Below are positions 1 through 64,000 of a DNA stretch of 64,000 nucleotides, piece after piece (the first letter of the stretch is position 1; the number at the start of each line of letters is the position of its first letter). The notes beneath the pieces are model-generated. The model made no database searches and had not been told where the DNA came from. It was given only the letters and a program-made list of their open reading frames with translations. Where the stretch lies: contig JAOAUZ010000001.1 of NCBI GenBank assembly GCA_025464625.1, positions 289,183-353,182 of the forward strand. Direction: 5' to 3'. Both the position numbers and the translations under genes were made by a program. Origin of the DNA: Rickettsiales bacterium. Lineage in GTDB: Bacteria > Pseudomonadota > Alphaproteobacteria > Rickettsiales > SXRF01.

Positions 1-113
1 GTGTCCAAATCAGCTGGGCAGGTTGTCCATACTAACTGTGATTTACCACCATTAAACTTTACCGCAAACTCACTCTCGTTTGGATATAAAGTTGGGTTTG
101 GAACTGGCAACAT
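1..113 (-). CDS. trpE: Anthranilate synthase component I, N-terminal fragment (continues past window start)
   Basis: Minus-strand reading from the ATG at 113-111 gives 37 codons beginning MLPVPNPTLYPNESEF and running through LVWTTCPADLDT, with no stop before the window edge. The segment resembles the N-terminus of proteobacterial TrpE, where a V-W-T-x-L-V-A-D-L-E-T motif is typical. TrpE makes anthranilate from chorismate with TrpG glutaminase, the first step of tryptophan synthesis. The start codon overlaps the ppiD stop (TAATG), so the two are probably translationally coupled, and ppiD followed by trpE is a familiar alphaproteobacterial order. Only the first few percent of the gene is present, so the call rests on the short motif and the neighbour. 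Confidence 0.72.
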   Translation of the reverse strand, partial: MLPVPNPTLYPNESEFAVKFNGGKSQLVWTTCPADLD

Positions 114-2035
114 TACTCATCACTCTTCATCTGCATTACAGCTAAATCAACTGAGATTGGATATTTTTTGGCGAGATGACGTAAATATTGCTGAATAATT
201 TCATTCTGCACAGTTCTTTTATATTCATTACGAATGTTGGTTATATTGGCAGCATATTTAGAATCTTTTTCATTCGCTACCACGGGAATAATTTCTTTTA
301 CTATAGCGATTATATATTCATCACCATTTTTTTGTTCAACAGAAGAAGTTGCAGAACCAACAGGACGTAAAAATATATCAGTAATTATAGCTGGTGGGAG
401 CTTGTTATCAGCGTCTTTTTTCTGTGAAACAACCAGCGTTGCTGGCGTAGGCAAAGAATTAGTTTTGATAGAAGCTGAACGCGTAGAATCCTTCGTAAAA
501 TCAGCAGCTATTTTCTTAGCCAATTCCGCCAGCTGTTTTTTCTTTTCTGAAGCTGTCCATGCAAAAATAAGTTTTGTTCTTACTTCGGCTAATGACAGTA
601 AATGTTCTGGTGCAATTTTTTCTACTCTTATAATATAATTTACACCATTTTTTTCAGCTATAAGTGCTGATTCAGTTTTTTCATCAGTTTTGAAGGCAGT
701 ATCAAGGAACTTTTCATATTTGGGTAGGGTTTTTTCTGCCACACCATTAACACCAATTCCGCTTTTATCAATAGGTGGCAAGCTTATAACTTTAAGATCA
801 AACTCTTTTGCTGCTTCACTAAGCGTGCTGCCACCAGCAATGGCATCATCAATTTTTTTTGATAAATCGGTTAGTGCTTCCTCAATTGCCTGTTGCTCAA
901 ATTCTTTTTCCAGTAAAGCACGCACTTCTTCCAGAGGTTGTGTTGCTGCAGGAAGGATTTCCTTTACATGGAAAATATGCCAACCGAACGAACTTTTTGT
1001 AGGCTCGCTAGATGCGCCTACTTCCATTGAAAATACGTTGTCGGCAGCATCTTCCAAGATATTAGCCCTTTCTACAAGACCAAGAGAAATAGTTTTCGGG
1101 TTCATGATATTTGAGGTTTTTGCAACTTCATCAAAAGATTTACCTGATTTGATAGCGTCATAGGCTTTTCTAGCTGCATCTTCATTGGCGAAAAGAAGCT
1201 GCTCAACCTTGCGTCGTTCTGGTTTTTTAAATTCTTCAATACGTTCATGATAAGCTGTTTCAATGTCCTTATGTGCAGTATCATTTTTATTAAATTCGTT
1301 TGACTTCTTCGCATCTTCGGCGGTGATTGAAACATAACTAATTGTGCGGTATTCAGGAGCCGTGAAGTCACTGGAGTGAGAATCGTAATATTCTTTTATC
1401 TGTGTTTCATTGGGAACAGGAATTGAAGAAATAAGCGATGAAGCTACAGTATAAATCTCAACTTTGCGTTGTTCTTCTCGTGCAGAAAACAGAGTTTCAG
1501 CGACATTATCGGGAGTGGATATTGCACCTGTAAAGCTATCTAGAAGCAGGCTGACTGCCATTTCTTCACGCAGCTGTTGGATAAAAGCCTTTTCTGTCTG
1601 ACCTTTTGAGCGTAGTAAGCCATCAAACTGCTTCTTACTGAATTTGCCCTTATCATCCAAAAGCAGTTGATTTTTATGGATACTCTTTGCGATGTCTTCA
1701 TCGCTCACAAGAATACCCATTCTTTTGCTTTCCAATATCAGAAGGCGGTTGTCAACCATGCGCTGCAAAACGTTTGGCTCTATATTTAGGTTCTTTAGAA
1801 TCTCTGGAGTTAGTGCCTTACCAAAGCGTTGCCGTAAATTATCCGTCTCGCGCCTTAATTCGCGCTGATATTCGATATATGAAATTTCTATATTGCCAAC
1901 CGTGGCAACTGTCGTGTTCTCACCAGATTTGCGTACCATATCCTCGACTCCCCACACACCAAAGGTGAGGATAAGAAGTCCCATTAGTATTTTTGAACCG
2001 ATGCCGCGTAGGATAGATCTAAATTTTGTAAGCAT
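113..2035 (-). CDS. ppiD: Periplasmic folding chaperone / peptidyl-prolyl isomerase, PpiD-type
   Basis: 640 residues. An N-terminal membrane anchor at about residues 13-32 (ILMGLLILTFGVWGVEDMV) is followed by a SurA-type N-terminal chaperone domain (about 40-190) and a parvulin (PpiC-type) domain around 265-365. A long helical C-terminal part follows. PpiD-type proteins sit in the inner membrane and help secreted and outer-membrane proteins fold in the periplasm. Length matches the family (about 620-640). The stop overlaps the trpE start downstream. tpiA is divergent upstream, separated by 406 bp filled largely by two hairpin repeats. Catalytic activity of the parvulin domain is not certain, as many PpiD proteins are mainly chaperones. 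Confidence 0.88.
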   Translation of the reverse strand: MLTKFRSILRGIGSKILMGLLILTFGVWGVEDMVRKSGENTTVATVGNIEISYIEYQRELRRETDNLRQRFGKALTPEILKNLNIEPNVLQRMVDNRLLILESKRMGILVSDEDIAKSIHKNQLLLDDKGKFSKKQFDGLLRSKGQTEKAFIQQLREEMAVSLLLDSFTGAISTPDNVAETLFSAREEQRKVEIYTVASSLISSIPVPNETQIKEYYDSHSSDFTAPEYRTISYVSITAEDAKKSNEFNKNDTAHKDIETAYHERIEEFKKPERRKVEQLLFANEDAARKAYDAIKSGKSFDEVAKTSNIMNPKTISLGLVERANILEDAADNVFSMEVGASSEPTKSSFGWHIFHVKEILPAATQPLEEVRALLEKEFEQQAIEEALTDLSKKIDDAIAGGSTLSEAAKEFDLKVISLPPIDKSGIGVNGVAEKTLPKYEKFLDTAFKTDEKTESALIAEKNGVNYIIRVEKIAPEHLLSLAEVRTKLIFAWTASEKKKQLAELAKKIAADFTKDSTRSASIKTNSLPTPATLVVSQKKDADNKLPPAIITDIFLRPVGSATSSVEQKNGDEYIIAIVKEIIPVVANEKDSKYAANITNIRNEYKRTVQNEIIQQYLRHLAKKYPISVDLAVMQMKSDE

Positions 2036-2056
2036 TATTTATACATTTGTTATTAT

Positions 2057-2162
2057 TATACTCATTTGATTTAAGTTTTCCCCTACGTTAGGCTTCAGCT
2101 AGTGTATTAGTTATACACGTCGCTTCGCCTTCCTTGGGTAATTCCTTTCTCAAATGAGTATA
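2057..2162. repeat. Hairpin repeat copy 1 (about 106 bp)
   Basis: The ends are perfect 13-base inverted repeats: TATACTCATTTGA at 2057-2069 and its complement at 2150-2162. Inside is a second stem, GTGTA/TACAC, at 2102-2118. A close relative lies at 36811-36914, sharing the terminal repeat and most of the interior. It fills part of the 406-bp ppiD-tpiA gap (2036-2441). The rest of that gap holds another repeat (2281-2426) and about 120 bp of A+T-rich sequence in which I see no gene. Confidence 0.85.
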
Positions 2163-2280
2163 GTTATTCATAAAATTGTGTCACCTGATTTACTACACTA
2201 CACACATCAGCATTGTAAAAGGTTTTTTGTTCAAACTCTACTTATGACTTCAAAGTTGTTTATATTTGCAAATAATTTGT

Positions 2281-2426
2281 TAGACTTTCTCATAAACTAA
2301 TTTTACCCTCAAATCTGCTTGCAATGAACCTTCCTCAAAAAGTCACGTACTAGAGCGTACGCTAAACTTTTTTCGGCTTTCATTGCTTCGCGCTTTATCG
2401 CTAAAATTAGTTTATGAGGAAGTCTA
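2281..2426. repeat. Hairpin repeat copy 2 (about 146 bp) in the tpiA leader
   Basis: The terminal inverted repeats are about 25 bases, beginning TAGACTTTCTCATAAAC at 2281 and mirrored at 2402-2426 with one mismatch. Nested inner stems pair GCAATGAA with TTCATTGC, AAAAAGT with ACTTTTT, and CGTAC with GTACG. The same core with different but still pairing stems occurs at 46074-46200. The element ends 15 bases before the tpiA ATG, so it could be transcribed as part of the tpiA leader. No transposase is present. Confidence 0.85.
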
Positions 2427-2441
2427 TTAATAGAGAGTGGT

Positions 2442-3185
2442 ATGAAAAAAATTATTGTTGCCAACTGGAAAATGTGTGGAGATAGCAAAAGCACTAGGCT
2501 TTGGGCGCAGACTTTTCTTAGCAATTTTTCAAAAACTCCAGATAATGCCGAAATTGTTGTCTGTCCGCCTGCGCCTTTGCTTGCTCTATTGAAAGATGTT
2601 TTGAGTGGTTCGAAGGTTCATATTGGTGGGCAGGATTGTCATACTAAGCCAGAAGGTGCTTATACTGGCGAAATAAGCGCGAATATGTTGAAAGACGCTG
2701 GTTGTGGATATGTTATAGTAGGACATTCTGAGAGACGCTCATATTGTGGTGAAACTAATAATATAGTGTGCAGTAAAGCTGCAATTGCCATAAAAACTGG
2801 TTTAATTCCAATTATTTGCATCGGCGAGACTGTGCAGGAGCGTTCTGCTGGCAGAACTCTTGATGTTATCAAACAGCAAATTGAGGAATCTATCCCCCCA
2901 GAAGCGCGAGAAGGCAATTTTATTCTTGCATATGAGCCTGTTTGGGCTATTGGTTCTGGCAACTTACCAACAATGGACGAAATAAGGCAGGTTCATACGG
3001 CTATTATTGCGAATGTTTCTAAGCGCATGGCTATTGATATTATGAAAGTTCCAGTGTTATATGGCGGTTCAGTAAAACCAGATAATGCAGGTGAAATTTT
3101 AGCTCTGGCTGAGGTTTCAGGTGTGCTGGTTGGTGGAGCGAGTTTGAAGGCGGATGATTTTTGTAGGATAATTTTGTCAGTGTAA
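2442..3185 (+). CDS. tpiA: Triosephosphate isomerase
   Basis: 247 residues, the normal length for a TIM barrel. It interconverts dihydroxyacetone phosphate and glyceraldehyde-3-phosphate in cytoplasmic glycolysis and gluconeogenesis. The N-terminal ANWKMCGD carries the active-site Asn and Lys, VVGHSERR holds the catalytic His, YEPVWAIG the catalytic Glu and flexible loop, and YGGSVKP the phosphate-binding segment. It heads a plus-strand run tpiA-secG-pyrG with short gaps, a common alphaproteobacterial order. A hairpin repeat ends directly upstream of the start, so the promoter is either upstream of or inside that repeat. Confidence 0.97.
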   Translation: MKKIIVANWKMCGDSKSTRLWAQTFLSNFSKTPDNAEIVVCPPAPLLALLKDVLSGSKVHIGGQDCHTKPEGAYTGEISANMLKDAGCGYVIVGHSERRSYCGETNNIVCSKAAIAIKTGLIPIICIGETVQERSAGRTLDVIKQQIEESIPPEAREGNFILAYEPVWAIGSGNLPTMDEIRQVHTAIIANVSKRMAIDIMKVPVLYGGSVKPDNAGEILALAEVSGVLVGGASLKADDFCRIILSV

Positions 3186-3210
3186 AGCTGACAGAGAAGT
3201 AAGGAAATAT

Positions 3211-3588
3211 ATGGGACTATATACGATTTTATTAGTGGCACACACCATATTGGTGTTGTTTTTAATCATAATGGTATTGTTGCAGCGCACTGATAGTGAC
3301 GGGCTTAGTGGGCTTGGCGGTGGCGGTGGCAATCAATTTATGACTGGTCGTGGAACTGCTAATTTTATGACGCGCACTACTACTATTCTAGCTGCTGCGT
3401 TTATGGCTACCAGCCTTATACTTGCGGTTATGGCTAATCACATGAATTCGAAATCTATTATAGATGCTGTGCCTGTGGAGAGTTCTGTAACTGGCGAAAA
3501 AGCGTTAGAAAAAACACCTGAGGAAGCTGCTAAAATAGAGAAAAAATCTGAAGCACCAGCTGCACCAGTTGTTCCAAAACCTGAGTAG
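3211..3588 (+). CDS. secG: Sec translocase subunit SecG
   Basis: 125 residues. SecG is a small membrane subunit of SecYEG that assists protein export. The first membrane helix (LVAHTILVLFLIIMVLLQR) is followed by the family's Gly-rich loop (GLSGLGGGGGNQFMTGRGT) and a second helix around residues 50-70. The C-terminal tail is Ala/Pro/Lys/Glu-rich and longer than in E. coli SecG, as often seen in alphaproteobacteria. It lies 25 bp after tpiA and 16 bp before pyrG, with an AAGGAAA ribosome-binding site ahead of the ATG. Confidence 0.95.
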   Translation: MGLYTILLVAHTILVLFLIIMVLLQRTDSDGLSGLGGGGGNQFMTGRGTANFMTRTTTILAAAFMATSLILAVMANHMNSKSIIDAVPVESSVTGEKALEKTPEEAAKIEKKSEAPAAPVVPKPE

Positions 3589-3604
3589 GAATAAGAAGTA
3601 GCGT

Positions 3605-5263
3605 ATGCCGACACGTTTTATATTCATCACTGGTGGTGTGGTTTCCTCGTTAGGAAAAGGCTTGGCTTCTGCCAGTCTTGGTGCGTTGTTACAGGCGCGT
3701 GGCTATAAAGTTCGTCTGCGTAAGCTCGACCCATATCTGAATGTTGACCCTGGAACGATGAATCCAACGCAGCATGGCGAAGTTTTTGTTACTGATGACG
3801 GTGCGGAAACAGATTTAGATCTTGGGCATTATGAACGCTTTACTGATGTTAGCGCAAGGCGCAGCGACTCGGTGAGTACGGGGCAGATTTATTCTACATT
3901 GCTTACTAAAGAACGGCGTGGGGATTATCTTGGTGGGACTGTGCAGGTTATCCCACATGTTACGGATTTGATTAAAGAATTTATCCTCCGCGATACTGAT
4001 GACGAGGATTTTATTCTCTGCGAAATCGGCGGTACGGTTGGTGATATTGAAGGGCTGCCGTTCCTTGAAGCTATCCGTCAGCTTGGTTGGGAACTTGGGC
4101 GTGAACGGGTGATGTATATTCATTTGACACTTGTGCCATATATTGCTGCGGCGAAAGAACTAAAAACCAAGCCAACACAACATAGCGTCAAAGAACTGCG
4201 GATGATTGGTATTCAGCCTGACATTTTGCTCTGTCGTGCAGATCGTGAAATTCCACTCGCTGAACGGCGCAAAATAGCATTGTTTTGTAATATCCGCGAG
4301 GAAGCGGTTATTGCTGGGTTGGATGTTCATTCTATTTATGAAGTGCCACGCCGTTATAGTGAGCAAGGTTTTGATAAACAAGTTCTGAAAATTTTTGGTA
4401 TTGCTGACAATGGCAAGCCAGACCTCAAAAAATGGGATGATATTCTTGAGCGTGTGCAGCACCCCAAAAGTGAAATTACAGTTGCTATCGTTGGTAAATA
4501 TACTGGAATTGGCGATGCCTATAAATCACTTTGTGAAGCGCTGGATCATGCTGGTATTGCCAATAAGGCAAAGGTTAATATCCGTTGGATTGATGCCGCT
4601 GGGTTTGAAAATGAAAATGTAGAGCAGGCACTTTCTGATGTTGATGCGGTGCTTGTTCCCGGTGGATTTGGTGAACGCGGCGTAAACGGTAAAATCGCTG
4701 CGATAAATTATGCGCGTACTCACAATAAACCATATCTTGGTATTTGTTTTGGTATGCAGCTTGCAGTTATTGAATATGCTCGCAATGTTCTGGGAATTAA
4801 AGATGCTGCCTCCACCGAATTTGCACCATACACTGATGAAAGTGGAAAAGGTCCATTGGTGGGATTAATGACAGAATGGCAGCGTGGCAGCGTGGTTGAA
4901 ACCCGTTCTCGTAATGGTGATTTGGGTGGAACTATGCGTCTTGGTGCGTATGAATGTGAAATTGCTGCTGGTAGTTTAGCGGAAAAAATATATGGCAGCA
5001 CGCGCATAAGCGAACGTCATCGCCATCGTTATGAAGTTAATATGCAATATCGTGATGAGTTTGAAAAATCAGGAATGTGGTTTTCTGGCTTGTCACCCGA
5101 AGGGCATTTGCCAGAAATTGTTGAACTGAAAAAACATGCTTGGTTTGTTGGCGTACAGTTCCATCCTGAGCTTAAATCGCGTCCTTTTGCACCACACCCG
5201 CTGTTTGCTTCTTTTGTAAAAGCAGCATTGGCTGAAGACAAAAAGCATAAAAAAGCTGCTTAG
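3605..5263 (+). CDS. pyrG: CTP synthase
   Basis: 552 residues, close to the usual 540-550. It makes CTP from UTP, ATP and glutamine. The N-terminal synthetase domain begins with the signature [20 protein letters not shown] and includes the Mg/ATP-binding region around [15 protein letters not shown]. The C-terminal class I glutaminase domain has the oxyanion loop PGGFGERG, the nucleophile Cys in LGICFGMQ and the His-Glu pair in QFHPEL. It ends the tpiA-secG-pyrG run. A hairpin repeat begins at the stop codon. Confidence 0.98.
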
Positions 5264-5367
5264 AGCATTTTTCATTTAATCATACACTGCGTTAACCTTC
5301 GACTCATGTACTTTAAGCGTACACTTCGCCTCGGTTGCCTTGTGTAGTATTAAAGCAAAAACACTCT
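5262..5367. repeat. Hairpin repeat copy 3 (about 106 bp) after pyrG
   Basis: It starts inside the pyrG stop region with AGAGCATTTTT and ends with AAAAACACTCT, an imperfect inverted repeat. The inner stem TGTAC/GTACA has a 7-base loop. Its centre (CTCATGTACTTTAAGCGTAC) aligns with the centres of the copies at 2057 and 36811, with paired changes in the stem. Its position suggests the hairpin ends up in the 3' end of the pyrG transcript. Confidence 0.75.
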
Positions 5368-5502
5368 GGATGGCAAAAATTAATCTATATAAATCAATAT
5401 GTTGATATGTCTTTTGTGATTTTCACACAATCTTAACATGATTTTTATGTGGGTTTCTGTAGTATTGTCGCAGAAATACAAATTAATGTAATAGGGGATT
5501 TT

Positions 5503-5727
5503 ATGGCAGACAATAAAGATTCAAGCAAATCACTTGCTGGAGGATTTCTTCCAAAAGATGATAGAAGTCTAGCGGATCAGGTTTTATCAACGCTCTTATT
5601 TGGCAAAAAAAAGAGTCCGCTTGATGCGCTGGTGCTGAGTGCAGCTCCAGAACAGCCAGTGTCAGGATTACCAATGGAAGCTGCTAAAGCAAAAGTTGAG
5701 CAGGCTAAGGGTAAGTTAGGTAAGTAG
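5503..5727 (+). CDS. Small hypothetical protein, Lys/Ala-rich
   Basis: 74 residues from ATG 5503, preceded by AGGGGATTTT, which is a better ribosome-binding site than any at the upstream in-frame start at 5449. The sequence begins MADNKDSSKSLAGG and ends in an Ala/Lys-rich helical tail (EAAKAKVEQAKGKLGK). It has no signal peptide, membrane segment or family I recognise. The opening resembles that of the 183-residue protein at 18531 (MADGVDNSSGTANGSAGG), which could be chance. It sits alone downstream of a hairpin repeat and has an A+T-rich upstream region. Confidence 0.55.
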   Translation: MADNKDSSKSLAGGFLPKDDRSLADQVLSTLLFGKKKSPLDALVLSAAPEQPVSGLPMEAAKAKVEQAKGKLGK

Positions 5728-5811
5728 TTCTCAATATATGATTCTGAATCGTGACAATTGGAATTTATTAGGTTAAGTTCACGTTATGAACTAGCTTTGA
5801 ACTTAACAAAA

Positions 5812-6102
5812 ATGCCAGAAAATCATCAAATAGACCAAAGACTAAATGGTCAGACGCAAACTTTGCAAAAAAATGTGGAAGAACATTTGCGGAATTATTT
5901 TGCTGCCCATACTGGCGGCGCGCTTCCTCCGTCTGGTTTATATTACCGTATTCTGCCATTAATAGAAAAACCTCTTATTGAAATGACGTTGCAGGCTACT
6001 GAAGGCAACCAGTTAAAAGCTGCTTATGTGCTTGGTATTAACCGCAATACACTGCGCAAGAAAATTACTGATCTTGCTATTCAAAGAGTGGACGATAGAT
6101 GA
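5812..6102 (+). CDS. Fis-family DNA-binding protein
   Basis: 96 residues from ATG 5812; an in-frame TTG at 5758 would add 18 residues. The second half ([18 protein letters not shown], then [17 protein letters not shown]) aligns well with the Fis helix-turn-helix, and the total length matches E. coli Fis (98). The middle segment EEHLRNYF resembles the Fis dimerisation region. Fis-type proteins bind and bend DNA as dimers and can regulate transcription or recombination; the NtrC family shares the same C-terminal fold. The stop overlaps the next start (ATGA), so it is co-transcribed with the pilin-like gene and lies upstream of ntrYX. Family assignment is confident, targets unknown. Confidence 0.8.
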
Positions 6103-6863
6103 GTAGTAATTTGAAGCGTTATAAAGGCTTTACATTAGTTGAATTATCAATTGTTCTTGTAGTTATAGGCTTGGTAATTGGAGGCGTATTGGTTGGTAAG
6201 GATTTAATAAAATCTGCTGAAATTAGAAAATCTATCAGCACTCTGGAGCAGGTTGCTTCATCAGTGAATACTTTTAAGATTAAGTATAATTGCGTTGTTG
6301 GTGATTGTGTTAGCACTACGGCTTTATTTCCCAGCCTCTCATCTAATGGAAATGGAAATGGTTTAATTGATAATTGGTCTTCAGAATCTCTGGCAGCGGT
6401 TGATTCTTTGCGTGCCTCAAATTTATTATCTGAAAGTATCACAGAAATAACTAGTGGAACTGCTTTATATGATGGCACACATTACATCAGGGGGCATAAT
6501 AACAGTTGGAGTTATTTTTATTACGCTGATTTATATAGTGTTGGTGGAGGAAGTGTTGGAGTTTCTGTTCCAGCAGTATTAGACCCAGCTAAAAGAACTG
6601 GAATGACTCTAACATGGACAAAATGGGTTAATAGTACTGGTTGTTTTAATGGAGAAGCTGTTAGTTCTCTTGATGCAGGTAATATTGACCAGAAAATAGA
6701 TGATGGACTTCCCAAAACTGGATCTTTTATTGCTTTTGATGCCAAAGATGTGGCGGGAACATGTACTGGCTATACTTCCAGATGCTGGGTTACAGGGCAG
6801 AATAGCTATAAAACTTCAGATAGTATCGGGTGCAGAGTGGTTTATTATCTGCCCGCAAAATGA
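6099..6863 (+). CDS. Type IV pilin / pseudopilin-like protein
   Basis: 254 residues. Near the N-terminus is a prepilin peptidase motif, [20 protein letters not shown], with the invariant Glu at +5 of the mature protein and the hydrophobic helix that packs pilus cores. A helix continues through [22 protein letters not shown]. The C-terminal globular region has several Cys (for example in [17 protein letters not shown] and GCRVVYY), so disulfides are likely. It overlaps the Fis-like gene by 4 bases. No pilus assembly genes are nearby, so it may be an orphan minor pilin or type II secretion pseudopilin acting with machinery encoded elsewhere. Confidence 0.8.
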
Positions 6864-6954
6864 TAAAAAATGGCATCTTTTTGCTAGATATATGACTGTA
6901 CAGTTGGCGGATATTTAGACTAATATTACCATGCAATTCAGGTGAGTTAGGGCA

Positions 6955-9147
6955 ATGTCTAAAATGTTTTTTTTGTCATCAGTTGGCTGGTTACGTCGCA
7001 ATTTGTTGCTCATGGCTGTATTTGCTGTGTGCGTGTCATTGGCGATTACCTATAGCATAATTGATAATGCCCCGACCAATTTTGAAATGAAACCTAAGCG
7101 GATGATGACTCTGCTTTCGGTGAATGTTGGGCTTTTCGCGTTCATTATTGCGATTATCTCTATGCGTATTTATTGGCTGTGGCGAACTATCAGGGCTGGT
7201 TCGTCTGGCTCTAACCTACAAAAACGTATTGTACTCATGTTCAGTCTGGTGACAATTTCGCCAGCAATTATTGTTTCTATTTTTTCAGCATTATTTTTTA
7301 ATATCGGCATCCAGACATGGTTCAATGAGCGCGTGCAGCGTACGGTTGAGGAGTCACGCGCTGTAGCGGAGGCATATCTCGCCGAGCATAAGGAAAATAT
7401 CCGTGCGGACGCAATTGCTATGGCTGGAGATTTAGGGCAGGTGGCTGATCTAGTTATTTCCAATCCAGCAGAATTTAATAAGGCTGTGGTAACACAATCA
7501 GCCCTTCGGGTGCTTACGGAAGCGGTTGTTATTCAGCGAAACCGCATTGTGGCGCAGGGAAGGCTTAGTTTTTCCTTGGCATTTGAAACAATCCCGCAAG
7601 ATGTTCTGGATAGGGCGGCTAGTGGTGAAGTTGTTATTATGACGACCGATGATGATAAGGTTCGCGCTTTGATAAAAATCCCGAGCATAGTTGATGGCTA
7701 TCTAATGGTGGGGCGGTTGATTGATAGCAAGGTTATTGGTCATATGCAGAGCGCGCAGGGTGCGGTTGGTGAGTATGAAAATCTTAAAAATCAATTGGAT
7801 CGTTTGCAGATTACCTTTTCTGTAGTTTTTATCGCTCTTGCCTTGCTGTTACTCATTTCATCGGTGTGGTATGGGATGGTGTTTGCTTCCCGTTTAACTC
7901 GCCCGATCCGTTATCTGGTTCAGGCATCGGAACGCGTGCGTGGCGGTGATTTCAGCGCGCGGATTGAAGATGCCAGCAGTAAGGATGAATTTGGTACTTT
8001 AAGCCGCAGCTTTAATCGCATGACCGAGCAGTTGGAGGCGCAGCGCAGCGAATTAATGTATGCAAACCGCAGGCTTGACGAACGCAGAAGATTTACAGAA
8101 ACTGTTCTTTCTGGCGTATCGGCTGGGGTTATTGCGCTTAATCGCGATAAAAACCTCACCTTATATAACCGATCTTCATCAGCGATTCTGGAGCGTGTTA
8201 GTAAAACTTTGGTTGAGGGTGAGCATATTACCCATTTTCTACCTGATATTACAGAATTGTTGCATAAGGCGGAGGCAATGCCCGCAGATATTGCTGAAGG
8301 AACGGTGACTCTTGGAAATAACGAAAAAACTATTACGCTACATGTGCGTGTTACAGTTGAGCATCTTGGCAATGAAATAGAAGGATTTATTGTAACTTTT
8401 GACGACATAACCCAATTGGTTGTGGCACAGCGCAGTGCAGCATGGGCAGACGTAGCGCGCAGAGTGGCTCATGAAATTAAAAATCCACTAACACCAATTC
8501 AACTTTCTGCAGAACGTATTAAGCGAAAATATCTAAAATTTATTACTGAAGATGAAGAAAATTTTATACGCTACACTGACACAATAACCAAACATGTCGC
8601 TGATATTGGCAAGATGGTGGATGAGTTTGTTTCATTTGCCAAAATGCCAGCTACGCGTTTTATGGATGAAGATATTGTGATTTTGGTTAGAAAAGCAGTG
8701 TTTTCTGCCCAGATTGCCTGCCCTAATTATGAATTTCAGCTATCATTACCAGAAAAACCAGTGTTTTTGAACTGCGATGAGCGTCAAATAACCCAAGTTA
8801 TGACTAATTTGCTTAAAAATTCCGCAGAAGCCATAGACGAGTGTGGTGATAGAGATGAAAAAGGCTGCATTAAAGTCAGCGTCAGTCAGGATGAACAACA
8901 TCTATATATTGTGGTTGAAGATAATGGCATTGGATTCAAAACATCGGAAATTAATAAAATGCTGGAGCCATACGTTACGACGCGTAGTAAAGGAACTGGG
9001 CTTGGACTTTCTATTGTCAAAAAAATCGTTGAAGACCATAATGGGTTGATAAATATAGAAAATAGTAAAAATGGTGGTGCGAAAGTAACGCTTTCTTTTT
9101 TGCAACACTGTGATATAAAAGACGCAATTTCTAATACTAAACCCTAA
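6955..9147 (+). CDS. ntrY: Nitrogen regulation sensor histidine kinase NtrY
   Basis: 730 residues. N-terminal membrane helices near residues 15-35, 45-65 and 85-110 and another at about 285-310 flank a periplasmic sensor region. A HAMP domain follows (SRLTRPIRYLVQASERV), then a PAS domain (about 380-480). The HisKA box AHEIKNPLTP has its phospho-accepting His at about 506. The ATPase domain shows the N box NLLKNSAEAI, DNGIGF and GTGLGLSIVKKI. NtrY phosphorylates NtrX in response to nitrogen status, and in some species to redox or envelope signals. ntrX starts 13 bp downstream. The usual ntrB-ntrC pair is not in the window. Confidence 0.95.
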   Translation: MSKMFFLSSVGWLRRNLLLMAVFAVCVSLAITYSIIDNAPTNFEMKPKRMMTLLSVNVGLFAFIIAIISMRIYWLWRTIRAGSSGSNLQKRIVLMFSLVTISPAIIVSIFSALFFNIGIQTWFNERVQRTVEESRAVAEAYLAEHKENIRADAIAMAGDLGQVADLVISNPAEFNKAVVTQSALRVLTEAVVIQRNRIVAQGRLSFSLAFETIPQDVLDRAASGEVVIMTTDDDKVRALIKIPSIVDGYLMVGRLIDSKVIGHMQSAQGAVGEYENLKNQLDRLQITFSVVFIALALLLLISSVWYGMVFASRLTRPIRYLVQASERVRGGDFSARIEDASSKDEFGTLSRSFNRMTEQLEAQRSELMYANRRLDERRRFTETVLSGVSAGVIALNRDKNLTLYNRSSSAILERVSKTLVEGEHITHFLPDITELLHKAEAMPADIAEGTVTLGNNEKTITLHVRVTVEHLGNEIEGFIVTFDDITQLVVAQRSAAWADVARRVAHEIKNPLTPIQLSAERIKRKYLKFITEDEENFIRYTDTITKHVADIGKMVDEFVSFAKMPATRFMDEDIVILVRKAVFSAQIACPNYEFQLSLPEKPVFLNCDERQITQVMTNLLKNSAEAIDECGDRDEKGCIKVSVSQDEQHLYIVVEDNGIGFKTSEINKMLEPYVTTRSKGTGLGLSIVKKIVEDHNGLINIENSKNGGAKVTLSFLQHCDIKDAISNTKP

Positions 9148-9160
9148 CAACTGGGCTATT

Positions 9161-10552
9161 ATGACAGCTGACATCCTTATTGTTGATGACGAAGCAGATA
9201 TTCGCGGATTAATCTCGGATATTCTGAAAGACGCAAAATATGGTACTCGAACAGCACATAATAGCGATTCAGCCTTTAAAGCTCTGGCGGAGCGCGTTCC
9301 TTCAGCTCTTATTCTCGATATTTGGTTGCAGGGGAGCGAGCTTGATGGTCTGGGCATTCTGGAGTTGGTGAAGAAAAAATACCCGCATATCCCAGTTATA
9401 ATGATAAGTGGACATGGCAATATCGAAACGGCTGTTTCTGCTATTAAGATGGGAGCTTATGATTTTATTGAAAAGCCTTTTAAAGAAGATAGGCTTCTTT
9501 TGGTGGTGGCGCGGGCATTGGAGAATGCCAAATTACGCAATGAAAACACTGAACTTAAGTCCCGCGGCAAATTTGAAATGCAGCTAAACGGCTCTGCACA
9601 GGTAACCCAGCAATTACGCAATACTCTCGATAAAATAGCCCCAACTGCTAGCCGTGTGTTGATTACAGGCGCACCTGGGACTGGCAAGGAGATGTTTGCG
9701 CGCTTGGTTCATGCTAAATCAGCGCGGGCTTCAGCGAATTTTGTGGTTATGAATGTGTCTGGTCTTACTCCTGATAGAGTGGACGCTGAACTCTTTGGTG
9801 TTGAAGACACTAATCCCACTGGTGGTGCGGAAAAATTGGGTTTGTTTGAACGCGCCCATAACGGCACTTTGTTTATTGATGAAGTGCTGGATATGCCGCT
9901 GGAAACACAAGGCAAGATGTTGCGGGCATTGCAAGAGCAGAGCTTCACTCGTCAACGTGGAAAACAAAAGGTGGAAGTCGATGTGCGGGTTATTGCAGCC
10001 AGCAACCATAATCTGGAAAATGAAATTGCCGCAGGTCGCTTCCGTGAAGATTTATATTATCGCCTGAATGTTGTTCCTGTGCGGATTCCGTCGCTTAAAG
10101 AACGTCGTGAAGATATACCTGAATTATGCAGTTATTTTTTGAAACGAGCTTCCGAGATGGCTGGTCTGCCTGTGCGTTTATTGTCGCAAGAAGCCATTGT
10201 GATGCTTCAGGCTTATAGCTGGCCAGGGAATGTTCGCCAACTGCGCAATATGATGGAATGGCTGCTGATTATGACTACTGGGCGCACCGATAACATCACC
10301 GCTGATGAGTTGCCACCTGAGATTCTCACCTCGAACCCTGTTCTTGCCCGCCCTGAAACTAATGCCGATATTATGTCGATGGTGCTGCGTGATGCGCGCG
10401 AGCTATTCGAAAAACAATATCTGGCAGCGCAGATTGAACGCTTTGGCGGGAATATTTCGCGGACATCTTCCTTCGTGGGCATGGAACGTTCTGCTTTGCA
10501 CCGTAAGCTAAAATTGCTGGGTATCGCCACGGCTGATGAGAAGGTTGGGTAA
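9161..10552 (+). CDS. ntrX: Nitrogen assimilation response regulator NtrX
   Basis: 463 residues: receiver domain with phospho-acceptor Asp in LILDIWL, AAA+ domain with Walker A GAPGTGKE and Walker B TLFIDEV, and a C-terminal Fis-type helix-turn-helix (GGNISRTSSFVGMERSALHR). The loop where sigma-54 activators have GAFTGA instead reads VEDTNPTGGAEKLG. Lack of that loop is a known trait of NtrX and suggests it does not open sigma-54 promoters directly. It is paired with ntrY 13 bp upstream. The stop lies 2 bp from the stop of the convergent gene at 10555. Confidence 0.95.
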   Translation: MTADILIVDDEADIRGLISDILKDAKYGTRTAHNSDSAFKALAERVPSALILDIWLQGSELDGLGILELVKKKYPHIPVIMISGHGNIETAVSAIKMGAYDFIEKPFKEDRLLLVVARALENAKLRNENTELKSRGKFEMQLNGSAQVTQQLRNTLDKIAPTASRVLITGAPGTGKEMFARLVHAKSARASANFVVMNVSGLTPDRVDAELFGVEDTNPTGGAEKLGLFERAHNGTLFIDEVLDMPLETQGKMLRALQEQSFTRQRGKQKVEVDVRVIAASNHNLENEIAAGRFREDLYYRLNVVPVRIPSLKERREDIPELCSYFLKRASEMAGLPVRLLSQEAIVMLQAYSWPGNVRQLRNMMEWLLIMTTGRTDNITADELPPEILTSNPVLARPETNADIMSMVLRDARELFEKQYLAAQIERFGGNISRTSSFVGMERSALHRKLKLLGIATADEKVG

Positions 10553-10554
10553 TT

Positions 10555-10974
10555 CTAAACTATCCGACTGGTAGCTTGTTTGGCGTTCTGAGCCTGTTTT
10601 TTCTCTTCACGTCTTTTGCTTGCCCAGCCAGCTGCTTTTCCAATAGCAACTCCAGCGGGAATAACACCACCGCCAGCAACTGCACCTATAGCTGCTGCCT
10701 GCCCAACGGCTGCTTTATCTGTTTGTGAATGGTTTTTTGTTCTTTTGGTGTGATGATCTTGAGCGGAAACTGGTTTATTTCCTTTGTCGTTCAGGGTTAT
10801 GACGTTCTCAGAGCCTGTATTCAAAGAACCAGCATAATTAGGTACTTTTCCAATTTCATGAACAGCAGCACCAGTCGCCGCGCCAACAAAGGCAAGACCA
10901 GCAGCTATGTTCTTCGCTCCAGCAAAATATCTCTCATTAATGCTTTGCTTGCCATCTTCTTCTTTGTCGACCAT
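10555..10974 (-). CDS. Small hypothetical protein with glycine-zipper-like segments
   Basis: 139 residues starting MVDKEEDGK with a good GGAGAGG ribosome-binding site. Two Ala/Gly-rich hydrophobic stretches are visible, IAAGLAFVGAATGAAVHEIG (about 24-43) and AAIGAVAGGGVIPAGVAIGK (about 92-111), separated by a charged linker. The C-terminal tail is very basic (SKRREEKKQAQNAK). There is no signal peptide. The Gly/Ala periodicity suggests membrane-inserted helical hairpins, but I recognise no family. It is convergent with ntrX. Confidence 0.6.
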   Translation of the reverse strand: MVDKEEDGKQSINERYFAGAKNIAAGLAFVGAATGAAVHEIGKVPNYAGSLNTGSENVITLNDKGNKPVSAQDHHTKRTKNHSQTDKAAVGQAAAIGAVAGGGVIPAGVAIGKAAGWASKRREEKKQAQNAKQATSRIV

Positions 10975-11134
10975 GAGCCTCTCCGACTTTGTAATTTTAT
11001 ACTAAGGGATATTAACAGATGTGGCAAAAATGAACAAGCCACGTTATATTAAGCTTTTATTACGAGCATAAAAGGCAGTTAATATAATGATATTTATAGA
11101 TATTATTATTACGGTAATGAAATAATTGCTATTA

Positions 11135-12685
11135 TTACGGTTGGATAACAATCTTCCGTTTATCCAGATTCTCTACTTTTATACGCAATTCTTGTAGGTC
11201 TTTTTCTGCCGATTTTTGTAAATCTTGGTTGTTTTTGCCGCCACGTTTAAGCAGCAGCCAGTTATTTTTATAATAAATTAGTCCCCAATTTTTGTCGTTT
11301 ATTATTTGCAATGCTGCGGAAAAATATTTGTCAGTATATTTGCTGAAATAGGGAACGCCAAAAGCATTAGATTTTCCCATAAAAGGATTAGTGGTTTTTA
11401 TTATAATATATTCGGAATTTTCAATTCCGTGTGGGAACATGTACATTTGTTCATGTACTGGTATATGTGGCAATATATTGCTTTGAGCGGAAACAGAGGT
11501 TGTTTCTCCAATTATTTTTAGCACATCGTTTCTGGCAGTTTCATCTTCACTGGAAAGTGAAAAACGTGGTTCGGATAATTCCCAAAAATTATTGGGTAAG
11601 TTTGGTAGAGATGCAAAGCTATAGCTACATAAGACCACCAATAATGATGTCACGCCAATCATCTCCCATCTTTTTAGTCGCGTGGTGTTGTCATAATTTT
11701 TAGCGATTGTTTTTGTATAAGCTATAAGCAGAACAGGTATGATTGCTGCACTGTGATAGGAAGATGGATGGCGCAACATATCGTTGTTTGAGAGAGCGTT
11801 TATAGCTCCGTCAGCAAGGGCAGGAAAGAGCCACGTGATGCTAAAAATCGGCTGAAACCACAAAGAAAAAACTAACAAAATACCATAAAAAATTGCGTCA
11901 AGAATTCGTCTTTTGAGTAAATCAATATTTGCCAGAGGATGCGTTACCCAACTGAAAAAATTGATTTCAGAATTTTCACTGAGCATTGCCGCCCCACCAA
12001 TAGGGCTAAAATGTGGCATAATAAATTTTATAATAATAATGAAGCTTACTAGCCCGAACGCAGCGAGTGACAAACCAAATTTATAATCGCGCCAGTGCCA
12101 TGCCCAAAGCAGCCCAATGCCGAATATAGCTAGACCATAATGTTCTTTTATTGTGAGCAATATGGCACAAAAAAATATCAGCCACGCTCGGCTTTTTGTA
12201 ATTACCGATAATAAAATTAGTGAAATGATAAGAGGTGCAAAGGCTATTTCATGGAAATCCCAAATTTGTGCATTGATGACAAATGGATTTACCAAATAAA
12301 AAATTGAAATTGTGAGAGCCTGCAAATGCGATTTAAGCAGAATTTTTGCGCTAAAGAATATGGGGATTGCAGCAACGGCTATCAGAAAACTTTGTAGAAA
12401 TAGCAAAGTTTTTATATTCGGAAATAGCCAGTAAATTGGTGCTATTACATATAATATGGGTGAAAAATGAAAGCCCAGCCAGTTTTGTTTTATATAAGGC
12501 GGAGGCAGAGTCGTCACCAACCCGTTGCCGCCCACAACATTAAAAAGAATTTGTTCAAAGGTTGTGCCATCCAGACCTGAGGTTTTTAGTTCGTAATGTA
12601 GCGTGGTGGCAAAACTATAGGTTAGTGCTGCTTGCATCAGAATTATGAGCAAAAATATCAGATAAACTGCTCTAGTTTTTGTCAT
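11135..12685 (-). CDS. DUF2079-type polytopic membrane protein
   Basis: 516 residues with roughly nine to ten membrane helices. The N-terminal part matches DUF2079 proteins: helix, TTFEQILFNVVGGNG, then GFHFSPILYVIAPIYWLFP and repeated aromatic-rich helices. These look like GT-C glycosyltransferase-type membrane enzymes but their substrates are unknown. The C-terminal 130 residues are soluble. It follows the exo/endonuclease-family gene with a 14-base overlap, so the pair is likely co-expressed downstream of ilvD. Confidence 0.8.
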   Translation of the reverse strand: MTKTRAVYLIFLLIILMQAALTYSFATTLHYELKTSGLDGTTFEQILFNVVGGNGLVTTLPPPYIKQNWLGFHFSPILYVIAPIYWLFPNIKTLLFLQSFLIAVAAIPIFFSAKILLKSHLQALTISIFYLVNPFVINAQIWDFHEIAFAPLIISLILLSVITKSRAWLIFFCAILLTIKEHYGLAIFGIGLLWAWHWRDYKFGLSLAAFGLVSFIIIIKFIMPHFSPIGGAAMLSENSEINFFSWVTHPLANIDLLKRRILDAIFYGILLVFSLWFQPIFSITWLFPALADGAINALSNNDMLRHPSSYHSAAIIPVLLIAYTKTIAKNYDNTTRLKRWEMIGVTSLLVVLCSYSFASLPNLPNNFWELSEPRFSLSSEDETARNDVLKIIGETTSVSAQSNILPHIPVHEQMYMFPHGIENSEYIIIKTTNPFMGKSNAFGVPYFSKYTDKYFSAALQIINDKNWGLIYYKNNWLLLKRGGKNNQDLQKSAEKDLQELRIKVENLDKRKIVIQP

Positions 12686-13631
12686 AGAGCGATAGTGTTG
12701 TGATTACTGGAAGGTGATCAGAATTCTGTGCTGGAGCTATTTCACGCTTTTCAATTTTAATCTGCTTGGATGCAAGTATGTGGTCTATGCCGATTCTCAT
12801 GAAAACTGGTAGTTCACTATGCCATGAGCCTTCGATGTTAAATCCTTGTTGGGCATGGTGCAGATCAGCTGTGTTAAGCAAATTTTTGAAATAAGTGGAA
12901 TGGATTGTTGTATTCAAATCGCCCAATAATAAGCGGTGTTGTGTTGTGTCTTTGCTCATAACATCCGCAAGTTTTGACAGTGCTAAATTGCGCTGCTCAA
13001 AGAAAAAAGGAATTACTGGAGGTGGAGTGTGCAGCTCATATAAATGCAGTTTTGTTCCATTCACCAGAAGCTCGGTTAAACTATAACGATTCCAGCCGTC
13101 ACCGATATTTACATAATCAAATTTTGTGACGGGTAGGTTGCTGAAAATCGCCATGCCGAATGCTTCCCTGTTTTCATTCAATTTAACGCGTGACCAAGCA
13201 TAATGTTTTTTTAGTTCGCCAAGCTCATTTGCGCGAGATTTATTTATTTCCTGTAGCACCACAACATCAGCATTCTGCTTTATTATCCACGGTATAGAAT
13301 CAGTGAATTGGTCATTAATATAAAGAACATTGAATTGTAAAATGGTGAGCCTTGCTTTTTCTTTTCCTTCAGGTGGTGGGGCAGGGGCGAATGATTGGTA
13401 GGCTGGAAAAGCGAAGCCTACCGCCAATACCAATAACCACAGAGAAAACTTTTTTCGTTTTTGAAAAATAAATATAATGGCGAACAGCAAAGAAACACCA
13501 GCCATCTGCACTCGCCAATGAACGACCATATCAGCCAGCCATATACTGTCACTCAGCAAACATAGTATATAACCAATGCTTGCAGAAATGCAGACAAACC
13601 AGCTATCAAATAACCGCTTAAATATCCGCAT
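12672..13631 (-). CDS. Membrane-anchored endonuclease/exonuclease/phosphatase family protein
   Basis: 319 residues from ATG 13631; longer in-frame starts run deep into ilvD. Three N-terminal membrane helices (about 10-85) precede an EEP domain: ILQFNVLYIND (metal site), DVVVLQEINKSR with the catalytic Glu, LLGDLNTT with Asp and Asn, and a C-terminal NSDHLPVITTL with the Asp-His pair. The family includes nucleases and lipid phosphodiesterases. The membrane anchor and DUF2079 neighbour point to an envelope substrate, which is inference. It overlaps the ilvD 3' end by 14 bases and the DUF2079 gene by 14. Confidence 0.85.
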   Translation of the reverse strand: MRIFKRLFDSWFVCISASIGYILCLLSDSIWLADMVVHWRVQMAGVSLLFAIIFIFQKRKKFSLWLLVLAVGFAFPAYQSFAPAPPPEGKEKARLTILQFNVLYINDQFTDSIPWIIKQNADVVVLQEINKSRANELGELKKHYAWSRVKLNENREAFGMAIFSNLPVTKFDYVNIGDGWNRYSLTELLVNGTKLHLYELHTPPPVIPFFFEQRNLALSKLADVMSKDTTQHRLLLGDLNTTIHSTYFKNLLNTADLHHAQQGFNIEGSWHSELPVFMRIGIDHILASKQIKIEKREIAPAQNSDHLPVITTLSLYDKN

Positions 13632-15339
13632 AGATATGCGTTTCGGCATTTCCGCCTTGGTGAGTAAGCGCACCCTTTTCAGCAGAGCCAACGAGTTGCG
13701 CATATTTCCACAATGCGCCAGAGCCATAATCATTTTTGCGTGGTTGCCACTGCGTTTTGCGCTTTGCTAATTCTTCGTCAGATAAATCCACATTGATGGT
13801 AGAATTTATTGCATCAATCGTAATTATATCGCCATCTTTCAGCAGCCCGATAACGCCGCCAAGCGCAGCTTCAGGCCCTACATGCCCAATGCAGAAACCA
13901 CGAGTGCCACCCGAAAAGCGACCATCAGTAATCAGTGCCACTTTATCGCCAGCACCTTGCCCATAAAGCGCTGCTGTGGTGGAGAGCATTTCACGCATAC
14001 CCGGTCCGCCTTTTGGCCCTTCATAACGAATCACGATAACGTCGCCATCTTTATATTTACGTTTTTCCACGGCAGCGAAAGCATCTTCTTCGCAGTCAAA
14101 ACATAGAGCTGTGCCTTTGAATACCAGATTTTTCATGCCAGCGACTTTTACAATCGCGCCTTCTGGTGCGAGGTTGCCCTTCAGCACCACCACACCACCT
14201 TCGGCGCGTAGCGGTTTGTTATGTGGAAATACTACATCTTGACCATCGGGGAATTTTACATTTTTCAAATTCTCTGCCATGGTTTTTCCTGTAACTGTCA
14301 TACAATCACCATGCAAATATCCGCCATCCAGCAGAGTTTTTAGAACAATCTGTACACCACCAACTTCATATAAATCTTTCGCAGAATATTTTCCCCCTGG
14401 CATAAGATCTGCAAGATATGGCGTGCGTTTGAACACTTCGCCGACTGCATGAATATCAAAATCGATGCCACATTCATTAGCAAGGGCAGGGAGGTGCAAG
14501 GCGGCATTGGTAGAGCCGCCAGTTGCCGCAACCACAGCCGCTGCATTTTCCAGCGACTTGCGGGTGACAATATCACGCGGGCGGATTTTATTTTTAAGCA
14601 GTTCCATCACTGCCCGACCAGATTCAAAGCAAAAGGCATCCCGTGATTCATAAGGCGCGGGCGCACCAGCCGAGTTGGGCAGAGCCAAGCCGATAGCCTC
14701 ACTTACACATGCCATAGTATTAGCGGTAAACTGCCCGCCGCATGAACCAGCAGAAGGGCAGGCTGACTGCTCCAGCTCATGCAAATCTTCTGCACTCATA
14801 TTGCCTGCGCTGTGTTGCCCAACGCCTTCAAATACATCAACCACAGTCACTTGTTTGCCTTTGAATTTGCCAGGCAAAATAGACCCACCATAAATAAACA
14901 CGCTGGGAACATTGAGGCGTACCATAGCCATCATAAGGCCGGGTAAGGATTTATCGCAACCAGCAAGCCCAACAATCGCATCATAAGAATGTCCACGCAT
15001 GGTAAGTTCAACAGAATCAGCAATCACCTCACGCGATACCAGCGATGATTTCATGCCCTGATGCCCCATAGCGATGCCGTCGGTTACGGTAATTGTAGTA
15101 AATTCCCTAGGAGTTCCGCCTGCTGCTGCCACGCCTTTTTTCACCACCTGTGCCTGACGGGCAAGGGTGATGTTGCAGGGTGCGGCTTCGTTCCAAGTTG
15201 TTGCCACACCAACTAGTGGCGCGTGGATGCCAGCTTCGGTTATGCCCATTGCATAAAGATATGAGCGATGTGGAGCTTTGCTCGCCCCTTCAGTCACATG
15301 GCGGCTGGGAAGTTTTGATTTTCCATAGGTTTTGGTCAT
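13618..15339 (-). CDS. ilvD: Dihydroxy-acid dehydratase
   Basis: 573 residues, standard for IlvD. It dehydrates dihydroxy-acids to the 2-keto acids that precede isoleucine and valine. The iron-sulfur motifs GCDKSLPG and PSAGSCGGQFTANTM are present, as is the C-terminal ALITDGRFSGGTRG signature. It appears to start a minus-strand unit with the EEP and DUF2079 genes through short overlaps. No other ilv gene is in the window. A palindromic repeat lies just upstream of its start. Confidence 0.97.
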   Translation of the reverse strand: MTKTYGKSKLPSRHVTEGASKAPHRSYLYAMGITEAGIHAPLVGVATTWNEAAPCNITLARQAQVVKKGVAAAGGTPREFTTITVTDGIAMGHQGMKSSLVSREVIADSVELTMRGHSYDAIVGLAGCDKSLPGLMMAMVRLNVPSVFIYGGSILPGKFKGKQVTVVDVFEGVGQHSAGNMSAEDLHELEQSACPSAGSCGGQFTANTMACVSEAIGLALPNSAGAPAPYESRDAFCFESGRAVMELLKNKIRPRDIVTRKSLENAAAVVAATGGSTNAALHLPALANECGIDFDIHAVGEVFKRTPYLADLMPGGKYSAKDLYEVGGVQIVLKTLLDGGYLHGDCMTVTGKTMAENLKNVKFPDGQDVVFPHNKPLRAEGGVVVLKGNLAPEGAIVKVAGMKNLVFKGTALCFDCEEDAFAAVEKRKYKDGDVIVIRYEGPKGGPGMREMLSTTAALYGQGAGDKVALITDGRFSGGTRGFCIGHVGPEAALGGVIGLLKDGDIITIDAINSTINVDLSDEELAKRKTQWQPRKNDYGSGALWKYAQLVGSAEKGALTHQGGNAETHIYADI

Positions 15340-15377
15340 TGTTTATGGCTCGTTTAATTCAGTGAAAAGGAAAAATA

Positions 15378-15490
15378 CCCTCTCCCTCTGGGAGAGGGTT
15401 AGGGTGAGGGTTTATCAAAATACTTGAAACAAAAGACAAATCATCTTTAATTACAACGCCCTCACCCCGCCCTCTCCCAGAGGGAGAGGG
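15378..15490. repeat. Palindromic repeat, CCCTCTCCCTCTGGGAGAGGG family
   Basis: The terminal arms CCCTCTCCCTCTGGGAGAGG (15378) and CCTCTCCCAGAGGGAGAGGG (ending 15490) are each palindromic and complementary to one another, separated by inner arms containing GGGTGAGGG and CCCTCACCCC. A second copy sits inside ileS at 44189-44274 with a shorter centre. The element lies between ilvD and the gene at 15573 and has no coding content of its own. Confidence 0.88.
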
Positions 15491-15572
15491 AGAAGATCTG
15501 ATAGCGTTTACTTATAAAATATTTTTGAAGATTAGCAAGCGTGGCTTTGCTATATTTACGGAGAAATTCCTA

Positions 15573-15947
15573 TTATCTGTTAGGGCTGTTTGGTCTAACA
15601 TTAATTGGCAGAGAGGGAGAGGGGCTTATCCCATTTCCTTCAAGTTCTTTTAACATTCTATTGCCGTATTCTTTTATTCCCTCAATAGAGCTTTTCGCTG
15701 TTTCAATTGCGGTATCAACACCTGATCTATAATACATGTCAACTACGCCTGTTCCAGTGGCACAACCTCCAGCGGCACCACCAACTGCGCCAACGACACC
15801 ACCGATTACAGCACCACTAGCCAACCCCACAGCTCCAACCGTCATGCAGCCAACATCTTTATAATGGTCAATTTCTTTCTGTTTTTTCTCATTTTCCAGC
15901 AGCCGTTTATAATCGGCTATCTGCTCTGGATTTAATTGTTCAGCCAT
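15573..15947 (-). CDS. Small glycine-zipper-like hypothetical protein
   Basis: 124 residues starting MAEQLNPEQIADYKRLLE. The first 35 residues are a charged helix. Residues about 36-70 form a Gly/Ala/Val-rich segment (ASGAVIGGVVGAVGGAAGG) with G-x-x-x-G spacing typical of glycine zippers in membrane-associated or pore-like proteins. The C-terminus is polar. There is no signal peptide. It is similar in style, though not clearly in sequence, to the small protein at 10555. Function unknown. Confidence 0.6.
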   Translation of the reverse strand: MAEQLNPEQIADYKRLLENEKKQKEIDHYKDVGCMTVGAVGLASGAVIGGVVGAVGGAAGGCATGTGVVDMYYRSGVDTAIETAKSSIEGIKEYGNRMLKELEGNGISPSPSLPINVRPNSPNR

Positions 15948-16037
15948 ACGCCATCCCCACTGGGTTTATTTTCAGTTTATGGGCGAATATAGCACAAAAA
16001 TCTGTAAATAACTATTAAGTTTATGTGACAATGGGGT

Positions 16038-16562
16038 CTAACCCAGTAATTTTTTCTTTTGGGATTGGAACTCTTCCTCGGTTAAATGCCCTTTTTCCTT
16101 GAGGTTAGCCAATCTTTCCAACTGCGACGCTATGTCCGTTGTGGTTGTCTGAGGAGCAGGTTTTGCCTTCCCGCGTAATAAATTCATCTGTTCCTGAGTG
16201 GCTTTAACAAATGGCAAAATAGAACTCTTTAGCACCATACCTATCATGAAGGCACTTGCTCCATCCCAAATTGTGATTGAGCCGAAGAATATGGTCGCTT
16301 CATGGTCGATTGCTTGGATGCGTTCCAGTGGAATTTGTATTTGACGAATACCATATAACATTCCGCGATTTATGAATATAACCCGTTTTTCAGTGCAGAC
16401 TGCAAGCCAAGTGGCGTTGTTCATAAGTCCTGAAGTTATAGCCTTTACACTTTCGTCATGCTCTAAAATCTCAGGGAGAGCGCGTATTTCTTTCTTTGTC
16501 CAGAAAATATAGCTGTGCCTGTAGGCATCAATTTGGCGTTTTATCTCGGCAAGTGTAGGCAT
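16038..16562 (-). CDS. PH-domain plus SHOCT-domain protein
   Basis: 174 residues from ATG 16562, with AAGGAAA about 10 bases upstream; an in-frame TTG at 16568 is less likely. Residues about 25-125 look like a bacterial PH domain (LAVCTEKRVIFINRGMLYG, then IPLERIQAI and a W near the end of the fold). Residues about 140-174 are a SHOCT motif (LERLANLKEKGHLTEEEFQ then KKKLLG), a short oligomerisation or localisation tail. The combination is common in bacteria and usually of unknown role. It is divergent from the phage-like module, with a perfect palindrome between them. Confidence 0.8.
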   Translation of the reverse strand: MPTLAEIKRQIDAYRHSYIFWTKKEIRALPEILEHDESVKAITSGLMNNATWLAVCTEKRVIFINRGMLYGIRQIQIPLERIQAIDHEATIFFGSITIWDGASAFMIGMVLKSSILPFVKATQEQMNLLRGKAKPAPQTTTTDIASQLERLANLKEKGHLTEEEFQSQKKKLLG

Positions 16563-16597
16563 GAACAATTTTCCTTAAAATACTCAAATAAATAAAA

Positions 16598-16623
16598 ACA
16601 AAATCCCACATGTGGGATTTTGT
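16598..16623. promoter_or_regulatory. Perfect 26-base palindrome between divergent genes
   Basis: The half-site ACAAAATCCCACA at 16598-16610 is followed directly by its exact complement to 16623. Read on the minus strand it is followed by a T-rich run (TTTTGTTTTTATTTATTTG), which looks like an intrinsic terminator or attenuator in the leader of the PH-SHOCT gene. It could equally be a dimeric-regulator operator serving both divergent genes. Sequence alone does not separate these readings. Confidence 0.55.
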
Positions 16624-16695
16624 AAAAATACACTTCCGTGACCTTAACTTCAAACTCACAATAAATAAAGTTTTAACTTTAGGAGAATAGAGAAT

Positions 16696-17622
16696 ATGAC
16701 AACCACCCCACACTTAGGTGTTACCCTTGTGGAGCAAGCTCAGGCACAAAAGGAAGTTACGGTTAATCAGGCATTTGCGCGGATTGACGCGATTTTAAAT
16801 TCTGGCGCAAAAAGTAAAGCTGTTGCCACTCCGCCAGCTTCACCAGCTGCTGGCGATTTATACATTGTGGCTGCCTCACCAACAGGTGATTGGTCTGGTC
16901 AGGCTGGTAAACTGGCATATTTTGACGCAATATGGCGGTTTATAACCCCGATGGAGGGAATGACTTTATGGGTTAATGATGAGAACCTACTTTATAGCTA
17001 TGACGGGGCAGCTTGGATATTATCCAATAACCCAACGGAATTCCAAAATCTAACCAAGCTAGGAATAAATGCCACCGCGGATGCAACTAATAAATTATCT
17101 GTCGCCAGCGGGTCTATTTTATTCAATCATAATGGCACGAATATTCAAACAAAACTGAATAAAAATTCTTCCTCTGATACCGCATCATTTTTATACCAAA
17201 CTGGGTTTTCGGGGAGGGCGGAATTCGGCACAATTGGCGATGATAATTTTACTCTCAAAGTTTCCTCCAATGGTTCAACATGGCTTGATGCGCTTAAAAT
17301 AATAGCGTCAACTGGGCGGGTGGCTTTTAAATCTATCGCAACTGGAATATCTGCTGCTGGGACAACACAAGGAACGGCAACAGCACTAACAAAAAGCTTC
17401 AACGAGGTGACTGCCGTTTCTGCCAGTCAGGGGGTGGTTTTACCATCACCTGAAGCTGGTGAAATAGTTATGATTGCTAATCAAGGGGCTAATGCTCTGA
17501 ATGTTTATCCTGCCAGTGGGCATTCGATCAATAATTTATCTGCCAACACAGCGCAAAGCCTTGCCACTGACACGCGCAGGATTTTTTTCGCTGTAACTAG
17601 CAGCAAATGGTACGCCCTATGA
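16696..17622 (+). CDS. DUF2793 phage/GTA-type structural protein
   Basis: 308 residues. The N-terminal half fits DUF2793: HLGVTLVEQAQAQKEVTVNQ, then ASPAAGDLYIVAASPTGDWSGQ and FITPMEGMTLWVNDE. Members occur in alphaproteobacterial phages and gene transfer agents, where they are linked to spikes or tail-associated structures. The C-terminal half is Ser/Thr/Ala-rich with beta-strand periodicity and ends with a conserved-looking segment (IANQGANALNVYPASG, SKWYAL). It overlaps the next gene by 4 bases (ATGA) and precedes a lysozyme. No capsid, portal or terminase gene is near, so this is an isolated piece of a phage-like system. Confidence 0.8.
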   Translation: MTTTPHLGVTLVEQAQAQKEVTVNQAFARIDAILNSGAKSKAVATPPASPAAGDLYIVAASPTGDWSGQAGKLAYFDAIWRFITPMEGMTLWVNDENLLYSYDGAAWILSNNPTEFQNLTKLGINATADATNKLSVASGSILFNHNGTNIQTKLNKNSSSDTASFLYQTGFSGRAEFGTIGDDNFTLKVSSNGSTWLDALKIIASTGRVAFKSIATGISAAGTTQGTATALTKSFNEVTAVSASQGVVLPSPEAGEIVMIANQGANALNVYPASGHSINNLSANTAQSLATDTRRIFFAVTSSKWYAL

Positions 17623-17879
17623 TTGATGAGCATGAAATTACCCATTGGCGGATTGATAAGCGCATACCTATTGCTCTGCTCATAACATTATTTTTGCAGC
17701 TTGCCGCTGCGATTATCTGGGCAACCCAGCTTAATGCCAGAGTTGATACATTGGAGCATGAAGCTGGTGAATCATCAGGTTTTGGTGAAAAATTGGCGCG
17801 GATTGATGAGCGATTGCAGAGCGTAAAACAAGACATCGAGTTTATAAAACGGGAAGTTGGGAATCGGTTTGGTAAATAA
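17619..17879 (+). CDS. Membrane-anchored coiled-coil protein of the phage-like module
   Basis: 86 residues from ATG 17619, which overlaps the stop of the DUF2793 gene. A membrane helix at about residues 18-38 (IPIALLITLFLQLAAAIIWA) follows a charged N-terminus. The remainder is a predicted coiled coil (LNARVDTLEHEAGE, then KLARIDERLQSVKQDIEFIKREVG). The arrangement is that of small phage membrane proteins found beside endolysins. Position between a structural gene and lysozyme suggests a holin- or spanin-like accessory, but no family signature proves this. Confidence 0.65.
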   Translation: MIDEHEITHWRIDKRIPIALLITLFLQLAAAIIWATQLNARVDTLEHEAGESSGFGEKLARIDERLQSVKQDIEFIKREVGNRFGK

Positions 17880-17886
17880 TGATTTC

Positions 17887-17965
17887 GTCATTGCGAGCGA
17901 ATGCGAAGCAATCCAGTGTTTATTGAATTTCTGGATTGCTTTGTCGCTACGCTCCGCGCAATGAC
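17887..17965. repeat. Palindromic repeat, GTCATTGCGAG family
   Basis: The ends GTCATTGCGAGCGAATGCG (17887) and CGCTACGCTCCGCGCAATGAC (ending 17965, one base trimmed here in the comparison) are inverted, around AAGCAATCCAG and CTGGATTGCTT inner arms. A relative lies at 35011-35110. The copy ends 8 bases before the lysozyme start, so it forms the leader and probably the ribosome-binding region of that gene. Confidence 0.85.
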
Positions 17966-17973
17966 AAGAAATA

Positions 17974-18417
17974 ATGAATATGCAGATATCAGAAAAAGGC
18001 TTAGAACTTATCAAGCAATATGAGGGTTTTTCTGCAACCATATATCTATGTCCAGCGGGGAAATTAACCATTGGCTATGGGCATGTTATTGCTTCTGGGG
18101 ATAAATTTTCAGGCAGAGCTATCACCAAAGAAAAAGCTGAAATACTGTTAAAACAAGATGTTAGTACAGTTGAGAAAACGCTGGCTGACTTAATTATAAG
18201 CCAATTATTGCAAAATCAGTTTGATGCTTTGGTTAGTTTTGTGTACAATGTGGGTAGTAAAGCCTTTGAAAAATCTACATTGTTACGGTTGCTGAATAAA
18301 AATAAACTAGATTTGGCAGCAGAAGAATTTTCTAGATGGATATTTGCGGGGGGTGTGGCGCAGAAAGGTCTGATTCGCCGAAGGAGTGCTGAAAAGCTGA
18401 TGTTTTTGGGATTGTGA
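17974..18417 (+). CDS. Phage-type lysozyme (GH24 endolysin)
   Basis: 147 residues, full length for T4/lambdoid-type lysozymes that cut peptidoglycan glycan strands. The catalytic region reads YEGFSATIYLCPAGKLTIGY: Glu, then Cys eight residues on where T4 has Asp, then Thr. The E-8-C-5-T form is a recognised variant among phage endolysins. The later conserved parts FDALVSFVYNVG and GLIRRRSAEKLMF are intact. There is no signal peptide or SAR anchor, so release would need a holin. It follows the membrane-anchored coiled-coil gene after a palindromic repeat. Confidence 0.92.
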   Translation: MNMQISEKGLELIKQYEGFSATIYLCPAGKLTIGYGHVIASGDKFSGRAITKEKAEILLKQDVSTVEKTLADLIISQLLQNQFDALVSFVYNVGSKAFEKSTLLRLLNKNKLDLAAEEFSRWIFAGGVAQKGLIRRRSAEKLMFLGL

Positions 18418-18530
18418 CAGTATTTATTATTGTAATAAAACAAGAAAATGTAATATTCATAAAACTGTAACACAAAAACTATTTATTTTGATTATACTGG
18501 GTACAGTTAATACAAGAACATGGAGAATAT

Positions 18531-19082
18531 ATGGCTGATGGCGTTGATAATTCTAGTGGTACAGCAAATGGTTCTGCTGGTGGTGACTTAAAAAGCAAAG
18601 CTGACGCAGTTATGTCTGGTGCTAAGACCATTTGGGAACAGGCTAAAAGTAAAACTGTACTTTCTAATGTTGGCGCGGAGCAGGTTGCGCAAGCTAAGGG
18701 TTTAGAAGAATCATTAAAAGCTGCTGCGGAAGCAGAGAAGCCAGCAATTCAAGAAAGTCTTAAAAAGGTTACTGAGGAAGTCAGCAAACTGAAAGCTGGT
18801 GAATTTGCAAAACTGGGTCGTGTTGAGAGGCTTACCGCTGCTGTTGGTGGAAATATAGGGCAAGCTTCGGCGATGGGCAAATTAGGGCGCATTGGTGGTT
18901 CGGCTGTTGGTCTTGGTGTAATTATCAGCGGTGCGAAGAATCTGATTGCTCCTGAACGTGACGAAAATGGTGAAAGAAAGAGTAGCACATGGAAACAGGT
19001 TGGCAAAATTGCTGGTGGTGCTGCTTTGACATATCTATCGGCTGTTAAAGGTGGTGCCAACAAGGCGATGGGAATTAGCTAG
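18531..19082 (+). CDS. Hypothetical Ala/Gly/Lys-rich protein
   Basis: 183 residues beginning MADGVDNSSGTANGSAGG, with GGAG ahead of the ATG. The middle is a predicted helical region (EESLKAAAEAEKPAIQESLK). The C-terminal third has Gly-rich hydrophobic stretches (GRIGGSAVGLGVIISGAK and GKIAGGAALTYLSAVKGGA) around a charged loop. No signal peptide and no family I know. It may belong with the other small Gly/Ala-rich proteins at 10555 and 15573. It is convergent with pabB, overlapping by 4 bases. Confidence 0.6.
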   Translation: MADGVDNSSGTANGSAGGDLKSKADAVMSGAKTIWEQAKSKTVLSNVGAEQVAQAKGLEESLKAAAEAEKPAIQESLKKVTEEVSKLKAGEFAKLGRVERLTAAVGGNIGQASAMGKLGRIGGSAVGLGVIISGAKNLIAPERDENGERKSSTWKQVGKIAGGAALTYLSAVKGGANKAMGIS

Positions 19083-20374
19083 ATATTTTGAATGGCAATT
19101 ACTGGAATATTCAAAGTTAGTAATATTCCTTTTGCTTTGTTTATTAGCTCTTCCAATTCTTTTTCTGGTGTTGAATCTGCGACTATTCCTCCACCCACCT
19201 GAAATTCAAATTTCTTGTCTTTTATTATCAGCGTGCGGATGACTACCGATAAATCACAACTGCCATCACCGCCAAACCAACCTATCGCCCCAGCATAAAC
19301 ACCGCGTTTTTGTTTCTCTAATTTGCTGCATAGATTTATGGCACTGATTTTCGGCGCGCCTGTCATTGAACCTGCTGGGAATGTAGCCTTGACTGCATCT
19401 ATAGTGCTACAATCCGAGCGTTTTCTTCCACTTATTGTACTTGATAAATGATGGATGGTGGCGTGGGTGGTTATGTCAAACAAAGAATCTGTTTTTACAC
19501 TGCCAGCAACGCAGCATTTTGCTAGATCATTACGCATTAAATCGACAATCATCAAATTTTCAGCGCGATCTTTTTCGCTTTCACTTAATTTCTGTCGCAA
19601 AATATCATCAGATTTTTTATCTGCCCCGCGTGGGGATGTGCCTTTAATAGGACGAGTTATTATGTTTCCGTTTACATCAATATTCAAAAATAATTCTGGG
19701 CTAGAGGAGAGTATATAAGTATCATCCATGCGTACAAACGCGCTATATGGCGCAGGGCTTGCAGAACAAAGTTTAGCAAATATTTGCAGATAATCTGGCT
19801 GTTGCGTGAATTCGCCATAAAATTTTCGGGTGAGATTAGCTTGGTATAAATCACCTTCATGGATGCGTTCAATTACATGCTCCGCTTTTTTTAGATACTC
19901 ATCACGAGTCATGTTGGAACGGATATTTATCACTGAAGGAATAGCAGTTTTGTTTATTTTTTTATTTAAAGATGCTGCTGGCGATTGTCCGTTGCTCCAT
20001 AGAATCAGTGTTTGTGTTTCATGGTCAAATTGATAGATGTTATTAAATTTTAGCATGTTCAGATCTGGCATATCCAGCCAGTCTGTTTTGTCCAGTTCAA
20101 GATTTTCCAAAGTATTTTTCAATCCGTAACCTAAATATCCAAACCATGCGTTTTCAAACCATGGTTTATCATTTGAAAGATTTTTGGAAAATTCTGCAAA
20201 ATCATTAGCTGTGATTTTTTCATTCAAACCACAGGCTAATAAGCTATAGCGACCAGTATAATTAGTTTTTGTGCCTGAATATAGCAGTATCCAGTAATTA
20301 TCATTGATACTCGTAGCCAGATCTAGTGGCGAACACCATGGGATGTTTTGTGAGGTATATTGCAGATTTATCAT
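19079..20374 (-). CDS. pabB: Aminodeoxychorismate synthase component I
   Basis: 431 residues from ATG 20374; an ATG at 20413 would add 13 residues but overlap the divergent gene at 20396. It converts chorismate to aminodeoxychorismate with a PabA/TrpG glutaminase, for folate. The C-terminal chorismate-binding domain is intact: PIKGTSPRG with the PabB-type Lys (TrpE has Ala there), DLMRNDLAKC, FPAGSMTGAPK and YAGAIGWFGGDG. The PIKGT lysine and the nearby pabC and folKP genes favour PabB over TrpE, whose own gene lies at the window start. No lyase domain is fused. Confidence 0.92.
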   Translation of the reverse strand: MINLQYTSQNIPWCSPLDLATSINDNYWILLYSGTKTNYTGRYSLLACGLNEKITANDFAEFSKNLSNDKPWFENAWFGYLGYGLKNTLENLELDKTDWLDMPDLNMLKFNNIYQFDHETQTLILWSNGQSPAASLNKKINKTAIPSVINIRSNMTRDEYLKKAEHVIERIHEGDLYQANLTRKFYGEFTQQPDYLQIFAKLCSASPAPYSAFVRMDDTYILSSSPELFLNIDVNGNIITRPIKGTSPRGADKKSDDILRQKLSESEKDRAENLMIVDLMRNDLAKCCVAGSVKTDSLFDITTHATIHHLSSTISGRKRSDCSTIDAVKATFPAGSMTGAPKISAINLCSKLEKQKRGVYAGAIGWFGGDGSCDLSVVIRTLIIKDKKFEFQVGGGIVADSTPEKELEELINKAKGILLTLNIPVIAIQNI

Positions 20375-20395
20375 ATTTGAGTTAGTAGTATTATC

Positions 20396-20605
20396 ATGAA
20401 TATATTTGGGCATATTATCACTAGCTTATTAAGGCTGATAGGGAAAAAGAAGCAGAAAAAACGCTATCTTTCACCAGATAAATTGTCACCAGAGAATATG
20501 GCAAAGGTCATGAAAGAAGTTGAGTTCCTGCGTAGACAGCACGCAGTTGACGTGCGTGAACTTGCACCAAACGAAATACCTACAATTCCTAAACGAGCTG
20601 ATTAG
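20396..20605 (+). CDS. Small hypothetical basic protein
   Basis: 69 residues. A short hydrophobic start (MNIFGHIITSLLRLIG) is followed by a lysine cluster (KKKQKKRYLSPDKL) and a helical tail with PNEIPTIPKRAD. The N-terminal helix with flanking Lys could be an amphipathic membrane-targeting segment. It starts 21 bp from the pabB start on the opposite strand and ends 4 bp before the stop of the convergent DUF2125-type gene. Coding status is plausible from its position and lack of a competing frame, but I recognise no family. Confidence 0.45.
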   Translation: MNIFGHIITSLLRLIGKKKQKKRYLSPDKLSPENMAKVMKEVEFLRRQHAVDVRELAPNEIPTIPKRAD

Positions 20606-20609
20606 AAAA

Positions 20610-22316
20610 TTATTTCTTTTTAGCTGGCACAGGTGCAGCTGGAGCTGTCAGCGGTGCTGCTGTTGCTCCATTACCATTTGTTGGCTGGGTAAACTGAGGA
20701 GCAAATTCATTAATTATCTTCAGAACGTGCAGACTATCTTGTTTGTTTACCGTTATGCCACCCTTGCCATTACTTGTTATATTGAATTTGAAGACGTTTT
20801 TATCACCTGATTCTTCAGTTGGCTCAAATGCCATCAGGAATTTTTTAAAAGAGTTAACATTTTCTGACGATATATTAAAGTTTGCATTACCAGTAGGGTA
20901 AAATATAGCTACAACATCTTTCATGTGATTTATATAGGCAGCCATATCATCAATTAGGCTTGGGCAATTACGGCATGAAAGTGATAGGTTTCCAGAAGAA
21001 ATTGTACGGTTTTCCTCTCCTTTGGAGCGTTTTGTAGAGCCAGTTGCAGTTATGCCATAAGGTGCAGATGAAATTTCAAAATCTGTGAGGTTTATTTGTC
21101 CTTCAGTAAAATTATCGTCGCCAGAATAACCAACGTCAAACCCTGTAACCATTTTACCGAGTATAGCGAAATCTGGGATGATAGAATTTATTAGCCTGTC
21201 AAGTTCTCCAGTAGGCAAACTTGCCAGTTTTTCTTTCACAGATGGACTTGATGGAATTTCATTAGAGAGGATTGAATCTGCAAGCCCGCCTAATTGCGTT
21301 TTTAACATTGTACGCAGAAGTTCTGTAGCTGCGCTTTCCGTTTTATAAGATAAAGAAGCGACCCTCACATTGTCTTTTAAAATATTGCTAAGTTTAAAGC
21401 TCGTATCTGAATTATACGCTGCATTGGACATTGATAACTTATCAATTCTAACCTCCAAAGGGAGATTCTTGGCTTCAGGATTCTTCCAATCCTCAGTTCC
21501 ATTATAAGTCATATCAAGTTCTATATTCTGTTTCCCATAGGAAGATGGGAGTACAAATTTTTTGTGTGGAGCAAACATCCCTTGATAAGCAATATAAACA
21601 TCATCGTAGGTTTTTTGCACCTCTGTATCTTTAATTTGCACATAAAGGCGTATATTTGATAAATTATTCTCTGGGGTACGAGAAATAAATATGTGTGATT
21701 CACCATAACTCGCCATAGTTTCCTTGGTTTCGCTATTTAAGAGCTTGCCAGCAGAATGTATGCAATCTAAAGAACGAAAATCCTGAAATAATTTATCAGA
21801 ATTTTTAGTCAGAGAATGGATGTTCCATAAATTAGCAAATATTCCGTTAGTGTTTTTTAACTGCAATTCGCAAGAGCTACTGCCTTCAGATTGGCTGGTA
21901 AGCGCAATGGTTTTTCCCGCAATATTTCCTTTGCCACTATAGTTCCCATTGGTCTCTAGCTTATATTTGTTTGCTAGGGCATTCACTTTTACAGTGATAT
22001 TTCCGTCAAGTGTGTAATCTTCATTCCATTCTGGTAATGCAGGAATCTTAAGTGTTTTATTAAGATTTAGGTCCTGAAATAATTTGTCAACACGACCAGA
22101 GAAATGTGGTTTGAAAATGGCAATATTCATAGATACTGGAAATCCAGACACTTCCACTTTTTCATAGGTAAATTTGCCATTCGGTGTGCTTAACGATGCT
22201 AAAAATGCCTCAGTGTCTTTTTTAACTGCAGCAGCGCGACTAAACCATGTGATGCTTAGAGCAGCAGCAGACACAAATATAAAGGTAGCTATACCAATCA
22301 GGATTATTTTACGCAT
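20610..22316 (-). CDS. DUF2125-type exported/anchored protein
   Basis: 568 residues. An N-terminal membrane segment (IILIGIATFIFVSAAALSITW) is followed by an extracytoplasmic region. The stretch GKFTYEKVEVSGFPVSMNI matches the G-Y-x-x-V-x-V-x-GFP pattern of DUF2125, and repeated DFEISS/ITATGS-like strands suggest a beta-rich lipid-transfer or AsmA-like fold. The C-terminus is Ala/Pro/Thr-rich. Function is not known; the family is widespread in alphaproteobacteria. It lies between the pabB and pabC genes on the same strand. Confidence 0.7.
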   Translation of the reverse strand: MRKIILIGIATFIFVSAAALSITWFSRAAAVKKDTEAFLASLSTPNGKFTYEKVEVSGFPVSMNIAIFKPHFSGRVDKLFQDLNLNKTLKIPALPEWNEDYTLDGNITVKVNALANKYKLETNGNYSGKGNIAGKTIALTSQSEGSSSCELQLKNTNGIFANLWNIHSLTKNSDKLFQDFRSLDCIHSAGKLLNSETKETMASYGESHIFISRTPENNLSNIRLYVQIKDTEVQKTYDDVYIAYQGMFAPHKKFVLPSSYGKQNIELDMTYNGTEDWKNPEAKNLPLEVRIDKLSMSNAAYNSDTSFKLSNILKDNVRVASLSYKTESAATELLRTMLKTQLGGLADSILSNEIPSSPSVKEKLASLPTGELDRLINSIIPDFAILGKMVTGFDVGYSGDDNFTEGQINLTDFEISSAPYGITATGSTKRSKGEENRTISSGNLSLSCRNCPSLIDDMAAYINHMKDVVAIFYPTGNANFNISSENVNSFKKFLMAFEPTEESGDKNVFKFNITSNGKGGITVNKQDSLHVLKIINEFAPQFTQPTNGNGATAAPLTAPAAPVPAKKK

Positions 22317-22376
22317 CGGACGAACTTTCAGAAATAGTTATGGAATCACTGTAAATTTGTAGGTGAAATACGCGCT

Positions 22377-23210
22377 TTACTCAAGCTGTTTTATATCATT
22401 TTCCAACAGGTCTAGCATTTCTTCGCTTAATGCTTCACTTTTCCATTTAATATCAAGTGGTTTTATCTCGGAAATCGCTTTTATCTTTATTGCCACATTT
22501 GTTATGAACAGCGCATCTGCACCGCGTAAATCCTCTGTAGTTGCTTCCACTTTATGAACTTTGTATGGTGATAAGCGGATTATAGCTGCGCTCACGCTTC
22601 CTTCCAGCACTCCACAAGTTAGTGCTGGTGTGTATAATTCTCTATTTTTAAGCCAAAAAATATTGGCGGAGCTGGTTTCGCAAATTTTACCATTCTCATT
22701 CAGCATAATAGCATCAAAACAATTATTTTCTACTGCTTCCATGCGTGCCAGAGTGGAATTTAGCCCTTGGCAGAGTTTGAACTGCACAGGTAATGCTTTA
22801 CTTGATATTTTGTTATAGCTGCTTTGCCAGAGTTTTACTGGCGTATCGTCAATATCTGGTGCAGCTATTGTTTCTATTAGCAGTGTTGGATTAGTTTTTG
22901 CTGAATCTGGCAGATAGCCACGACCGCTTATCCCGCGCGTTACCTGAATCCTAAGTAATCCCTTGGTAAAATTATTGGCTTGAAGAAGCTTCTTGCAAAG
23001 TGCCAGTAAACTTTGGGTGTTAAAATCTATTTTAATTGCTTTTAAACCGCGCGCGAGCCTTTCTATGTGCCAATCAGGTTGATATATTTTACCCGCATGA
23101 ACAATCATGGTGTCAAATACACCATCACCATAGCGGAATCCGCGATCTTGCGGTGAAATTGATATTTCATTCTCTTTTACAAGTTGTCCGTTAAAAATAG
23201 CGTATGTCAT
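22377..23210 (-). CDS. pabC: Aminodeoxychorismate lyase (class IV PLP aminotransferase fold)
   Basis: 277 residues. The fold IV signature is present: RGFRYGDGVFDTM near the N-terminus, the PLP Lys in FKLCQGLNSTLARMEA, and ETSSANIFW followed by GVLEGSVSAAII. PabC releases pyruvate from aminodeoxychorismate to give p-aminobenzoate. D-amino-acid or branched-chain aminotransferases share this fold, but the setting beside pabB and a divergent folKP-folC pair supports PabC. The start lies 54 bp from the divergent folKP start, so the two probably share a promoter region. Confidence 0.85.
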   Translation of the reverse strand: MTYAIFNGQLVKENEISISPQDRGFRYGDGVFDTMIVHAGKIYQPDWHIERLARGLKAIKIDFNTQSLLALCKKLLQANNFTKGLLRIQVTRGISGRGYLPDSAKTNPTLLIETIAAPDIDDTPVKLWQSSYNKISSKALPVQFKLCQGLNSTLARMEAVENNCFDAIMLNENGKICETSSANIFWLKNRELYTPALTCGVLEGSVSAAIIRLSPYKVHKVEATTEDLRGADALFITNVAIKIKAISEIKPLDIKWKSEALSEEMLDLLENDIKQLE

Positions 23211-23264
23211 TTTTTCTTCATTAAATCATGGTTGAGTTATCGCTTCCTTGTCTTTATATGATAA

Positions 23265-24572
23265 ATGATGAAAAAAAGCGAAGTAATATTAGGGTTGGGG
23301 AGTAATGTTGGCAATAGGCGCGAGATGTTGCGCGCTGCCGTTATCGAACTCTCAAAATACCTAGAAAATATCCGTGTTTCTCATATCTTTGAATCGAATG
23401 CTCTGTTGCCAGAGGGCGCACCTCCTGAGTGGAATATACCGTATTACAACATGGCGATAATAGGAAAAACCACTCTAACACCACAGGAACTATTAAATAA
23501 GGAAAAACAAATAGAAGAAATGCTTGGACGTAAGAAGGTTGGTCATTGGAGTCCACGCGAGATTGATATTGATATTTTAGCGATGGAAGATGTGGTTATT
23601 GATTCGCCAGATTTATCAATTCCGCATAAGGAATTATTGAAGAGAAATTTTGTGTTGATTGGAATGGTTGAGATTGCACCGAATTGGCTGCATCCAGTCG
23701 CCAAAAAGACAGTAAAGGAGCTGGCAAAATCAATCTCTTTAAGTGGTCTCTCACTTATTAAAAAACCAGAGCTGGTGGGGATTATAAACATAACTCCTGA
23801 TTCTTTTTCTGATGGTGGAGAGAATTTTTCTCCGCAAACAGCTTTAGAAAATATATTGCAGTTGGTTGATGACGGTGTCGATGTCATAGATATTGGCGCG
23901 GAATCCACCCGCCCAAACGCCACACCAATATCACACGAAGAAGAATGGAAGCGGCTTGAACCAGTGCTTTCTAGGTTGTCTGGTTTTCCAATTCCTATCA
24001 GTGTTGACACGCGCCACGCAGAAACTGCGCGAAAAGCACTTGCACTTGGTGTTGGCTGGATAAATGATGTATCTGGTTTTTCTGATCCCGAGATGGTTGC
24101 GGCTGTTCGGGATTCTGATTCAAAGTTGGTGGTTATGCACTCTCTGACTGTTCCTGCTGATAAAAATGTTATTTTGCCAGTGGATGTTGATCCTGTGGAA
24201 TATTTAATCTCTTGGGCAAGGGTGCGTTTTGAGGAGCTAGAAAAAGCTGGTATAAAGCGTGACAGAATTATTTTTGATGCGGGAATTGGTTTTGGAAAAA
24301 ATGCACAGCAATCAGAGGCTATTATTGATGGTGTTGCTCGGTTTAAGGAGCTTGGAGTGCCTATATTAATTGGACATTCGCGGAAGTCTTTTATTAGAGA
24401 TTGTCATTCCGAGTGCAACGAGGAATCTCTGCACAATAATGAAAAGATCCTTCGACAAGCTCAGGATGACATTGATGATGCAACTATCAAAATCTCGCAA
24501 TTTTTGGCAGAAAATGGGGTTGATTATCTGCGAGTGCATAATGTTAAAAGGCATCGGTTAGAGGTGTTATGA
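23265..24572 (+). CDS. Fused HPPK-dihydropteroate synthase with an in-frame repeat insert
   Basis: 435 residues joining two consecutive folate steps. Residues 1-160 are FolK: LGLGSNVGNRREMLR, then HWSPREIDIDILAM. Residues about 168-435 are FolP, a TIM barrel: GIINITPDSFSDGG, DIGAESTRPNA, GHSRKSFI and a C-terminal RVHNVKRHRLEVL. Between SRKSFIRD and DATIKISQFLAENG lie about 24 residues (380-403, including NEESLHNNEKILRQAQDD) encoded by a palindromic repeat. The insert is in frame, in a loop before the last helices. FolK-FolP fusions are known in bacteria, though FolB/FolK types are also common. folC overlaps by 4 bases. Confidence 0.93.
   Translation: MMKKSEVILGLGSNVGNRREMLRAAVIELSKYLENIRVSHIFESNALLPEGAPPEWNIPYYNMAIIGKTTLTPQELLNKEKQIEEMLGRKKVGHWSPREIDIDILAMEDVVIDSPDLSIPHKELLKRNFVLIGMVEIAPNWLHPVAKKTVKELAKSISLSGLSLIKKPELVGIINITPDSFSDGGENFSPQTALENILQLVDDGVDVIDIGAESTRPNATPISHEEEWKRLEPVLSRLSGFPIPISVDTRHAETARKALALGVGWINDVSGFSDPEMVAAVRDSDSKLVVMHSLTVPADKNVILPVDVDPVEYLISWARVRFEELEKAGIKRDRIIFDAGIGFGKNAQQSEAIIDGVARFKELGVPILIGHSRKSFIRDCHSECNEESLHNNEKILRQAQDDIDDATIKISQFLAENGVDYLRVHNVKRHRLEVL
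24402..24471. repeat. Palindromic repeat inserted in frame in folKP
   Basis: The ends are TGTCATTCCGAG and CTCAGGATGACA, inverted. The interior has GAGGAATCTCTGC followed by AAAGATCCTTCGACAAG. It belongs to the TGTCATnCCGAG family also found at 36528, 43161, 44463 and 50783. It begins exactly on codon 380 and is translated through in the dihydropteroate synthase half. Confidence 0.9.
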
Positions 24573-25858
24573 GTGATGTTATCGAGCAATTTTTACGGCA
24601 ATTACAACATCCGCTGATTGCGGGTATAGATTTGTCACTGGATAGGATGGTGCGGTTGCTTTCCCTCCTTAGAAATCCGCATAAGCGCTTGCCACCTGTT
24701 ATTCATGTGGCGGGAACGAATGGCAAAGGTTCGCTGATTGCCTATCTCCATGCGATTTTTGAAGCTGCTGGTTACCGAGTGCATCGCTACACCTCGCCAC
24801 ATCTGGTGCATTTTCGTGAGCGTATTTTGTTGCAGGGCAAGGAAATTGATAACGCCAGTATTGAAAAAATATTTCGCTATATTTCGCCATATCTGCAACA
24901 GCAGCAGGTGACGTTTTTTGAGGCGATAACTGTGGCAGCTTTTGTTGCTTTTTCAGAAAAACCTGCCGATATTTTGTTACTGGAAACTGGCTTGGGCGGG
25001 CTTCTTGACGCAACCAATGTTATTGAAAAACCATTGCTCACAGCTATTACACCAATAGCTTTTGATCACACGGAGTTCTTAGGAAATACCATAGAAAAAA
25101 TTGCTGGCGAGAAAGCTGGTATTATCAAGCGCGGTGTGCCGTGCATTGTTGGCAGGCAAGATTTTTCAGAGGTTTTACCTTTGTTGGAAGCAAAAGCAAA
25201 GTCACTTGATGCGCCATTATTCAGGCTAGGTCAGGAATGGCGCGTGGAAAACCATCATTACATTTCACCGACAAAAAACATTGAGCTTACGCCCTCGCTT
25301 TTTGGTGAACATCAATATGACAATGCAGCCACAGCGGTTGCCTGTATTGAGCAGATTCCACAATTTAACATTAGTGATGAGCATATAAAAACTGGTTTGG
25401 CAAAAGCCGTTTGGCCAGCACGTTTGCAGCATCTAACCACCCATCCATATTGTAAATTGCTGCCACCTGAAATGGAGTTATGGCTGGATGGCGGGCATAA
25501 TCCGCAGGGTGGGCAGGTTCTAGGAAAATGGCTGGAGCAGCAGAGTAAAAACAAAAAGATATATCTGGTTTGCGGAATGATAAAAGGCAAGGATATGAAG
25601 GAATTTCTACGACATCTCACGCCATATAGCGAATTTTTATGCTCGGTGATTATCCGTGAAGAAGCAAACAGCCAGCCAGCGCAGGCAGTGGCGGAGGCAG
25701 CGCAGGCAGTGGGTATGAAAGCCGAAGCTAGTCTTAGCATTGAAAATGCGTTGCATAATATAATTCAACGTGCAAAAACTAATGGAAACAAACCAGCAAT
25801 TATTTATATCTGCGGTTCGCTATATTTGGCGGGTAAGGTACTTGAGGTTGATAAATAG
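24569..25858 (+). CDS. folC: Bifunctional folylpolyglutamate / dihydrofolate synthase
   Basis: 429 residues, typical of the Mur-ligase-like FolC family that adds glutamate to dihydropteroate and to tetrahydrofolate. ATP-binding VAGTNGKGSLIAYLHAI, then YTSPHLVHFRERI, GLGGLLDATNV, the TPIAFDHTEFLG signature and a C-terminal WLDGGHNPQGG are all visible. The start overlaps the folKP stop (ATGA), so the two are translationally coupled. dapD follows 12 bp downstream. Confidence 0.95.
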   Translation: MSDVIEQFLRQLQHPLIAGIDLSLDRMVRLLSLLRNPHKRLPPVIHVAGTNGKGSLIAYLHAIFEAAGYRVHRYTSPHLVHFRERILLQGKEIDNASIEKIFRYISPYLQQQQVTFFEAITVAAFVAFSEKPADILLLETGLGGLLDATNVIEKPLLTAITPIAFDHTEFLGNTIEKIAGEKAGIIKRGVPCIVGRQDFSEVLPLLEAKAKSLDAPLFRLGQEWRVENHHYISPTKNIELTPSLFGEHQYDNAATAVACIEQIPQFNISDEHIKTGLAKAVWPARLQHLTTHPYCKLLPPEMELWLDGGHNPQGGQVLGKWLEQQSKNKKIYLVCGMIKGKDMKEFLRHLTPYSEFLCSVIIREEANSQPAQAVAEAAQAVGMKAEASLSIENALHNIIQRAKTNGNKPAIIYICGSLYLAGKVLEVDK

Positions 25859-25870
25859 GAAATAAAAAAC

Positions 25871-26692
25871 ATGACAACACAATTTCAGGATACAATTGAT
25901 ACAGCTTGGGAAAATCGGGCTTCTCTAAATGCCCAAACCAAAGGCGAGGTAAGGGAGACTGTAGATTTTATACTCTCCGAATTAGATAAGGGCGTGATGC
26001 GCGTTGCCAAAAAAATTGATGGCAAGTGGCAGGTTAATCAATGGTTGAAAAAGGCTATTTTACTATCATTCAGGCTTAATGATAACACGCCTACGGAAGC
26101 TGGGGTTTTTCGTTATTTTGATAAAGTTCCAGCAAAATTTTCTAACTGGAATGAAGCTGATTTTCGTTCTGCTGGCTTTCGTGCCTTACCTGGGGCGGTG
26201 GTGCGCCGTTCGGCTTATATTGGTAAAGATGTGGTTCTGATGCCGAGTTTTGTGAATGTCGGCGCGCATATTGGCGAGGGGACGATGGTTGATACTTGGG
26301 CGACTATCGGCTCTTGCGCGCAAATCGGCAAACATTGCCATATTTCTGGTGGAACGGGAATTGGCGGAGTGCTTGAGCCACTTCAGGCTGACCCTGTGAT
26401 TATTGAGGATAATTGTTTTATCGGCGCGCGCTCGGAAGTTGCCGAAGGTGTGATTGTAGAAGAAGGTTCGGTTATTTCTATGGGCGTTTTCCTTGGTGCA
26501 TCTACCAAAATTGTTGACCGTGCTACGGGCGAAATTATGTATGGTCGCGTGCCAGCTTATAGCGTGGTGGTGGCGGGAACTATGCCTGCCAAAAATGCTG
26601 GTGAACCGAATTTATATTGCGCGGTGATTGTTAAACGTGTGGACGCAAAAACTCGTTCCAAAACTGGGATTAATGAGCTTTTGAGAGAGTAG
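25871..26692 (+). CDS. dapD: Tetrahydrodipicolinate N-succinyltransferase
   Basis: 273 residues. A left-handed beta-helix hexapeptide-repeat enzyme that succinylates tetrahydrodipicolinate on the way to diaminopimelate and lysine. Seen are [57 protein letters not shown] and [20 protein letters not shown]. The hexapeptide coil runs from about 105 to 240. Length matches E. coli DapD (274). It follows folC after 12 bp, so it is likely in the same transcript. Confidence 0.97.
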
Positions 26693-26694
26693 GG

Positions 26695-27204
26695 TTAAAT
26701 AAATGGGTCGTATGACCATTGCAGAAGTGCCTGCCGTTGGCGTGGACGGCAGCTAAGGTCGCGAGCTTTACAATTTGCTTTTATCTGCCCTGCATGACGG
26801 GAAAAATTCCGCCAGCGTTTTATTTGAAGCTCATCGATAGTATCTTTCCTTCTGCCCATGTAATAACGGCAATACCACTGAAACCATCCACGCGGATCTT
26901 GTCCGATTATCCAGCCTTTTTCTTGCCAAATGGATAATGGTTGACGGCTTTTTATGCCAAAATAATTAAGTGTTTCATCGGCAATATTGGAAATTTTGGC
27001 GTTTGCAAACCATTCCGCTGGAAATTCCTTTTGGCAATCATTCAGATATTTTCCTTCAAATACGCCCATCTCCAACATTTCCTGCGGGCTGTAGGCTGGA
27101 TAAAAACCATCCGCAAAATCCTCACCTATTGGTGCAAGCAAGCGATATGAATATCCACGCTGCATTTTGTCATTCACGATTATAATATCGCCAATGTCAG
27201 GCAT
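26695..27204 (-). CDS. Conserved hypothetical protein (Trp/Tyr/Arg-rich)
   Basis: 169 residues, soluble, no signal peptide. It reads MPDIGDIIIVNDKMQRGYSY, PAYSPQEMLEMGVFEGKYLN, then GWIIGQDPRGWFQWYCRYYM and ends in a basic Cys-containing tail. I have the impression of a widely conserved uncharacterised family with the motif D-P-R-G-W-F-Q-W-Y-C-R-Y-Y-x-G-R-R, but cannot name it. It starts at the gltB stop (sharing the boundary base), downstream in the gltD-gltB operon, and is convergent with dapD. Confidence 0.75.
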   Translation of the reverse strand: MPDIGDIIIVNDKMQRGYSYRLLAPIGEDFADGFYPAYSPQEMLEMGVFEGKYLNDCQKEFPAEWFANAKISNIADETLNYFGIKSRQPLSIWQEKGWIIGQDPRGWFQWYCRYYMGRRKDTIDELQIKRWRNFSRHAGQIKANCKARDLSCRPRQRQALLQWSYDPFI

Positions 27205-30200
27205 TATGCCAGCTTACTTTTCTTTTCATTATCCGAAAGAGGAAACTCTAGCTTATCCAGCATTTCTTTAGGGCAGATTTGCCAGAATTTTGGTAGTTCA
27301 TATTCCCAGCCTGAAAGGATGTTGTCAGCGCGGGGTGAGGCAGTTTCTGCATAATATTCGGCTATTAAATCACGCAGGACTTTTTCCCAGTGGCTGCTTG
27401 CTACGCGTTGGTAAATTATGCTTTCGTCATTCACGCGGGCTGCAAAACTTGAATCCACATCATAAATAAACGCCATGCCACCTGTCATGCCTGCGCCAAA
27501 ATTATGGCCAACAGAGCCAAGTATAACAGCGACACCACCCGTCATATATTCGCAGGCGTTAGAGCCACAGCCTTCAATAACGGTCAGCGCGCCAGAGTTA
27601 CGCACGGCGAAACGCTCGCCAGCTTGCCCTGAGGCAAATAATTTTCCTGCTGTTGCGCCATATAAAACAGTGTTGCCGATAATGGTGTTTTCATGAGGAA
27701 CAAGCGTGCTGGATGGGCGTGGACGAACAACGATTGTTGCGCCTGACAGACCTTTTCCAACATAGTCATTAGCATCACCATATAGCTCAATCTTTAAGCC
27801 ACGCACAGCAAATGCACCAAGTGATTGCCCAGCAGAACCACGCAGTTTTATGGTGATGTGGTCTGGTTGTAGGTTTTTGGTATCAAACCTTTCAACCATC
27901 ATTGATGATAGGCGCGCGCCAATGGTTCGCATCGTGTTTTTAACGGTGTAGGCAAGTTGGATTTTTTCACCGCGTTCCAGAGCGTCATGCGCGTCTTTAA
28001 GCATTTGTGCATCAAGAGTGTCTGGCACTTCGTTACGACCAGCCAATGAAAAATAGCGTGTATGCCCGCCAGTGTCTGATTGCGCGAGGAGATTGTTTAA
28101 GTCTAAATCCACCAGATCTTCACTGCCACGGCTGACTTGTGAGAGTAAATCAGAACGTCCGATAATTTCATTTAAGTTAGAAAAACCAAGCGATGCTAAG
28201 ATTTCGCGGACTTCTTCAGCAACAAAGCTGAACAGATTTACTACTTTATCTACTGTGCCATCAAACTTTGCGCGCAAATCAGGATTTTGTGTGGTGATGC
28301 CAACAGGGCAGGTGTTTGAGTGGCACTGACGCACCATGATGCAGCCCATAGCGACGAGTGAGGCTGTTCCAAGCGCAAATTCTTCTGCTCCGAGCATGGC
28401 AGCGATTACGATGTCGCGCCCTGTTTTAAGACCACCATCGGTTTGCAGTTTCACGCGGTGGCGCATACGGTTTAATGTCAACACCTGATTAGCTTCAGAA
28501 AGCCCCATTTCCCATGGGATGCCAGCGTGTTTTATGCTGCTCCACGGGCTTGCGCCTGTCCCGCCAGAATGCCCAGAAATAACGATTTTATCCGCCATAG
28601 CTTTGGCTACACCGCTTGCAATTGTTCCAATGCCAGATTGAGCAACGAGTTTTACGGAAACAATCGCATGTGGGTTAATTTGTTTTAGGTCGTAAATAAG
28701 TTGGGCAAGGTCTTCGATGGAATAAATATCATGGTGCGGAGGTGGCGAAATAAGGCTTACACCTTGCGTGGCGTGGCGTAGGCGGGCGATTTCTAATGTA
28801 ACTTTGAAGGCTGGAAGTTGACCACCTTCACCCGGTTTTGCTCCCTGCGCGACTTTGATTTGCAGCTCGCTGGCACTGTTCAAATATTCAGTGGTAACAC
28901 CAAAACGACCAGAGGCAACCTGCTTTATAGTTGAATTGGCATTATCACCATTAGCATATGGTTTATAACGCTCTGCACCCTCGCCGCCCTCACCAGAATT
29001 GGAAGCCGCGCCGATGCGGTTCATGGCGATGGCAAGTGTTTCATGTGCTTCAGGTGAGAGTGCGCCGAGCGACATTGCTGGAGCAACAAAACGTTTGCGA
29101 ATTTCTGTGATTGATTCAACTTTTTCTATGGATATTGGGGCGTTTGGAGAATTAAAATCCAGCAAATCGCGGATGTTTAGTGGAGGATTTGTGCGTACAG
29201 TATCTGAATATTGTTTGTAAAGTAGGTAAGAACCTTTGCCCACTGCTGTTTGCAGCAGGTGGATTTGTGTTCCTTCCCAAGCATGGTTTTCCTGACCTGC
29301 ACGAGCGCGGTAGAAACCGCCGATAGGTAATACATCATTGTTATTGGCAGAAAATGCCTGTGAGTGTTGGGCAAGAACGCGTTTTTCAATGCCAGACAAA
29401 CCAATGCCAGAAATGCGTGACGGCAAACCAGAGAAAAACTCAGCAACCAAGGCGCGAGATAGACCAATAGCTTCAAAATTTAATCCACCACGATAGGCAC
29501 TGACGATGGAAATACCCATTTTAGACATAACTTTTAGTAACCCGCCACTCATTGCCTCTTGGAAATTGAGAAGTACTTGTTCACGAGTTTTTTTGCCGAA
29601 TAATCCGCGCTTGTGGCGGTCTATGATAGTTGCTTCTGCAAGATAGGGATTGACCGTGGTTGCTCCAACGCCAACCAGAACGGCAAAGCAATGAACATCA
29701 AAACATTCAGCACTGCGAACCAGAATAGATGCTTTTTTCCGCAGCTTATTTTTTACAAGATGACTCTGAACAGCAGACACAGCTAGAATCATTGGTATAG
29801 CAGCGCGTGATTCATCCATACGCTCATCAGTGAGAACAATGTATGATTTGCCAGAGCGCAGGGCAGCTTCGGCTTTGGCAACCAATTCATCTAAACCTTT
29901 ACGCAAAGAATTTGAGCCTCCATTAGCATCAAACAGAGTATCAATTTTTGTAACGCGTTCGGCAAAATGGTCGGTGATAAAAGCCATTTCGTGAGAGAGA
30001 AGTAGTGGCGTATCTGCTATCAATATTTTGCTGTGTGATTGGTCAAGGGCTAGATAATTTCCATCATTGCCAAAACGGGTAAATAAGCTCATAACCCGAC
30101 GTTCGCGTAGGCTATCAATTGGTGGGTTAGTTACCTGACTAAAATTCTGGCGGAAGAAATGGTGAAAGCCACGTTGTTTATCAGAAAGAATTGCCATTGG

Positions 30201-31742
30201 TGTGTCATCACCCATAGAACCGACAGCTTCTTTAGCCTCATCTGCCATTGGATGAATTATTGCTTCAACATCTTCATAGCTATAGCCACTGGCGAGGTGG
30301 AGAGAGTGCAGGGATTCAGGATTCAGGATTCGGGATTCGGGAATAATGGTAGGGGAAGAGGTCATCAACTCACTTAATCGCACGATATTTCCTATCCATT
30401 TTTCATACGGATATTGCGTGGCGAGTAAATCTTTTAGTTCTCTATCACGATATAATTTTCCAGCAGATAAATCTATGCCGAGAATATCACCTGGTCCAAG
30501 CCTTCCGCGTTCAACTATTTCTATATCAGAAACATCCACCATTCCGCTTTCAGAGGAAACAATCATCATGCCGTCTTTGGTTATGGTGTAACGCATTGGG
30601 CGTAGACCGTTGCGATCCATGCCCGCGATTATCCATTTACCATCTGTTGCTGCGATGGCTGCGGGGCCATCCCATTGCTCGGATACACTGTTTAGGCAGC
30701 TAAACATATCTTTATGAGCTTGTGGCATGTCGGAAGTGCGCGCCCATGCTGGCGGAATTAATATTAGCTTGGTAAGTGGCAGAGGGCGACCAGCTCGGGT
30801 TAGAATTTCAAAAACAGAATCCAGCGCGCCAGTATCAGAGGTGTTATCTGGAATCACAGGGATAATGTCTTCTTCAAAACCTTTGAAAGCGTCGCAGTGG
30901 AAAGTTGCTTCGTGGCTGCGCATGAAGTTGATATTGCCTTTTAGAGTATTTATTTCGCCGTTATGGGCAATCATGCGGAATGGTTGGGCAAGATGCCAAG
31001 CAGGGGCGGTATTAGTTGAAAAACGCTGGTGGATGATGGCGTAGGACGAAATAAAGCGTTCATCTAATAAATCAGGATAAAAAGCGGTTAGTTGCTCTGC
31101 CTTGAACAATCCCTTGTAAATCAAGCTGCGACAGGAAAGAGAGCAGATATAAAAATCATTTATCGCGCGCATCCGTACGGCTTTTTCTATACGTTTACGG
31201 ATGGCATATAGCTCCAATTCAAAACGTTCTTCGCTTATTCCATCTCTGCCAGAAATAAGTATTTGCTCAATTTCAGGACGTGAATCATTGGCAATTTCTC
31301 CAATTACTTCGGCGTGTACTGGCACTTGCCGCCAGCCATACATTTGATAGCCAAGTTTTATAATTTCGCTTTCTACAATCGCGCGGCAGGTTTCCTGAGC
31401 AGCAAAATTTTTCTTGGGCAAAAACATCATACCGACCGCAAGTTGGTCATGGCGCAGCCTGCGCCCAGTACGTTCAATATGTTCGCGGAAAAACTCCTGT
31501 GGAATCTGAATATTTATTCCTGCACCATCACCAGTTTTGCCGTCAGCATCCACCGCACCGCGATGATAAACAGCTTTTAATGCCTCGATTCCAGCCTCTA
31601 CAATTGTACGTCGTGGCTTGCCGTCAATCGCGGCGATGAAGCCAACACCGCAAGAGTCATGCTCGTCTGTAGAACTATACATCCCATTTTTAGCGAGATG
31701 CTTGGCACGTTTATTCCAATCCTCATCCCACGAAAACATCAT
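27204..31742 (-). CDS. gltB: Glutamate synthase (NADPH) large subunit
   Basis: 1512 residues. It makes two glutamates from glutamine and 2-oxoglutarate. The N-terminal glutaminase follows a short propeptide, with the nucleophile Cys in DSCGVGFIA. The central domain and the FMN/synthase domain show GEGGEGAERYKPY, AKPGEGGQLPAFKV and SGGTGASPWSS. The 3Fe-4S cluster Cys lie in CIMVRQCHSNTCPVGI. The C-terminal GXGXG beta-helix is intact (GCGSNACEYMTGGVAVILG). An unusual 12-residue insert (about 466-477, PESRILNPESL) is encoded by a heptad repeat. It overlaps the upstream secreted-protein gene by 4 bases, which in turn overlaps gltD. Confidence 0.97.
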   Translation of the reverse strand: MMFSWDEDWNKRAKHLAKNGMYSSTDEHDSCGVGFIAAIDGKPRRTIVEAGIEALKAVYHRGAVDADGKTGDGAGINIQIPQEFFREHIERTGRRLRHDQLAVGMMFLPKKNFAAQETCRAIVESEIIKLGYQMYGWRQVPVHAEVIGEIANDSRPEIEQILISGRDGISEERFELELYAIRKRIEKAVRMRAINDFYICSLSCRSLIYKGLFKAEQLTAFYPDLLDERFISSYAIIHQRFSTNTAPAWHLAQPFRMIAHNGEINTLKGNINFMRSHEATFHCDAFKGFEEDIIPVIPDNTSDTGALDSVFEILTRAGRPLPLTKLILIPPAWARTSDMPQAHKDMFSCLNSVSEQWDGPAAIAATDGKWIIAGMDRNGLRPMRYTITKDGMMIVSSESGMVDVSDIEIVERGRLGPGDILGIDLSAGKLYRDRELKDLLATQYPYEKWIGNIVRLSELMTSSPTIIPESRILNPESLHSLHLASGYSYEDVEAIIHPMADEAKEAVGSMGDDTPMAILSDKQRGFHHFFRQNFSQVTNPPIDSLRERRVMSLFTRFGNDGNYLALDQSHSKILIADTPLLLSHEMAFITDHFAERVTKIDTLFDANGGSNSLRKGLDELVAKAEAALRSGKSYIVLTDERMDESRAAIPMILAVSAVQSHLVKNKLRKKASILVRSAECFDVHCFAVLVGVGATTVNPYLAEATIIDRHKRGLFGKKTREQVLLNFQEAMSGGLLKVMSKMGISIVSAYRGGLNFEAIGLSRALVAEFFSGLPSRISGIGLSGIEKRVLAQHSQAFSANNNDVLPIGGFYRARAGQENHAWEGTQIHLLQTAVGKGSYLLYKQYSDTVRTNPPLNIRDLLDFNSPNAPISIEKVESITEIRKRFVAPAMSLGALSPEAHETLAIAMNRIGAASNSGEGGEGAERYKPYANGDNANSTIKQVASGRFGVTTEYLNSASELQIKVAQGAKPGEGGQLPAFKVTLEIARLRHATQGVSLISPPPHHDIYSIEDLAQLIYDLKQINPHAIVSVKLVAQSGIGTIASGVAKAMADKIVISGHSGGTGASPWSSIKHAGIPWEMGLSEANQVLTLNRMRHRVKLQTDGGLKTGRDIVIAAMLGAEEFALGTASLVAMGCIMVRQCHSNTCPVGITTQNPDLRAKFDGTVDKVVNLFSFVAEEVREILASLGFSNLNEIIGRSDLLSQVSRGSEDLVDLDLNNLLAQSDTGGHTRYFSLAGRNEVPDTLDAQMLKDAHDALERGEKIQLAYTVKNTMRTIGARLSSMMVERFDTKNLQPDHITIKLRGSAGQSLGAFAVRGLKIELYGDANDYVGKGLSGATIVVRPRPSSTLVPHENTIIGNTVLYGATAGKLFASGQAGERFAVRNSGALTVIEGCGSNACEYMTGGVAVILGSVGHNFGAGMTGGMAFIYDVDSSFAARVNDESIIYQRVASSHWEKVLRDLIAEYYAETASPRADNILSGWEYELPKFWQICPKEMLDKLEFPLSDNEKKSKLA
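30311..30345. repeat. GATTCRG heptad tandem repeat in gltB
   Basis: About four tandem units of GGATTCA or GGATTCG, reading GGGATTCAGGATTCAGG then ATTCGGGATTCGGGA on the plus strand. It encodes a Pro/Glu/Ser/Asn insert between the GltB amidotransferase and central domains without shifting the frame. Units of 7 bases keep frame only in certain copy numbers, so length change here would be visible to selection. Confidence 0.8.
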
Positions 31743-32458
31743 TGATTATTACCGCGTCTCGATGAATATGAGCAATTTGCTGCAGAATTTAACACCATAT
31801 CTGGCAGGAAAAGAATAGTGTATGAAAGATCTTCATCCTGCCAATTCTGTTTTAGCAAATCTAACCTTGTCGCATCCAATCCATCACAGTCAGAGTTCCT
31901 ATAGTTAGAGGTGTTCGCTTCACAATCAACTGCCTGACTTAGTAGTTTTTGAACATTTACAGTGGCGCGCTCAAAACGTTCACATGCCTGCTGACGCTGT
32001 GTGTCCTGACATGACTGGTCAGCTGTTGATGAATTTGTTTGTGGCATATAACCAGCACTACAGAACCTATTTATAAAGCCTTGTTTGTTTGAAACCCTTA
32101 TTGGAGGGCCAATTCTTCTTGGTGGGCTTGGCAGATTATTTCCAATATAATTATCGCTACGCATATTATTCAGGCTGTTAATATCATCTAGATTTCTTAG
32201 ATCTATCGGAGCATTTGGATCAATTCCGTATCCACCGCCATAACCACCACCAAAACCTGACTCAGAATCCATCCCTGAATCATTATAAAATCCTGGATCA
32301 GCGACATTGTCACGTGGTGATTGCGGTGTAGCAAGCTGACGGTTGGTTTCCTCAACAGAAAGCGACATATCGCGCATTTTTGGGGCGGAGTGGGCAGGTG
32401 GTGTCAGCACAATTGTAAATATTGCTGGTAGAAATAGACTGCTGATAAAATTTTTCAT
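31739..32458 (-). CDS. Secreted Cys-containing protein of unknown function, between gltD and gltB
   Basis: 239 residues from ATG 32458; longer in-frame starts intrude into gltD. A clear signal peptide (MKNFISSLFLPAIFTIVLTP) ends near PAHSA. The mature part is low-complexity (GGGYGGGYG, Asn/Asp/Pro-rich) up to about 130, then has six Cys in a helical C-terminal half (RFCSAGYMP, ADQSCQDTQRQQACERFERA, AVDCEAN, SDCDGLD, ANCSYSS), consistent with disulfides outside the cytoplasm. Both ends overlap neighbours by 4 bases (ATGA), so it is coupled to gltD and gltB. I recognise no family. Confidence 0.75.
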   Translation of the reverse strand: MKNFISSLFLPAIFTIVLTPPAHSAPKMRDMSLSVEETNRQLATPQSPRDNVADPGFYNDSGMDSESGFGGGYGGGYGIDPNAPIDLRNLDDINSLNNMRSDNYIGNNLPSPPRRIGPPIRVSNKQGFINRFCSAGYMPQTNSSTADQSCQDTQRQQACERFERATVNVQKLLSQAVDCEANTSNYRNSDCDGLDATRLDLLKQNWQDEDLSYTILFLPDMVLNSAANCSYSSRRGNNQ

Positions 32459-33882
32459 GCTACATTCCTCGCTGTTATTTGTGACATAATGTAATTGTGC
32501 ATTGCGCTTGCCGCGTCTCGTCCATCCTTGATTGCCCACACCACCAATGATGCACCGCGTACGATATCACCAGCGGCGAAAACACCATCAAGGCTAGTCA
32601 TAAAGTTTTTTTGGTTGATGGAAAGAGTTCCGTATTTGCTGATTTTTAGGTCTGGTGCGCCAAACATAGCTGGTATATCCTCGGCATCAAAGCCTAGAGC
32701 CTGAATCACCATATCTACTGCTATATTGAAAGATTCTCCTTCAACTGGCTGAACCGACTGGCGACCAGCGGCATCATGAGTTGTAAGGCGCATACGCTGT
32801 ACTAAAATCTGCTCAACTTTTTTATTGCCGACAAAGGCTTTCGGTGCAGATAGCCACTGAAAATTCACACCTTCTTCCTGTGCATTTTTAACTTCACGCG
32901 CGCTTCCCGGCATATTTGCTTTATCGCGACGATAAAGACAGGTTACGCTTTTTGCGCCTTGGCGAATAGCCGTTCGTACACAATCCATCGCTGTGTCACC
33001 ACCACCAACCACAACTACATTTTTGCCTTCAGCATTTAATTTTCCATTGTCAAAATCAGCGACCTTATCACCAAGATTCTTACGGTTGCTGGCAGTAAGA
33101 TAGGTGAGGGCGGGAAGGATATTTTCTAAGCTGGAGTTAGGAACTTCCATTGTTTTTGATTTATAAACGCCTGTGGCAATTAAAACTGCACTATGTTTTT
33201 TGCGGATATCAGCAAATGCAACTTTGCCACCTATATCAACGCCGAGATGAAAATGAATGCCACCATCTTTGAGAAGTTGATGACGGCGCAGTACAATATT
33301 TTTATCCAGTTTAAAATTAGGAATCCCGTATATCAGCAACCCACCGACACGGTCATATCTATCATACACATGAACTTCATGACCTTGGCGGCGGAGCATA
33401 TCAGCGGCAGCAAGACCAGCGGGACCAGCACCAATTATTCCAACGGAAAAACCTGATTCTTTTTTTACAGAAATTGGTTTAACCCAACCATTTTCAAAAG
33501 CTGTTTCGGTAATATATTTCTCAACTGAGCCGATAGTTACTGAACCAAAATCTTTTTCAATAACGCAATTGCCTTCGCAGAGTCTATCCTGCGGACAAAT
33601 ACGCCCGCAAATTTCAGGAAAGTTATTGGTTGCACTGGAAATTGCATAGGCTTCTTCCAAGCGACCATCAGCTGTTAGTTTCAGCCAATCAGGAATATTA
33701 TTTTGTAGTGGGCAGTGAATCTGGCAAAAAGGAATTCCGCATTGAGAACAGCGTGAAGCCTGCTCTACTGCTTGCGCACTATTAAATTGCTGGTAAATTT
33801 CTTCAAAATCTTTTTTGCGTAATTCTGGGGCTTTTACTTCGGGAAAATGTTGAGATGTGCCTACAAATTTCAACATAATCAT
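32455..33882 (-). CDS. gltD: Glutamate synthase small subunit
   Basis: 475 residues, normal length. It passes NADPH electrons through FAD to GltB. The N-terminal Cys-rich [4Fe-4S] region is complete: RCSQCGIPFCQIHCPLQNNI and CGRICPQDRLCEGNC. Then come the FAD site GIIGAGPAGLAAADMLR and the NAD(P) site VVGGGDTAMDCVR. The C-terminus GVFAAGDIVRGASLVVWAI is typical. It begins at the stop of the NDUFA9-like gene (ATGA) and its own stop overlaps the secreted-protein gene. Confidence 0.97.
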   Translation of the reverse strand: MIMLKFVGTSQHFPEVKAPELRKKDFEEIYQQFNSAQAVEQASRCSQCGIPFCQIHCPLQNNIPDWLKLTADGRLEEAYAISSATNNFPEICGRICPQDRLCEGNCVIEKDFGSVTIGSVEKYITETAFENGWVKPISVKKESGFSVGIIGAGPAGLAAADMLRRQGHEVHVYDRYDRVGGLLIYGIPNFKLDKNIVLRRHQLLKDGGIHFHLGVDIGGKVAFADIRKKHSAVLIATGVYKSKTMEVPNSSLENILPALTYLTASNRKNLGDKVADFDNGKLNAEGKNVVVVGGGDTAMDCVRTAIRQGAKSVTCLYRRDKANMPGSAREVKNAQEEGVNFQWLSAPKAFVGNKKVEQILVQRMRLTTHDAAGRQSVQPVEGESFNIAVDMVIQALGFDAEDIPAMFGAPDLKISKYGTLSINQKNFMTSLDGVFAAGDIVRGASLVVWAIKDGRDAASAMHNYIMSQITARNVA

Positions 33883-34811
33883 GCCGCTGTTTTTTTGTTA
33901 TATATTGATAGATATTCTGGAACTATCATTTCAACGGCAGTTGGTGTTATGCCCAAATGGGCAAATGATTTTAGAGATGGATTAACGGTGTTGTCATATT
34001 TTAGCAATTTCACCTGATCGCGCGTGAGGGGAGGAGTAGGGCAAAATTCACCAAGCCTCCCAACGCATGAAGCCACACCAAAAGGCAGTGCAACAAGAGC
34101 TCTGCTCTTGCCAGTTATGAGTAATATATATTCTAGTATTTGTTTGAAGCTATAGATGTGTGGTCCGCCCAGTTCGTATGTTTGCCCTTTGGTTTCATCT
34201 TCCGCTAAACAAATTTCAATTGCATGGGCGACATCACCGACATAAACAGGTTGGAATTTAGTTTTGCCACCACCAATGAGTGGAAGGGCAGGGGCAATGC
34301 TTGCCATTTTAGCAAATTTGTTGAAGAAATTATCTTCTGCACCAAACATAATGCTAGGGCGTAGGATGGTAGCCTTAGGAAAAGCAGACATAACCGCCTG
34401 CTCACCCAAAAATTTAGAGCGTGCATAGCTGGAACCGAATTCATGCTCTACACCAAGCGCAGAGATTTGAATAAAACGTTTAACACCAGCAGCACTGGCA
34501 GCAATTGCCAGTTTTTCTGCACCTAAGGAATGAACTTCGGTAAAATTATCTTTTCCGCTTTCAAACAGAATTCCAACCAGATTAACAACCGCGTAAGAAC
34601 CTTTGAGAGAGGTTGCGTATGACTCTGGTTTTGTTATATCGCCAGCGACGAGTGAAATTTGCCCCACATGACCAGAGGTTATAAGCTCAAGAGCTGTGCT
34701 TGGGTTGCGGGCAATTACTCGCAGACGATAACCAGCGCGTGCAAGTTGTTGCACAACGTAACGACCGAGAAAACCCGTGCCTCCGAATATGGTGACTACC
34801 CGTTGTTCCAT
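33879..34811 (-). CDS. Complex I NDUFA9-type NAD(P)-binding protein
   Basis: 310 residues, an atypical short-chain dehydrogenase. The Rossmann motif is TIFGGTGFLGRYVVQQLA. FIQISALGVEHEFGSSYARSK has the Tyr and Lys positions, followed by LRPSIMFGAEDNFFNKFA, which is characteristic of NDUFA9-like proteins. In alphaproteobacteria and mitochondria such a protein is an accessory subunit or assembly partner of NADH dehydrogenase I. It heads the minus-strand unit leading into gltD by a 4-base overlap. Pairing with glutamate synthase is unexplained. Confidence 0.88.
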   Translation of the reverse strand: MEQRVVTIFGGTGFLGRYVVQQLARAGYRLRVIARNPSTALELITSGHVGQISLVAGDITKPESYATSLKGSYAVVNLVGILFESGKDNFTEVHSLGAEKLAIAASAAGVKRFIQISALGVEHEFGSSYARSKFLGEQAVMSAFPKATILRPSIMFGAEDNFFNKFAKMASIAPALPLIGGGKTKFQPVYVGDVAHAIEICLAEDETKGQTYELGGPHIYSFKQILEYILLITGKSRALVALPFGVASCVGRLGEFCPTPPLTRDQVKLLKYDNTVNPSLKSFAHLGITPTAVEMIVPEYLSIYNKKTAA

Positions 34812-35142
34812 AATTGCTGATTCCCAATCTTTCAGGTAAAATTTCCAGATGCTTTATTAGAAACTGAAAAAGTGAAAAACTCAACTGTTTTCACAAGAGT
34901 TTTTGCGCGATGCGTTCAATTATGGAAGATTGGTTGTAAACTGTATTATTGACAAGCAGAGCAAAGGCTTTATAAGCCTTGGTTCTGTTGTAAAGATCTC
35001 TGCCTAATCCGTCATTGCTTCGTATTTTTATAAAAAATACGAAGCAATCCAGTAGTCTGATGTATTGAAAATACTGGATTGCCACGCTCCTTATGGTCGC
35101 TCGCAATGACAGAAAACGAATTATGCAGAAGTTTGCTGCAAT
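34812..35142. other. Gene-poor interval between the NDUFA9-like gene and tRNA-Leu
   Basis: 331 bp. The right part is a palindromic repeat (35011-35110). The left part is A+T-rich. A minus-strand reading frame of about 70 codons crosses it, but half of it is repeat-derived and no ribosome-binding site is evident, so I do not call a gene. The tRNA promoter is presumably between the repeat and 35143, where only about 30 bp is available. Confidence 0.6.
35011..35110. repeat. Palindromic repeat, GTCATTGCGAG family, with nested palindrome
   Basis: The ends are GTCATTGCTTCG and CGCTCGCAATGAC, inverted, around inner arms GAAGCAATCCAGTA and TACTGGATTGCC. Near the left end a separate palindrome, TTCGTATTTTT then AAAAAATACGAA, seems to extend the arm. 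It lies about 30 bp before tRNA-Leu(CAG). Confidence 0.8.
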
Positions 35143-35229
35143 GCCCAGATGGCGGAATTGGTAGACGCACTAGCTTCAGGTGCTAGCGTTCGCAAGAACA
35201 TAGGAGTTCGAGTCTCCTTCTGGGCACCA
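35143..35229 (+). tRNA. tRNA-Leu (anticodon CAG)
   Basis: A class II tRNA of 87 bases with encoded CCA. Acceptor GCCCAGA pairs with TCTGGGC and is followed by discriminator A and CCA. The D arm GGCGGAATTGGTAGACGC is typical of leucine tRNAs. The anticodon stem CTAGC/GCTAG carries loop TTCAGGT, giving CAG. A variable arm (GTTCGCAAGAAC) and T loop GTTCGAGTC are present. Confidence 0.97.
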
Positions 35230-35230
35230 T

Positions 35231-35836
35231 TTATAAATTTGTTTGAGTTAATTCATAAACCACAGGTTCTCCATCCACGCCTTTCATCTGCACCAACCAA
35301 GCTTTTTTAGATGGGAAGGAAACTATATGGCAGTCAAGCAATACACATATTTGTTTTAGCCATTCTTTTAAGGTTTTAGAAAAATCAATATTCTGCTCTG
35401 CCTTAAAAACATTCTTCACATGCAGAACATCTCCACAGAGACTATATAATTTTTTAAATTCTTCTCGTGTTAAGTAGCCATTTTTTATAAGAACTATTCC
35501 ATGTTCTTTATCACCGTAGTTTTCTGGGTGGGTAGTAGGCTTAGGGTAAAAATCTTGATTTATTTTTTCCATCTCTTTCAAAAGACCATCAGCATTCCAG
35601 CCAGCTTTGCTAACGTTCCCATATGCTTGTTGATAAAGTGTACGATTTGCACTAAGAGAAGAATAGGCAATCAGTTCTAATATTTTACGAAAATTTAGTG
35701 AAACTAATTCAAAATCAAAAAAATCATTTCCAAGAGTTTCTCCGTTATCAATAAATTTGATAACGAGTCCTACACGGTGATGAATTTGTTTCATACACTC
35801 GATATAGGCTCGAATCTCTGTTTTTTCTTCACCCAT
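35231..35836 (-). CDS. Hypothetical protein downstream of lipB
   Basis: 201 residues, soluble and mostly helical: EIRAYIECMKQIHHRVGLVI, then FRKILELIAYSSLSANRTLY, and a C-terminal beta-like part (CHIVSFPSKKAWLVQMKGVD). A central segment LTREEFKKLYSLCGDVLHVKN resembles helical accessory proteins with HEPN-like features, but that is only an impression. No family is recognised. It starts 2 bp after the lipB stop, so it is co-transcribed, and is convergent with tRNA-Leu(CAG). Confidence 0.65.
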   Translation of the reverse strand: MGEEKTEIRAYIECMKQIHHRVGLVIKFIDNGETLGNDFFDFELVSLNFRKILELIAYSSLSANRTLYQQAYGNVSKAGWNADGLLKEMEKINQDFYPKPTTHPENYGDKEHGIVLIKNGYLTREEFKKLYSLCGDVLHVKNVFKAEQNIDFSKTLKEWLKQICVLLDCHIVSFPSKKAWLVQMKGVDGEPVVYELTQTNL

Positions 35837-35838
35837 TT

Positions 35839-36498
35839 TTATAATTCATTGTCGCATTTATTTTTAGTGTCATCAAAAACCTTCTTGAATTCTCTCTCCA
35901 GCACAATATCTACTTCATCCATAGATACTGGTATATTGAGGGCGTGGAGGGAGGTTACGCCAAATCCTCGTATGCCGCAGGGGACAATGCCTGCATAGTG
36001 TGATAAGTCGGGGTTGATGTTGAGTGACACACCATGAAAAGTCACCCATTTACGCACGCGGATGCCGAGCGCGGCGATTTTAGCTTCAACTGTTGTATTT
36101 ACCCAAACCCCAACCCGACCTTCGCGGATTTCACCTTGAACACCAAATTCAGAAAGAGTGGCAATCATCCAGTTTTCAAGCTGCTGCACAAAGGCGCGAA
36201 CGTCCATCGCATCACGTTTTTTTAAATTTAGCATAACATAGGCCACGCGCTGCCCTGGCCCATGATAGGTTATCTGTCCACCACGACCAGTGTGATACAG
36301 CGGAAAATCATTGGATAGCAAGTCAGCTTCATCCGCGCTAGTTCCCGCGGTGTATAATGGTGGATGCTCAACCAGCCACACCAGCTCTGGCGCGTTTCCC
36401 GCGATAATATCCTCCACCCGCTGCTCCATTTCGGCAACGGCTTCAAGATAGGGCGTTAAGCCCTTAGAAACCTTCCATTCCAGTGTATTTTCTGGCAT
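35839..36498 (-). CDS. lipB: Lipoyl(octanoyl) transferase
   Basis: 219 residues from ATG 36498 ([13 protein letters not shown]). It moves octanoate from ACP to lipoyl domains of enzymes such as pyruvate dehydrogenase. The signature [20 protein letters not shown] is present, the catalytic Lys is in [12 protein letters not shown] and the catalytic Cys in [15 protein letters not shown]. The frame stays open upstream through a palindromic repeat to 36678, adding up to 60 residues, but homology starts at 36498. LipB normally has 200-240 residues. Confidence 0.95.
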
Positions 36499-36527
36499 AA
36501 TAAAAATCTCTCTTGCGGATTCTGTGT

Positions 36528-36598
36528 TGTCATTTCGAGCATAGCGAGAAATCTTTGCAGAATAAAGCAGAGATACCTCACATAGGTTCGGTATGACA
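36528..36598. repeat. Palindromic repeat, TGTCATnTCGAG family, upstream of lipB
   Basis: It starts TGTCATTTCGAGC and ends TTCGGTATGACA, with interior CGAGAAATCTTTGC and AGCAGAGATACC. It lies 29 bp upstream of the lipB start and leaves the lipB frame open. It is in the same family as copies in folKP and ileS. Confidence 0.85.
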
Positions 36599-36721
36599 GT
36601 GTATTTATTGCTTGTGGATTTTGTATTATTTGCTACATGTCTATCTCCATTTTTATGGAAAGTCATGTAAACTTGCAATTAATCGCTATTATGATTTGCT
36701 GCGAGGTGACTATTTATGTGT

Positions 36722-36806
36722 GCGGTCGTGGCGGAATTGGTAGACGCACCACCTTGAGGTGGTGGCGGGGCGACCCTTGGAAGTTCGAGTCTTCTCGACC
36801 GCACCA
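36722..36806 (+). tRNA. tRNA-Leu (anticodon GAG)
   Basis: A class II tRNA of 85 bases with encoded CCA. Acceptor GCGGTCG pairs with CGACCGC, then A and CCA. Anticodon stem CCACC/GGTGG with loop TTGAGGT gives GAG. A long variable arm (CGGGGCGACCCTTG) and T loop GTTCGAGTC are present. A hairpin repeat begins 4 bp after its 3' end. Confidence 0.97.
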
Positions 36807-36810
36807 CTTA

Positions 36811-36914
36811 ATACTCATTTGATTTAAGTTTTCCACTTCGTCAGGCTTCGGCTCATGTATTAGTTATACACGTCGCCTCGCCTTCCTTGTGGAATTCCTT
36901 TCTCAAATGAGTAT
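36811..36914. repeat. Hairpin repeat copy 4, directly after tRNA-Leu
   Basis: 104 bp with perfect 12-base ends ATACTCATTTGA and TCAAATGAGTAT. The interior closely matches the copy at 2057-2162 and its inner stem is TGTA/TACA around TTAGTTA. Its place 4 bp past the tRNA suggests it could form the 3' trailer hairpin of the tRNA transcript. Confidence 0.85.
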
Positions 36915-36938
36915 TGTAATATGTAAATATTAATAAAC

Positions 36939-38414
36939 CTAGTAAGCACCGCTGCGTTTAAACACTGCTGGGAATGTTTTGCAGATGATAGCTACATCGT
37001 GCCATAGAGACCAGTTGCGCACATACCAGCTATCCATTTGCACGCGCTGGGTATAGCTCACGTCATTACGACCGCTTACCTGCCATAGACCAGTTACACC
37101 AGGGCGAACGCTGTAATAATGTGCTATGTCATGGCTATAATGAGCTACTTCATCTTTAACTATCGGGCGAGGACCAACCAAACTCATATCGCCTCTTAAA
37201 ACATTTATAAGCTGTGGTAACTCGTCGATGCTGGTGCTACGCAGGAATTTACCTAGGCGGGTTACGCGCGGATCATTCTGCAACTTCTGAGTTGCTTTCC
37301 ACTCTACTTCTGCCTCTGGATTATTCTGCAAATATTCCTTTAGGACTTTATCGCCATTCATCACCATCGTACGGAATTTGAGGCAAGGAAAAATTTTTCC
37401 ACCGCGTCCCAGACGTTTGTGGCCGAAGAAAGAAGAGCCGCCATCGAGCCTTACAAAAGCAGCGATAACCAGCATTATTGGTGATAGCAAAATTAATGCT
37501 GTTCCAGATACTATAATATCAACAGTGCGTTTAGCAATCTGTGGAATATGTTGTTCAATGCCGCGACTATGAGTTAATAGCATGGTATTGTTGTTCAAAA
37601 AATATTGTGACACCATACCAGTTACAGGTAGGTTTTGAACTGGTGGAGCGACTGAAAAAGAAACTGATTCGCGGGACAATTTTTCCATTATTTTTTCAGT
37701 TCCTTGAAGATCCTTGCCGTCAAGTGCAACAATAACGTGTTGTGCCTTATGGCTTTCACATAGGCTTTTCCATGAACCACCAGCTTGCAAAAATGCTTCT
37801 GGCAGATTTTTAACTTGCGCTGTAATTTTGTAGCCCATCTCAGGAGAAGATTCTATTGCTGTTTTCGTCTGTTGTGCCGTTGCTCCAGCTCCAATCAAGA
37901 GAGTAGGTATCTGGAAGATTTCTTTTCTATTTGCGATTTTGCGTGTTACTGCCCTTGTTCCTATTATAGCAAATCCAGCAAAAATCCAGCTTAGTATAAT
38001 TAACAGGCGAGACACATCCTGCTTTGAGGCAAACTGTAAAAACCCATCAACAAGAAGGGCAAAACCTGCTGCACTGATAATTTTTTGAGTTTCCATCCAA
38101 AACGGCATGCGCACGCTATAGTGTCTGCTGTTGGCGAACCATAAAAGCAACCCAGCAGAAACTAGAGATGAAGAAATTATTTGTGAATAATTATATGTTT
38201 GAGATAAAAATAGGCTACCACGTTCCATGAAAACGCTATTTATTGCTAATGCACACATCCACGCAAAGGTAAATCCTAGAAACAAAGCCACAACATCAGA
38301 TATGACGTACAGCTCAGTGAGATAGCTAACTGGAGGATTGTTGTCCTGTGTCAATTGACCAATGGCAGTATCTTTTTTTACGTTAGATGCTGATAATTGC
38401 TCATTTTTTGACAT
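36939..38414 (-). CDS. Undecaprenyl-phosphate sugar phosphotransferase (WbaP/ExoY type)
   Basis: About 491 residues from ATG 38414, with GGAG nine bases upstream; in-frame starts at 38429 and 38450 are possible. Four to five N-terminal membrane helices and a CoA-binding-like domain (about 185-290) precede the polyprenyl sugar transferase domain: [37 protein letters not shown] and the C-terminal [17 protein letters not shown] then [16 protein letters not shown]. Such enzymes start exopolysaccharide or O-antigen repeat units by moving a sugar phosphate to undecaprenyl phosphate. No other polysaccharide genes are nearby. Confidence 0.93.
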
Positions 38415-38662
38415 ATATGTATTCTCCATAAATCTCTCAATATTAATCATTAATAAATATTAACTATTTTTTAACGGAAAGTTTTTATAACAGCATTTTA
38501 AGAAAAAAACAACCACTTTGTATCATTTTTGTATCGTTTTTAGTTTTTTTTCATTCTTAGCAGTAAGTCAATTGACAAAGCCTTCGGTTTGCGTTCCTAT
38601 GTCTGCCCATAGGGTTAAAATTGCTGTTGTATTGGTGATTTTTACTATTATTTTCAGTGTGT

Positions 38663-38737
38663 TGGGGCGTCGCCAAGCGGTAAGGCAACGGATTTTGATT
38701 CCGTCATACCCAGGTTCGAATCCTGGCGCCCCAGCCA
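38663..38737 (+). tRNA. tRNA-Gln (anticodon TTG)
   Basis: 75 bases with encoded CCA. Acceptor TGGGGCG pairs with CGCCCCA, followed by G and CCA. The anticodon stem ACGGA/TCCGT with loop TTTTGAT gives TTG. D loop AAGCGGTAAGGC and T loop GTTCGAATC are typical. It lies divergent from the sugar-phosphate transferase gene. Confidence 0.97.
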
Positions 38738-39012
38738 TAATTTACCTAATATATTCAATCTGTTGAGTGGTGTTTCCCAGAATAATTACAGCTTTTAGCT
38801 GATTGCTACCATAGTTAATGATAAAATCAATTAATAGTGCCTAATAATAATTTAAAGTATATTAATAGTAATGCTGAATTTGTTAATGGTGTAGATTAAA
38901 ATTTTAACATATAATGCTGAATTTATAATATCTTATGCTGCATCGCAGCATTTCTCTTAATGAAATAGCTACCATAACTCTATGCTGTTATTGGATTATT
39001 GTAATGCAGACT
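38738..39012. other. A+T-rich spacer between tRNA-Gln and popZ
   Basis: 275 bp with no supported gene. AATGCTGAATTTGTTAATGG and AATGCTGAATTTATAATATC occur as partial direct repeats about 40 bp apart, and ATGCTGCATCGCAGCAT near 38936 is a short palindrome that may form a hairpin past the popZ stop. Confidence 0.4.
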
Positions 39013-39681
39013 TTATCTGCGCGTTAGGCGTATAACTTCACGCTCGACAATGCGCTCGACAATAGTTGGAAGGTTTTTATCCAGCCAATCTTTCATCATA
39101 GGCTTGAGGAGTTCTTCGACTAAATCTTCTACTGTGCTGCCAGATCTAAATTCTGGTGATGGTGTTGTTGGTGGCATAGGTTTTTCATCAGGGATTTTGA
39201 GTTTTGAAAGGGAAGATACGGCTGCCTCTTCGGCAGTTTTAGAAAGTAATTGCTCCAGCTCATTGTCGGAAATTTTGTCTTCTTTCTTTGGTTCTGGTGC
39301 AGAAATAACTGGCTCTGTTTTTGCAACAACAGCAGGTTTCTCGGCTTCGGATGCAGCAGCCTCTACTTTAGCCTCTACTGGTGCAGCAACTTCTTTTGGT
39401 GATAGGGCAGAATCAATGTTATCCAGTACATCAACAACTTTTTCTGGAGTTTTTTGTGCCTCTTTTAGATTGGTTATAGAGCCATCGTCTTCAATCATAT
39501 CTGTTAGCTCTAATATATCGGAAGCAACCGCAGGTGAGCTATCTACGCCATTAGCAACAGAAGAATCGACCGCTTTTGGCTTTTCCTCGCCAGCATCATC
39601 AGCAATGATACGACGGATAGACTGCAAGATCTCTTCCATTGAGAGATCTTCTTCACCAGCACCTTGTTTCTTTGCCTCCAT
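39013..39681 (-). CDS. popZ: Polar organising protein PopZ
   Basis: 222 residues from ATG 39681, with GGAG about 9 bases upstream; a TTG at 39693 adds four residues. The N-terminal helix EDLSMEEILQSIRRIIADD is the PopZ (DUF2497) binding motif. A long acidic Pro/Ala/Glu/Ser-rich middle follows. The C-terminal oligomerisation region reads SGSTVEDLVEELLKPMMKDW then LPTIVERIVEREVIRLTRR. PopZ forms a polar matrix that holds chromosome origins and cell-cycle regulators. It follows tolC and pcm, a frequent alphaproteobacterial order; valS, a usual neighbour, is absent here. Confidence 0.93.
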   Translation of the reverse strand: MEAKKQGAGEEDLSMEEILQSIRRIIADDAGEEKPKAVDSSVANGVDSSPAVASDILELTDMIEDDGSITNLKEAQKTPEKVVDVLDNIDSALSPKEVAAPVEAKVEAAASEAEKPAVVAKTEPVISAPEPKKEDKISDNELEQLLSKTAEEAAVSSLSKLKIPDEKPMPPTTPSPEFRSGSTVEDLVEELLKPMMKDWLDKNLPTIVERIVEREVIRLTRR

Positions 39682-39752
39682 GGCGTTCTCCAATACCAGA
39701 TGTTGTATCCAGTTTCTTTGATATTTAAATATATAGTATTAAATAACCATTA

Positions 39753-41321
39753 TCACAAACCTAGCAACTGATATTTTACACTATCGTAATGTTCTTTTGG
39801 ATCTTCTATGTTAGTTTTAAGATTCAAATCTTTGCTGGTAAGTTTTCCAACCGTTGCAAGTAGGCGGTAAGCCTGTATTTTTTCGGTGCGGACAGCGCGG
39901 ATTAAATTTACGCGTGCAGAAAAAGTTTCTTGTTCGGCATTAAGCACATCAAGAATTGTCCGCACACCAAATTCATTTTCCTTTCGAACCCCATTCAATG
40001 CAGTTTCAGCAGCAGACACAGCAGCTTCATTAGAAACGATTATAGCTTTGCTGGTGTTATATGCTTCCCATGCCAGATTCACACTCTCAACAACGGATTC
40101 ATTAGTGTCCAGAGAATTAAATTTAGCTTGTTGGGCAAGATTCCGAGCTTCGCGCAAGCGTGACCATTCGGCACCAGATTGATAAATTGGAATGCTGACA
40201 TTTAATTTTACAGAATCCTGATCTATTTTATTCAGCGCAGATAAACTATTACCATCAGAACGACTCATTGTTCCCTGTAGGCTGACATTTGGTAGTAAAG
40301 TTGCGCCATGCACATAAACATTATCACTGGCGGCTTTTTCGCTGTGACGCGCAGATTTTAAAATTGGGTTGTTTCTTTGTGCCAATTCTTTTGCTTCATT
40401 CAGGCTTTGTGGAATACCAGAAGGAACAGATGGCATTGCAACTTTGCTTTCAGCATCATGACCAATGGTGCGTCTGAAAGTGGCGCGTGATGCCTCCAAA
40501 TCGCCGAGAGCTTGTCGTTCACCTGCTTGCGCTCCAGCTAAACGAGCCTTTGCTTGAGACACATCTGTTAGTGTCAATTCACCAACCTTAAAACGAGCGT
40601 TGGTTACATCCATTTGTTTTTGCAAAACGGCAACATTTTGTTGGTTTAATTCAAGCACAGATTGTTTTTCCACCACATCGGTATACGCCACTACGGCATC
40701 ATATAGCACCTGTTGCTCAGTGGCAGAAAGTTCCGCCCGTGCAGCTCTCATACTCTCTTTGGCAGTTAAAAAACTGGCAACTGTTCCGCCGCCGCTGAAT
40801 ATTGGCTGAGTAACCGTTAGACCACGAGACTTAGTGTTATCATAATTCCAAGTTTCTGCAACGTTGCCCGTGCGCTCTCTGCCTTTGCTGAGATTGGCAG
40901 AAACATCAGGACGGAAGCCAGACACAGCTTGTGATACACCTTCATCTGCAACTTTTAGTGCTTCGCGCTGTGCTTTTATTTTGGGATGGTTGGCATAGAC
41001 ATATTCCAAGACTTCTTTGAACTTGGTGTCATCAATATTCACATCACCTTTAGCATTTTCTGCATATTTTTCTAAAATTTTTTCATCAGAGGAAGTTATG
41101 CTGGCAAGTAATTTTTCATCGCTTGGCTCTTTGGCTTCCGAAGTTGCCTCTTTCTCAACTTTTACTTCAGCAGTTTTTTCTTCGCTTAAAATTCCAGAAA
41201 AAATACTGTCCTGCTCGAACCAGTCAGAAAGCTGAGATGCGGAGGAGATAGCTGGTGTGAATAAAAGACCGCTTGCGACGATTGCAACACATAATGAAGA
41301 AAAATTATTTATATATTTCAT
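39753..41321 (-). CDS. tolC: TolC-family outer membrane efflux protein
   Basis: 522 residues. A signal peptide (about 1-29, VAIVASGLLFTPAISSASQ) is followed by an unusual Glu/Lys-rich segment (about 30-95), then two OEP repeats: YVYANHPKIKAQREALKVAD, GLTVTQPIFSGGGTVASFL and later KLNVSIPIYQSGAEWSRLRE. These match the paired strand-helix units of TolC. It serves as the outer membrane channel for type I secretion or efflux pumps. It follows pcm and precedes popZ on the same strand; no inner-membrane pump gene is near. Confidence 0.94.
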   Translation of the reverse strand: MKYINNFSSLCVAIVASGLLFTPAISSASQLSDWFEQDSIFSGILSEEKTAEVKVEKEATSEAKEPSDEKLLASITSSDEKILEKYAENAKGDVNIDDTKFKEVLEYVYANHPKIKAQREALKVADEGVSQAVSGFRPDVSANLSKGRERTGNVAETWNYDNTKSRGLTVTQPIFSGGGTVASFLTAKESMRAARAELSATEQQVLYDAVVAYTDVVEKQSVLELNQQNVAVLQKQMDVTNARFKVGELTLTDVSQAKARLAGAQAGERQALGDLEASRATFRRTIGHDAESKVAMPSVPSGIPQSLNEAKELAQRNNPILKSARHSEKAASDNVYVHGATLLPNVSLQGTMSRSDGNSLSALNKIDQDSVKLNVSIPIYQSGAEWSRLREARNLAQQAKFNSLDTNESVVESVNLAWEAYNTSKAIIVSNEAAVSAAETALNGVRKENEFGVRTILDVLNAEQETFSARVNLIRAVRTEKIQAYRLLATVGKLTSKDLNLKTNIEDPKEHYDSVKYQLLGL

Positions 41322-41386
41322 GCGGCTTTTTATAAAGTTAATTAATATACTGGTATATATAATATTTTGCCTCTAACGACAAGCAA

Positions 41387-42061
41387 TTAAAAAATGAATT
41401 GTTTGCTGCGCTCAAACCCGCTTAAAGTTGTGGTTGCTGCATCAAAATACTCGCGGATATTTACCTGTCCATCAAGGCGTTTAACTAAAATGCCTTTGCC
41501 CAATCCTTTTGCGACGTTGCGGATTGCCACCAACCTTCCGCCAATGCCTAGCTGTGATGGCAGATGCTCTGGCAGAACTTCAATCCCGCCATTGATAAAA
41601 ATAACGTCATATGGTGCAGACATAGCATAACCTTCCGCCATATTTTTTACCTGCTGAATATCGACATCTTTAAGTCCTAAACGTTGTGCGTGTGCCATTG
41701 ATTGCGAAATTAGTTCGCTATTGTCATCAATAGAAACCACATGCCCTGTAAGTTCACTTAAAACTGTTGCAGCATAACCGTTTCCACCACCAATCACCAA
41801 AGCGCGGCAGGATGGTGTGACAGCTGCTAGGCTCAATAATTTTGCAAATGTTAGTGGTGCGAGGAGGAAGCGATTTTTGGCAATTTCTATATCACTATCA
41901 ATATATGCAGCATCTCGTTGCGCCTGCGGAACAAAATCTTCACGCGGAACATCAACCAACATTTGCAATATATGCGGTTCTAACACTTCGTTGGTGTTGA
42001 GTTGCCCCAGAACCATGTTGATTGCCTGTAATTCGGAGGTTTTTAGTTTGTGTCTGGGCAT
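41387..42061 (-). CDS. pcm: Protein-L-isoaspartate O-methyltransferase family protein
   Basis: 224 residues. The N-terminal VLEPHILQMLVDVPREDFVP and the SAM-binding segment RALVIGGGNGYAATVLSEL match the PCMT family, which methylates damaged isoaspartyl residues. The family's usual E-x-G-T-G-S-G-Y motif reads VIGGGNGY here and the upstream P-H-x-x-x-x-x-x-E active loop is altered (LLAPLTFAKLLSLAA). This fits the diverged alphaproteobacterial branch found beside tolC, so repair activity is not assured. A strong TAAGGAGAAAA site lies ahead, 11 bp after ileS. Confidence 0.85.
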   Translation of the reverse strand: MPRHKLKTSELQAINMVLGQLNTNEVLEPHILQMLVDVPREDFVPQAQRDAAYIDSDIEIAKNRFLLAPLTFAKLLSLAAVTPSCRALVIGGGNGYAATVLSELTGHVVSIDDNSELISQSMAHAQRLGLKDVDIQQVKNMAEGYAMSAPYDVIFINGGIEVLPEHLPSQLGIGGRLVAIRNVAKGLGKGILVKRLDGQVNIREYFDAATTTLSGFERSKQFIF

Positions 42062-42072
42062 AGTTTTTCTCC

Positions 42073-45000
42073 TTAATTAGAAACGGAAAAAGCGATGGTT
42101 ATTTTGTTATTATCCAGTTCATTTTCTACACTGTAAACAGGTTTTTCTGGTGCAGATTTTAGCAGATCACTGGTGAGTGTTTGCTCCATTATATAATCTT
42201 TATTGGCAGAGATTGCTGACATAATTTTTTCTTCAGCTCCCAGATATAATTTTATCTTGTCGGAAACATCGAGATTAGCATCTTTGCGGGCTTGCTGGAT
42301 CATCCGCACTACGTCACGGGCGATGCCTTCTGCTTCCAGCTCAGGGGTGATGGTAGTGTCTAAAATCACCAGCGCATCATTGGTGGAGAGAGCCTGCGCA
42401 CGGTCTTTATATTCAGGTTTTGGTTCAAGCTGTAAAACATATTCACTTGGCAATAATTTCTCACCGCAAATTTCTACGCTGCCATCTTCCAATTTTTTCC
42501 ATTCACCTTTTTTAGAGGCGGGTAAAATCTGTTTCATTTGTGCGGGTAAACGCTTGCCTAGAACGGCAGAGTTTATGGAGAGTTTAAGGGTGGCGTATTT
42601 GCTGGTATCACTTCCAGTTGCAATGGTTTTTACGTTTATTTCATCACTAATTATTTCACCCAATTTGCCATCATAATTTCCACCACCAATAATAGTAAGT
42701 GTTTGTAGCGGTTGGCGTACACGGATATTCAGTTTGTTGCGGATGGCTAATCCTGCATTACAAGCATCACGAACTTTATCCATAGACCATATCAATGTGT
42801 CATGTGCCACATCGTTTGTGTCAATTTTGTTGATGGTTGGGAAGTTTGCAAGGTGCATGCTTTCTTCGCCTGTTAGATTTTTATAAATTTCCTCGCAGGT
42901 AAGGGGAAGGAGAGGGGCAGCAGCACGGCACATGGTGGTTAGCACGGTGTATAGTGTGTCATAAGCGACTTGCTTGTCAGCGTCATGTTCAGATTTCCAA
43001 AAACGTTCTTTATTGCGGCGGATATACCAGTTATTCAGCGCATCAAAGAATTGTAAAACTGCTTCGCAGGCAGTGGGTGTATCGTAAACGTTCAAGGCTT
43101 TTTCAATTTCTGAAATTGCACCATTACATTTGGCGAGAATATATCTATCCATTATGTTTCTGTCATCCCGAGCTTGCCGAGGGATCTTAGACCCTTCGAC
43201 TTCGCTCAGGGTGACAAGTTCAGCCTTCACCCCATCCGCATTAGCATATAACGTAAAAAAGTTATACGCATTCCAGATTGGTTTTATGGCAAGGCGCACT
43301 ACGTCACGGATAAATTTTCCTTCAGGGTCAACCATCAGGTCTTGCCCCCGCATCACGGGTGAGGCGATCATCAGCCAGCGCAGCGCATCCGCCCCGAATT
43401 GGTCGATAACTTCCATCGGGTCTTTATAATTTTTCAGGCGTTTGGAATATTTTAAGCCAGTTTCTGCATCCAGCACCACACCATGACAAATACAATTTTT
43501 GAACGGGATTTTGTCAAATAAAGCAGTGGAAAGCATAATCAGCGTGTTGAACCAGCCCCGAGTTTGCCCGACATATTCGGTGATGAAATCAGCAGGGAAA
43601 TGTTTTTCAAACCAGTCTTTATTATCAAATGGGTAATGCACCTGCGCAAAGGGCATTGAGCCTGATTCAAACCAGCAGTCAAACACGTCTTCCACACGGG
43701 TATATATTTCGCCATCTTTAGTGATGGTGATTTCGTCGATATATGGGCGGTGCAGGTCTTTTACTTTTTTGCCGCTTAATTCTTCTATTTCGGCGATGCT
43801 TCCACAAACTATGATTTTCCCAGATTTACTGCGCCACACAGGTATCGGCGTTCCCCAAAAACGGTTGCGGGAAATGCTCCAATCGGGCGCGGTTTTCAGC
43901 ATATGCCCCATCTGCCCGTCGCGGATATGTTCTGGTATCCAGTTTATCTGCTGATTAAGTTCGGCGGCACGGTCACGGAATTTTGTCACCTCCACATACC
44001 AGCTCGGCATAGCGCGGTAAATCAACGGTTGGTCAGTGCGCCAGCAATGCGGATAGTTGTGTTTGATTTGTTCCTGTTTTATGAGTTTGCCAGTAGCTTT
44101 TAGATATTCAATAATCCTATCATTAGCCAAACCAAACTTACTGCCACCAGCTTCGGCTATGACGTTGAGTCCTTTGAGGCTTAAAACTCCCTCTCCCTCT
44201 GGGAGAGGGGTGGGATGAGGGCTAGTGGAAGATGAGGTAGAACCCTCACCCAACCCTCTCCCAGAGGGAGAGGGCTTAAAGGTAATATCAAAAATCTCAT
44301 CAGTGTATTTTCCTTGTCCGTCTACAGGGCAGACCAGTTCAATTCCGTTTTTCTCACAGCATTTTTGGTCGTCCTCACCAAAAGCAGGGGCGAGATGCAC
44401 GATTCCTGTGCCGTCACCATCCGTCACGAATGATGAACCATCAAGGATGCGGAAAGCTCTTTTGTCATCTCGAACGTAGTGAGAGATCTTGTCATTATTA
44501 TTTTGTAAAGATCCCTCGACTTCGCTCGGGATGACAGATGCACGGTCAGCAAAATAAGGGAAGAGGGGCTTGTAGGTGAGACCGATTAGGTCGGACGATT
44601 TTATTAACGGTAATTCTTCTACATACTTTTCATTAAAATCCATTTGCGCCGAAAGTCCGGATTCAGTTTTGTGGACAAAGTCGTAAAGTGATGGAACAGC
44701 ACGGTAGCGCGCGCAAATATAACCAATGTTATTATTGATAATACATGTGTATTCAACCCCTTTACCCACCCCCAAAGCCAGATTGCTTGGCAATGTCCAT
44801 GGTGTTGTTGTCCACGCTAATACATAATATTTTTCTGCGTCAGGTGCGCCTTTGGGTTTTTCATTTAGCTCAAACGCCACGGTTATCGCTTTATCTTCTC
44901 TTTCCCGATAGCTGTTATCCAGCTTGGTTTCAAAGTTGGAAAGAGGAGTTTCGGCTGCCCATGAATATGGCATAACGCGGTGGGCTTCAAAAATTAGCCC

Positions 45001-45537
45001 TTTATCGTAAAGCTGCTTGAACGCCCACAGCACCGATTCCATAAAATTAATATCCATGGTTTTATAGTCATTTTTGAAATCAACCCAGCGAGCTTGGCGG
45101 GTGACATAATCCTCCCATTCGGCGGCGTATTTCATCACATTGGCGCGGCAATGCTCGTTGAATTTATCTATACCGTAATTTTGGATTGCCAAACGCCCCG
45201 AAATCCCTAATTCCTTCTCGCTACCCATTTCGGCGGGCAGGCCGTGGCAATCCCAGCCAAAGCGGCGTTCCACCCGCTTGCCCTGCATAGTTTGATAGCG
45301 GGCAAACACGTCTTTTACGAAGCCTGTCAGCAAATGCCCGTAATGCGGCAACCCATTGGCAAAGGGTGGACCGTCATAGAAAATAAACTCGTTATTTTCG
45401 CCTGTCGCGCTAATGGATGGGCGATTTTCCACTGATTTTTCAAATGTTTTATCATTTTTCCATGATTTTAGAACTTCCTTCTCAATGGCAGGAAAATCAG
45501 GGTTTGGGTTCACTTCAGGATAATATTTTTGTGACAT
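42073..45537 (-). CDS. ileS: Isoleucyl-tRNA synthetase, eukaryote-like type, with three repeat inserts
   Basis: 1154 residues, longer than common bacterial IleRS (about 930-960) and than eukaryote-like bacterial forms (about 1030-1090). The HIGH box is PPFANGLPHYGHLLTG; the KMSKS box reads KYSKR at about 694, with Tyr for Met. Overall pattern (RRFGWDCHGLPAE, MPYSWAAETPLSNFE) is the eukaryote-like class, many of which resist mupirocin. Three in-frame inserts derive from repeats: about 334-359 (VIPSEVEGSLQNN), 422-450 (SPSGRGLGEG to LPEGEG) and 774-792 (LSEVEGSKIPRQARDD). The first two lie in the editing (CP1) region, the third before the anticodon-binding domain. Confidence 0.95.
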   Translation of the reverse strand: MSQKYYPEVNPNPDFPAIEKEVLKSWKNDKTFEKSVENRPSISATGENNEFIFYDGPPFANGLPHYGHLLTGFVKDVFARYQTMQGKRVERRFGWDCHGLPAEMGSEKELGISGRLAIQNYGIDKFNEHCRANVMKYAAEWEDYVTRQARWVDFKNDYKTMDINFMESVLWAFKQLYDKGLIFEAHRVMPYSWAAETPLSNFETKLDNSYREREDKAITVAFELNEKPKGAPDAEKYYVLAWTTTPWTLPSNLALGVGKGVEYTCIINNNIGYICARYRAVPSLYDFVHKTESGLSAQMDFNEKYVEELPLIKSSDLIGLTYKPLFPYFADRASVIPSEVEGSLQNNNDKISHYVRDDKRAFRILDGSSFVTDGDGTGIVHLAPAFGEDDQKCCEKNGIELVCPVDGQGKYTDEIFDITFKPSPSGRGLGEGSTSSSTSPHPTPLPEGEGVLSLKGLNVIAEAGGSKFGLANDRIIEYLKATGKLIKQEQIKHNYPHCWRTDQPLIYRAMPSWYVEVTKFRDRAAELNQQINWIPEHIRDGQMGHMLKTAPDWSISRNRFWGTPIPVWRSKSGKIIVCGSIAEIEELSGKKVKDLHRPYIDEITITKDGEIYTRVEDVFDCWFESGSMPFAQVHYPFDNKDWFEKHFPADFITEYVGQTRGWFNTLIMLSTALFDKIPFKNCICHGVVLDAETGLKYSKRLKNYKDPMEVIDQFGADALRWLMIASPVMRGQDLMVDPEGKFIRDVVRLAIKPIWNAYNFFTLYANADGVKAELVTLSEVEGSKIPRQARDDRNIMDRYILAKCNGAISEIEKALNVYDTPTACEAVLQFFDALNNWYIRRNKERFWKSEHDADKQVAYDTLYTVLTTMCRAAAPLLPLTCEEIYKNLTGEESMHLANFPTINKIDTNDVAHDTLIWSMDKVRDACNAGLAIRNKLNIRVRQPLQTLTIIGGGNYDGKLGEIISDEINVKTIATGSDTSKYATLKLSINSAVLGKRLPAQMKQILPASKKGEWKKLEDGSVEICGEKLLPSEYVLQLEPKPEYKDRAQALSTNDALVILDTTITPELEAEGIARDVVRMIQQARKDANLDVSDKIKLYLGAEEKIMSAISANKDYIMEQTLTSDLLKSAPEKPVYSVENELDNNKITIAFSVSN
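43161..43216. repeat. In-frame palindromic repeat in ileS (third insert)
   Basis: The ends are TGTCATCCCGAGCTTGCCGA and TTCGCTCAGGGTGACA. About 56 bp, the shortest copy of the TGTCATnCCGAG family here. On the ileS strand it encodes LSEVEGSKIPRQARDD in the link between the catalytic core and the anticodon-binding domain. Confidence 0.88.
44189..44274. repeat. In-frame palindromic repeat in ileS (second insert), CCCTCTCCCTCTGGGAGAGGG family
   Basis: It has the same terminal arms as the intergenic copy at 15378-15490: CCCTCTCCCTCTGGGAGAGG and CCTCTCCCAGAGGGAGAGGG. The centre is shorter. On the ileS strand it reads SPSGRGLGEG, a Ser/Thr-rich centre and TPLPEGEG, placed in the CP1 editing region. 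Confidence 0.9.
44463..44536. repeat. In-frame palindromic repeat in ileS (first insert)
   Basis: The ends are TGTCATCTCGAACG and CGCTCGGGATGACA, with interior GAGAGATCTTGTCATT and AAAGATCCCTCGACTTC. It encodes VIPSEVEGSLQNNNDK on the ileS strand. It shares the peptide SEVEGS with the third insert, showing common origin in the same reading phase and orientation. Confidence 0.9.
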
Positions 45538-45629
45538 GTGACCTAATATTAACGTTTAATTTACATTGTGATATTACGCTTTGTAATGTTTTTCTCTCAC
45601 GCTTGCAACACCCAACAAGAAAATTCGCC

Positions 45630-46073
45630 ATGAACGATAACCGACTTACAGTCCGCCTGATGGATTATTGGAAACGCCTCAAAAAAGATGATGTAATTCC
45701 AGATTTTAAGAAAAACAATCCAGCCATGATTGAAGATTTGTGGGAGCAGTGTTTTGTGCTTTCTGTGGTTCCGCCCAATTGCTCTGGCTATAAATATGAA
45801 TATATCGGCAAAGAGATTAAAAAAATCTACCTAAAAGACCTATTGGGAATGACCTTTGATCTTAAAAACGGGCAGTTTCCAAATTCTGTAATTGTTCCAA
45901 AATTACAAGTGATGAATACTTTGATAGATATAAAAACTCCGCAGGAAGATAGTGGGCAGATGCCGATTGCAGGTGGAAAAATTATTAAATACCGAACTAT
46001 TATGCTGCCATTTGGTAATGAAAAATCTGGTATAACTCATGTTGTTGTTGGCGTATCATGCCGTGAGTTCTAG
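45630..46073 (+). CDS. PAS-domain protein (PAS_5-like)
   Basis: 147 residues from ATG 45630 (MNDNRLTVRLMDYWKRLK); the open frame upstream overlaps ileS antisense and is not believable. A single PAS-like fold is suggested by PAMIEDLWEQCFVLSVVPPN, YKYEYIGKEIKKIY, QVMNTLIDIKTPQEDSGQMP and YRTIMLPFGNEKSGITHVVV. This resembles a short alphaproteobacterial single-PAS family of unknown role. It stands alone, divergent from ileS, and a hairpin repeat begins right after the stop. Confidence 0.75.
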   Translation: MNDNRLTVRLMDYWKRLKKDDVIPDFKKNNPAMIEDLWEQCFVLSVVPPNCSGYKYEYIGKEIKKIYLKDLLGMTFDLKNGQFPNSVIVPKLQVMNTLIDIKTPQEDSGQMPIAGGKIIKYRTIMLPFGNEKSGITHVVVGVSCREF

Positions 46074-46200
46074 AATAAACTCTACTTTGGCTTCAAATCT
46101 GCTTGCAATGGATCCTCCTCAAAACATATCAGTTATTAGGTATAACCTCATGTTTTTCGGTGTCCATCGCTTCGCGCTTTTTTGCCATAGCGAGTTTATT
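46074..46200. repeat. Hairpin repeat copy 5, after the PAS gene
   Basis: The ends are AATAAACTC and GAGTTTATT. The core TTCAAATCTGCTTGCAATGG aligns with the copy at 2281-2426. Nested stems are GCAATGGA with TCCATCGC (one wobble), AAAACAT with ATGTTTT, and GTTAT with ATAAC. It begins on the base after the PAS stop codon. Confidence 0.8.
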
Positions 46201-46267
46201 TGAGAATGCTCTATTTAATAATGCTATTTATTGACAGTTTTGCTTTTATCTTGTTACATCGCTATCT

Positions 46268-47428
46268 ATGAAAAAAGAAACCTTGCTTGCCGCACTCGGC
46301 TCTGATCCTGATGTTCATCGCGGCGCGGTGAATGTTCCTGTATATCGTGCATCGACCATTTTATTTCCAACTTTGGCAGAATTTGAGGCAGCGGAGCGTG
46401 GGCAATCAGCACACCCAAGCTATGCGCGCTCTGGTACGCCTTCATCCGAGGCTTTGGAAAAGGCAGTCGCGGATCTTGAAGGGGCGGATCATGCGATTGT
46501 TACTTCTTCTGGATTGTCGGCAATTGTAACGTCAATGCTGGCTTTTTTAAACTCTGGTGATCATGTTTTAATGGTGGATAGCGCATATGGTCCAACGCGT
46601 CGTTTCTGTGATTTGGAGCTTAAAAGATTAGGTATTGAAACTACTTATTATGATCCGTGTATTGGCGCGGGAATTTCTGCGTTGATTCGTGCTAATACTA
46701 AAGTTGTATTTGTCGAAAGCCCTGGCTCGCTAACTTTTGAAGTGCAGGATATACCTGCTATTGCTAAGGAAGCGCATGCACATGGTTTGGTTGTAATCGG
46801 TGATAATACTTGGGGTACACCGTTATTTGTGAATCCGTTTGAATTGGGGATGGATGTATCTATTCACTCCGCCACTAAATATATCAGTGGTCACTCAGAT
46901 TTAATCATGGGGACTATTTCCTGTCGTGAAGCGCATTACAAAAAACTACTACAAACATTCAGAAATCTTGGAACATGTGCCAGTAGCGATAATTGCTATC
47001 TTGCACTGCGTGGGCTGCGGACTATGTCTGTTCGCCTTAAACAGCATTATAAAAACGGCTTGCTGGTGGCGCAGTGGTTGCGTGAGCGTGGAGAAGTTGC
47101 TGAAGTCCTGCATCCTGCACTGCCTGATGCGGCTGTGCATGATTTATGGAAACGTGATTTTAGCGGTGCGCCTAGCTTGTTTAGCATAGTGCTGAAGCAA
47201 AATTATTCATCTGAGAAGTTGGCTTCCATGCTTGATAATCTGGAATATTTCGGCATGGGCTATAGTTGGGGTGGGTTTGAGAGCTTGATTATCCCTTGTC
47301 ACCCTGAAAAAATTCGTACCGCTACCAAGTGGGAGCGCACAGGGACGGTTTTACGTTTACATATTGGCTTAGAAAATGTTGATGATTTAATTGCTGATCT
47401 AGAAAAGGGTTTTGCAAGACTGAAATAG
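46268..47428 (+). CDS. metC: Cystathionine beta-lyase
   Basis: 386 residues of the Cys/Met-metabolism PLP family. MetC cleaves cystathionine to homocysteine for methionine synthesis. Seen are SYARSGTPSSEALEKAVADL, the PLP-stacking region SSGLSAIVTSMLAFLNSGDH, GDNTWGTPLFVNPFELGMD and the PLP Lys in SIHSATKYISGHSDLIMG. The C-terminal SWGGFESLIIP and RLHIGLENVDDLIADLEKG favour the beta-lyase branch over gamma-synthases. It is followed by an esterase gene 20 bp downstream. Confidence 0.92.
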   Translation: MKKETLLAALGSDPDVHRGAVNVPVYRASTILFPTLAEFEAAERGQSAHPSYARSGTPSSEALEKAVADLEGADHAIVTSSGLSAIVTSMLAFLNSGDHVLMVDSAYGPTRRFCDLELKRLGIETTYYDPCIGAGISALIRANTKVVFVESPGSLTFEVQDIPAIAKEAHAHGLVVIGDNTWGTPLFVNPFELGMDVSIHSATKYISGHSDLIMGTISCREAHYKKLLQTFRNLGTCASSDNCYLALRGLRTMSVRLKQHYKNGLLVAQWLRERGEVAEVLHPALPDAAVHDLWKRDFSGAPSLFSIVLKQNYSSEKLASMLDNLEYFGMGYSWGGFESLIIPCHPEKIRTATKWERTGTVLRLHIGLENVDDLIADLEKGFARLK

Positions 47429-47448
47429 ATATTTGGAGAGCTTTTTTT

Positions 47449-48342
47449 ATGTATCGGCGTTGGCACTATTTCTTTGTTATAGCTTTTCTTTTATGCAGTT
47501 TTCCCCAACAAGCGCAGGCAGGGATTTTACGTTATCTTTTAGAAAAACGTCAGCAACACAAGACATCTAATAATGTATCAAATGTAACGCCAAGCTTTGC
47601 AGATGTTGCTTATGGTGAAGACGAAAAACAAGTAATGGATGTATATATACCACAGAATGCTAATAATGCCCCTATAGTTGTTATGGTGCATGGCGGAGCT
47701 TGGAAATATGGCGATAAAACTATGCGTGGTAAGATTGGTTCAAAAGCCTCTCATTATTTAAGAAAAGGATATATTTTTGTTTCAGTTGATTATCGTTTGC
47801 TACCAACTCCACCTGATCAACAAGCACAAGATGTGGCACGAGCTGTGGCAATGATTCAGAAATATGCAGCTAGTTGGGGTGGCGACTCATCCCGCATTGT
47901 TTTAATGGGGCATTCTGCTGGCGCGCATCTTGTTGCGCTATTATCGGCGAATCCATATGCGTGGGCAGGAACTAGGCTTAAACCGTGGGCGGGAACTATT
48001 TCTCTTGATAGTGCTGCTCTTGATCTGGTTAAAATTATGTCTGGTCAACATCACTCCATTTATGACGATGCTTTTGGTGATGACAGGGAATATTGGGTTC
48101 AGAACTCGCCACTTAGTCAATTATCCGATGATGCGTTGCCAATGTTGGTTGTTTGTTCAACAACTCGTAAAGATGATTCCTGTGGTAATGCACAGAAATT
48201 TGTTAAAGCGGGGCAGAATATGGGAAAATTATATCAATATTTTCCTGTGGAAAAAAATCACAAATCTATAATGGCTGATGTTGGGGTAGAGCATGAATAT
48301 ACAGCTAAAATTGATAGGTTTATAGAGTTAGTTATCCATTAA
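47449..48342 (+). CDS. Exported alpha/beta hydrolase (esterase/lipase-like)
   Basis: 297 residues. The signal peptide (about 1-24) ends near PQQAQA. The fold matches BD-FAE/carboxylesterase-type enzymes: VVMVHGGAWKYGDKTM (oxyanion His-Gly-Gly), nucleophile elbow GHSAGAHLVAL, and a late acid/His pair likely in DSCGNAQK and KNHKSIM. Substrate unknown. It follows metC closely and may be co-transcribed, but has no obvious link to methionine synthesis. Confidence 0.85.
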   Translation: MYRRWHYFFVIAFLLCSFPQQAQAGILRYLLEKRQQHKTSNNVSNVTPSFADVAYGEDEKQVMDVYIPQNANNAPIVVMVHGGAWKYGDKTMRGKIGSKASHYLRKGYIFVSVDYRLLPTPPDQQAQDVARAVAMIQKYAASWGGDSSRIVLMGHSAGAHLVALLSANPYAWAGTRLKPWAGTISLDSAALDLVKIMSGQHHSIYDDAFGDDREYWVQNSPLSQLSDDALPMLVVCSTTRKDDSCGNAQKFVKAGQNMGKLYQYFPVEKNHKSIMADVGVEHEYTAKIDRFIELVIH

Positions 48343-48406
48343 TTAAAATAATCGAATAACAAATTGCCTTTCATTACAGTGAATAAAAATGTTGCATAGC
48401 AGCATA

Positions 48407-48441
48407 AATTTTGACATTTAATATGTAACCAAGTCAAAATT
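48407..48441 (+). promoter_or_regulatory. Inverted repeat in the amtB leader
   Basis: AATTTTGAC at 48407 and GTCAAAATT ending 48441 are perfect complements separated by 17 bases, ending 9 bp before the amtB ATG. It could be an operator or a leader hairpin that hides the ribosome-binding site. I found no -24/-12 sigma-54 element in the same region. Confidence 0.4.
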
Positions 48442-48450
48442 ATTAGGCGC

Positions 48451-49779
48451 ATGAAAAAAAATATTCAGAAATTTGGTGGTGCGGTGGCATTTCTTGTTGC
48501 CATGGTTTTGCCGAGTTTCGGAGCTTTAGCGCAAACTTCCCCTGTTCTTGATTCTGGCAGCACAGCATGGATGCTGGTTTCCACTCTACTCGTTCTGATG
48601 ATGACGATACCAGGGCTTGCTCTGTTCTATGGCGGAATGGTGCATAAAGATAGTGTGCTTGCTACTCTGATGCAGAGCTTTGTGGCGACCACTTTGGTAA
48701 CTGTGCTATGGGTGGTATACGGTTATTCACTGATTTTTACCGAGCATAATAGTTTTATTGGTAGTTTTGATAAGATTCTGCTTTCTGGAATTGGGAAAGA
48801 TTCCTTGAATGGAGTTATCCCTGAAACAGTGTTTGTAATGTTTCAAATGACATTTGGTATTATTACCTGCGCCCTTATATTCGGCTCTGTTGCAACGCGT
48901 ATAAAATTATCATCGGCATTGGTCTTTATCGCTTCATGGTTCACGTTAGTTTATGTTCCAGTGGCGCATTGGGTATGGGGACCGAAGGGTATGCTCGGTG
49001 GTGTGGGGATTGACGGCTATAATGGTTTGTTCGGATTCGGCGCAACACTTGATTATGCTGGTGGAACAGTGGTGCATATCAACGCTGGGATTGCAGGGCT
49101 TATGGCGGCTATTATGCTGGAGAATCATAAGCATTTTAATGCTAAATCACGAAAAATGGCGCAGCCATATAATATCGTATTTAGCGTTATTGGTGCTTCA
49201 ATGCTGTGGGTGGGTTGGTTTGGATTTAATGCTGGCTCGGCAATAGCTGCGAATGGCAGTGCTGGTATGGCGATGCTTACCACTCAAATTTCAGCGGCTA
49301 TGGCATCGCTTTCATGGATGATGATTGAATGGAAAACGAATAGAAAACCTAGCGTAATAGGGATTATTTCTGGCGCTGTTTCTGGATTGGTAGCGATAAC
49401 TCCTGCCTGCGGATTTGTTGGTGTTGGTGGTGCGCTTATTATCGGTGCGGTTGCTGGGATTATTTGTTTTTATGCTTGCCGTATAAAATTCAAGTTTAAT
49501 TTTGATGATTCACTAGATGTGTTTGGTGTGCATTGTGTTGGTGGTATAATAGGCGCGCTGCTAACTGGTGTTTTTGCAATTAAAGAAATCGGCGGAGTGG
49601 ATGGAAGCGTTACACAATTCATTGCTCAGATTGAAGGTGTTGCTGTTACAATTATTTACGGCATGATAATGAGCTATATTATCCTAAAAATTATTGGTGT
49701 GACGATGGGGCTACGAGTGGACAGGAGAGCCGAAGATGAAGGATTGGATCTAACCATTCATGGTGAGAGTTTACATTAG
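48451..49779 (+). CDS. amtB: Ammonium transporter
   Basis: 442 residues. A cleavable N-terminal signal segment precedes eleven membrane helices of the Amt family. Motifs include STAWMLVSTLLVLMMTIPGL, GGMVHKDSVLATLMQ, WVWGPKGMLGG, the DYAGGTVVHINAGIAGL signature with a pore His, and DVFGVHCVGGIIGALLTGVF with the second pore His. It conducts ammonium/ammonia into the cell. In many proteobacteria glnK precedes amtB; no PII gene is adjacent here. It acts upstream of glutamate synthase, also in this window. It is convergent with corA. Confidence 0.97.
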   Translation: MKKNIQKFGGAVAFLVAMVLPSFGALAQTSPVLDSGSTAWMLVSTLLVLMMTIPGLALFYGGMVHKDSVLATLMQSFVATTLVTVLWVVYGYSLIFTEHNSFIGSFDKILLSGIGKDSLNGVIPETVFVMFQMTFGIITCALIFGSVATRIKLSSALVFIASWFTLVYVPVAHWVWGPKGMLGGVGIDGYNGLFGFGATLDYAGGTVVHINAGIAGLMAAIMLENHKHFNAKSRKMAQPYNIVFSVIGASMLWVGWFGFNAGSAIAANGSAGMAMLTTQISAAMASLSWMMIEWKTNRKPSVIGIISGAVSGLVAITPACGFVGVGGALIIGAVAGIICFYACRIKFKFNFDDSLDVFGVHCVGGIIGALLTGVFAIKEIGGVDGSVTQFIAQIEGVAVTIIYGMIMSYIILKIIGVTMGLRVDRRAEDEGLDLTIHGESLH

Positions 49780-49785
49780 GGATTG

Positions 49786-50763
49786 TTACAACCAGCCTTT
49801 TTTACGGAAATATGCGTATGGGAGTATAGCAAAAGTTATCATTATTGTTATAGCCATTGGATAGCCACCAATCCAATCAAGTTCTGGCATATATTTGAAA
49901 TTCATTCCATATAGGCTGGCTACTAAAGTTGGAGGCATAAAAAATACAGAAAATACTGAGAATAATTTAATAATCATATTCTGTTCGATATTTATCATGC
50001 CAAGTATTGCATCAAGCAGGAATGTTATTTTGTCTGATGCAAAATGGGTTTGCTGAGTTAGTACGCTAACGTCAGAAATCATTAGATCAATATCTTGTTC
50101 TAACTCGCTATCATTAGGAGTTATCTTTTTAAAGAAATGTAGAAGGCGGTTTATACTCTGTAGGCTTTCATTGGTTTTGGAATTAAGATCAGCACATGTT
50201 CCAACTGATTTAAGCAAACCTTTCATCACTTGCGATGTGTTTCTATCATTGGTATCTAAAACTTCTCCGTCAAAAACACGATGGGAGAAATGATCCAGAG
50301 CTTCCTCTACTACTTCCATATTGTGGGCAACGCGGGTTATCATTTCTTCGAGCAACCCTTCCAGTGCTTGCGCTGATGTTCTAAACATATCTGGCACTGT
50401 CTGTATGCGTTGGGCAAACATGCTAAAAGAAGTGGGAGAAATATCGCGAATAGTTATCAATGAATCTGTTGTTAGTATAAAAGTGACAGCACTGATGTTG
50501 GGGTGCTGGTTATCTTGTTTGGTGATAATGGCGGCAGTCATGTATGCCACACTATTTTCTGTATAAAGACGGTTCAGAACATTATTTTTCCATACATCAT
50601 TTTTCGAAGGGAGGGTGATGCGGCATTGTTGTTGGATTAAATTAAGCTCGCTATCTGAGGCAGTGGTCACATCAACCCATAATGCGCCATCAGGAATTGT
50701 ATCTTTTTCAGATAATTTTTTAGTCAGTATAGACTCACCCTGCCTATAAAATACTGTAATCAT
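49786..50763 (-). CDS. corA: CorA-family magnesium/cobalt transporter
   Basis: 325 residues. A long cytoplasmic domain with extended helices (VEEALDHFSHRVFDGEVLD, then INRLLHFFKKITPNDSELEQ) is followed by two C-terminal membrane helices flanking the signature YGMNFKYMPELDW. The GMN motif identifies the CorA channel family for divalent cations (Mg, Co, Ni). It is convergent with amtB (6 bp gap). A palindromic repeat begins 20 bp upstream of the start. Confidence 0.95.
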   Translation of the reverse strand: MITVFYRQGESILTKKLSEKDTIPDGALWVDVTTASDSELNLIQQQCRITLPSKNDVWKNNVLNRLYTENSVAYMTAAIITKQDNQHPNISAVTFILTTDSLITIRDISPTSFSMFAQRIQTVPDMFRTSAQALEGLLEEMITRVAHNMEVVEEALDHFSHRVFDGEVLDTNDRNTSQVMKGLLKSVGTCADLNSKTNESLQSINRLLHFFKKITPNDSELEQDIDLMISDVSVLTQQTHFASDKITFLLDAILGMINIEQNMIIKLFSVFSVFFMPPTLVASLYGMNFKYMPELDWIGGYPMAITIMITFAILPYAYFRKKGWL

Positions 50764-50782
50764 AAAGAACCAGCTTTGGTTT

Positions 50783-50854
50783 TGTCATCCCGAGCGCAGT
50801 CGAGGGATCTTTGCAAGAATAATGTAAAGATTTCTCGTTTCACTCGAAATGACA
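50783..50854. repeat. Palindromic repeat, TGTCATnCCGAG family, between corA and argG
   Basis: It starts TGTCATCCCGAGCGCAGTCG and ends TTCACTCGAAATGACA, with inner AGGGATCTTTGC and GTAAAGATTTCTCG. It is intergenic, between the corA start and the argG stop. It shows the whole unit found in shortened form in folKP and ileS. Confidence 0.88.
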
Positions 50855-50933
50855 GGTTTTTAGAAATTTCCTTAAAGGTATCCTAACAATTTTTGGTTAA
50901 TTTTATGTGAACGCGGGCGTTCTTTATTGGGAG

Positions 50934-52139
50934 CTACTGCCGATTCAGCAACCGCAGCCTTAGGGCATTTAGCTTAATGAAACCTGCAGCGTCTTTTTGA
51001 TCATATGCTCCTGCGTCATCCTCAAAGGTTACATGTTTTTCGCTATATAGGCTTTTTGGTGATTTGCGACCGACCACGCTAACACTTCCCTTATATAATT
51101 TCAGGCGCACTGTGCCTGTCACGTTGCTTTGTGATTTATCAATTAGAGCTTGCAACATTTCCCGCTCTGGAGACCACCAATAACCGTTATAAATAAGCTC
51201 GGCGTAGCGTGGCATCAGCTCATCTTTAAGATGTCCTGCGCCTCTATCAAGCGTGAGGCTTTCCATAGCGCGGTGAGCTACTAGTAATATAGAGCCACCG
51301 GGGGTTTCATAAATCCCGCGTGATTTCATACCCACATAGCGGTTTTCAACTAAATCCAAACGCCCAATGCCGTTTTCACCACCGAGTTTATTCAGATGGG
51401 TAAGCAAGGTTGCGGGCGACATTTTTTTGCCGTCAACTGCCACTGCGTCGCCATGCTCAAATTCCACCTCAATAAATGTGGCTTTGTCGGGTGCTTTTTC
51501 TGGCGATACGCTGCGGATGAACATATCTTCATGCGGGGCTTCCCAAGGGTTTTCCAGCACTTTACCTTCATAAGAAATATGCAGCAGATTAGCATCAGTT
51601 GAATATGGGGCTTCGCCACGTTTATCTTTAGCGATAGGTATCTGGTGTTTTTCTGCATATTCAATCAGTTTGGTGCGACTGGTTAAATCCCACTCGCGCC
51701 ATGGTGCTATTACTTTAATATCAGGCTTCAGAGCGTAATATCCAAGTTCAAAACGCACCTGATCGTTGCCTTTGCCAGTTGCACCATGTGCCACCGCATC
51801 CGCACCTGTTTTTAGCGCTATTTCAATCTGCTTTTTGGCAATTAGCGGGCGGGCGATTGATGTGCCAAGCAGATACGTTCCTTCATAAAGTGTGTTGGCG
51901 CGGAACATTGGGAACACATAATCGCGCACGAATTCTTCACGCAGATCTTCAATAAAAATTTCCTTCGCGCCCATCATTTCTGCTTTTTTGCGCGCTGGCT
52001 CAACTTCTTCGCCTTGCCCAAGATCCGCGGTAAAAGTTACCACCTCGCAGCCATACTGCTCTTGCAGCCAGCGTAGAATTATTGAGGTATCCAACCCACC
52101 TGAATAAGCCAGAACTACTTTTTTAATTTTTTGTGACAT
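50934..52139 (-). CDS. argG: Argininosuccinate synthase
   Basis: 401 residues, standard for the short ArgG type. It joins citrulline and aspartate using ATP. The PP-loop [47 protein letters not shown] and the [18 protein letters not shown] signature are all intact. No other arg gene is present. It is followed on the same strand (upstream in coding order) by a restriction-modification pair 30 bp away. Confidence 0.97.
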
Positions 52140-52169
52140 TTTCTTTGTTCTCCGAGGTTTGATTTTTGT

Positions 52170-53201
52170 TTAGGCATACTCAAGAATTTTGTGATGGCTT
52201 ACAACATTAGTGCTGCTAAATAAATCACTTTTTATCTGATTTGCGATATGAAAAGCTAGATTTACAGGAACAGCATTGCCAACCATTTTATAGCCATCAC
52301 TTAAGTCTTTGTATTTGAAAATAAAATTATCTGGAAAGGTCTGTATTCTGGCACACTCTCTAATAGATAACCGTCTATATAAATGCTCTTTTCCCTGAAC
52401 AAATTCACGCTTATTTTGCTCTATAAAGGTCATTTTCGGGGCATCTGGGTGTATTGGAGCGTGTCTGCCTCCTGCTTGAATAGTAAAAGACGGCTCATCC
52501 CAAGAGCGAACTCTATTGCGGGACATATAGATAGAGGAAAATCCGCCAGTCATATATTCATGGTTAGTAATGGCTAAATTCCGTCCATTTGTTTTGTTTT
52601 TATCTAGCGCAGGAGTCGCGGTTTTTCTTATATCATAAATAGCATCCTGCAAAATTGGTTTTCTGTTAGCTGTTTGGTGAAGATTAAAAATTTTATTGGT
52701 CTGACGAGCGTTATATCCTACAAAAAACACTCTCTTTCTGTCTTGCGGAACACCGTAGTCATTAGCATTTACCAGTTGAAAATTTACCGTGTAGCCAAGC
52801 TCGGCAAAGCTATCAATAATGGATTTTACTGTATCTCTATGTTTTGGGTGGAGCATCCCAGATACATTTTCTGCTACAAAAAATAAAGGCTTTTTGTCTT
52901 TGATAACCCTTATATATTCAAAGAAAAGCTGCCCCCTTTGGTCTTTAATTCCTAAGCCCTTTCCCGCTTCACTAAAACTCTGGCATGGTGGGCCGCCAAT
53001 TACTCCAACTATGTCATTGGGCATTTCGTCAGAAGGAATATCGCGGATACTACGTTTGTCTAGCTTAGTTCCTTTGTGGTTATGCAAATATGTTTCCCAT
53101 ATTGTTTGGTCATATTCATTTGCCCATGCAATATCAAATCCAGCCCTACTGAACCCCAAATCCATACCACCACAACCAGAAAATAAGGAAACTATTTTCA
53201 T
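52170..53201 (-). CDS. DNA (cytosine-5) methyltransferase of a type II R-M system
   Basis: 343 residues with the full order of m5C methyltransferase motifs: I FSGCGGMDLGFSRAGF, IV IGGPPCQSFSEAGKG with the catalytic Cys, VI FVAENVSG, VIII QDRKRVFFVGYN, IX RLSIRECARIQTFPDNF and X YKMVGNAVPVNLA. The target recognition region lies between VIII and IX. Its partner nuclease looks like NgoPII, which cuts GGCC, so methylation of GGCC is the likely specificity (inference). It overlaps the nuclease gene by 4 bases (ATGA), downstream of it. Base composition looks more A+T-rich than argG, suggesting horizontal arrival. Confidence 0.94.
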   Translation of the reverse strand: MKIVSLFSGCGGMDLGFSRAGFDIAWANEYDQTIWETYLHNHKGTKLDKRSIRDIPSDEMPNDIVGVIGGPPCQSFSEAGKGLGIKDQRGQLFFEYIRVIKDKKPLFFVAENVSGMLHPKHRDTVKSIIDSFAELGYTVNFQLVNANDYGVPQDRKRVFFVGYNARQTNKIFNLHQTANRKPILQDAIYDIRKTATPALDKNKTNGRNLAITNHEYMTGGFSSIYMSRNRVRSWDEPSFTIQAGGRHAPIHPDAPKMTFIEQNKREFVQGKEHLYRRLSIRECARIQTFPDNFIFKYKDLSDGYKMVGNAVPVNLAFHIANQIKSDLFSSTNVVSHHKILEYA

Positions 53202-54034
53202 GCTGTTTTCCTTATTGATATATGAAACGCTGATATATTTTTTGCCGTATTATTTGGATTTTTTACATTTATTTTATTTATGGAAATGCGAGGCTCATTC
53301 TCTAGTTTTGCAATATCTTGCTTAGGAAATGAATTATATTTGTCCTCTGAAATTATTGCGTTCAAAATATTTTTTTCTGGTTCAATAACATTATTGAACA
53401 CTTTTGTTGGATGTTCAATGCCCCACATTCCGCGAATTCGTAAATATGTTATGCCCAGAGGATCAACTTTATTCACTCTTCCCAGTTCATTGGTTTGTGA
53501 AAATTCAACTCCATCCGCAGATTTAAGGCTATTGGAGATGGCGTTACCAATTTTTTCATAGATTTCTTTTTCAGCAGCGTAAATATCGCCATATACAAAC
53601 CATAACGACTGCAAATTTTTTTCTTTTACTGTGCCAATGGCGTAAATAATATCTTTTTCTGTCCAGTTTTCACATTCCCTGCAAGCCTTAGTAATTAAGG
53701 TGCTATCTGAATATAATTTGTTTTTTGGATAAGAACTATTTAGAGCGATTGATGAATTAAATCCCTCAATTTTCTTCACTTCAATGGCATCACCATTTTT
53801 GATTATAATATCGGGTGGGTTATTAGCATTACCAATATAAGAAAATTTGTTTGAGTAAGCTGCCCCTTTTTCTTGTAAGGTATTTGCAGTGAAAGAGTCG
53901 CAAAATGCATCCTTTATAAAGTATTCTAATGAGTCACCAGCTTGCTGGATACGAATGGAATTTTTATAATTATCTACAATGGTGAAGGAGCGTAGCTGAG
54001 AAATATTATATATAGCTTTTAATATATTGGTCAT
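53198..54034 (-). CDS. Type II restriction endonuclease, NgoPII-like
   Basis: 278 residues. The catalytic PD-(D/E)-x-K pattern is visible as NPPDIIIKNGDAIEVKKIEG (Asp, then Glu-x-Lys). Overall it resembles the NgoPII family, including SLEYFIKDAFCDSF near the start and ITYLRIRGMWGIEHPTKVF toward the end. That family cuts GGCC. It precedes and overlaps the methyltransferase. The nuclease-first order would need a control mechanism to protect a new host, and no C protein gene is seen. The gene looks A+T-rich compared with its neighbours. Confidence 0.85.
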   Translation of the reverse strand: MTNILKAIYNISQLRSFTIVDNYKNSIRIQQAGDSLEYFIKDAFCDSFTANTLQEKGAAYSNKFSYIGNANNPPDIIIKNGDAIEVKKIEGFNSSIALNSSYPKNKLYSDSTLITKACRECENWTEKDIIYAIGTVKEKNLQSLWFVYGDIYAAEKEIYEKIGNAISNSLKSADGVEFSQTNELGRVNKVDPLGITYLRIRGMWGIEHPTKVFNNVIEPEKNILNAIISEDKYNSFPKQDIAKLENEPRISINKINVKNPNNTAKNISAFHISIRKTA

Positions 54035-54113
54035 TATTCCACCCCATTATTTATTGCTGTAAAACTATATCACCTCTTGAAATAGTGCAAGCATTACGGC
54101 TATATGTAACTCT

Positions 54114-55508
54114 ATGAGAGAAGAACATGAACTTTTGCCGAATATTGGATTGGCTAATCTGCGCAGACGCACGGTGATGAATGTTTTGCGCGCGTGGCGT
54201 GAGGTTGAGGAAATAGCTAGACACGCCATTTCCCATGATATTCGTCCGTCTGTGCCTAAAGAAGATATAGAACTTCTTCGCGAGCAGATGAAGCTGTGCC
54301 TTGATAATCGTGGTGGAGAAGTGACCGCAAGGGCGCGAACTGCGGATTTAGGGCGTACTTATTTGAAGCTGAATGAGGCTGGCAGGGCAAAATTTCTGAG
54401 GTTGCTTGCGGGAGATTTCGCGCCAGATGATGAAATACTGAATAAACTTTCAAAAGAATATATAAAGGTAAAAGATGGTGATAATAAGGAGAAATTGCGC
54501 CTTGAGATAGCGATGCGTAATGCACTGATTACGCCACGCAGTGTTATATTGCGTCAGTTTACTGCTTTGCCAGATGGCTTCAAATTTCTTATCAATATGC
54601 GTGAGGATTTGCTGCCTATAGTTGGTGATGATGTAAGCCTGAAAGGGCTGGAATATGACCTGAAATCCATATTATTTGCGTGGTTTGATATTGGTCTGCT
54701 GGATATGCAGGAAATTACTTGGAAATCACCTGCTGCGCTGTTGGAAAAATTGATTGAATATGAGGCGGTGCATCGTGTTGCATCTTGGGATGATTTGAAG
54801 AATCGCCTTGATTCTGACCGCAGGGTTTTTGCTTTTTTCCATAATAAAATGCCGCTTGAACCGTTGATTTTTGTTCATGTCGCGTTGGTTAACGGGATGA
54901 GCGATAATATTCAGCAGCTTCTGGATGAGAAAAGCCCTGTGGTTGAACGTGACAAGGCTGATACAGCAATTTTTTATTCAATTTCTAACGCGCAAAAAGG
55001 CTTGGTTGGCATAAGTTTTGGTAATTTTCTGATTAAGCGGGTGGTTGGAGTTCTTACCTCTGAGATGAAAAATATCAAAAATTTTGCTACTCTTTCGCCT
55101 ATCCCTACCTTCCGTAACTGGCTGGATTTACAGCTTGCAAATAATGATAATGAATTAATCAGCGGTGAGGAGCGGGAGCTTCTAAGTATGCTGGATACGC
55201 AGTGGCATAAGGATAAAAAATTACCTTCCTCACTAAAGCCAGTTTTGTTGCGTCTTTGTACACACTATCTGCTTAATGAAAAGAAAAGTGAAAAACCGAT
55301 GGATCCAGTTTGCAATTTTCATCTCTCCAATGGCGCACGGTTGGAACGCCTAAACTGGTTGGCGGATACATCAGCCAAAGGTCTTAAGCAATCAGCGGGA
55401 ATGATGGCGAATTATTATTATAAACTTTCTGAAATTGATGAAAATCACGAAGAATTTATGACGCATGGAAAAATTGTTACGTCTAAAAATATTCGTAATT
55501 TGTTGTGA
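54114..55508 (+). CDS. Malonyl-CoA decarboxylase
   Basis: 464 residues, near the size of the catalytic part of eukaryotic MCD. It turns malonyl-CoA into acetyl-CoA and CO2. The helical N-terminal domain includes ADLGRTYLKLNEAGRAKFLR. The GNAT-like domain shows PLEPLIFVHVALVNGMSDNI, with the Ser of the catalytic Ser-His pair, then IFYSISNAQKGLVGISFGNF, ATLSPIPTFRNWL and CNFHLSNGARLERLNWLADT with the His. Malonyl-CoA synthetase (matB) and carrier genes that often accompany it are absent. Neighbours are a PAP2 protein and hfq. No mitochondrial or peroxisomal tail is present, as expected. Confidence 0.93.
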   Translation: MREEHELLPNIGLANLRRRTVMNVLRAWREVEEIARHAISHDIRPSVPKEDIELLREQMKLCLDNRGGEVTARARTADLGRTYLKLNEAGRAKFLRLLAGDFAPDDEILNKLSKEYIKVKDGDNKEKLRLEIAMRNALITPRSVILRQFTALPDGFKFLINMREDLLPIVGDDVSLKGLEYDLKSILFAWFDIGLLDMQEITWKSPAALLEKLIEYEAVHRVASWDDLKNRLDSDRRVFAFFHNKMPLEPLIFVHVALVNGMSDNIQQLLDEKSPVVERDKADTAIFYSISNAQKGLVGISFGNFLIKRVVGVLTSEMKNIKNFATLSPIPTFRNWLDLQLANNDNELISGEERELLSMLDTQWHKDKKLPSSLKPVLLRLCTHYLLNEKKSEKPMDPVCNFHLSNGARLERLNWLADTSAKGLKQSAGMMANYYYKLSEIDENHEEFMTHGKIVTSKNIRNLL

Positions 55509-55524
55509 GATATAAATAATTTAT

Positions 55525-56529
55525 ATGAAGAAACTACTCAAGAAAGCGCAGGAAAACTGTAAGGCAGAATTATTCGTTTATGATGATAAGGGGACACATA
55601 ATACGCCCACTACTTTTAAAACACTGGTTTCCACATGGAAATTCATTATCCTGTTTATTATAAGCAGTGTTTTATTTGCTTATTCAGTTAATTTTGGATT
55701 ACCGAAGGATAGAATTTTATTTGCAGTTCAATTTTTAATTGGGATGCAAGCTGCTTCTTTTCTGGTTTTATCTTTGCGGATTAAGGACTCTTATTCTGTA
55801 TTCATGGTGATGCAATATTTGAGCTTGTTTGTTTTGGGCAGTGCTTTTTTTGCCCTATCTTTTTATTCAACTGCGACACTAAAATTTCCGCTTGTAGATG
55901 ATGAACTTATTGCAATCGACAAATGGTTCTTTTTTGATTGGCGCGATTACATGGCATTTGTGCGCCAATATCCTTTGTTGCAGACTGTGCTTAATGTTGG
56001 GTATAGCTCGATGATTATCTCTATAATAATCATTATATTTTCTTTGGTAGTTAGTAAAAATGTTGTGCATTTGCAGAGATTTGCGATCGCTTATTTTATA
56101 ACATTGCTTGCTACACTGGTTCTTGCTTGCATTTTTCCAGCACTGGCTGGGTATATTCATTATAATGTTGAGCCAGTTAATTTAGGAATTAATCCCAGTG
56201 CAGCGCGTATTCATGAAGCAGATATGCTTAATTTAAGAGCCGGTGAGTTGCATAACACCCCGACAAGAATCAAGGGGTTGGTAACGTTCCCATCTTTTCA
56301 CTCGTCAACTGGGTTACTGTTGATATGGGGATTTTATCCAGTGATTTGGTTACGCCTTTTTATGGCAGTGCTTAATGTTATTCTTATTGTTTCTACACCC
56401 TTTTCAGGTGGGCATTATTTGGCTGATGTGGTTGGCGGATTGGCAGTTACTATGTTTGCAATTTTAATTGCTCATTACCTTATACCGATGAGGGAAAAAG
56501 ATAAAAATAAGTTGCAGGTGAGCAAGTGA
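55525..56529 (+). CDS. PAP2-family membrane phosphatase / phosphotransferase
   Basis: 334 residues with about six membrane helices starting near residue 36. The conserved PAP2 parts are visible late in the sequence: VTFPSFHSSTGLLLIWGFY with the central His and STPFSGGHYLADVVGGLAV with the second His. The first motif (K-x6-RP) is not clear; NTPTRIKG before the second motif may take its place. Such proteins act on lipid phosphates in the membrane; the spread of motifs also recalls inositol-phosphorylceramide synthase-like enzymes. It follows malonyl-CoA decarboxylase by 16 bp. Confidence 0.82.
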   Translation: MKKLLKKAQENCKAELFVYDDKGTHNTPTTFKTLVSTWKFIILFIISSVLFAYSVNFGLPKDRILFAVQFLIGMQAASFLVLSLRIKDSYSVFMVMQYLSLFVLGSAFFALSFYSTATLKFPLVDDELIAIDKWFFFDWRDYMAFVRQYPLLQTVLNVGYSSMIISIIIIIFSLVVSKNVVHLQRFAIAYFITLLATLVLACIFPALAGYIHYNVEPVNLGINPSAARIHEADMLNLRAGELHNTPTRIKGLVTFPSFHSSTGLLLIWGFYPVIWLRLFMAVLNVILIVSTPFSGGHYLADVVGGLAVTMFAILIAHYLIPMREKDKNKLQVSK

Positions 56530-56608
56530 AGGATTAGTTTTAGATATTCGCAGTGCTGTATTCGGTATAAAAATGAATAATAAAAATAATAAGAAAAGGC
56601 GGTGAATC

Positions 56609-56875
56609 ATGGCTTCAGAGAAATCACAGAATATTCAAGATGTTTTTCTTAATACGCTTCGTAAAAAAAGAATTCCAGTTACGATATTCCTTGCCAATGG
56701 TGTAAAGTTACAGGGTAACATCACTGCATTTGATAATTTTTCTATCTTGTTACGCAGAGGACCACAGCTACAGCTGGTTTATAAACATACCGTCGCAACT
56801 ATTGTGCCTTCTGGTGAAGTTGTACTGCATGAAGAAGATGGTGCTGATTTAGCAGCTCATTCTGTAACACCTTAA
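56609..56875 (+). CDS. hfq: RNA chaperone Hfq
   Basis: 88 residues. The Sm1 motif ([20 protein letters not shown] then [17 protein letters not shown]) and the Sm2 motif [13 protein letters not shown] define the Sm-like hexamer that pairs small RNAs with mRNAs. The C-terminal tail ([14 protein letters not shown]) is short and acidic, as in alphaproteobacteria. An AAGGCGG ribosome-binding site precedes the ATG. hflX begins on the base after its stop. Confidence 0.97.
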
Positions 56876-58195
56876 GTGAGAAAAACTCCAGAGTTTCCAG
56901 AGGATGATTCGCCTGAATATGGTGAAGTGACCACTAATCGTGCTTTTGTAATTCATCCGTATTTCAAACAAAAAGCGCGTGAGGATGTGCGCGGTGCGGA
57001 TGCCTGTCTTGAAGAAGCTGTCGGGCTTGCTCACGCGATAGATTTAGAGGTGGGGGAAGCGATTGTGGTGAATCTTGCTGCTGCCAAGCCAGCAACTTTG
57101 TTTGGTAGTGGCAAGGTGGAAGAACTGGAGGGTTATATTAAGCATGTTGGTGCTGGTCTGGTTATTATTAATACTCATGTCAGTCCTGTACAGCAGCGTA
57201 ATTTGGAAAAGGCTTGGCAGGTGAAGGTTATTGACCGTACCGCACTTATTTTGGAAATTTTTGGGGCGAGGGCGCGCACACATGAGGGTAAATTACAGGT
57301 GGAACTTGCTGCACTTAATTACCAGAAAAGTCGTCTTGTCCGTTCATGGACACATTTGGAAAGACAGCGCGGAGGTTTTGGATTTTTAGGGGGACCGGGT
57401 GAATCGCAGATTGAAATTGATAGACGTTTGATTCGTGACGAAATTGCCAAAATCAAACGGCAACTAGAGCAGGTGAAACGCACCCGCGAATTGCACCGCA
57501 AAAATCGTCGTTCTGTTCCGTTTCCTGTGGTTGCCCTAGTTGGTTACACCAATGCTGGTAAATCAACATTGTTTAATAAGCTCACTGGCGCAAATGTACT
57601 TTCAATGGATAAGCTATTTGCTACGTTAGACCCGACCATGCGCGCGCTGAAACTTCCTGCTGGTGGAAAAGCTATTTTATCGGATACTGTAGGTTTTGTT
57701 TCTGACTTACCTACAGAGTTGGTGGCAGCTTTCCGCGCGACACTTGAGGATGTATTGGAGGCTGATATTTTGCTCCATGTTCGTGATATTTCTCACCCTG
57801 ATACCATAGCGCAAAAAAATGATGTGGAAGAGGTGCTGAAAAGCCTGTTTCGTAGCGAACATTTGCCAGAAAATATGCTAGAAGTTTGTAATAAAATAGA
57901 TAGGCTTCCTGTGCCACATAGTTTTGTTGATGATGGCAGCAGGTTATATATTTCTGCGGTGACAGGTGAGGGTCTTGATGCTCTTCTGGCGAGGATTGAA
58001 ACAGAAATCGGAAAGCGCTTTTTTAAGCATATAACCTATAATTTACGGATGGATGATGGTAAAGCTCTTGCATGGCTGCATTCTCACGGTAAAGTGATTG
58101 AGCAAAAGCTAGAAGATGAAATGATGGTTGTGAATGTCCAGCTTTCTGAAGATAATATCAGCCGTTTTGAGCGTATTTATGCGAAAAATAATTAG
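56876..58195 (+). CDS. hflX: GTPase HflX
   Basis: 439 residues, starting at a GTG placed directly after the hfq stop. HflX is a ribosome-associated GTPase that rescues stalled ribosomes. The N-terminal domain includes the LFGSGKVEELEGY segment. The linker has ERQRGGFGFLGGPGESQIEI. The GTPase domain has G1 LVGYTNAGKSTLF, G3 DTVGFVSDLP and G4 NKID. The hfq-hflX pair is a classic arrangement. The 3' end overlaps the next gene by 17 bases. Confidence 0.96.
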   Translation: MRKTPEFPEDDSPEYGEVTTNRAFVIHPYFKQKAREDVRGADACLEEAVGLAHAIDLEVGEAIVVNLAAAKPATLFGSGKVEELEGYIKHVGAGLVIINTHVSPVQQRNLEKAWQVKVIDRTALILEIFGARARTHEGKLQVELAALNYQKSRLVRSWTHLERQRGGFGFLGGPGESQIEIDRRLIRDEIAKIKRQLEQVKRTRELHRKNRRSVPFPVVALVGYTNAGKSTLFNKLTGANVLSMDKLFATLDPTMRALKLPAGGKAILSDTVGFVSDLPTELVAAFRATLEDVLEADILLHVRDISHPDTIAQKNDVEEVLKSLFRSEHLPENMLEVCNKIDRLPVPHSFVDDGSRLYISAVTGEGLDALLARIETEIGKRFFKHITYNLRMDDGKALAWLHSHGKVIEQKLEDEMMVVNVQLSEDNISRFERIYAKNN

Positions 58196-58952
58196 CATAT
58201 TTTTGTTATTGCTTTTTACTGTACCAGCCAATGCAGCTATGCTGAAATTGCCGACTGTAACGGTGATGGCAGATCATAGCATGAGCCTTGCTGTTGCTGA
58301 AATTGCGCGTAATTATTCGCGCAGCAAACACGCCGCGGTAAATACCTCATTTGTTTCCCAAAAAATTCAGCAGGAACAGATTAGCGAAGGTGCAGCAGCA
58401 GATATATTGGTAACATCTAAAGAAGCATGGATTGATGAGCTAAAATTGCAGGGGCTTATTGATATTCATTCACAAACAAAATTAGCTGGTGATCGTCTTG
58501 TGCTTATTGGCGCAGTGGATACGAGCATTGTTTCACAAGGGGCAGGACGTTTTCCTGCTACTGAGATTATAAAAGCTGGTGCTGGTGAGCCAATATTTAT
58601 TCTGGGAAATCCAGAAGCACTTATGGAGGGCGTGTACGCTAAGGAAGCAATGCGTAATTTGGGTGTGGCTGAGGATTTAGAGCCTTACACGCTTTATGTA
58701 AAACGTTTTGATGAAATGCTGAATATGGTGACTGAACAACAGGCATTTGCTGTTTGTTTCTACAGCTCTGTTTTTCAGCGTAATGACCTAAAAATAATTG
58801 ATATTATCCCTGAATCAGCACATAAAAAAATTGCCTATTATGCCGTTGTTATTGCTGGTGATAATATGGATGAAGCTAGAAATTTCCTTGAATATCTGAA
58901 GTCAGCAGAAGTTGATAAAATATTCAGAAAATATGGATTTGTTGCTGATTAG
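58179..58952 (+). CDS. ModA-like substrate-binding protein
   Basis: 257 residues from ATG 58179. The signal peptide ([19 protein letters not shown]) is followed by a type II periplasmic-binding fold: [52 protein letters not shown] and [20 protein letters not shown]. This order matches the molybdate-binding ModA family. No modB or modC gene is nearby, so the ligand and transporter are unknown; an orphan solute-binding role is inference. It overlaps hflX by 17 bases and is convergent with tsaD, overlapping by 4. Confidence 0.8.
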
Positions 58953-59965
58953 GTGGTTGTAAGTGGCCATCTTGCGCGGGGTTCAAAGTCTAGCCCATCA
59001 ACTAGCCCTAGTTTGAAGCGTTCGATGCCTGCCCATGCAATCATGGCTGCGTTATCAGTGCAAAGTTTTATTGGTGGGGCGACTAATTCCAGCTCATGTT
59101 GCGTAAGAAGTTTTTGCAATTCGTAGCGGATATATTGATTAGCAGCCACACCTCCAGCCAGCACAAAATGTTTTCCTTGTGGGTGTAGGGCTTTGAATTT
59201 TTTGATAGCTGCTTGCGCGCGTTCTAGCACACTTTGTGTAGCTGTGTATTGAAATGAAGCGCAGATGTCTGCCTTATTTTGTTCACTTAGCTTACCTAAT
59301 TGTTCTATTTGTAATCGCACAGCTGTTTTTAGCCCAGAGAATGAAAAATCACAACCTTCACGACCACGCAGAGGCATGGGGAAGTTATAGGCATGAGGAT
59401 TACCATTTTTTGCTAGTTTTTCCACTGCTGCTCCACCCGGATAGCCAAGCCCAAGCATTTTTGCTACCTTGTCAAAAACTTCACCGAGCGCATCATCGAG
59501 AGTGCCACCGAGTTTTTGATATTTTCCAACACCACTGACGATCAAAAATTGGCAATGTCCACCTGAAACTAGAAGCAGCAAATAGGGGAAGGGAACATCA
59601 TCGGTAAGGCGCACGGTGAGGGCATGTCCCTCTAGGTGATTTACAGCAATAAAAGGTTTTTTTTGCACGCTGGCGATGGCTTTTGCTGTCATCACGCCTA
59701 CGATGACTCCGCCGATTAAACCCGGTCCTGCGGTGGCTGCTATGGCATCTATTTCGGATAGAGATATTTTTGCTTCGTCAAGTGCGCTGGTTATTACCTT
59801 CTCAATATGTTCCATATGCGCGCGTGCTGCAATTTCTGGTACTACTCCGCCGTAAGCTTCATGCTCGGTTTGTGACCAGACTATATTGGACAAAATACGC
59901 TTGTCGTCAGAGACAATTGCCGCTGCCGTTTCATCGCAACTTGTTTCAATACCAAGAATAAGCAT
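58949..59965 (-). CDS. tsaD: tRNA threonylcarbamoyltransferase subunit TsaD
   Basis: 338 residues. TsaD with TsaB and TsaE puts threonylcarbamoyl on A37 of tRNAs that read ANN codons. Seen are [36 protein letters not shown], the metal-binding [18 protein letters not shown] and [16 protein letters not shown]. Length is typical (330-345). It is convergent with the ModA-like gene and divergent from hemC. tsaD next to hemC is a common alphaproteobacterial order. Confidence 0.97.
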
Positions 59966-60053
59966 AATCAGTTATTAGTTGAGGTTGTTAGTAAAGAGTT
60001 GTGATGTATAATGCCAAAAAGTTTTAATAACAAATAATTATGGAATTTTGCTA

Positions 60054-60938
60054 ATGAATTTACGCCTCGGAACACGAAAAAGCCCACTTGCCCTTGCTCA
60101 GGCGCAGCAGGTGCGGGCTTTGTTGCTGGATGCATGGCAGGATATCACGGTGGAAATTGTGCATATTGTCACCAGTGGCGATAAGTTTTTAAGCCAAAAT
60201 CTGGCGGATATTGGTGGCAAAGGGCTGTTTACTAAAGAAATAGAGGAGGGGCTGTTGGAAGGTTCGCTGGATATTGCTGTTCACTCTATGAAAGATATGC
60301 CAACCAAACTTCCTGATGGTCTGATTATCGGGGGGATGCTTCCGCGCGAAGACCCTCGTGATATGCTGCTCGGGGCAGGGCTTAAAGGGCTTGATGATTT
60401 ACCAAAAGGGGCGGTGTTTGGAACGTCATCGCTACGTCGCGCTGCTCAGGTGAAGATTAAAAGACCAGATGTACAGATTGTGCCTTTTCGTGGCAATGTG
60501 CAGAGCCGCCTTGCTAAACTGGAACGTGGTGAAGTGCAGGCGACAATGCTTGCCAAGGCTGGGCTTAACCGATTGGGAATTACTGACGTGGAAGGTGCAA
60601 TTCTTCCAGTAGAAGAATTTTTGCCAGCAATCGCGCAGGGGGCTATTGGTATTGAATGTCGCAAAAGCGATACAAAAATTCAGGAACTACTCGCGCCACT
60701 TGCTCATAAAAATACCATGTTGGCGGTTGATTGTGAGCGCGCTTTCCTGCGCGTGCTGGACGGTTCATGCCGTACACCGATTTCTGGTTATGCTCTAATA
60801 GAAAATGACAGTATTTTCCTTCGCGGTCTAATCGCAAAACCAGACGGCAGTAGTTTCAAGCAGGCTGAACTGCGCGGTAGCGTTCAAGATGCAGAGGCTA
60901 TAGGCGTGGATTTGGGAAAAAGATTACTTGGTCAATGA
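60054..60938 (+). CDS. hemC: Porphobilinogen deaminase (hydroxymethylbilane synthase)
   Basis: 294 residues from ATG 60054; an in-frame TTG at 60048 adds two. It joins four porphobilinogens on the way to haem. LRLGTRKSPLALAQAQQVRA, AVHSMKDMPT, GTSSLRRAAQVK, FRGNVQSRL and the cofactor-binding Cys in LDGSCRTPISGY are present. Length is slightly below the usual 305-315. It is divergent from tsaD, and its 3' end overlaps the convergent hydrolase gene by 7 bases. Confidence 0.97.
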   Translation: MNLRLGTRKSPLALAQAQQVRALLLDAWQDITVEIVHIVTSGDKFLSQNLADIGGKGLFTKEIEEGLLEGSLDIAVHSMKDMPTKLPDGLIIGGMLPREDPRDMLLGAGLKGLDDLPKGAVFGTSSLRRAAQVKIKRPDVQIVPFRGNVQSRLAKLERGEVQATMLAKAGLNRLGITDVEGAILPVEEFLPAIAQGAIGIECRKSDTKIQELLAPLAHKNTMLAVDCERAFLRVLDGSCRTPISGYALIENDSIFLRGLIAKPDGSSFKQAELRGSVQDAEAIGVDLGKRLLGQ

Positions 60939-61747
60939 ACCAACTGATGGGTTTTGCTGAATTCCAGAATTGCATTAGTTAGTTTTTGTAGATCAAAATC
61001 ATTATGGTTCGTTTCTGGAAAATAGATAGCCTGTTTCGGTTCGTTTGCTTTGGCAAAAAGACCTTTGCCGAAGGTGGTGGGAACAAGCGTATCCTTTTCA
61101 CCGTGAAAGAGTAAAAGTGGTACATTGATATTTGCTATTTTACTTAGTGAATCGTAGCGATCTTTTATTAAAAGACTCACTGGCAGCCATGGATATTTAT
61201 TACTTGCGGTGGCGGTCATAGAGGTGAATGGCGATTGCAGAATCAATGCTGCGATTTTATGTTCTGTAGCCATCTGCACGGCAACTGCTGTGCCGATTGA
61301 TTCACCATAAATTATTATTTTATTATCAGCAAGTGACAGTGTTTTTGTTGCGTAATCCATAGTGGCGCGCGCGTCCTGATAAAAACCTTCTTCTGAGGGG
61401 CTTCCTTCGCTCCTACCATATCCGCGATAGTCAAGACCAAGCACACCAAAACCAGAATCTCGCAGCAAGCTAAAGAAAAATCTTCGATGCGATAAATTAC
61501 CGCCATTGCCATGAAAATAAATTATGGTTGGATAATCTTTTTTTGCTGGGCGATGCCATGCTTCAATTTGTGTTCCATCACTGGCTTTGAGTGGAACTAC
61601 AGAAAAATCAACTAGCCCATAACTTGCTGGTGGTTCAATGGCAATAGTTGGCACATACATCAATTGCCGTTGCAAGCTATACATACCAACGCAGATAAAA
61701 ATATACGAAACGACAAGCGTTTTTAAGATAGATTTTAGCTTTGCCAT
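60932..61747 (-). CDS. Membrane-anchored alpha/beta hydrolase
   Basis: 271 residues from ATG 61747 (MAKLKSILKTLV); longer starts run into purA. One N-terminal membrane helix (TLVVSYIFICVGMYSL) anchors a hydrolase domain: IIYFHGNGGNLSHRRFFFSL, LGLDYRGYGRSEGSPSEEGF, nucleophile elbow YGESIGTAVAVQMA, LLLFHGEKDTLVP with Asp, and ETNHNDFDL with His. It resembles the ABHD13/17-like (Bem46-type) branch found in many bacteria. It follows purA by 2 bp on the same strand. Substrate unknown. Confidence 0.87.
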   Translation of the reverse strand: MAKLKSILKTLVVSYIFICVGMYSLQRQLMYVPTIAIEPPASYGLVDFSVVPLKASDGTQIEAWHRPAKKDYPTIIYFHGNGGNLSHRRFFFSLLRDSGFGVLGLDYRGYGRSEGSPSEEGFYQDARATMDYATKTLSLADNKIIIYGESIGTAVAVQMATEHKIAALILQSPFTSMTATASNKYPWLPVSLLIKDRYDSLSKIANINVPLLLFHGEKDTLVPTTFGKGLFAKANEPKQAIYFPETNHNDFDLQKLTNAILEFSKTHQLVH

Positions 61748-61749
61748 AA

Positions 61750-63042
61750 CTAATCCAAGAATGGATCTCTCACCAGAATTGTGTCTTCGCGGCGCGGGCT
61801 GGTGGAAAGCAGGGCAACTGGACATTCAATCAACTCTTCAATACGGCGGATATATTTTATTGCCTGTGCTGGAAGTTCTGCCCAGCTTTGTTTGCCGTGC
61901 GTGCTTTCGCTCCAGCCGTCCATTTCTTCGTAAACTGGCTTAATTTCTGCCTGAATCTTCATTGAGGCTGGCAGATAATCATAGAGTTTTCCGTTATGGG
62001 TGTAGCCAACGCAGATTTTTATTTTTTCAAAACCGTCGAGAACATCGAGCTTGGTTAGCGCGATACCTGTTATACCGCCGATTCTAGCAGTCTGGCGCAC
62101 CAGAGTTGCATCAAACCAGCCACAGCGACGCGGGCGACCTGTAACTGTTCCAAATTCATGCCCAACACGACCAAGAGTTTGTCCAATTTCATCATGAAGT
62201 TCGGTTGGGAATGGTCCACTGCCCACGCGGGTGGTGTAGGCTTTGGTGATTCCCAGAACATAGCCGATGGCGTTAATACCAACACCAGAGCCTATGGTTG
62301 CTGTTCCTGCCAATGTGTTTGATGACGTAACATAAGGATATGTGCCGTGATCAACATCAAGCAATGCACCCTGCGCGCCTTCAAATAAAATACGTTTTCT
62401 ATCACGTTTAAGCTGGTGCAGAAGCATCCACACAGGCATTGCAAAAGGCAGTATTTTAGGTGCAACTTCCAACAGTGGCTGTAATATCTCGTCAATCGAC
62501 ATTTCCTGTCCACCATTTGCTCTGAGTAGTGCATTATGATAGTTCAGCAAGTTCTCAACTTTATCGCGCAGCACATCCTCATCAGCTAAATCACAGACGC
62601 GGATGGCGCGACGCGCAACTTTATCTTCATAAGCAGGACCAATACCGCGACCAGTTGTGCCGATTTTGCCTTTGCCACGGTTGCTTTCCGCGCTTTTATC
62701 AACCATGCTATGAATAGGTAAAATAAGTGGAGCATTTTCAGCAATTCGCAAATTATCTGGTGTTACCTTCACGCCAAGTTTGCCGACAGCTTCAATTTCT
62801 GAAAACAACGCCCAAGGATCAATTACAACACCATTGCCGATGATTGATAGTTTATTCGGGCGAACTATTCCAGATGGCAGCAGCGAAAGTTTATAGGTAA
62901 CACCATCCACCACCAGAGTATGCCCAGCGTTATGCCCTCCTTGAAAACGCACGACAACATCAGCGCGTTCCGACAGCCAATCAACAACTTTTCCCTTACC
63001 CTCATCACCCCACTGCGAGCCTATCACCACTACATTTGTCAT
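61750..63042 (-). CDS. purA: Adenylosuccinate synthetase
   Basis: 430 residues, standard. It converts IMP and aspartate to adenylosuccinate using [35 protein letters not shown], the [16 protein letters not shown] signature, [20 protein letters not shown] and a C-terminal [18 protein letters not shown] are intact. It follows hisZ by 9 bp, an order shared by many alphaproteobacteria, and is followed by the hydrolase gene. Confidence 0.98.
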
Positions 63043-63051
63043 TTTATTTTC

Positions 63052-64000
63052 CTAATTATTTTCTAACTCAATTATTTTATCATCCTTGTATAAATATCCG
63101 CAGCCAAGACGTTTTGATTCGATTTGGCAATTACCATATTCTTTTAGAGCATAGACTATCACATACCCTTCACTGCGGAGTTTATCAGCATTAGTATTAT
63201 GAATTCCTCCACTGATTAAAATACGCTTGGCGCGTTTTGCTGGTGGTAGAATATCTAACAATGTTTCTACATATAAGGTAAAACCAGTTGCTTCAGTGTC
63301 ATATTTCGCATTTTCACCTTGGATTTTATAGCGACCACCACGTCCAACTTCACATGCCACACCAGCCACGAATATAGAAAAACCAACGCCAGAATGATAG
63401 CCAGAACCACGACTTTCTGTTGCATCAATAGTGATATTCCAATTAGGGTTGTTGCGCTTGCGGAGTATATCAACAACTTGTTTCAAATCATTGAACTGAC
63501 GGCGTGCGCTGTCTGGAAGGTCAAGCCGTTCAATTGTGCTAAGAACAGTTTCTGCTGCACCAGAATTTTGTATTAGGCTAATTAATGTATCGCGGTAACT
63601 GAAAGTAATATTGCGAATTGTTGAAATATCTTTATGGGCAATTGCGCTTAGAAGAGTTTGCAATTGCTCTTCCTCAAATTTTTCGGCAGCAAGCAATGCT
63701 CCTACAATACTTGGCAGATTAAGGTCTATTGATAGTTTATCTATTCCCGCTTTTTTCAGTGCTTCGACAGCAACTAAAATCACTTCTGCATCGGCTTCTG
63801 CTGTGGCAATACCAATAAGCTCGATACCTGCTTGATGCATCTGTCTATCACCTTTTAATTGTTCGCCATGCATACGCAGAACCAATCCATTATAGCACAA
63901 GCGCAGCGGGCGCGGTGTGTGTGCAAGGCGGTTCATGGCAATACGGGCAATCTGCAAGGTAATGTCAGCGCGGATGCCCATTACTTTATTTGCCGTTGGA
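63052..64000 (-). CDS. hisZ: ATP phosphoribosyltransferase regulatory subunit, 5' end outside window
   Basis: The reading frame stays open to the window edge: upstream of the ATG at 63981 the codons read PTANKV, so the true start is outside. The visible part, at least 316 residues, has MGIRADITLQIARIAMN (a class II synthetase motif 2-like region), RPLRLCYNGLVLRMHGE and the late YHSGVGFSIFVAGVACEVGR and GGRYKI. It resembles histidyl-tRNA synthetase but ends without an anticodon domain and lies beside purA, the usual hisZ setting. HisZ forms the regulatory complex with the short HisG. Confidence 0.92.
   Translation of the reverse strand, partial: PTANKVMGIRADITLQIARIAMNRLAHTPRPLRLCYNGLVLRMHGEQLKGDRQMHQAGIELIGIATAEADAEVILVAVEALKKAGIDKLSIDLNLPSIVGALLAAEKFEEEQLQTLLSAIAHKDISTIRNITFSYRDTLISLIQNSGAAETVLSTIERLDLPDSARRQFNDLKQVVDILRKRNNPNWNITIDATESRGSGYHSGVGFSIFVAGVACEVGRGGRYKIQGENAKYDTEATGFTLYVETLLDILPPAKRAKRILISGGIHNTNADKLRSEGYVIVYALKEYGNCQIESKRLGCGYLYKDDKIIELENN

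Follow-up and report, generated by a model that had tools for sequence, protein, structure and literature searches.

In-frame repeat insertions in an ileS gene of a Rickettsiales bacterium, one of them a probable relic of a DUF559-bearing element

How can the gene of an aminoacyl-tRNA synthetase take up three repeat insertions and still be read from end to end? The question is raised by ileS in the window, i.e., the whole stretch of 64,000 nucleotides analysed here, where two repeat families, called A and B, are found inside and outside this gene:

42073–45537, minus strand: ileS, isoleucine--tRNA ligase, 1154 aa, home of all three inserts
44463–44536, minus strand: insert 1, 74 nt, family A, a CGTC-REP-like dimer; translation SVIPSEVEGSLQNNNDKISHYVRDD
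44189–44274, minus strand: insert 2, 86 nt, family B, consisting of a hairpin, a 21-nt spacer and an inverted hairpin; site alpha of ileS
44243–44274, minus strand: first hairpin end of insert 2, CCCTCTCCC-TCT-GGGAGAGGG, with inner GGGTGAGGG
44189–44221, minus strand: second hairpin end of insert 2, inverted
43161–43216, minus strand: insert 3, 56 nt, family A, a short copy; translation VTLSEVEGSKIPRQARDD
15372–15492, no strand assigned: hairpin pair of family B, the second in the window, located outside ileS and inward-facing like insert 2
50783–50854, no strand assigned: family A copy outside ileS

The initial annotation had placed three inserts from two families in this gene and held that they keep the frame while adding about 75 residues. 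The analysis confirms the positions, the lengths and the division into families; the reading frame is open throughout and matches TIGR00392 (E 2.7e-253), and the gain can be refined to a net 71 codons (26, 31 and 14) by a hand count on the alignment with the clean same-genus homologue G001. Not one of the inserts has a length divisible by three, yet the net gains are whole codons, so that neighbouring bases must have been altered too; at the third site, the net gain is 14 nt below the length of the unit. The same-genus and same-family genomes supplied insert-free ileS homologues at each of the three sites. Among the matches of the window IleRS to its own genome that are listed (5 of 13), there is no second ileS: these are ileS itself, three partial matches (25–36% identical), and a match on contig C3 that is confined to the repeat (62%, residues 421–459).

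The proposed placement in loops or linkers is consistent with the gaps that arise on alignment to IleRS chains of solved structure, as judged from sequence. Insert 1 lies in what we take to be the CP1 region, and insert 3 presumably sits immediately before the anticodon-binding domain. A single-sequence fold of the window IleRS, with no alignment supplied, gave a pLDDT of 34.6 and a pTM of 0.26.

The inserts are not chance resemblances, since the genome contains 49 matches to family A (inserts 1 and 3) and 46, on both strands, to insert 2; these were resolved, after removal of three duplicates (locus L001 overlaps the window), into 49 family A and 27 family B intervals. Together, the two families reside in frame inside 14 identified genes of this genome, YkuD among them, as one would expect of the recurrent mechanism suggested earlier. 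Does selection for a readable phase go with it, as had also been suggested? For family A, the idea holds in part: inserts 1 and 3 have the peptide SEVEGS in common in the same phase, as annotated, and all seven copies with at least 60 open codons on each side and an identified host are read in one phase. An eighth family A ORF with at least 60 open codons on each side, L097, uses another phase and belongs outside the host-identified set. The hairpin family differs: its copies in this genome are read in five of the six phases, a usage that fits a filter retaining any open phase. Unit lengths modulo 3 are evenly spread (10, 10 and 12 among 32 copies). The earlier interpretation as a whole is thus partly supported.

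Bacterial genomes commonly contain short palindromic repeats, a large group of which has no known mobilising enzyme, according to PMC3733652. That source and PMC10969869 describe CGTC REPs as mostly alphaproteobacterial and without a known transposase, and report CGTC REPs and RPE in frame within genes that are unrelated to one another and frequently essential. The CGTC-type group takes in some Rickettsia palindromic elements. Likened by description, inserts 1 and 3 agree with these repeats in their TGTC ends and AT-initial stems: the ends read TGTCA...TGACA, a TGTC form of the CGTC tag, one arm of insert 3 starts TGTCAC, and the stems, by eye, are TGTC-ATCCCGAG...GAGGGAT. After the stem comes CT or CTTT, versus the CCA tail of CGTC REPs. 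These two inserts belong to a separate, dispersed CGTC-REP/RPE-like family, resembling CGTC-type REP dimers. Insert 2 differs from CGTC REPs and RPE in its CTCCC...GGGAG hairpins with a G-rich inner tail, and in having a full-length relative that bears a nuclease. In-frame insertion of repeats such as family A is already known; the DUF559-linked insert 2 is the surprise.

What, then, is insert 2? Its two hairpins face inward across the spacer, and no gene lies between them. The genome has two DUF559 (PF04480) genes, both flanked on each side by family B hairpins, and the hairpin ends of these units are those of the solo or paired hairpins found elsewhere in this genome. One unit (L056), of 429 nt, resides in frame within a YkuD ORF, at a site that is clean in nine of the 12 other genomes aligned. 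Like bacterial MITEs, insert 2 is geneless, and its inverted ends recur on a gene-bearing element elsewhere in this genome; unlike in MITEs, the related unit codes for no classical transposase. Compared with clean homologues, the borders of insert 2 and of the YkuD site show no clear duplication, and no target-site duplication, excision or new insertion was seen. A nuclease gene between inverted hairpins, together with many solo hairpins in the genome, recalls REPtrons (RAYT + REP), but the enzyme is DUF559 and not a Y1/HUH transposase, and the unit often lies within genes, in frame. A Y1/HUH gene bounded by repeats was not found here, and RAYT was rejected as the mobiliser because a profile search of this genome for Y1_Tnp / RAYT (PF01797) gave no match.

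DUF559 is a Vsr/PD-(D/E)XK-type nuclease and a relative of the homing endonuclease I-Bth0305I, whose structure 3r3p it matches by fold (TM 0.80 by target) and by profile (E 2.9e-4); the fold match to Vsr (1vsr) has a TM of 0.53. All 49 rows labelled nested, and at least 71 of the 72 free rows, retain residues E15, D44, E55, D57, H61 and D67. For a Caulobacter DUF559 protein, PMC12907096 proposes a role in mismatch repair, which counts against a mobile-element reading.

Do hairpins and nuclease occur together? Over 131 genomes of the order, a strong DUF559 match is present in 31 of the 41 genomes with at least two hairpins (absent in 10) and in only 7 of the 90 with fewer (absent in 83; Fisher 6e-15; 0 of 20000 within-family permutations). 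The same table for RAYT (PF01797) shows no tracking (p 0.15). Seven of the 38 strong-DUF559 genomes are without the family B hairpin pattern, two of which, G025 and G033, have ends of another sequence. Full-length DUF559 matches lie inside open frames of at least 250 aa in 38 of 55 cases, and host profiles flank the domain on both sides in 27 of 48 ORFs scanned; the host domains include IleRS, ValRS, PriA, RecG, Mfd and DnaE, among others. A Pfam scan of 40 nested ORFs revealed no intein or splicing domain. In one genome (G010), sister nucleases (98/94) occupy the unrelated genes holC and lipB, and their shared homology starts and stops at the hairpins.

A further survey covered named loci, selected from 570 as the 80 most similar to copies from this order, a choice that differs from random sampling; three of them were removed because their flanks were short. 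An inverted repeat scoring at least 16 across the gene was taken as inverted hairpin ends, which were found at 62 of the 77 loci, as compared with 5 of 548 control placements, shifted within the same loci; at the other 15, no inverted repeat reached this score. In the flanking DNA, a locus's own ends exceeded the median of other genomes' ends at 41 of the 62 loci and were best or second at 13 of 62, both weak signals. The 77 loci are not independent, because flanks are shared between species: seven Dyella/Rhodanobacter, three Bradyrhizobium-like and three sphingomonad loci, and Azospirillum too, are free-standing copies whose flanks are common to several species, and these copies look vertically inherited. 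The Azospirillum plasmid copies revealed no empty site, the region being conserved in all seven large matches. A candidate empty site in Sinorhizobium was rejected, as the aligned record is without part of the DUF559 gene, i.e., a deletion.

Must the nuclease have any part in moving these repeats? All three inserts could be REP/RPE-like repeats of the ordinary sort, mobilised by some unknown or foreign transposase, with the DUF559 genes as passengers landing between hairpins that serve as insertion targets or recombination points. REPs within replication, repair and tRNA genes have indeed been described before, and CGTC REPs are without a known transposase, according to PMC3733652; in addition, inserts 1 and 3 are unconnected to DUF559, and a strong DUF559 match is missing in 16 of 47 hairpin-bearing genomes, four of which carry 26–67 hairpins. 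However, this explanation is unlikely given the inverted hairpins on either side of DUF559 at the named loci, the homology of two copies, which on either side runs only as far as the hairpins, and the tracking of hairpins with DUF559 and not with RAYT.

The kinship with I-Bth0305I suggests another route, namely homing, in which the nuclease would cut the empty allele at one site and gene conversion would spread the unit, so that the same site across species would hold one lineage. Identical sites of ileS are filled by DUF559 in several taxonomic families, both alpha (L040, L055, L211, L225) and beta (L043, L209, L212, L222), and at one YkuD site, G000 and G007 carry sister copies (100/97). This pair is the exception, however, on a nuclease tree (105 columns, many weak forks) where the ileS-site nucleases are scattered: the four alpha-site nucleases include no pair of sisters, L225 (alpha) groups with L222 from site beta (99/86), and the beta group takes four changes for four rows. 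With many unrelated hosts as well, site-specific homing as the main mode is not supported by this tree and seems very unlikely. L207, which carried an alpha label there in error, was rejected as an alpha-site ileS; its DUF559 lies in an odd stretch. Homing endonucleases and inteins do have their home in conserved essential genes, and the former a related nuclease fold; the units described here differ in their hairpin ends, their many unrelated sites, the lack of any splicing domain seen, and same-site copies that are not one clade. Or, are the inserts useful, conferring a regulatory or nuclease function on IleRS or other hosts? The site of insert 2 is used repeatedly (7 of 12 readable same-family ileS genes, from 16 same-family genomes, have an insert there), in further agreement with a recurrent mechanism, and the catalytic-type residues are conserved in nested copies. 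Yet four or five kinds of insert occur at this site, and at least five changes of insert status are required on the ileS tree, which makes domestication extremely improbable. A single ancestral insertion at site alpha was rejected for the same reasons. Inserted alleles there agree in the residues at their borders, the insert being often preceded by DI-P-F and followed by VLSL.

The explanation that we prefer, and hold to be probable, is that a REPtron-like element, with a Vsr/homing-type DUF559 as its sole gene, left insert 2 behind as a non-autonomous (MITE-like) relic. The full unit spans about 420–560 bp, with a single DUF559 gene between a hairpin end and its inverted counterpart. We infer that the nuclease drives the movement of the unit: it would act on the hairpin ends or on the target, and host repair would then copy the unit into the break. 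In-frame residence would chiefly reflect filtering: since the nuclease itself supplies the long open frame that crosses the unit, survivors in essential genes would be those in sense, in the right phase and in tolerant loops, one of which may be ileS residues ~418–452. The resulting niche would be intein-like, without splicing.

The chances are about even that all this reflects a widespread class of bacterial mobile element, in which a single-domain Vsr/homing-type (DUF559) nuclease acts on REP-like hairpin ends, is the source of many CTCCC/GGGAG palindromes in Pseudomonadota, and persists in frame as an extra domain in essential enzymes. If so, this would be a minimal element of a new kind, open to testing with a single enzyme and two hairpins; the odd DUF559-fused IleRS, PriA and RecG proteins in annotation would be explained, and repeats in aminoacyl-tRNA synthetase and replication/repair genes would be survivors of in-frame insertion in tolerant loops. 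Should DUF559 move the CTCCC/GGGAG hairpins, a Pfam family still named "unknown function" would gain a role. A scan of viral contigs for DUF559 elements returned 24 loci, and phages two weak matches; the hairpin-DUF559 layout is spread over many phyla.

Aligned with the IleRS proteins of 27 related genomes, the full-length IleRS of the window contains three stretches that are missing from its clean relatives. They lie where the initial annotation had put them, and its finding that two share the peptide SEVEGS is also correct. Net lengths below are relative to the clean homologue of a member of the same genus, G001.

42073-45537 (-): ileS, encoding full-length IleRS
44463-44536: insert 1, family A, 74 nt, net +26 codons
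44189-44274: insert 2, family B, 86 nt, net +31 codons
43161-43216: insert 3, family A, 56 nt, net +14 codons

Both families are dispersed through the genome of this bacterium. Family A has 49 matches, a typical copy reading TGTCATCCCGAG...GATCTTT...AAAGATC...CTCGGGATGACA; it is like the CGTC-type REP dimers of PMC3733652, with a TGTC variant of the tag and an AT-initial stem. Such dimers are described there as chiefly alphaproteobacterial and without a known transposase, and in-frame REP/RPE insertion is already known (PMC3733652, PMC10969869). Family B consists of hairpins, CCCTCTCCC-n-GGGAGAGGG with inner GGGTGAGGG, which stand alone or in pairs that face inward; it occupies 27 intervals, and a pattern search gives 30 exact hairpins. 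Together the families lie in frame within 14 identified genes: family B in ileS, hisC, murD, cbiB, a cobC/cobD-like gene, recG, glyS, a UDG-family gene and ykuD, and family A in ileS (twice), truA, queA, lnt, a polyA-polymerase-family gene and an NAD synthase gene. The seven family A copies with an identified host and at least 60 open codons on each side are all read in the same phase. A different phase is used in L097, an eighth ORF that is open to this extent but has no identified host. Family B is read in five of the six phases.

What accompanies family B? A search of the genome for the RAYT transposase domain (Y1_Tnp) gave no match. Two genes for DUF559 nucleases (PF04480) are present, each lying between family B ends of ∼35 nt in inverted orientation. 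One of these units (L056, 429 nt) sits in frame within a YkuD ORF, at a place that is clean in 9 of the 12 other genomes aligned; G007 has a DUF559 unit there, G004 a solo hairpin of different sequence, and G009 a slightly altered stretch. Since insert 2 has the same ends as these units, with 21 nt between them, we read it as a gene-less derivative of a DUF559 unit.

The arrangement is not confined to this genome. Among the 77 named DUF559 loci with enough flank (from the best 80 of 570), 62 have an inverted repeat score of at least 16, versus 5 of 548 control placements of equal size elsewhere within the same loci, one of which scored 42.5; the loci are not all independent, as flanks are shared by seven from Dyella/Rhodanobacter and by smaller groups. 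Units have a median length of 464 bp (10th-90th percentile, 419-564). Among the record titles are Nitrospira, Clostridia and candidate phyla as well as Pseudomonadota. Across 131 genomes of the order, those with at least two hairpins include 31 with a strong DUF559 match and 10 with none, and those with fewer, 7 and 83 (Fisher 6e-15; within-family permutations, 0/20000). In the same genomes, no association of hairpins with RAYT was found (11 with and 30 without, versus 14 and 76; p 0.15). Y1_Tnp matches are numerous in G026 (30) and G115 (13), most of those listed for G115 having in-frame stops. In Sinorhizobium sp. K101, a double hairpin at L242 2861-3010 adjoins a DUF559 gene; it resembles RIME elements and recurs many times in replicons of Rhizobiaceae.

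DUF559 is frequently read in frame inside host genes. Of 66 DUF559 matches listed across the order, 11 partial ones were set aside; 38 of the 55 kept fall within open frames that span 250 aa or more, with a median of 702. Host profiles flank DUF559 on both sides in 27 of the 48 ORFs scanned: IleRS (10), PriA (4), ValRS (3), Mfd (2), and RecG, DnaE, HolC, ITPase (Ham1), LipB, EarP, Sua5 and YkuD (one each). The two Mfd hosts carry an identical DUF559 and probably represent one organism. The Mfd-DUF559 sequence of G099, a member of the order, is the same as that in a record titled Rickettsiales bacterium AM-377-L16. The remaining 21 include ORFs lacking a host match and one-sided hosts, such as RecO, Pth, a second RecG (at a contig end), a second DnaE and an HsdS-like protein. 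In Binatia and Nitrospira, ORFs that encode type I restriction specificity domains carry DUF559 near their end (L109, L118), and these two nucleases are sisters on the DUF559 tree.

Two hot spots stand out in ileS. Site alpha, where insert 2 lies (window residues ∼418-452), is occupied in 7 of 12 readable ileS genes of the same taxonomic family, by hairpin-type inserts (window, G010), a full DUF559 unit (G007) or three different REP-like repeats (G003; G005; G008 and G012). Three other taxonomic families add full units there (G033, G085, G081), and site beta (∼266-312) holds units in G025, G042, G105 and G130. On the DUF559 tree, the alpha-site nucleases never stand as each other's sisters; one of them, L225, pairs with the beta-site L222 (99/86). 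Insert status at alpha changes six times on the ileS tree, at least five changes being forced; with the nucleases so scattered, the site has therefore evidently been filled repeatedly, or filled and then emptied. Inserted alleles tend to have DI-P-F before and VLSL after the insert, which clean alleles (DLPDLSL) lack; these common borders may reflect either ancestry or convergence. Other domains also occur in IleRS: at alpha in G019, one that by eye is a GNAT-type acetyltransferase (L031), and in G105, besides its DUF559 unit, Pfam Acetyltransf_3 (L209).

How might the unit move? In G010, the holC and lipB nucleases are sisters (98/94), and the two loci share ∼440 nt of DNA homology that starts and stops at the hairpins; BLAST found none beyond them. 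When 14 DUF559 domains are combined into a profile, it matches 3hrl (1e-36) as well as 3r3p, a "mobile intron protein" (2.9e-4). The predicted fold (pLDDT 86.6) reaches a TM score of 0.80 (by target) with 3r3p, the catalytic domain of homing endonuclease I-Bth0305I, and 0.53 with E. coli Vsr. Six acidic or His positions are (near-)invariant in nested and free copies alike, so the nested ones look intact. Beside the layout, distribution, nesting and hairpin-bounded homology, which are directly observed, one may envisage that DUF559 cuts the hairpins or the target, that copying of the unit is coupled to repair, and that gene-less derivatives such as insert 2 would be mobilized in trans.

Open-licence PubMed Central has 14 papers that contain the word DUF559, PMC12907096 among them, and no link between DUF559 and hairpin ends was found in the titles and abstract openings; subscription papers, which may report one, lie outside this collection. 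The word DUF559 is absent from the REP paper PMC12306157.

The window holds other repeats as well. A 117-nt direct repeat (88% identity) occupies 2058-2174 and 36811-36927, the latter copy directly downstream of a tRNA-Leu gene (36722-36806), and a 48-nt inverted repeat, 77% complementary with arms 50 nt apart, lies at 2281-2426.
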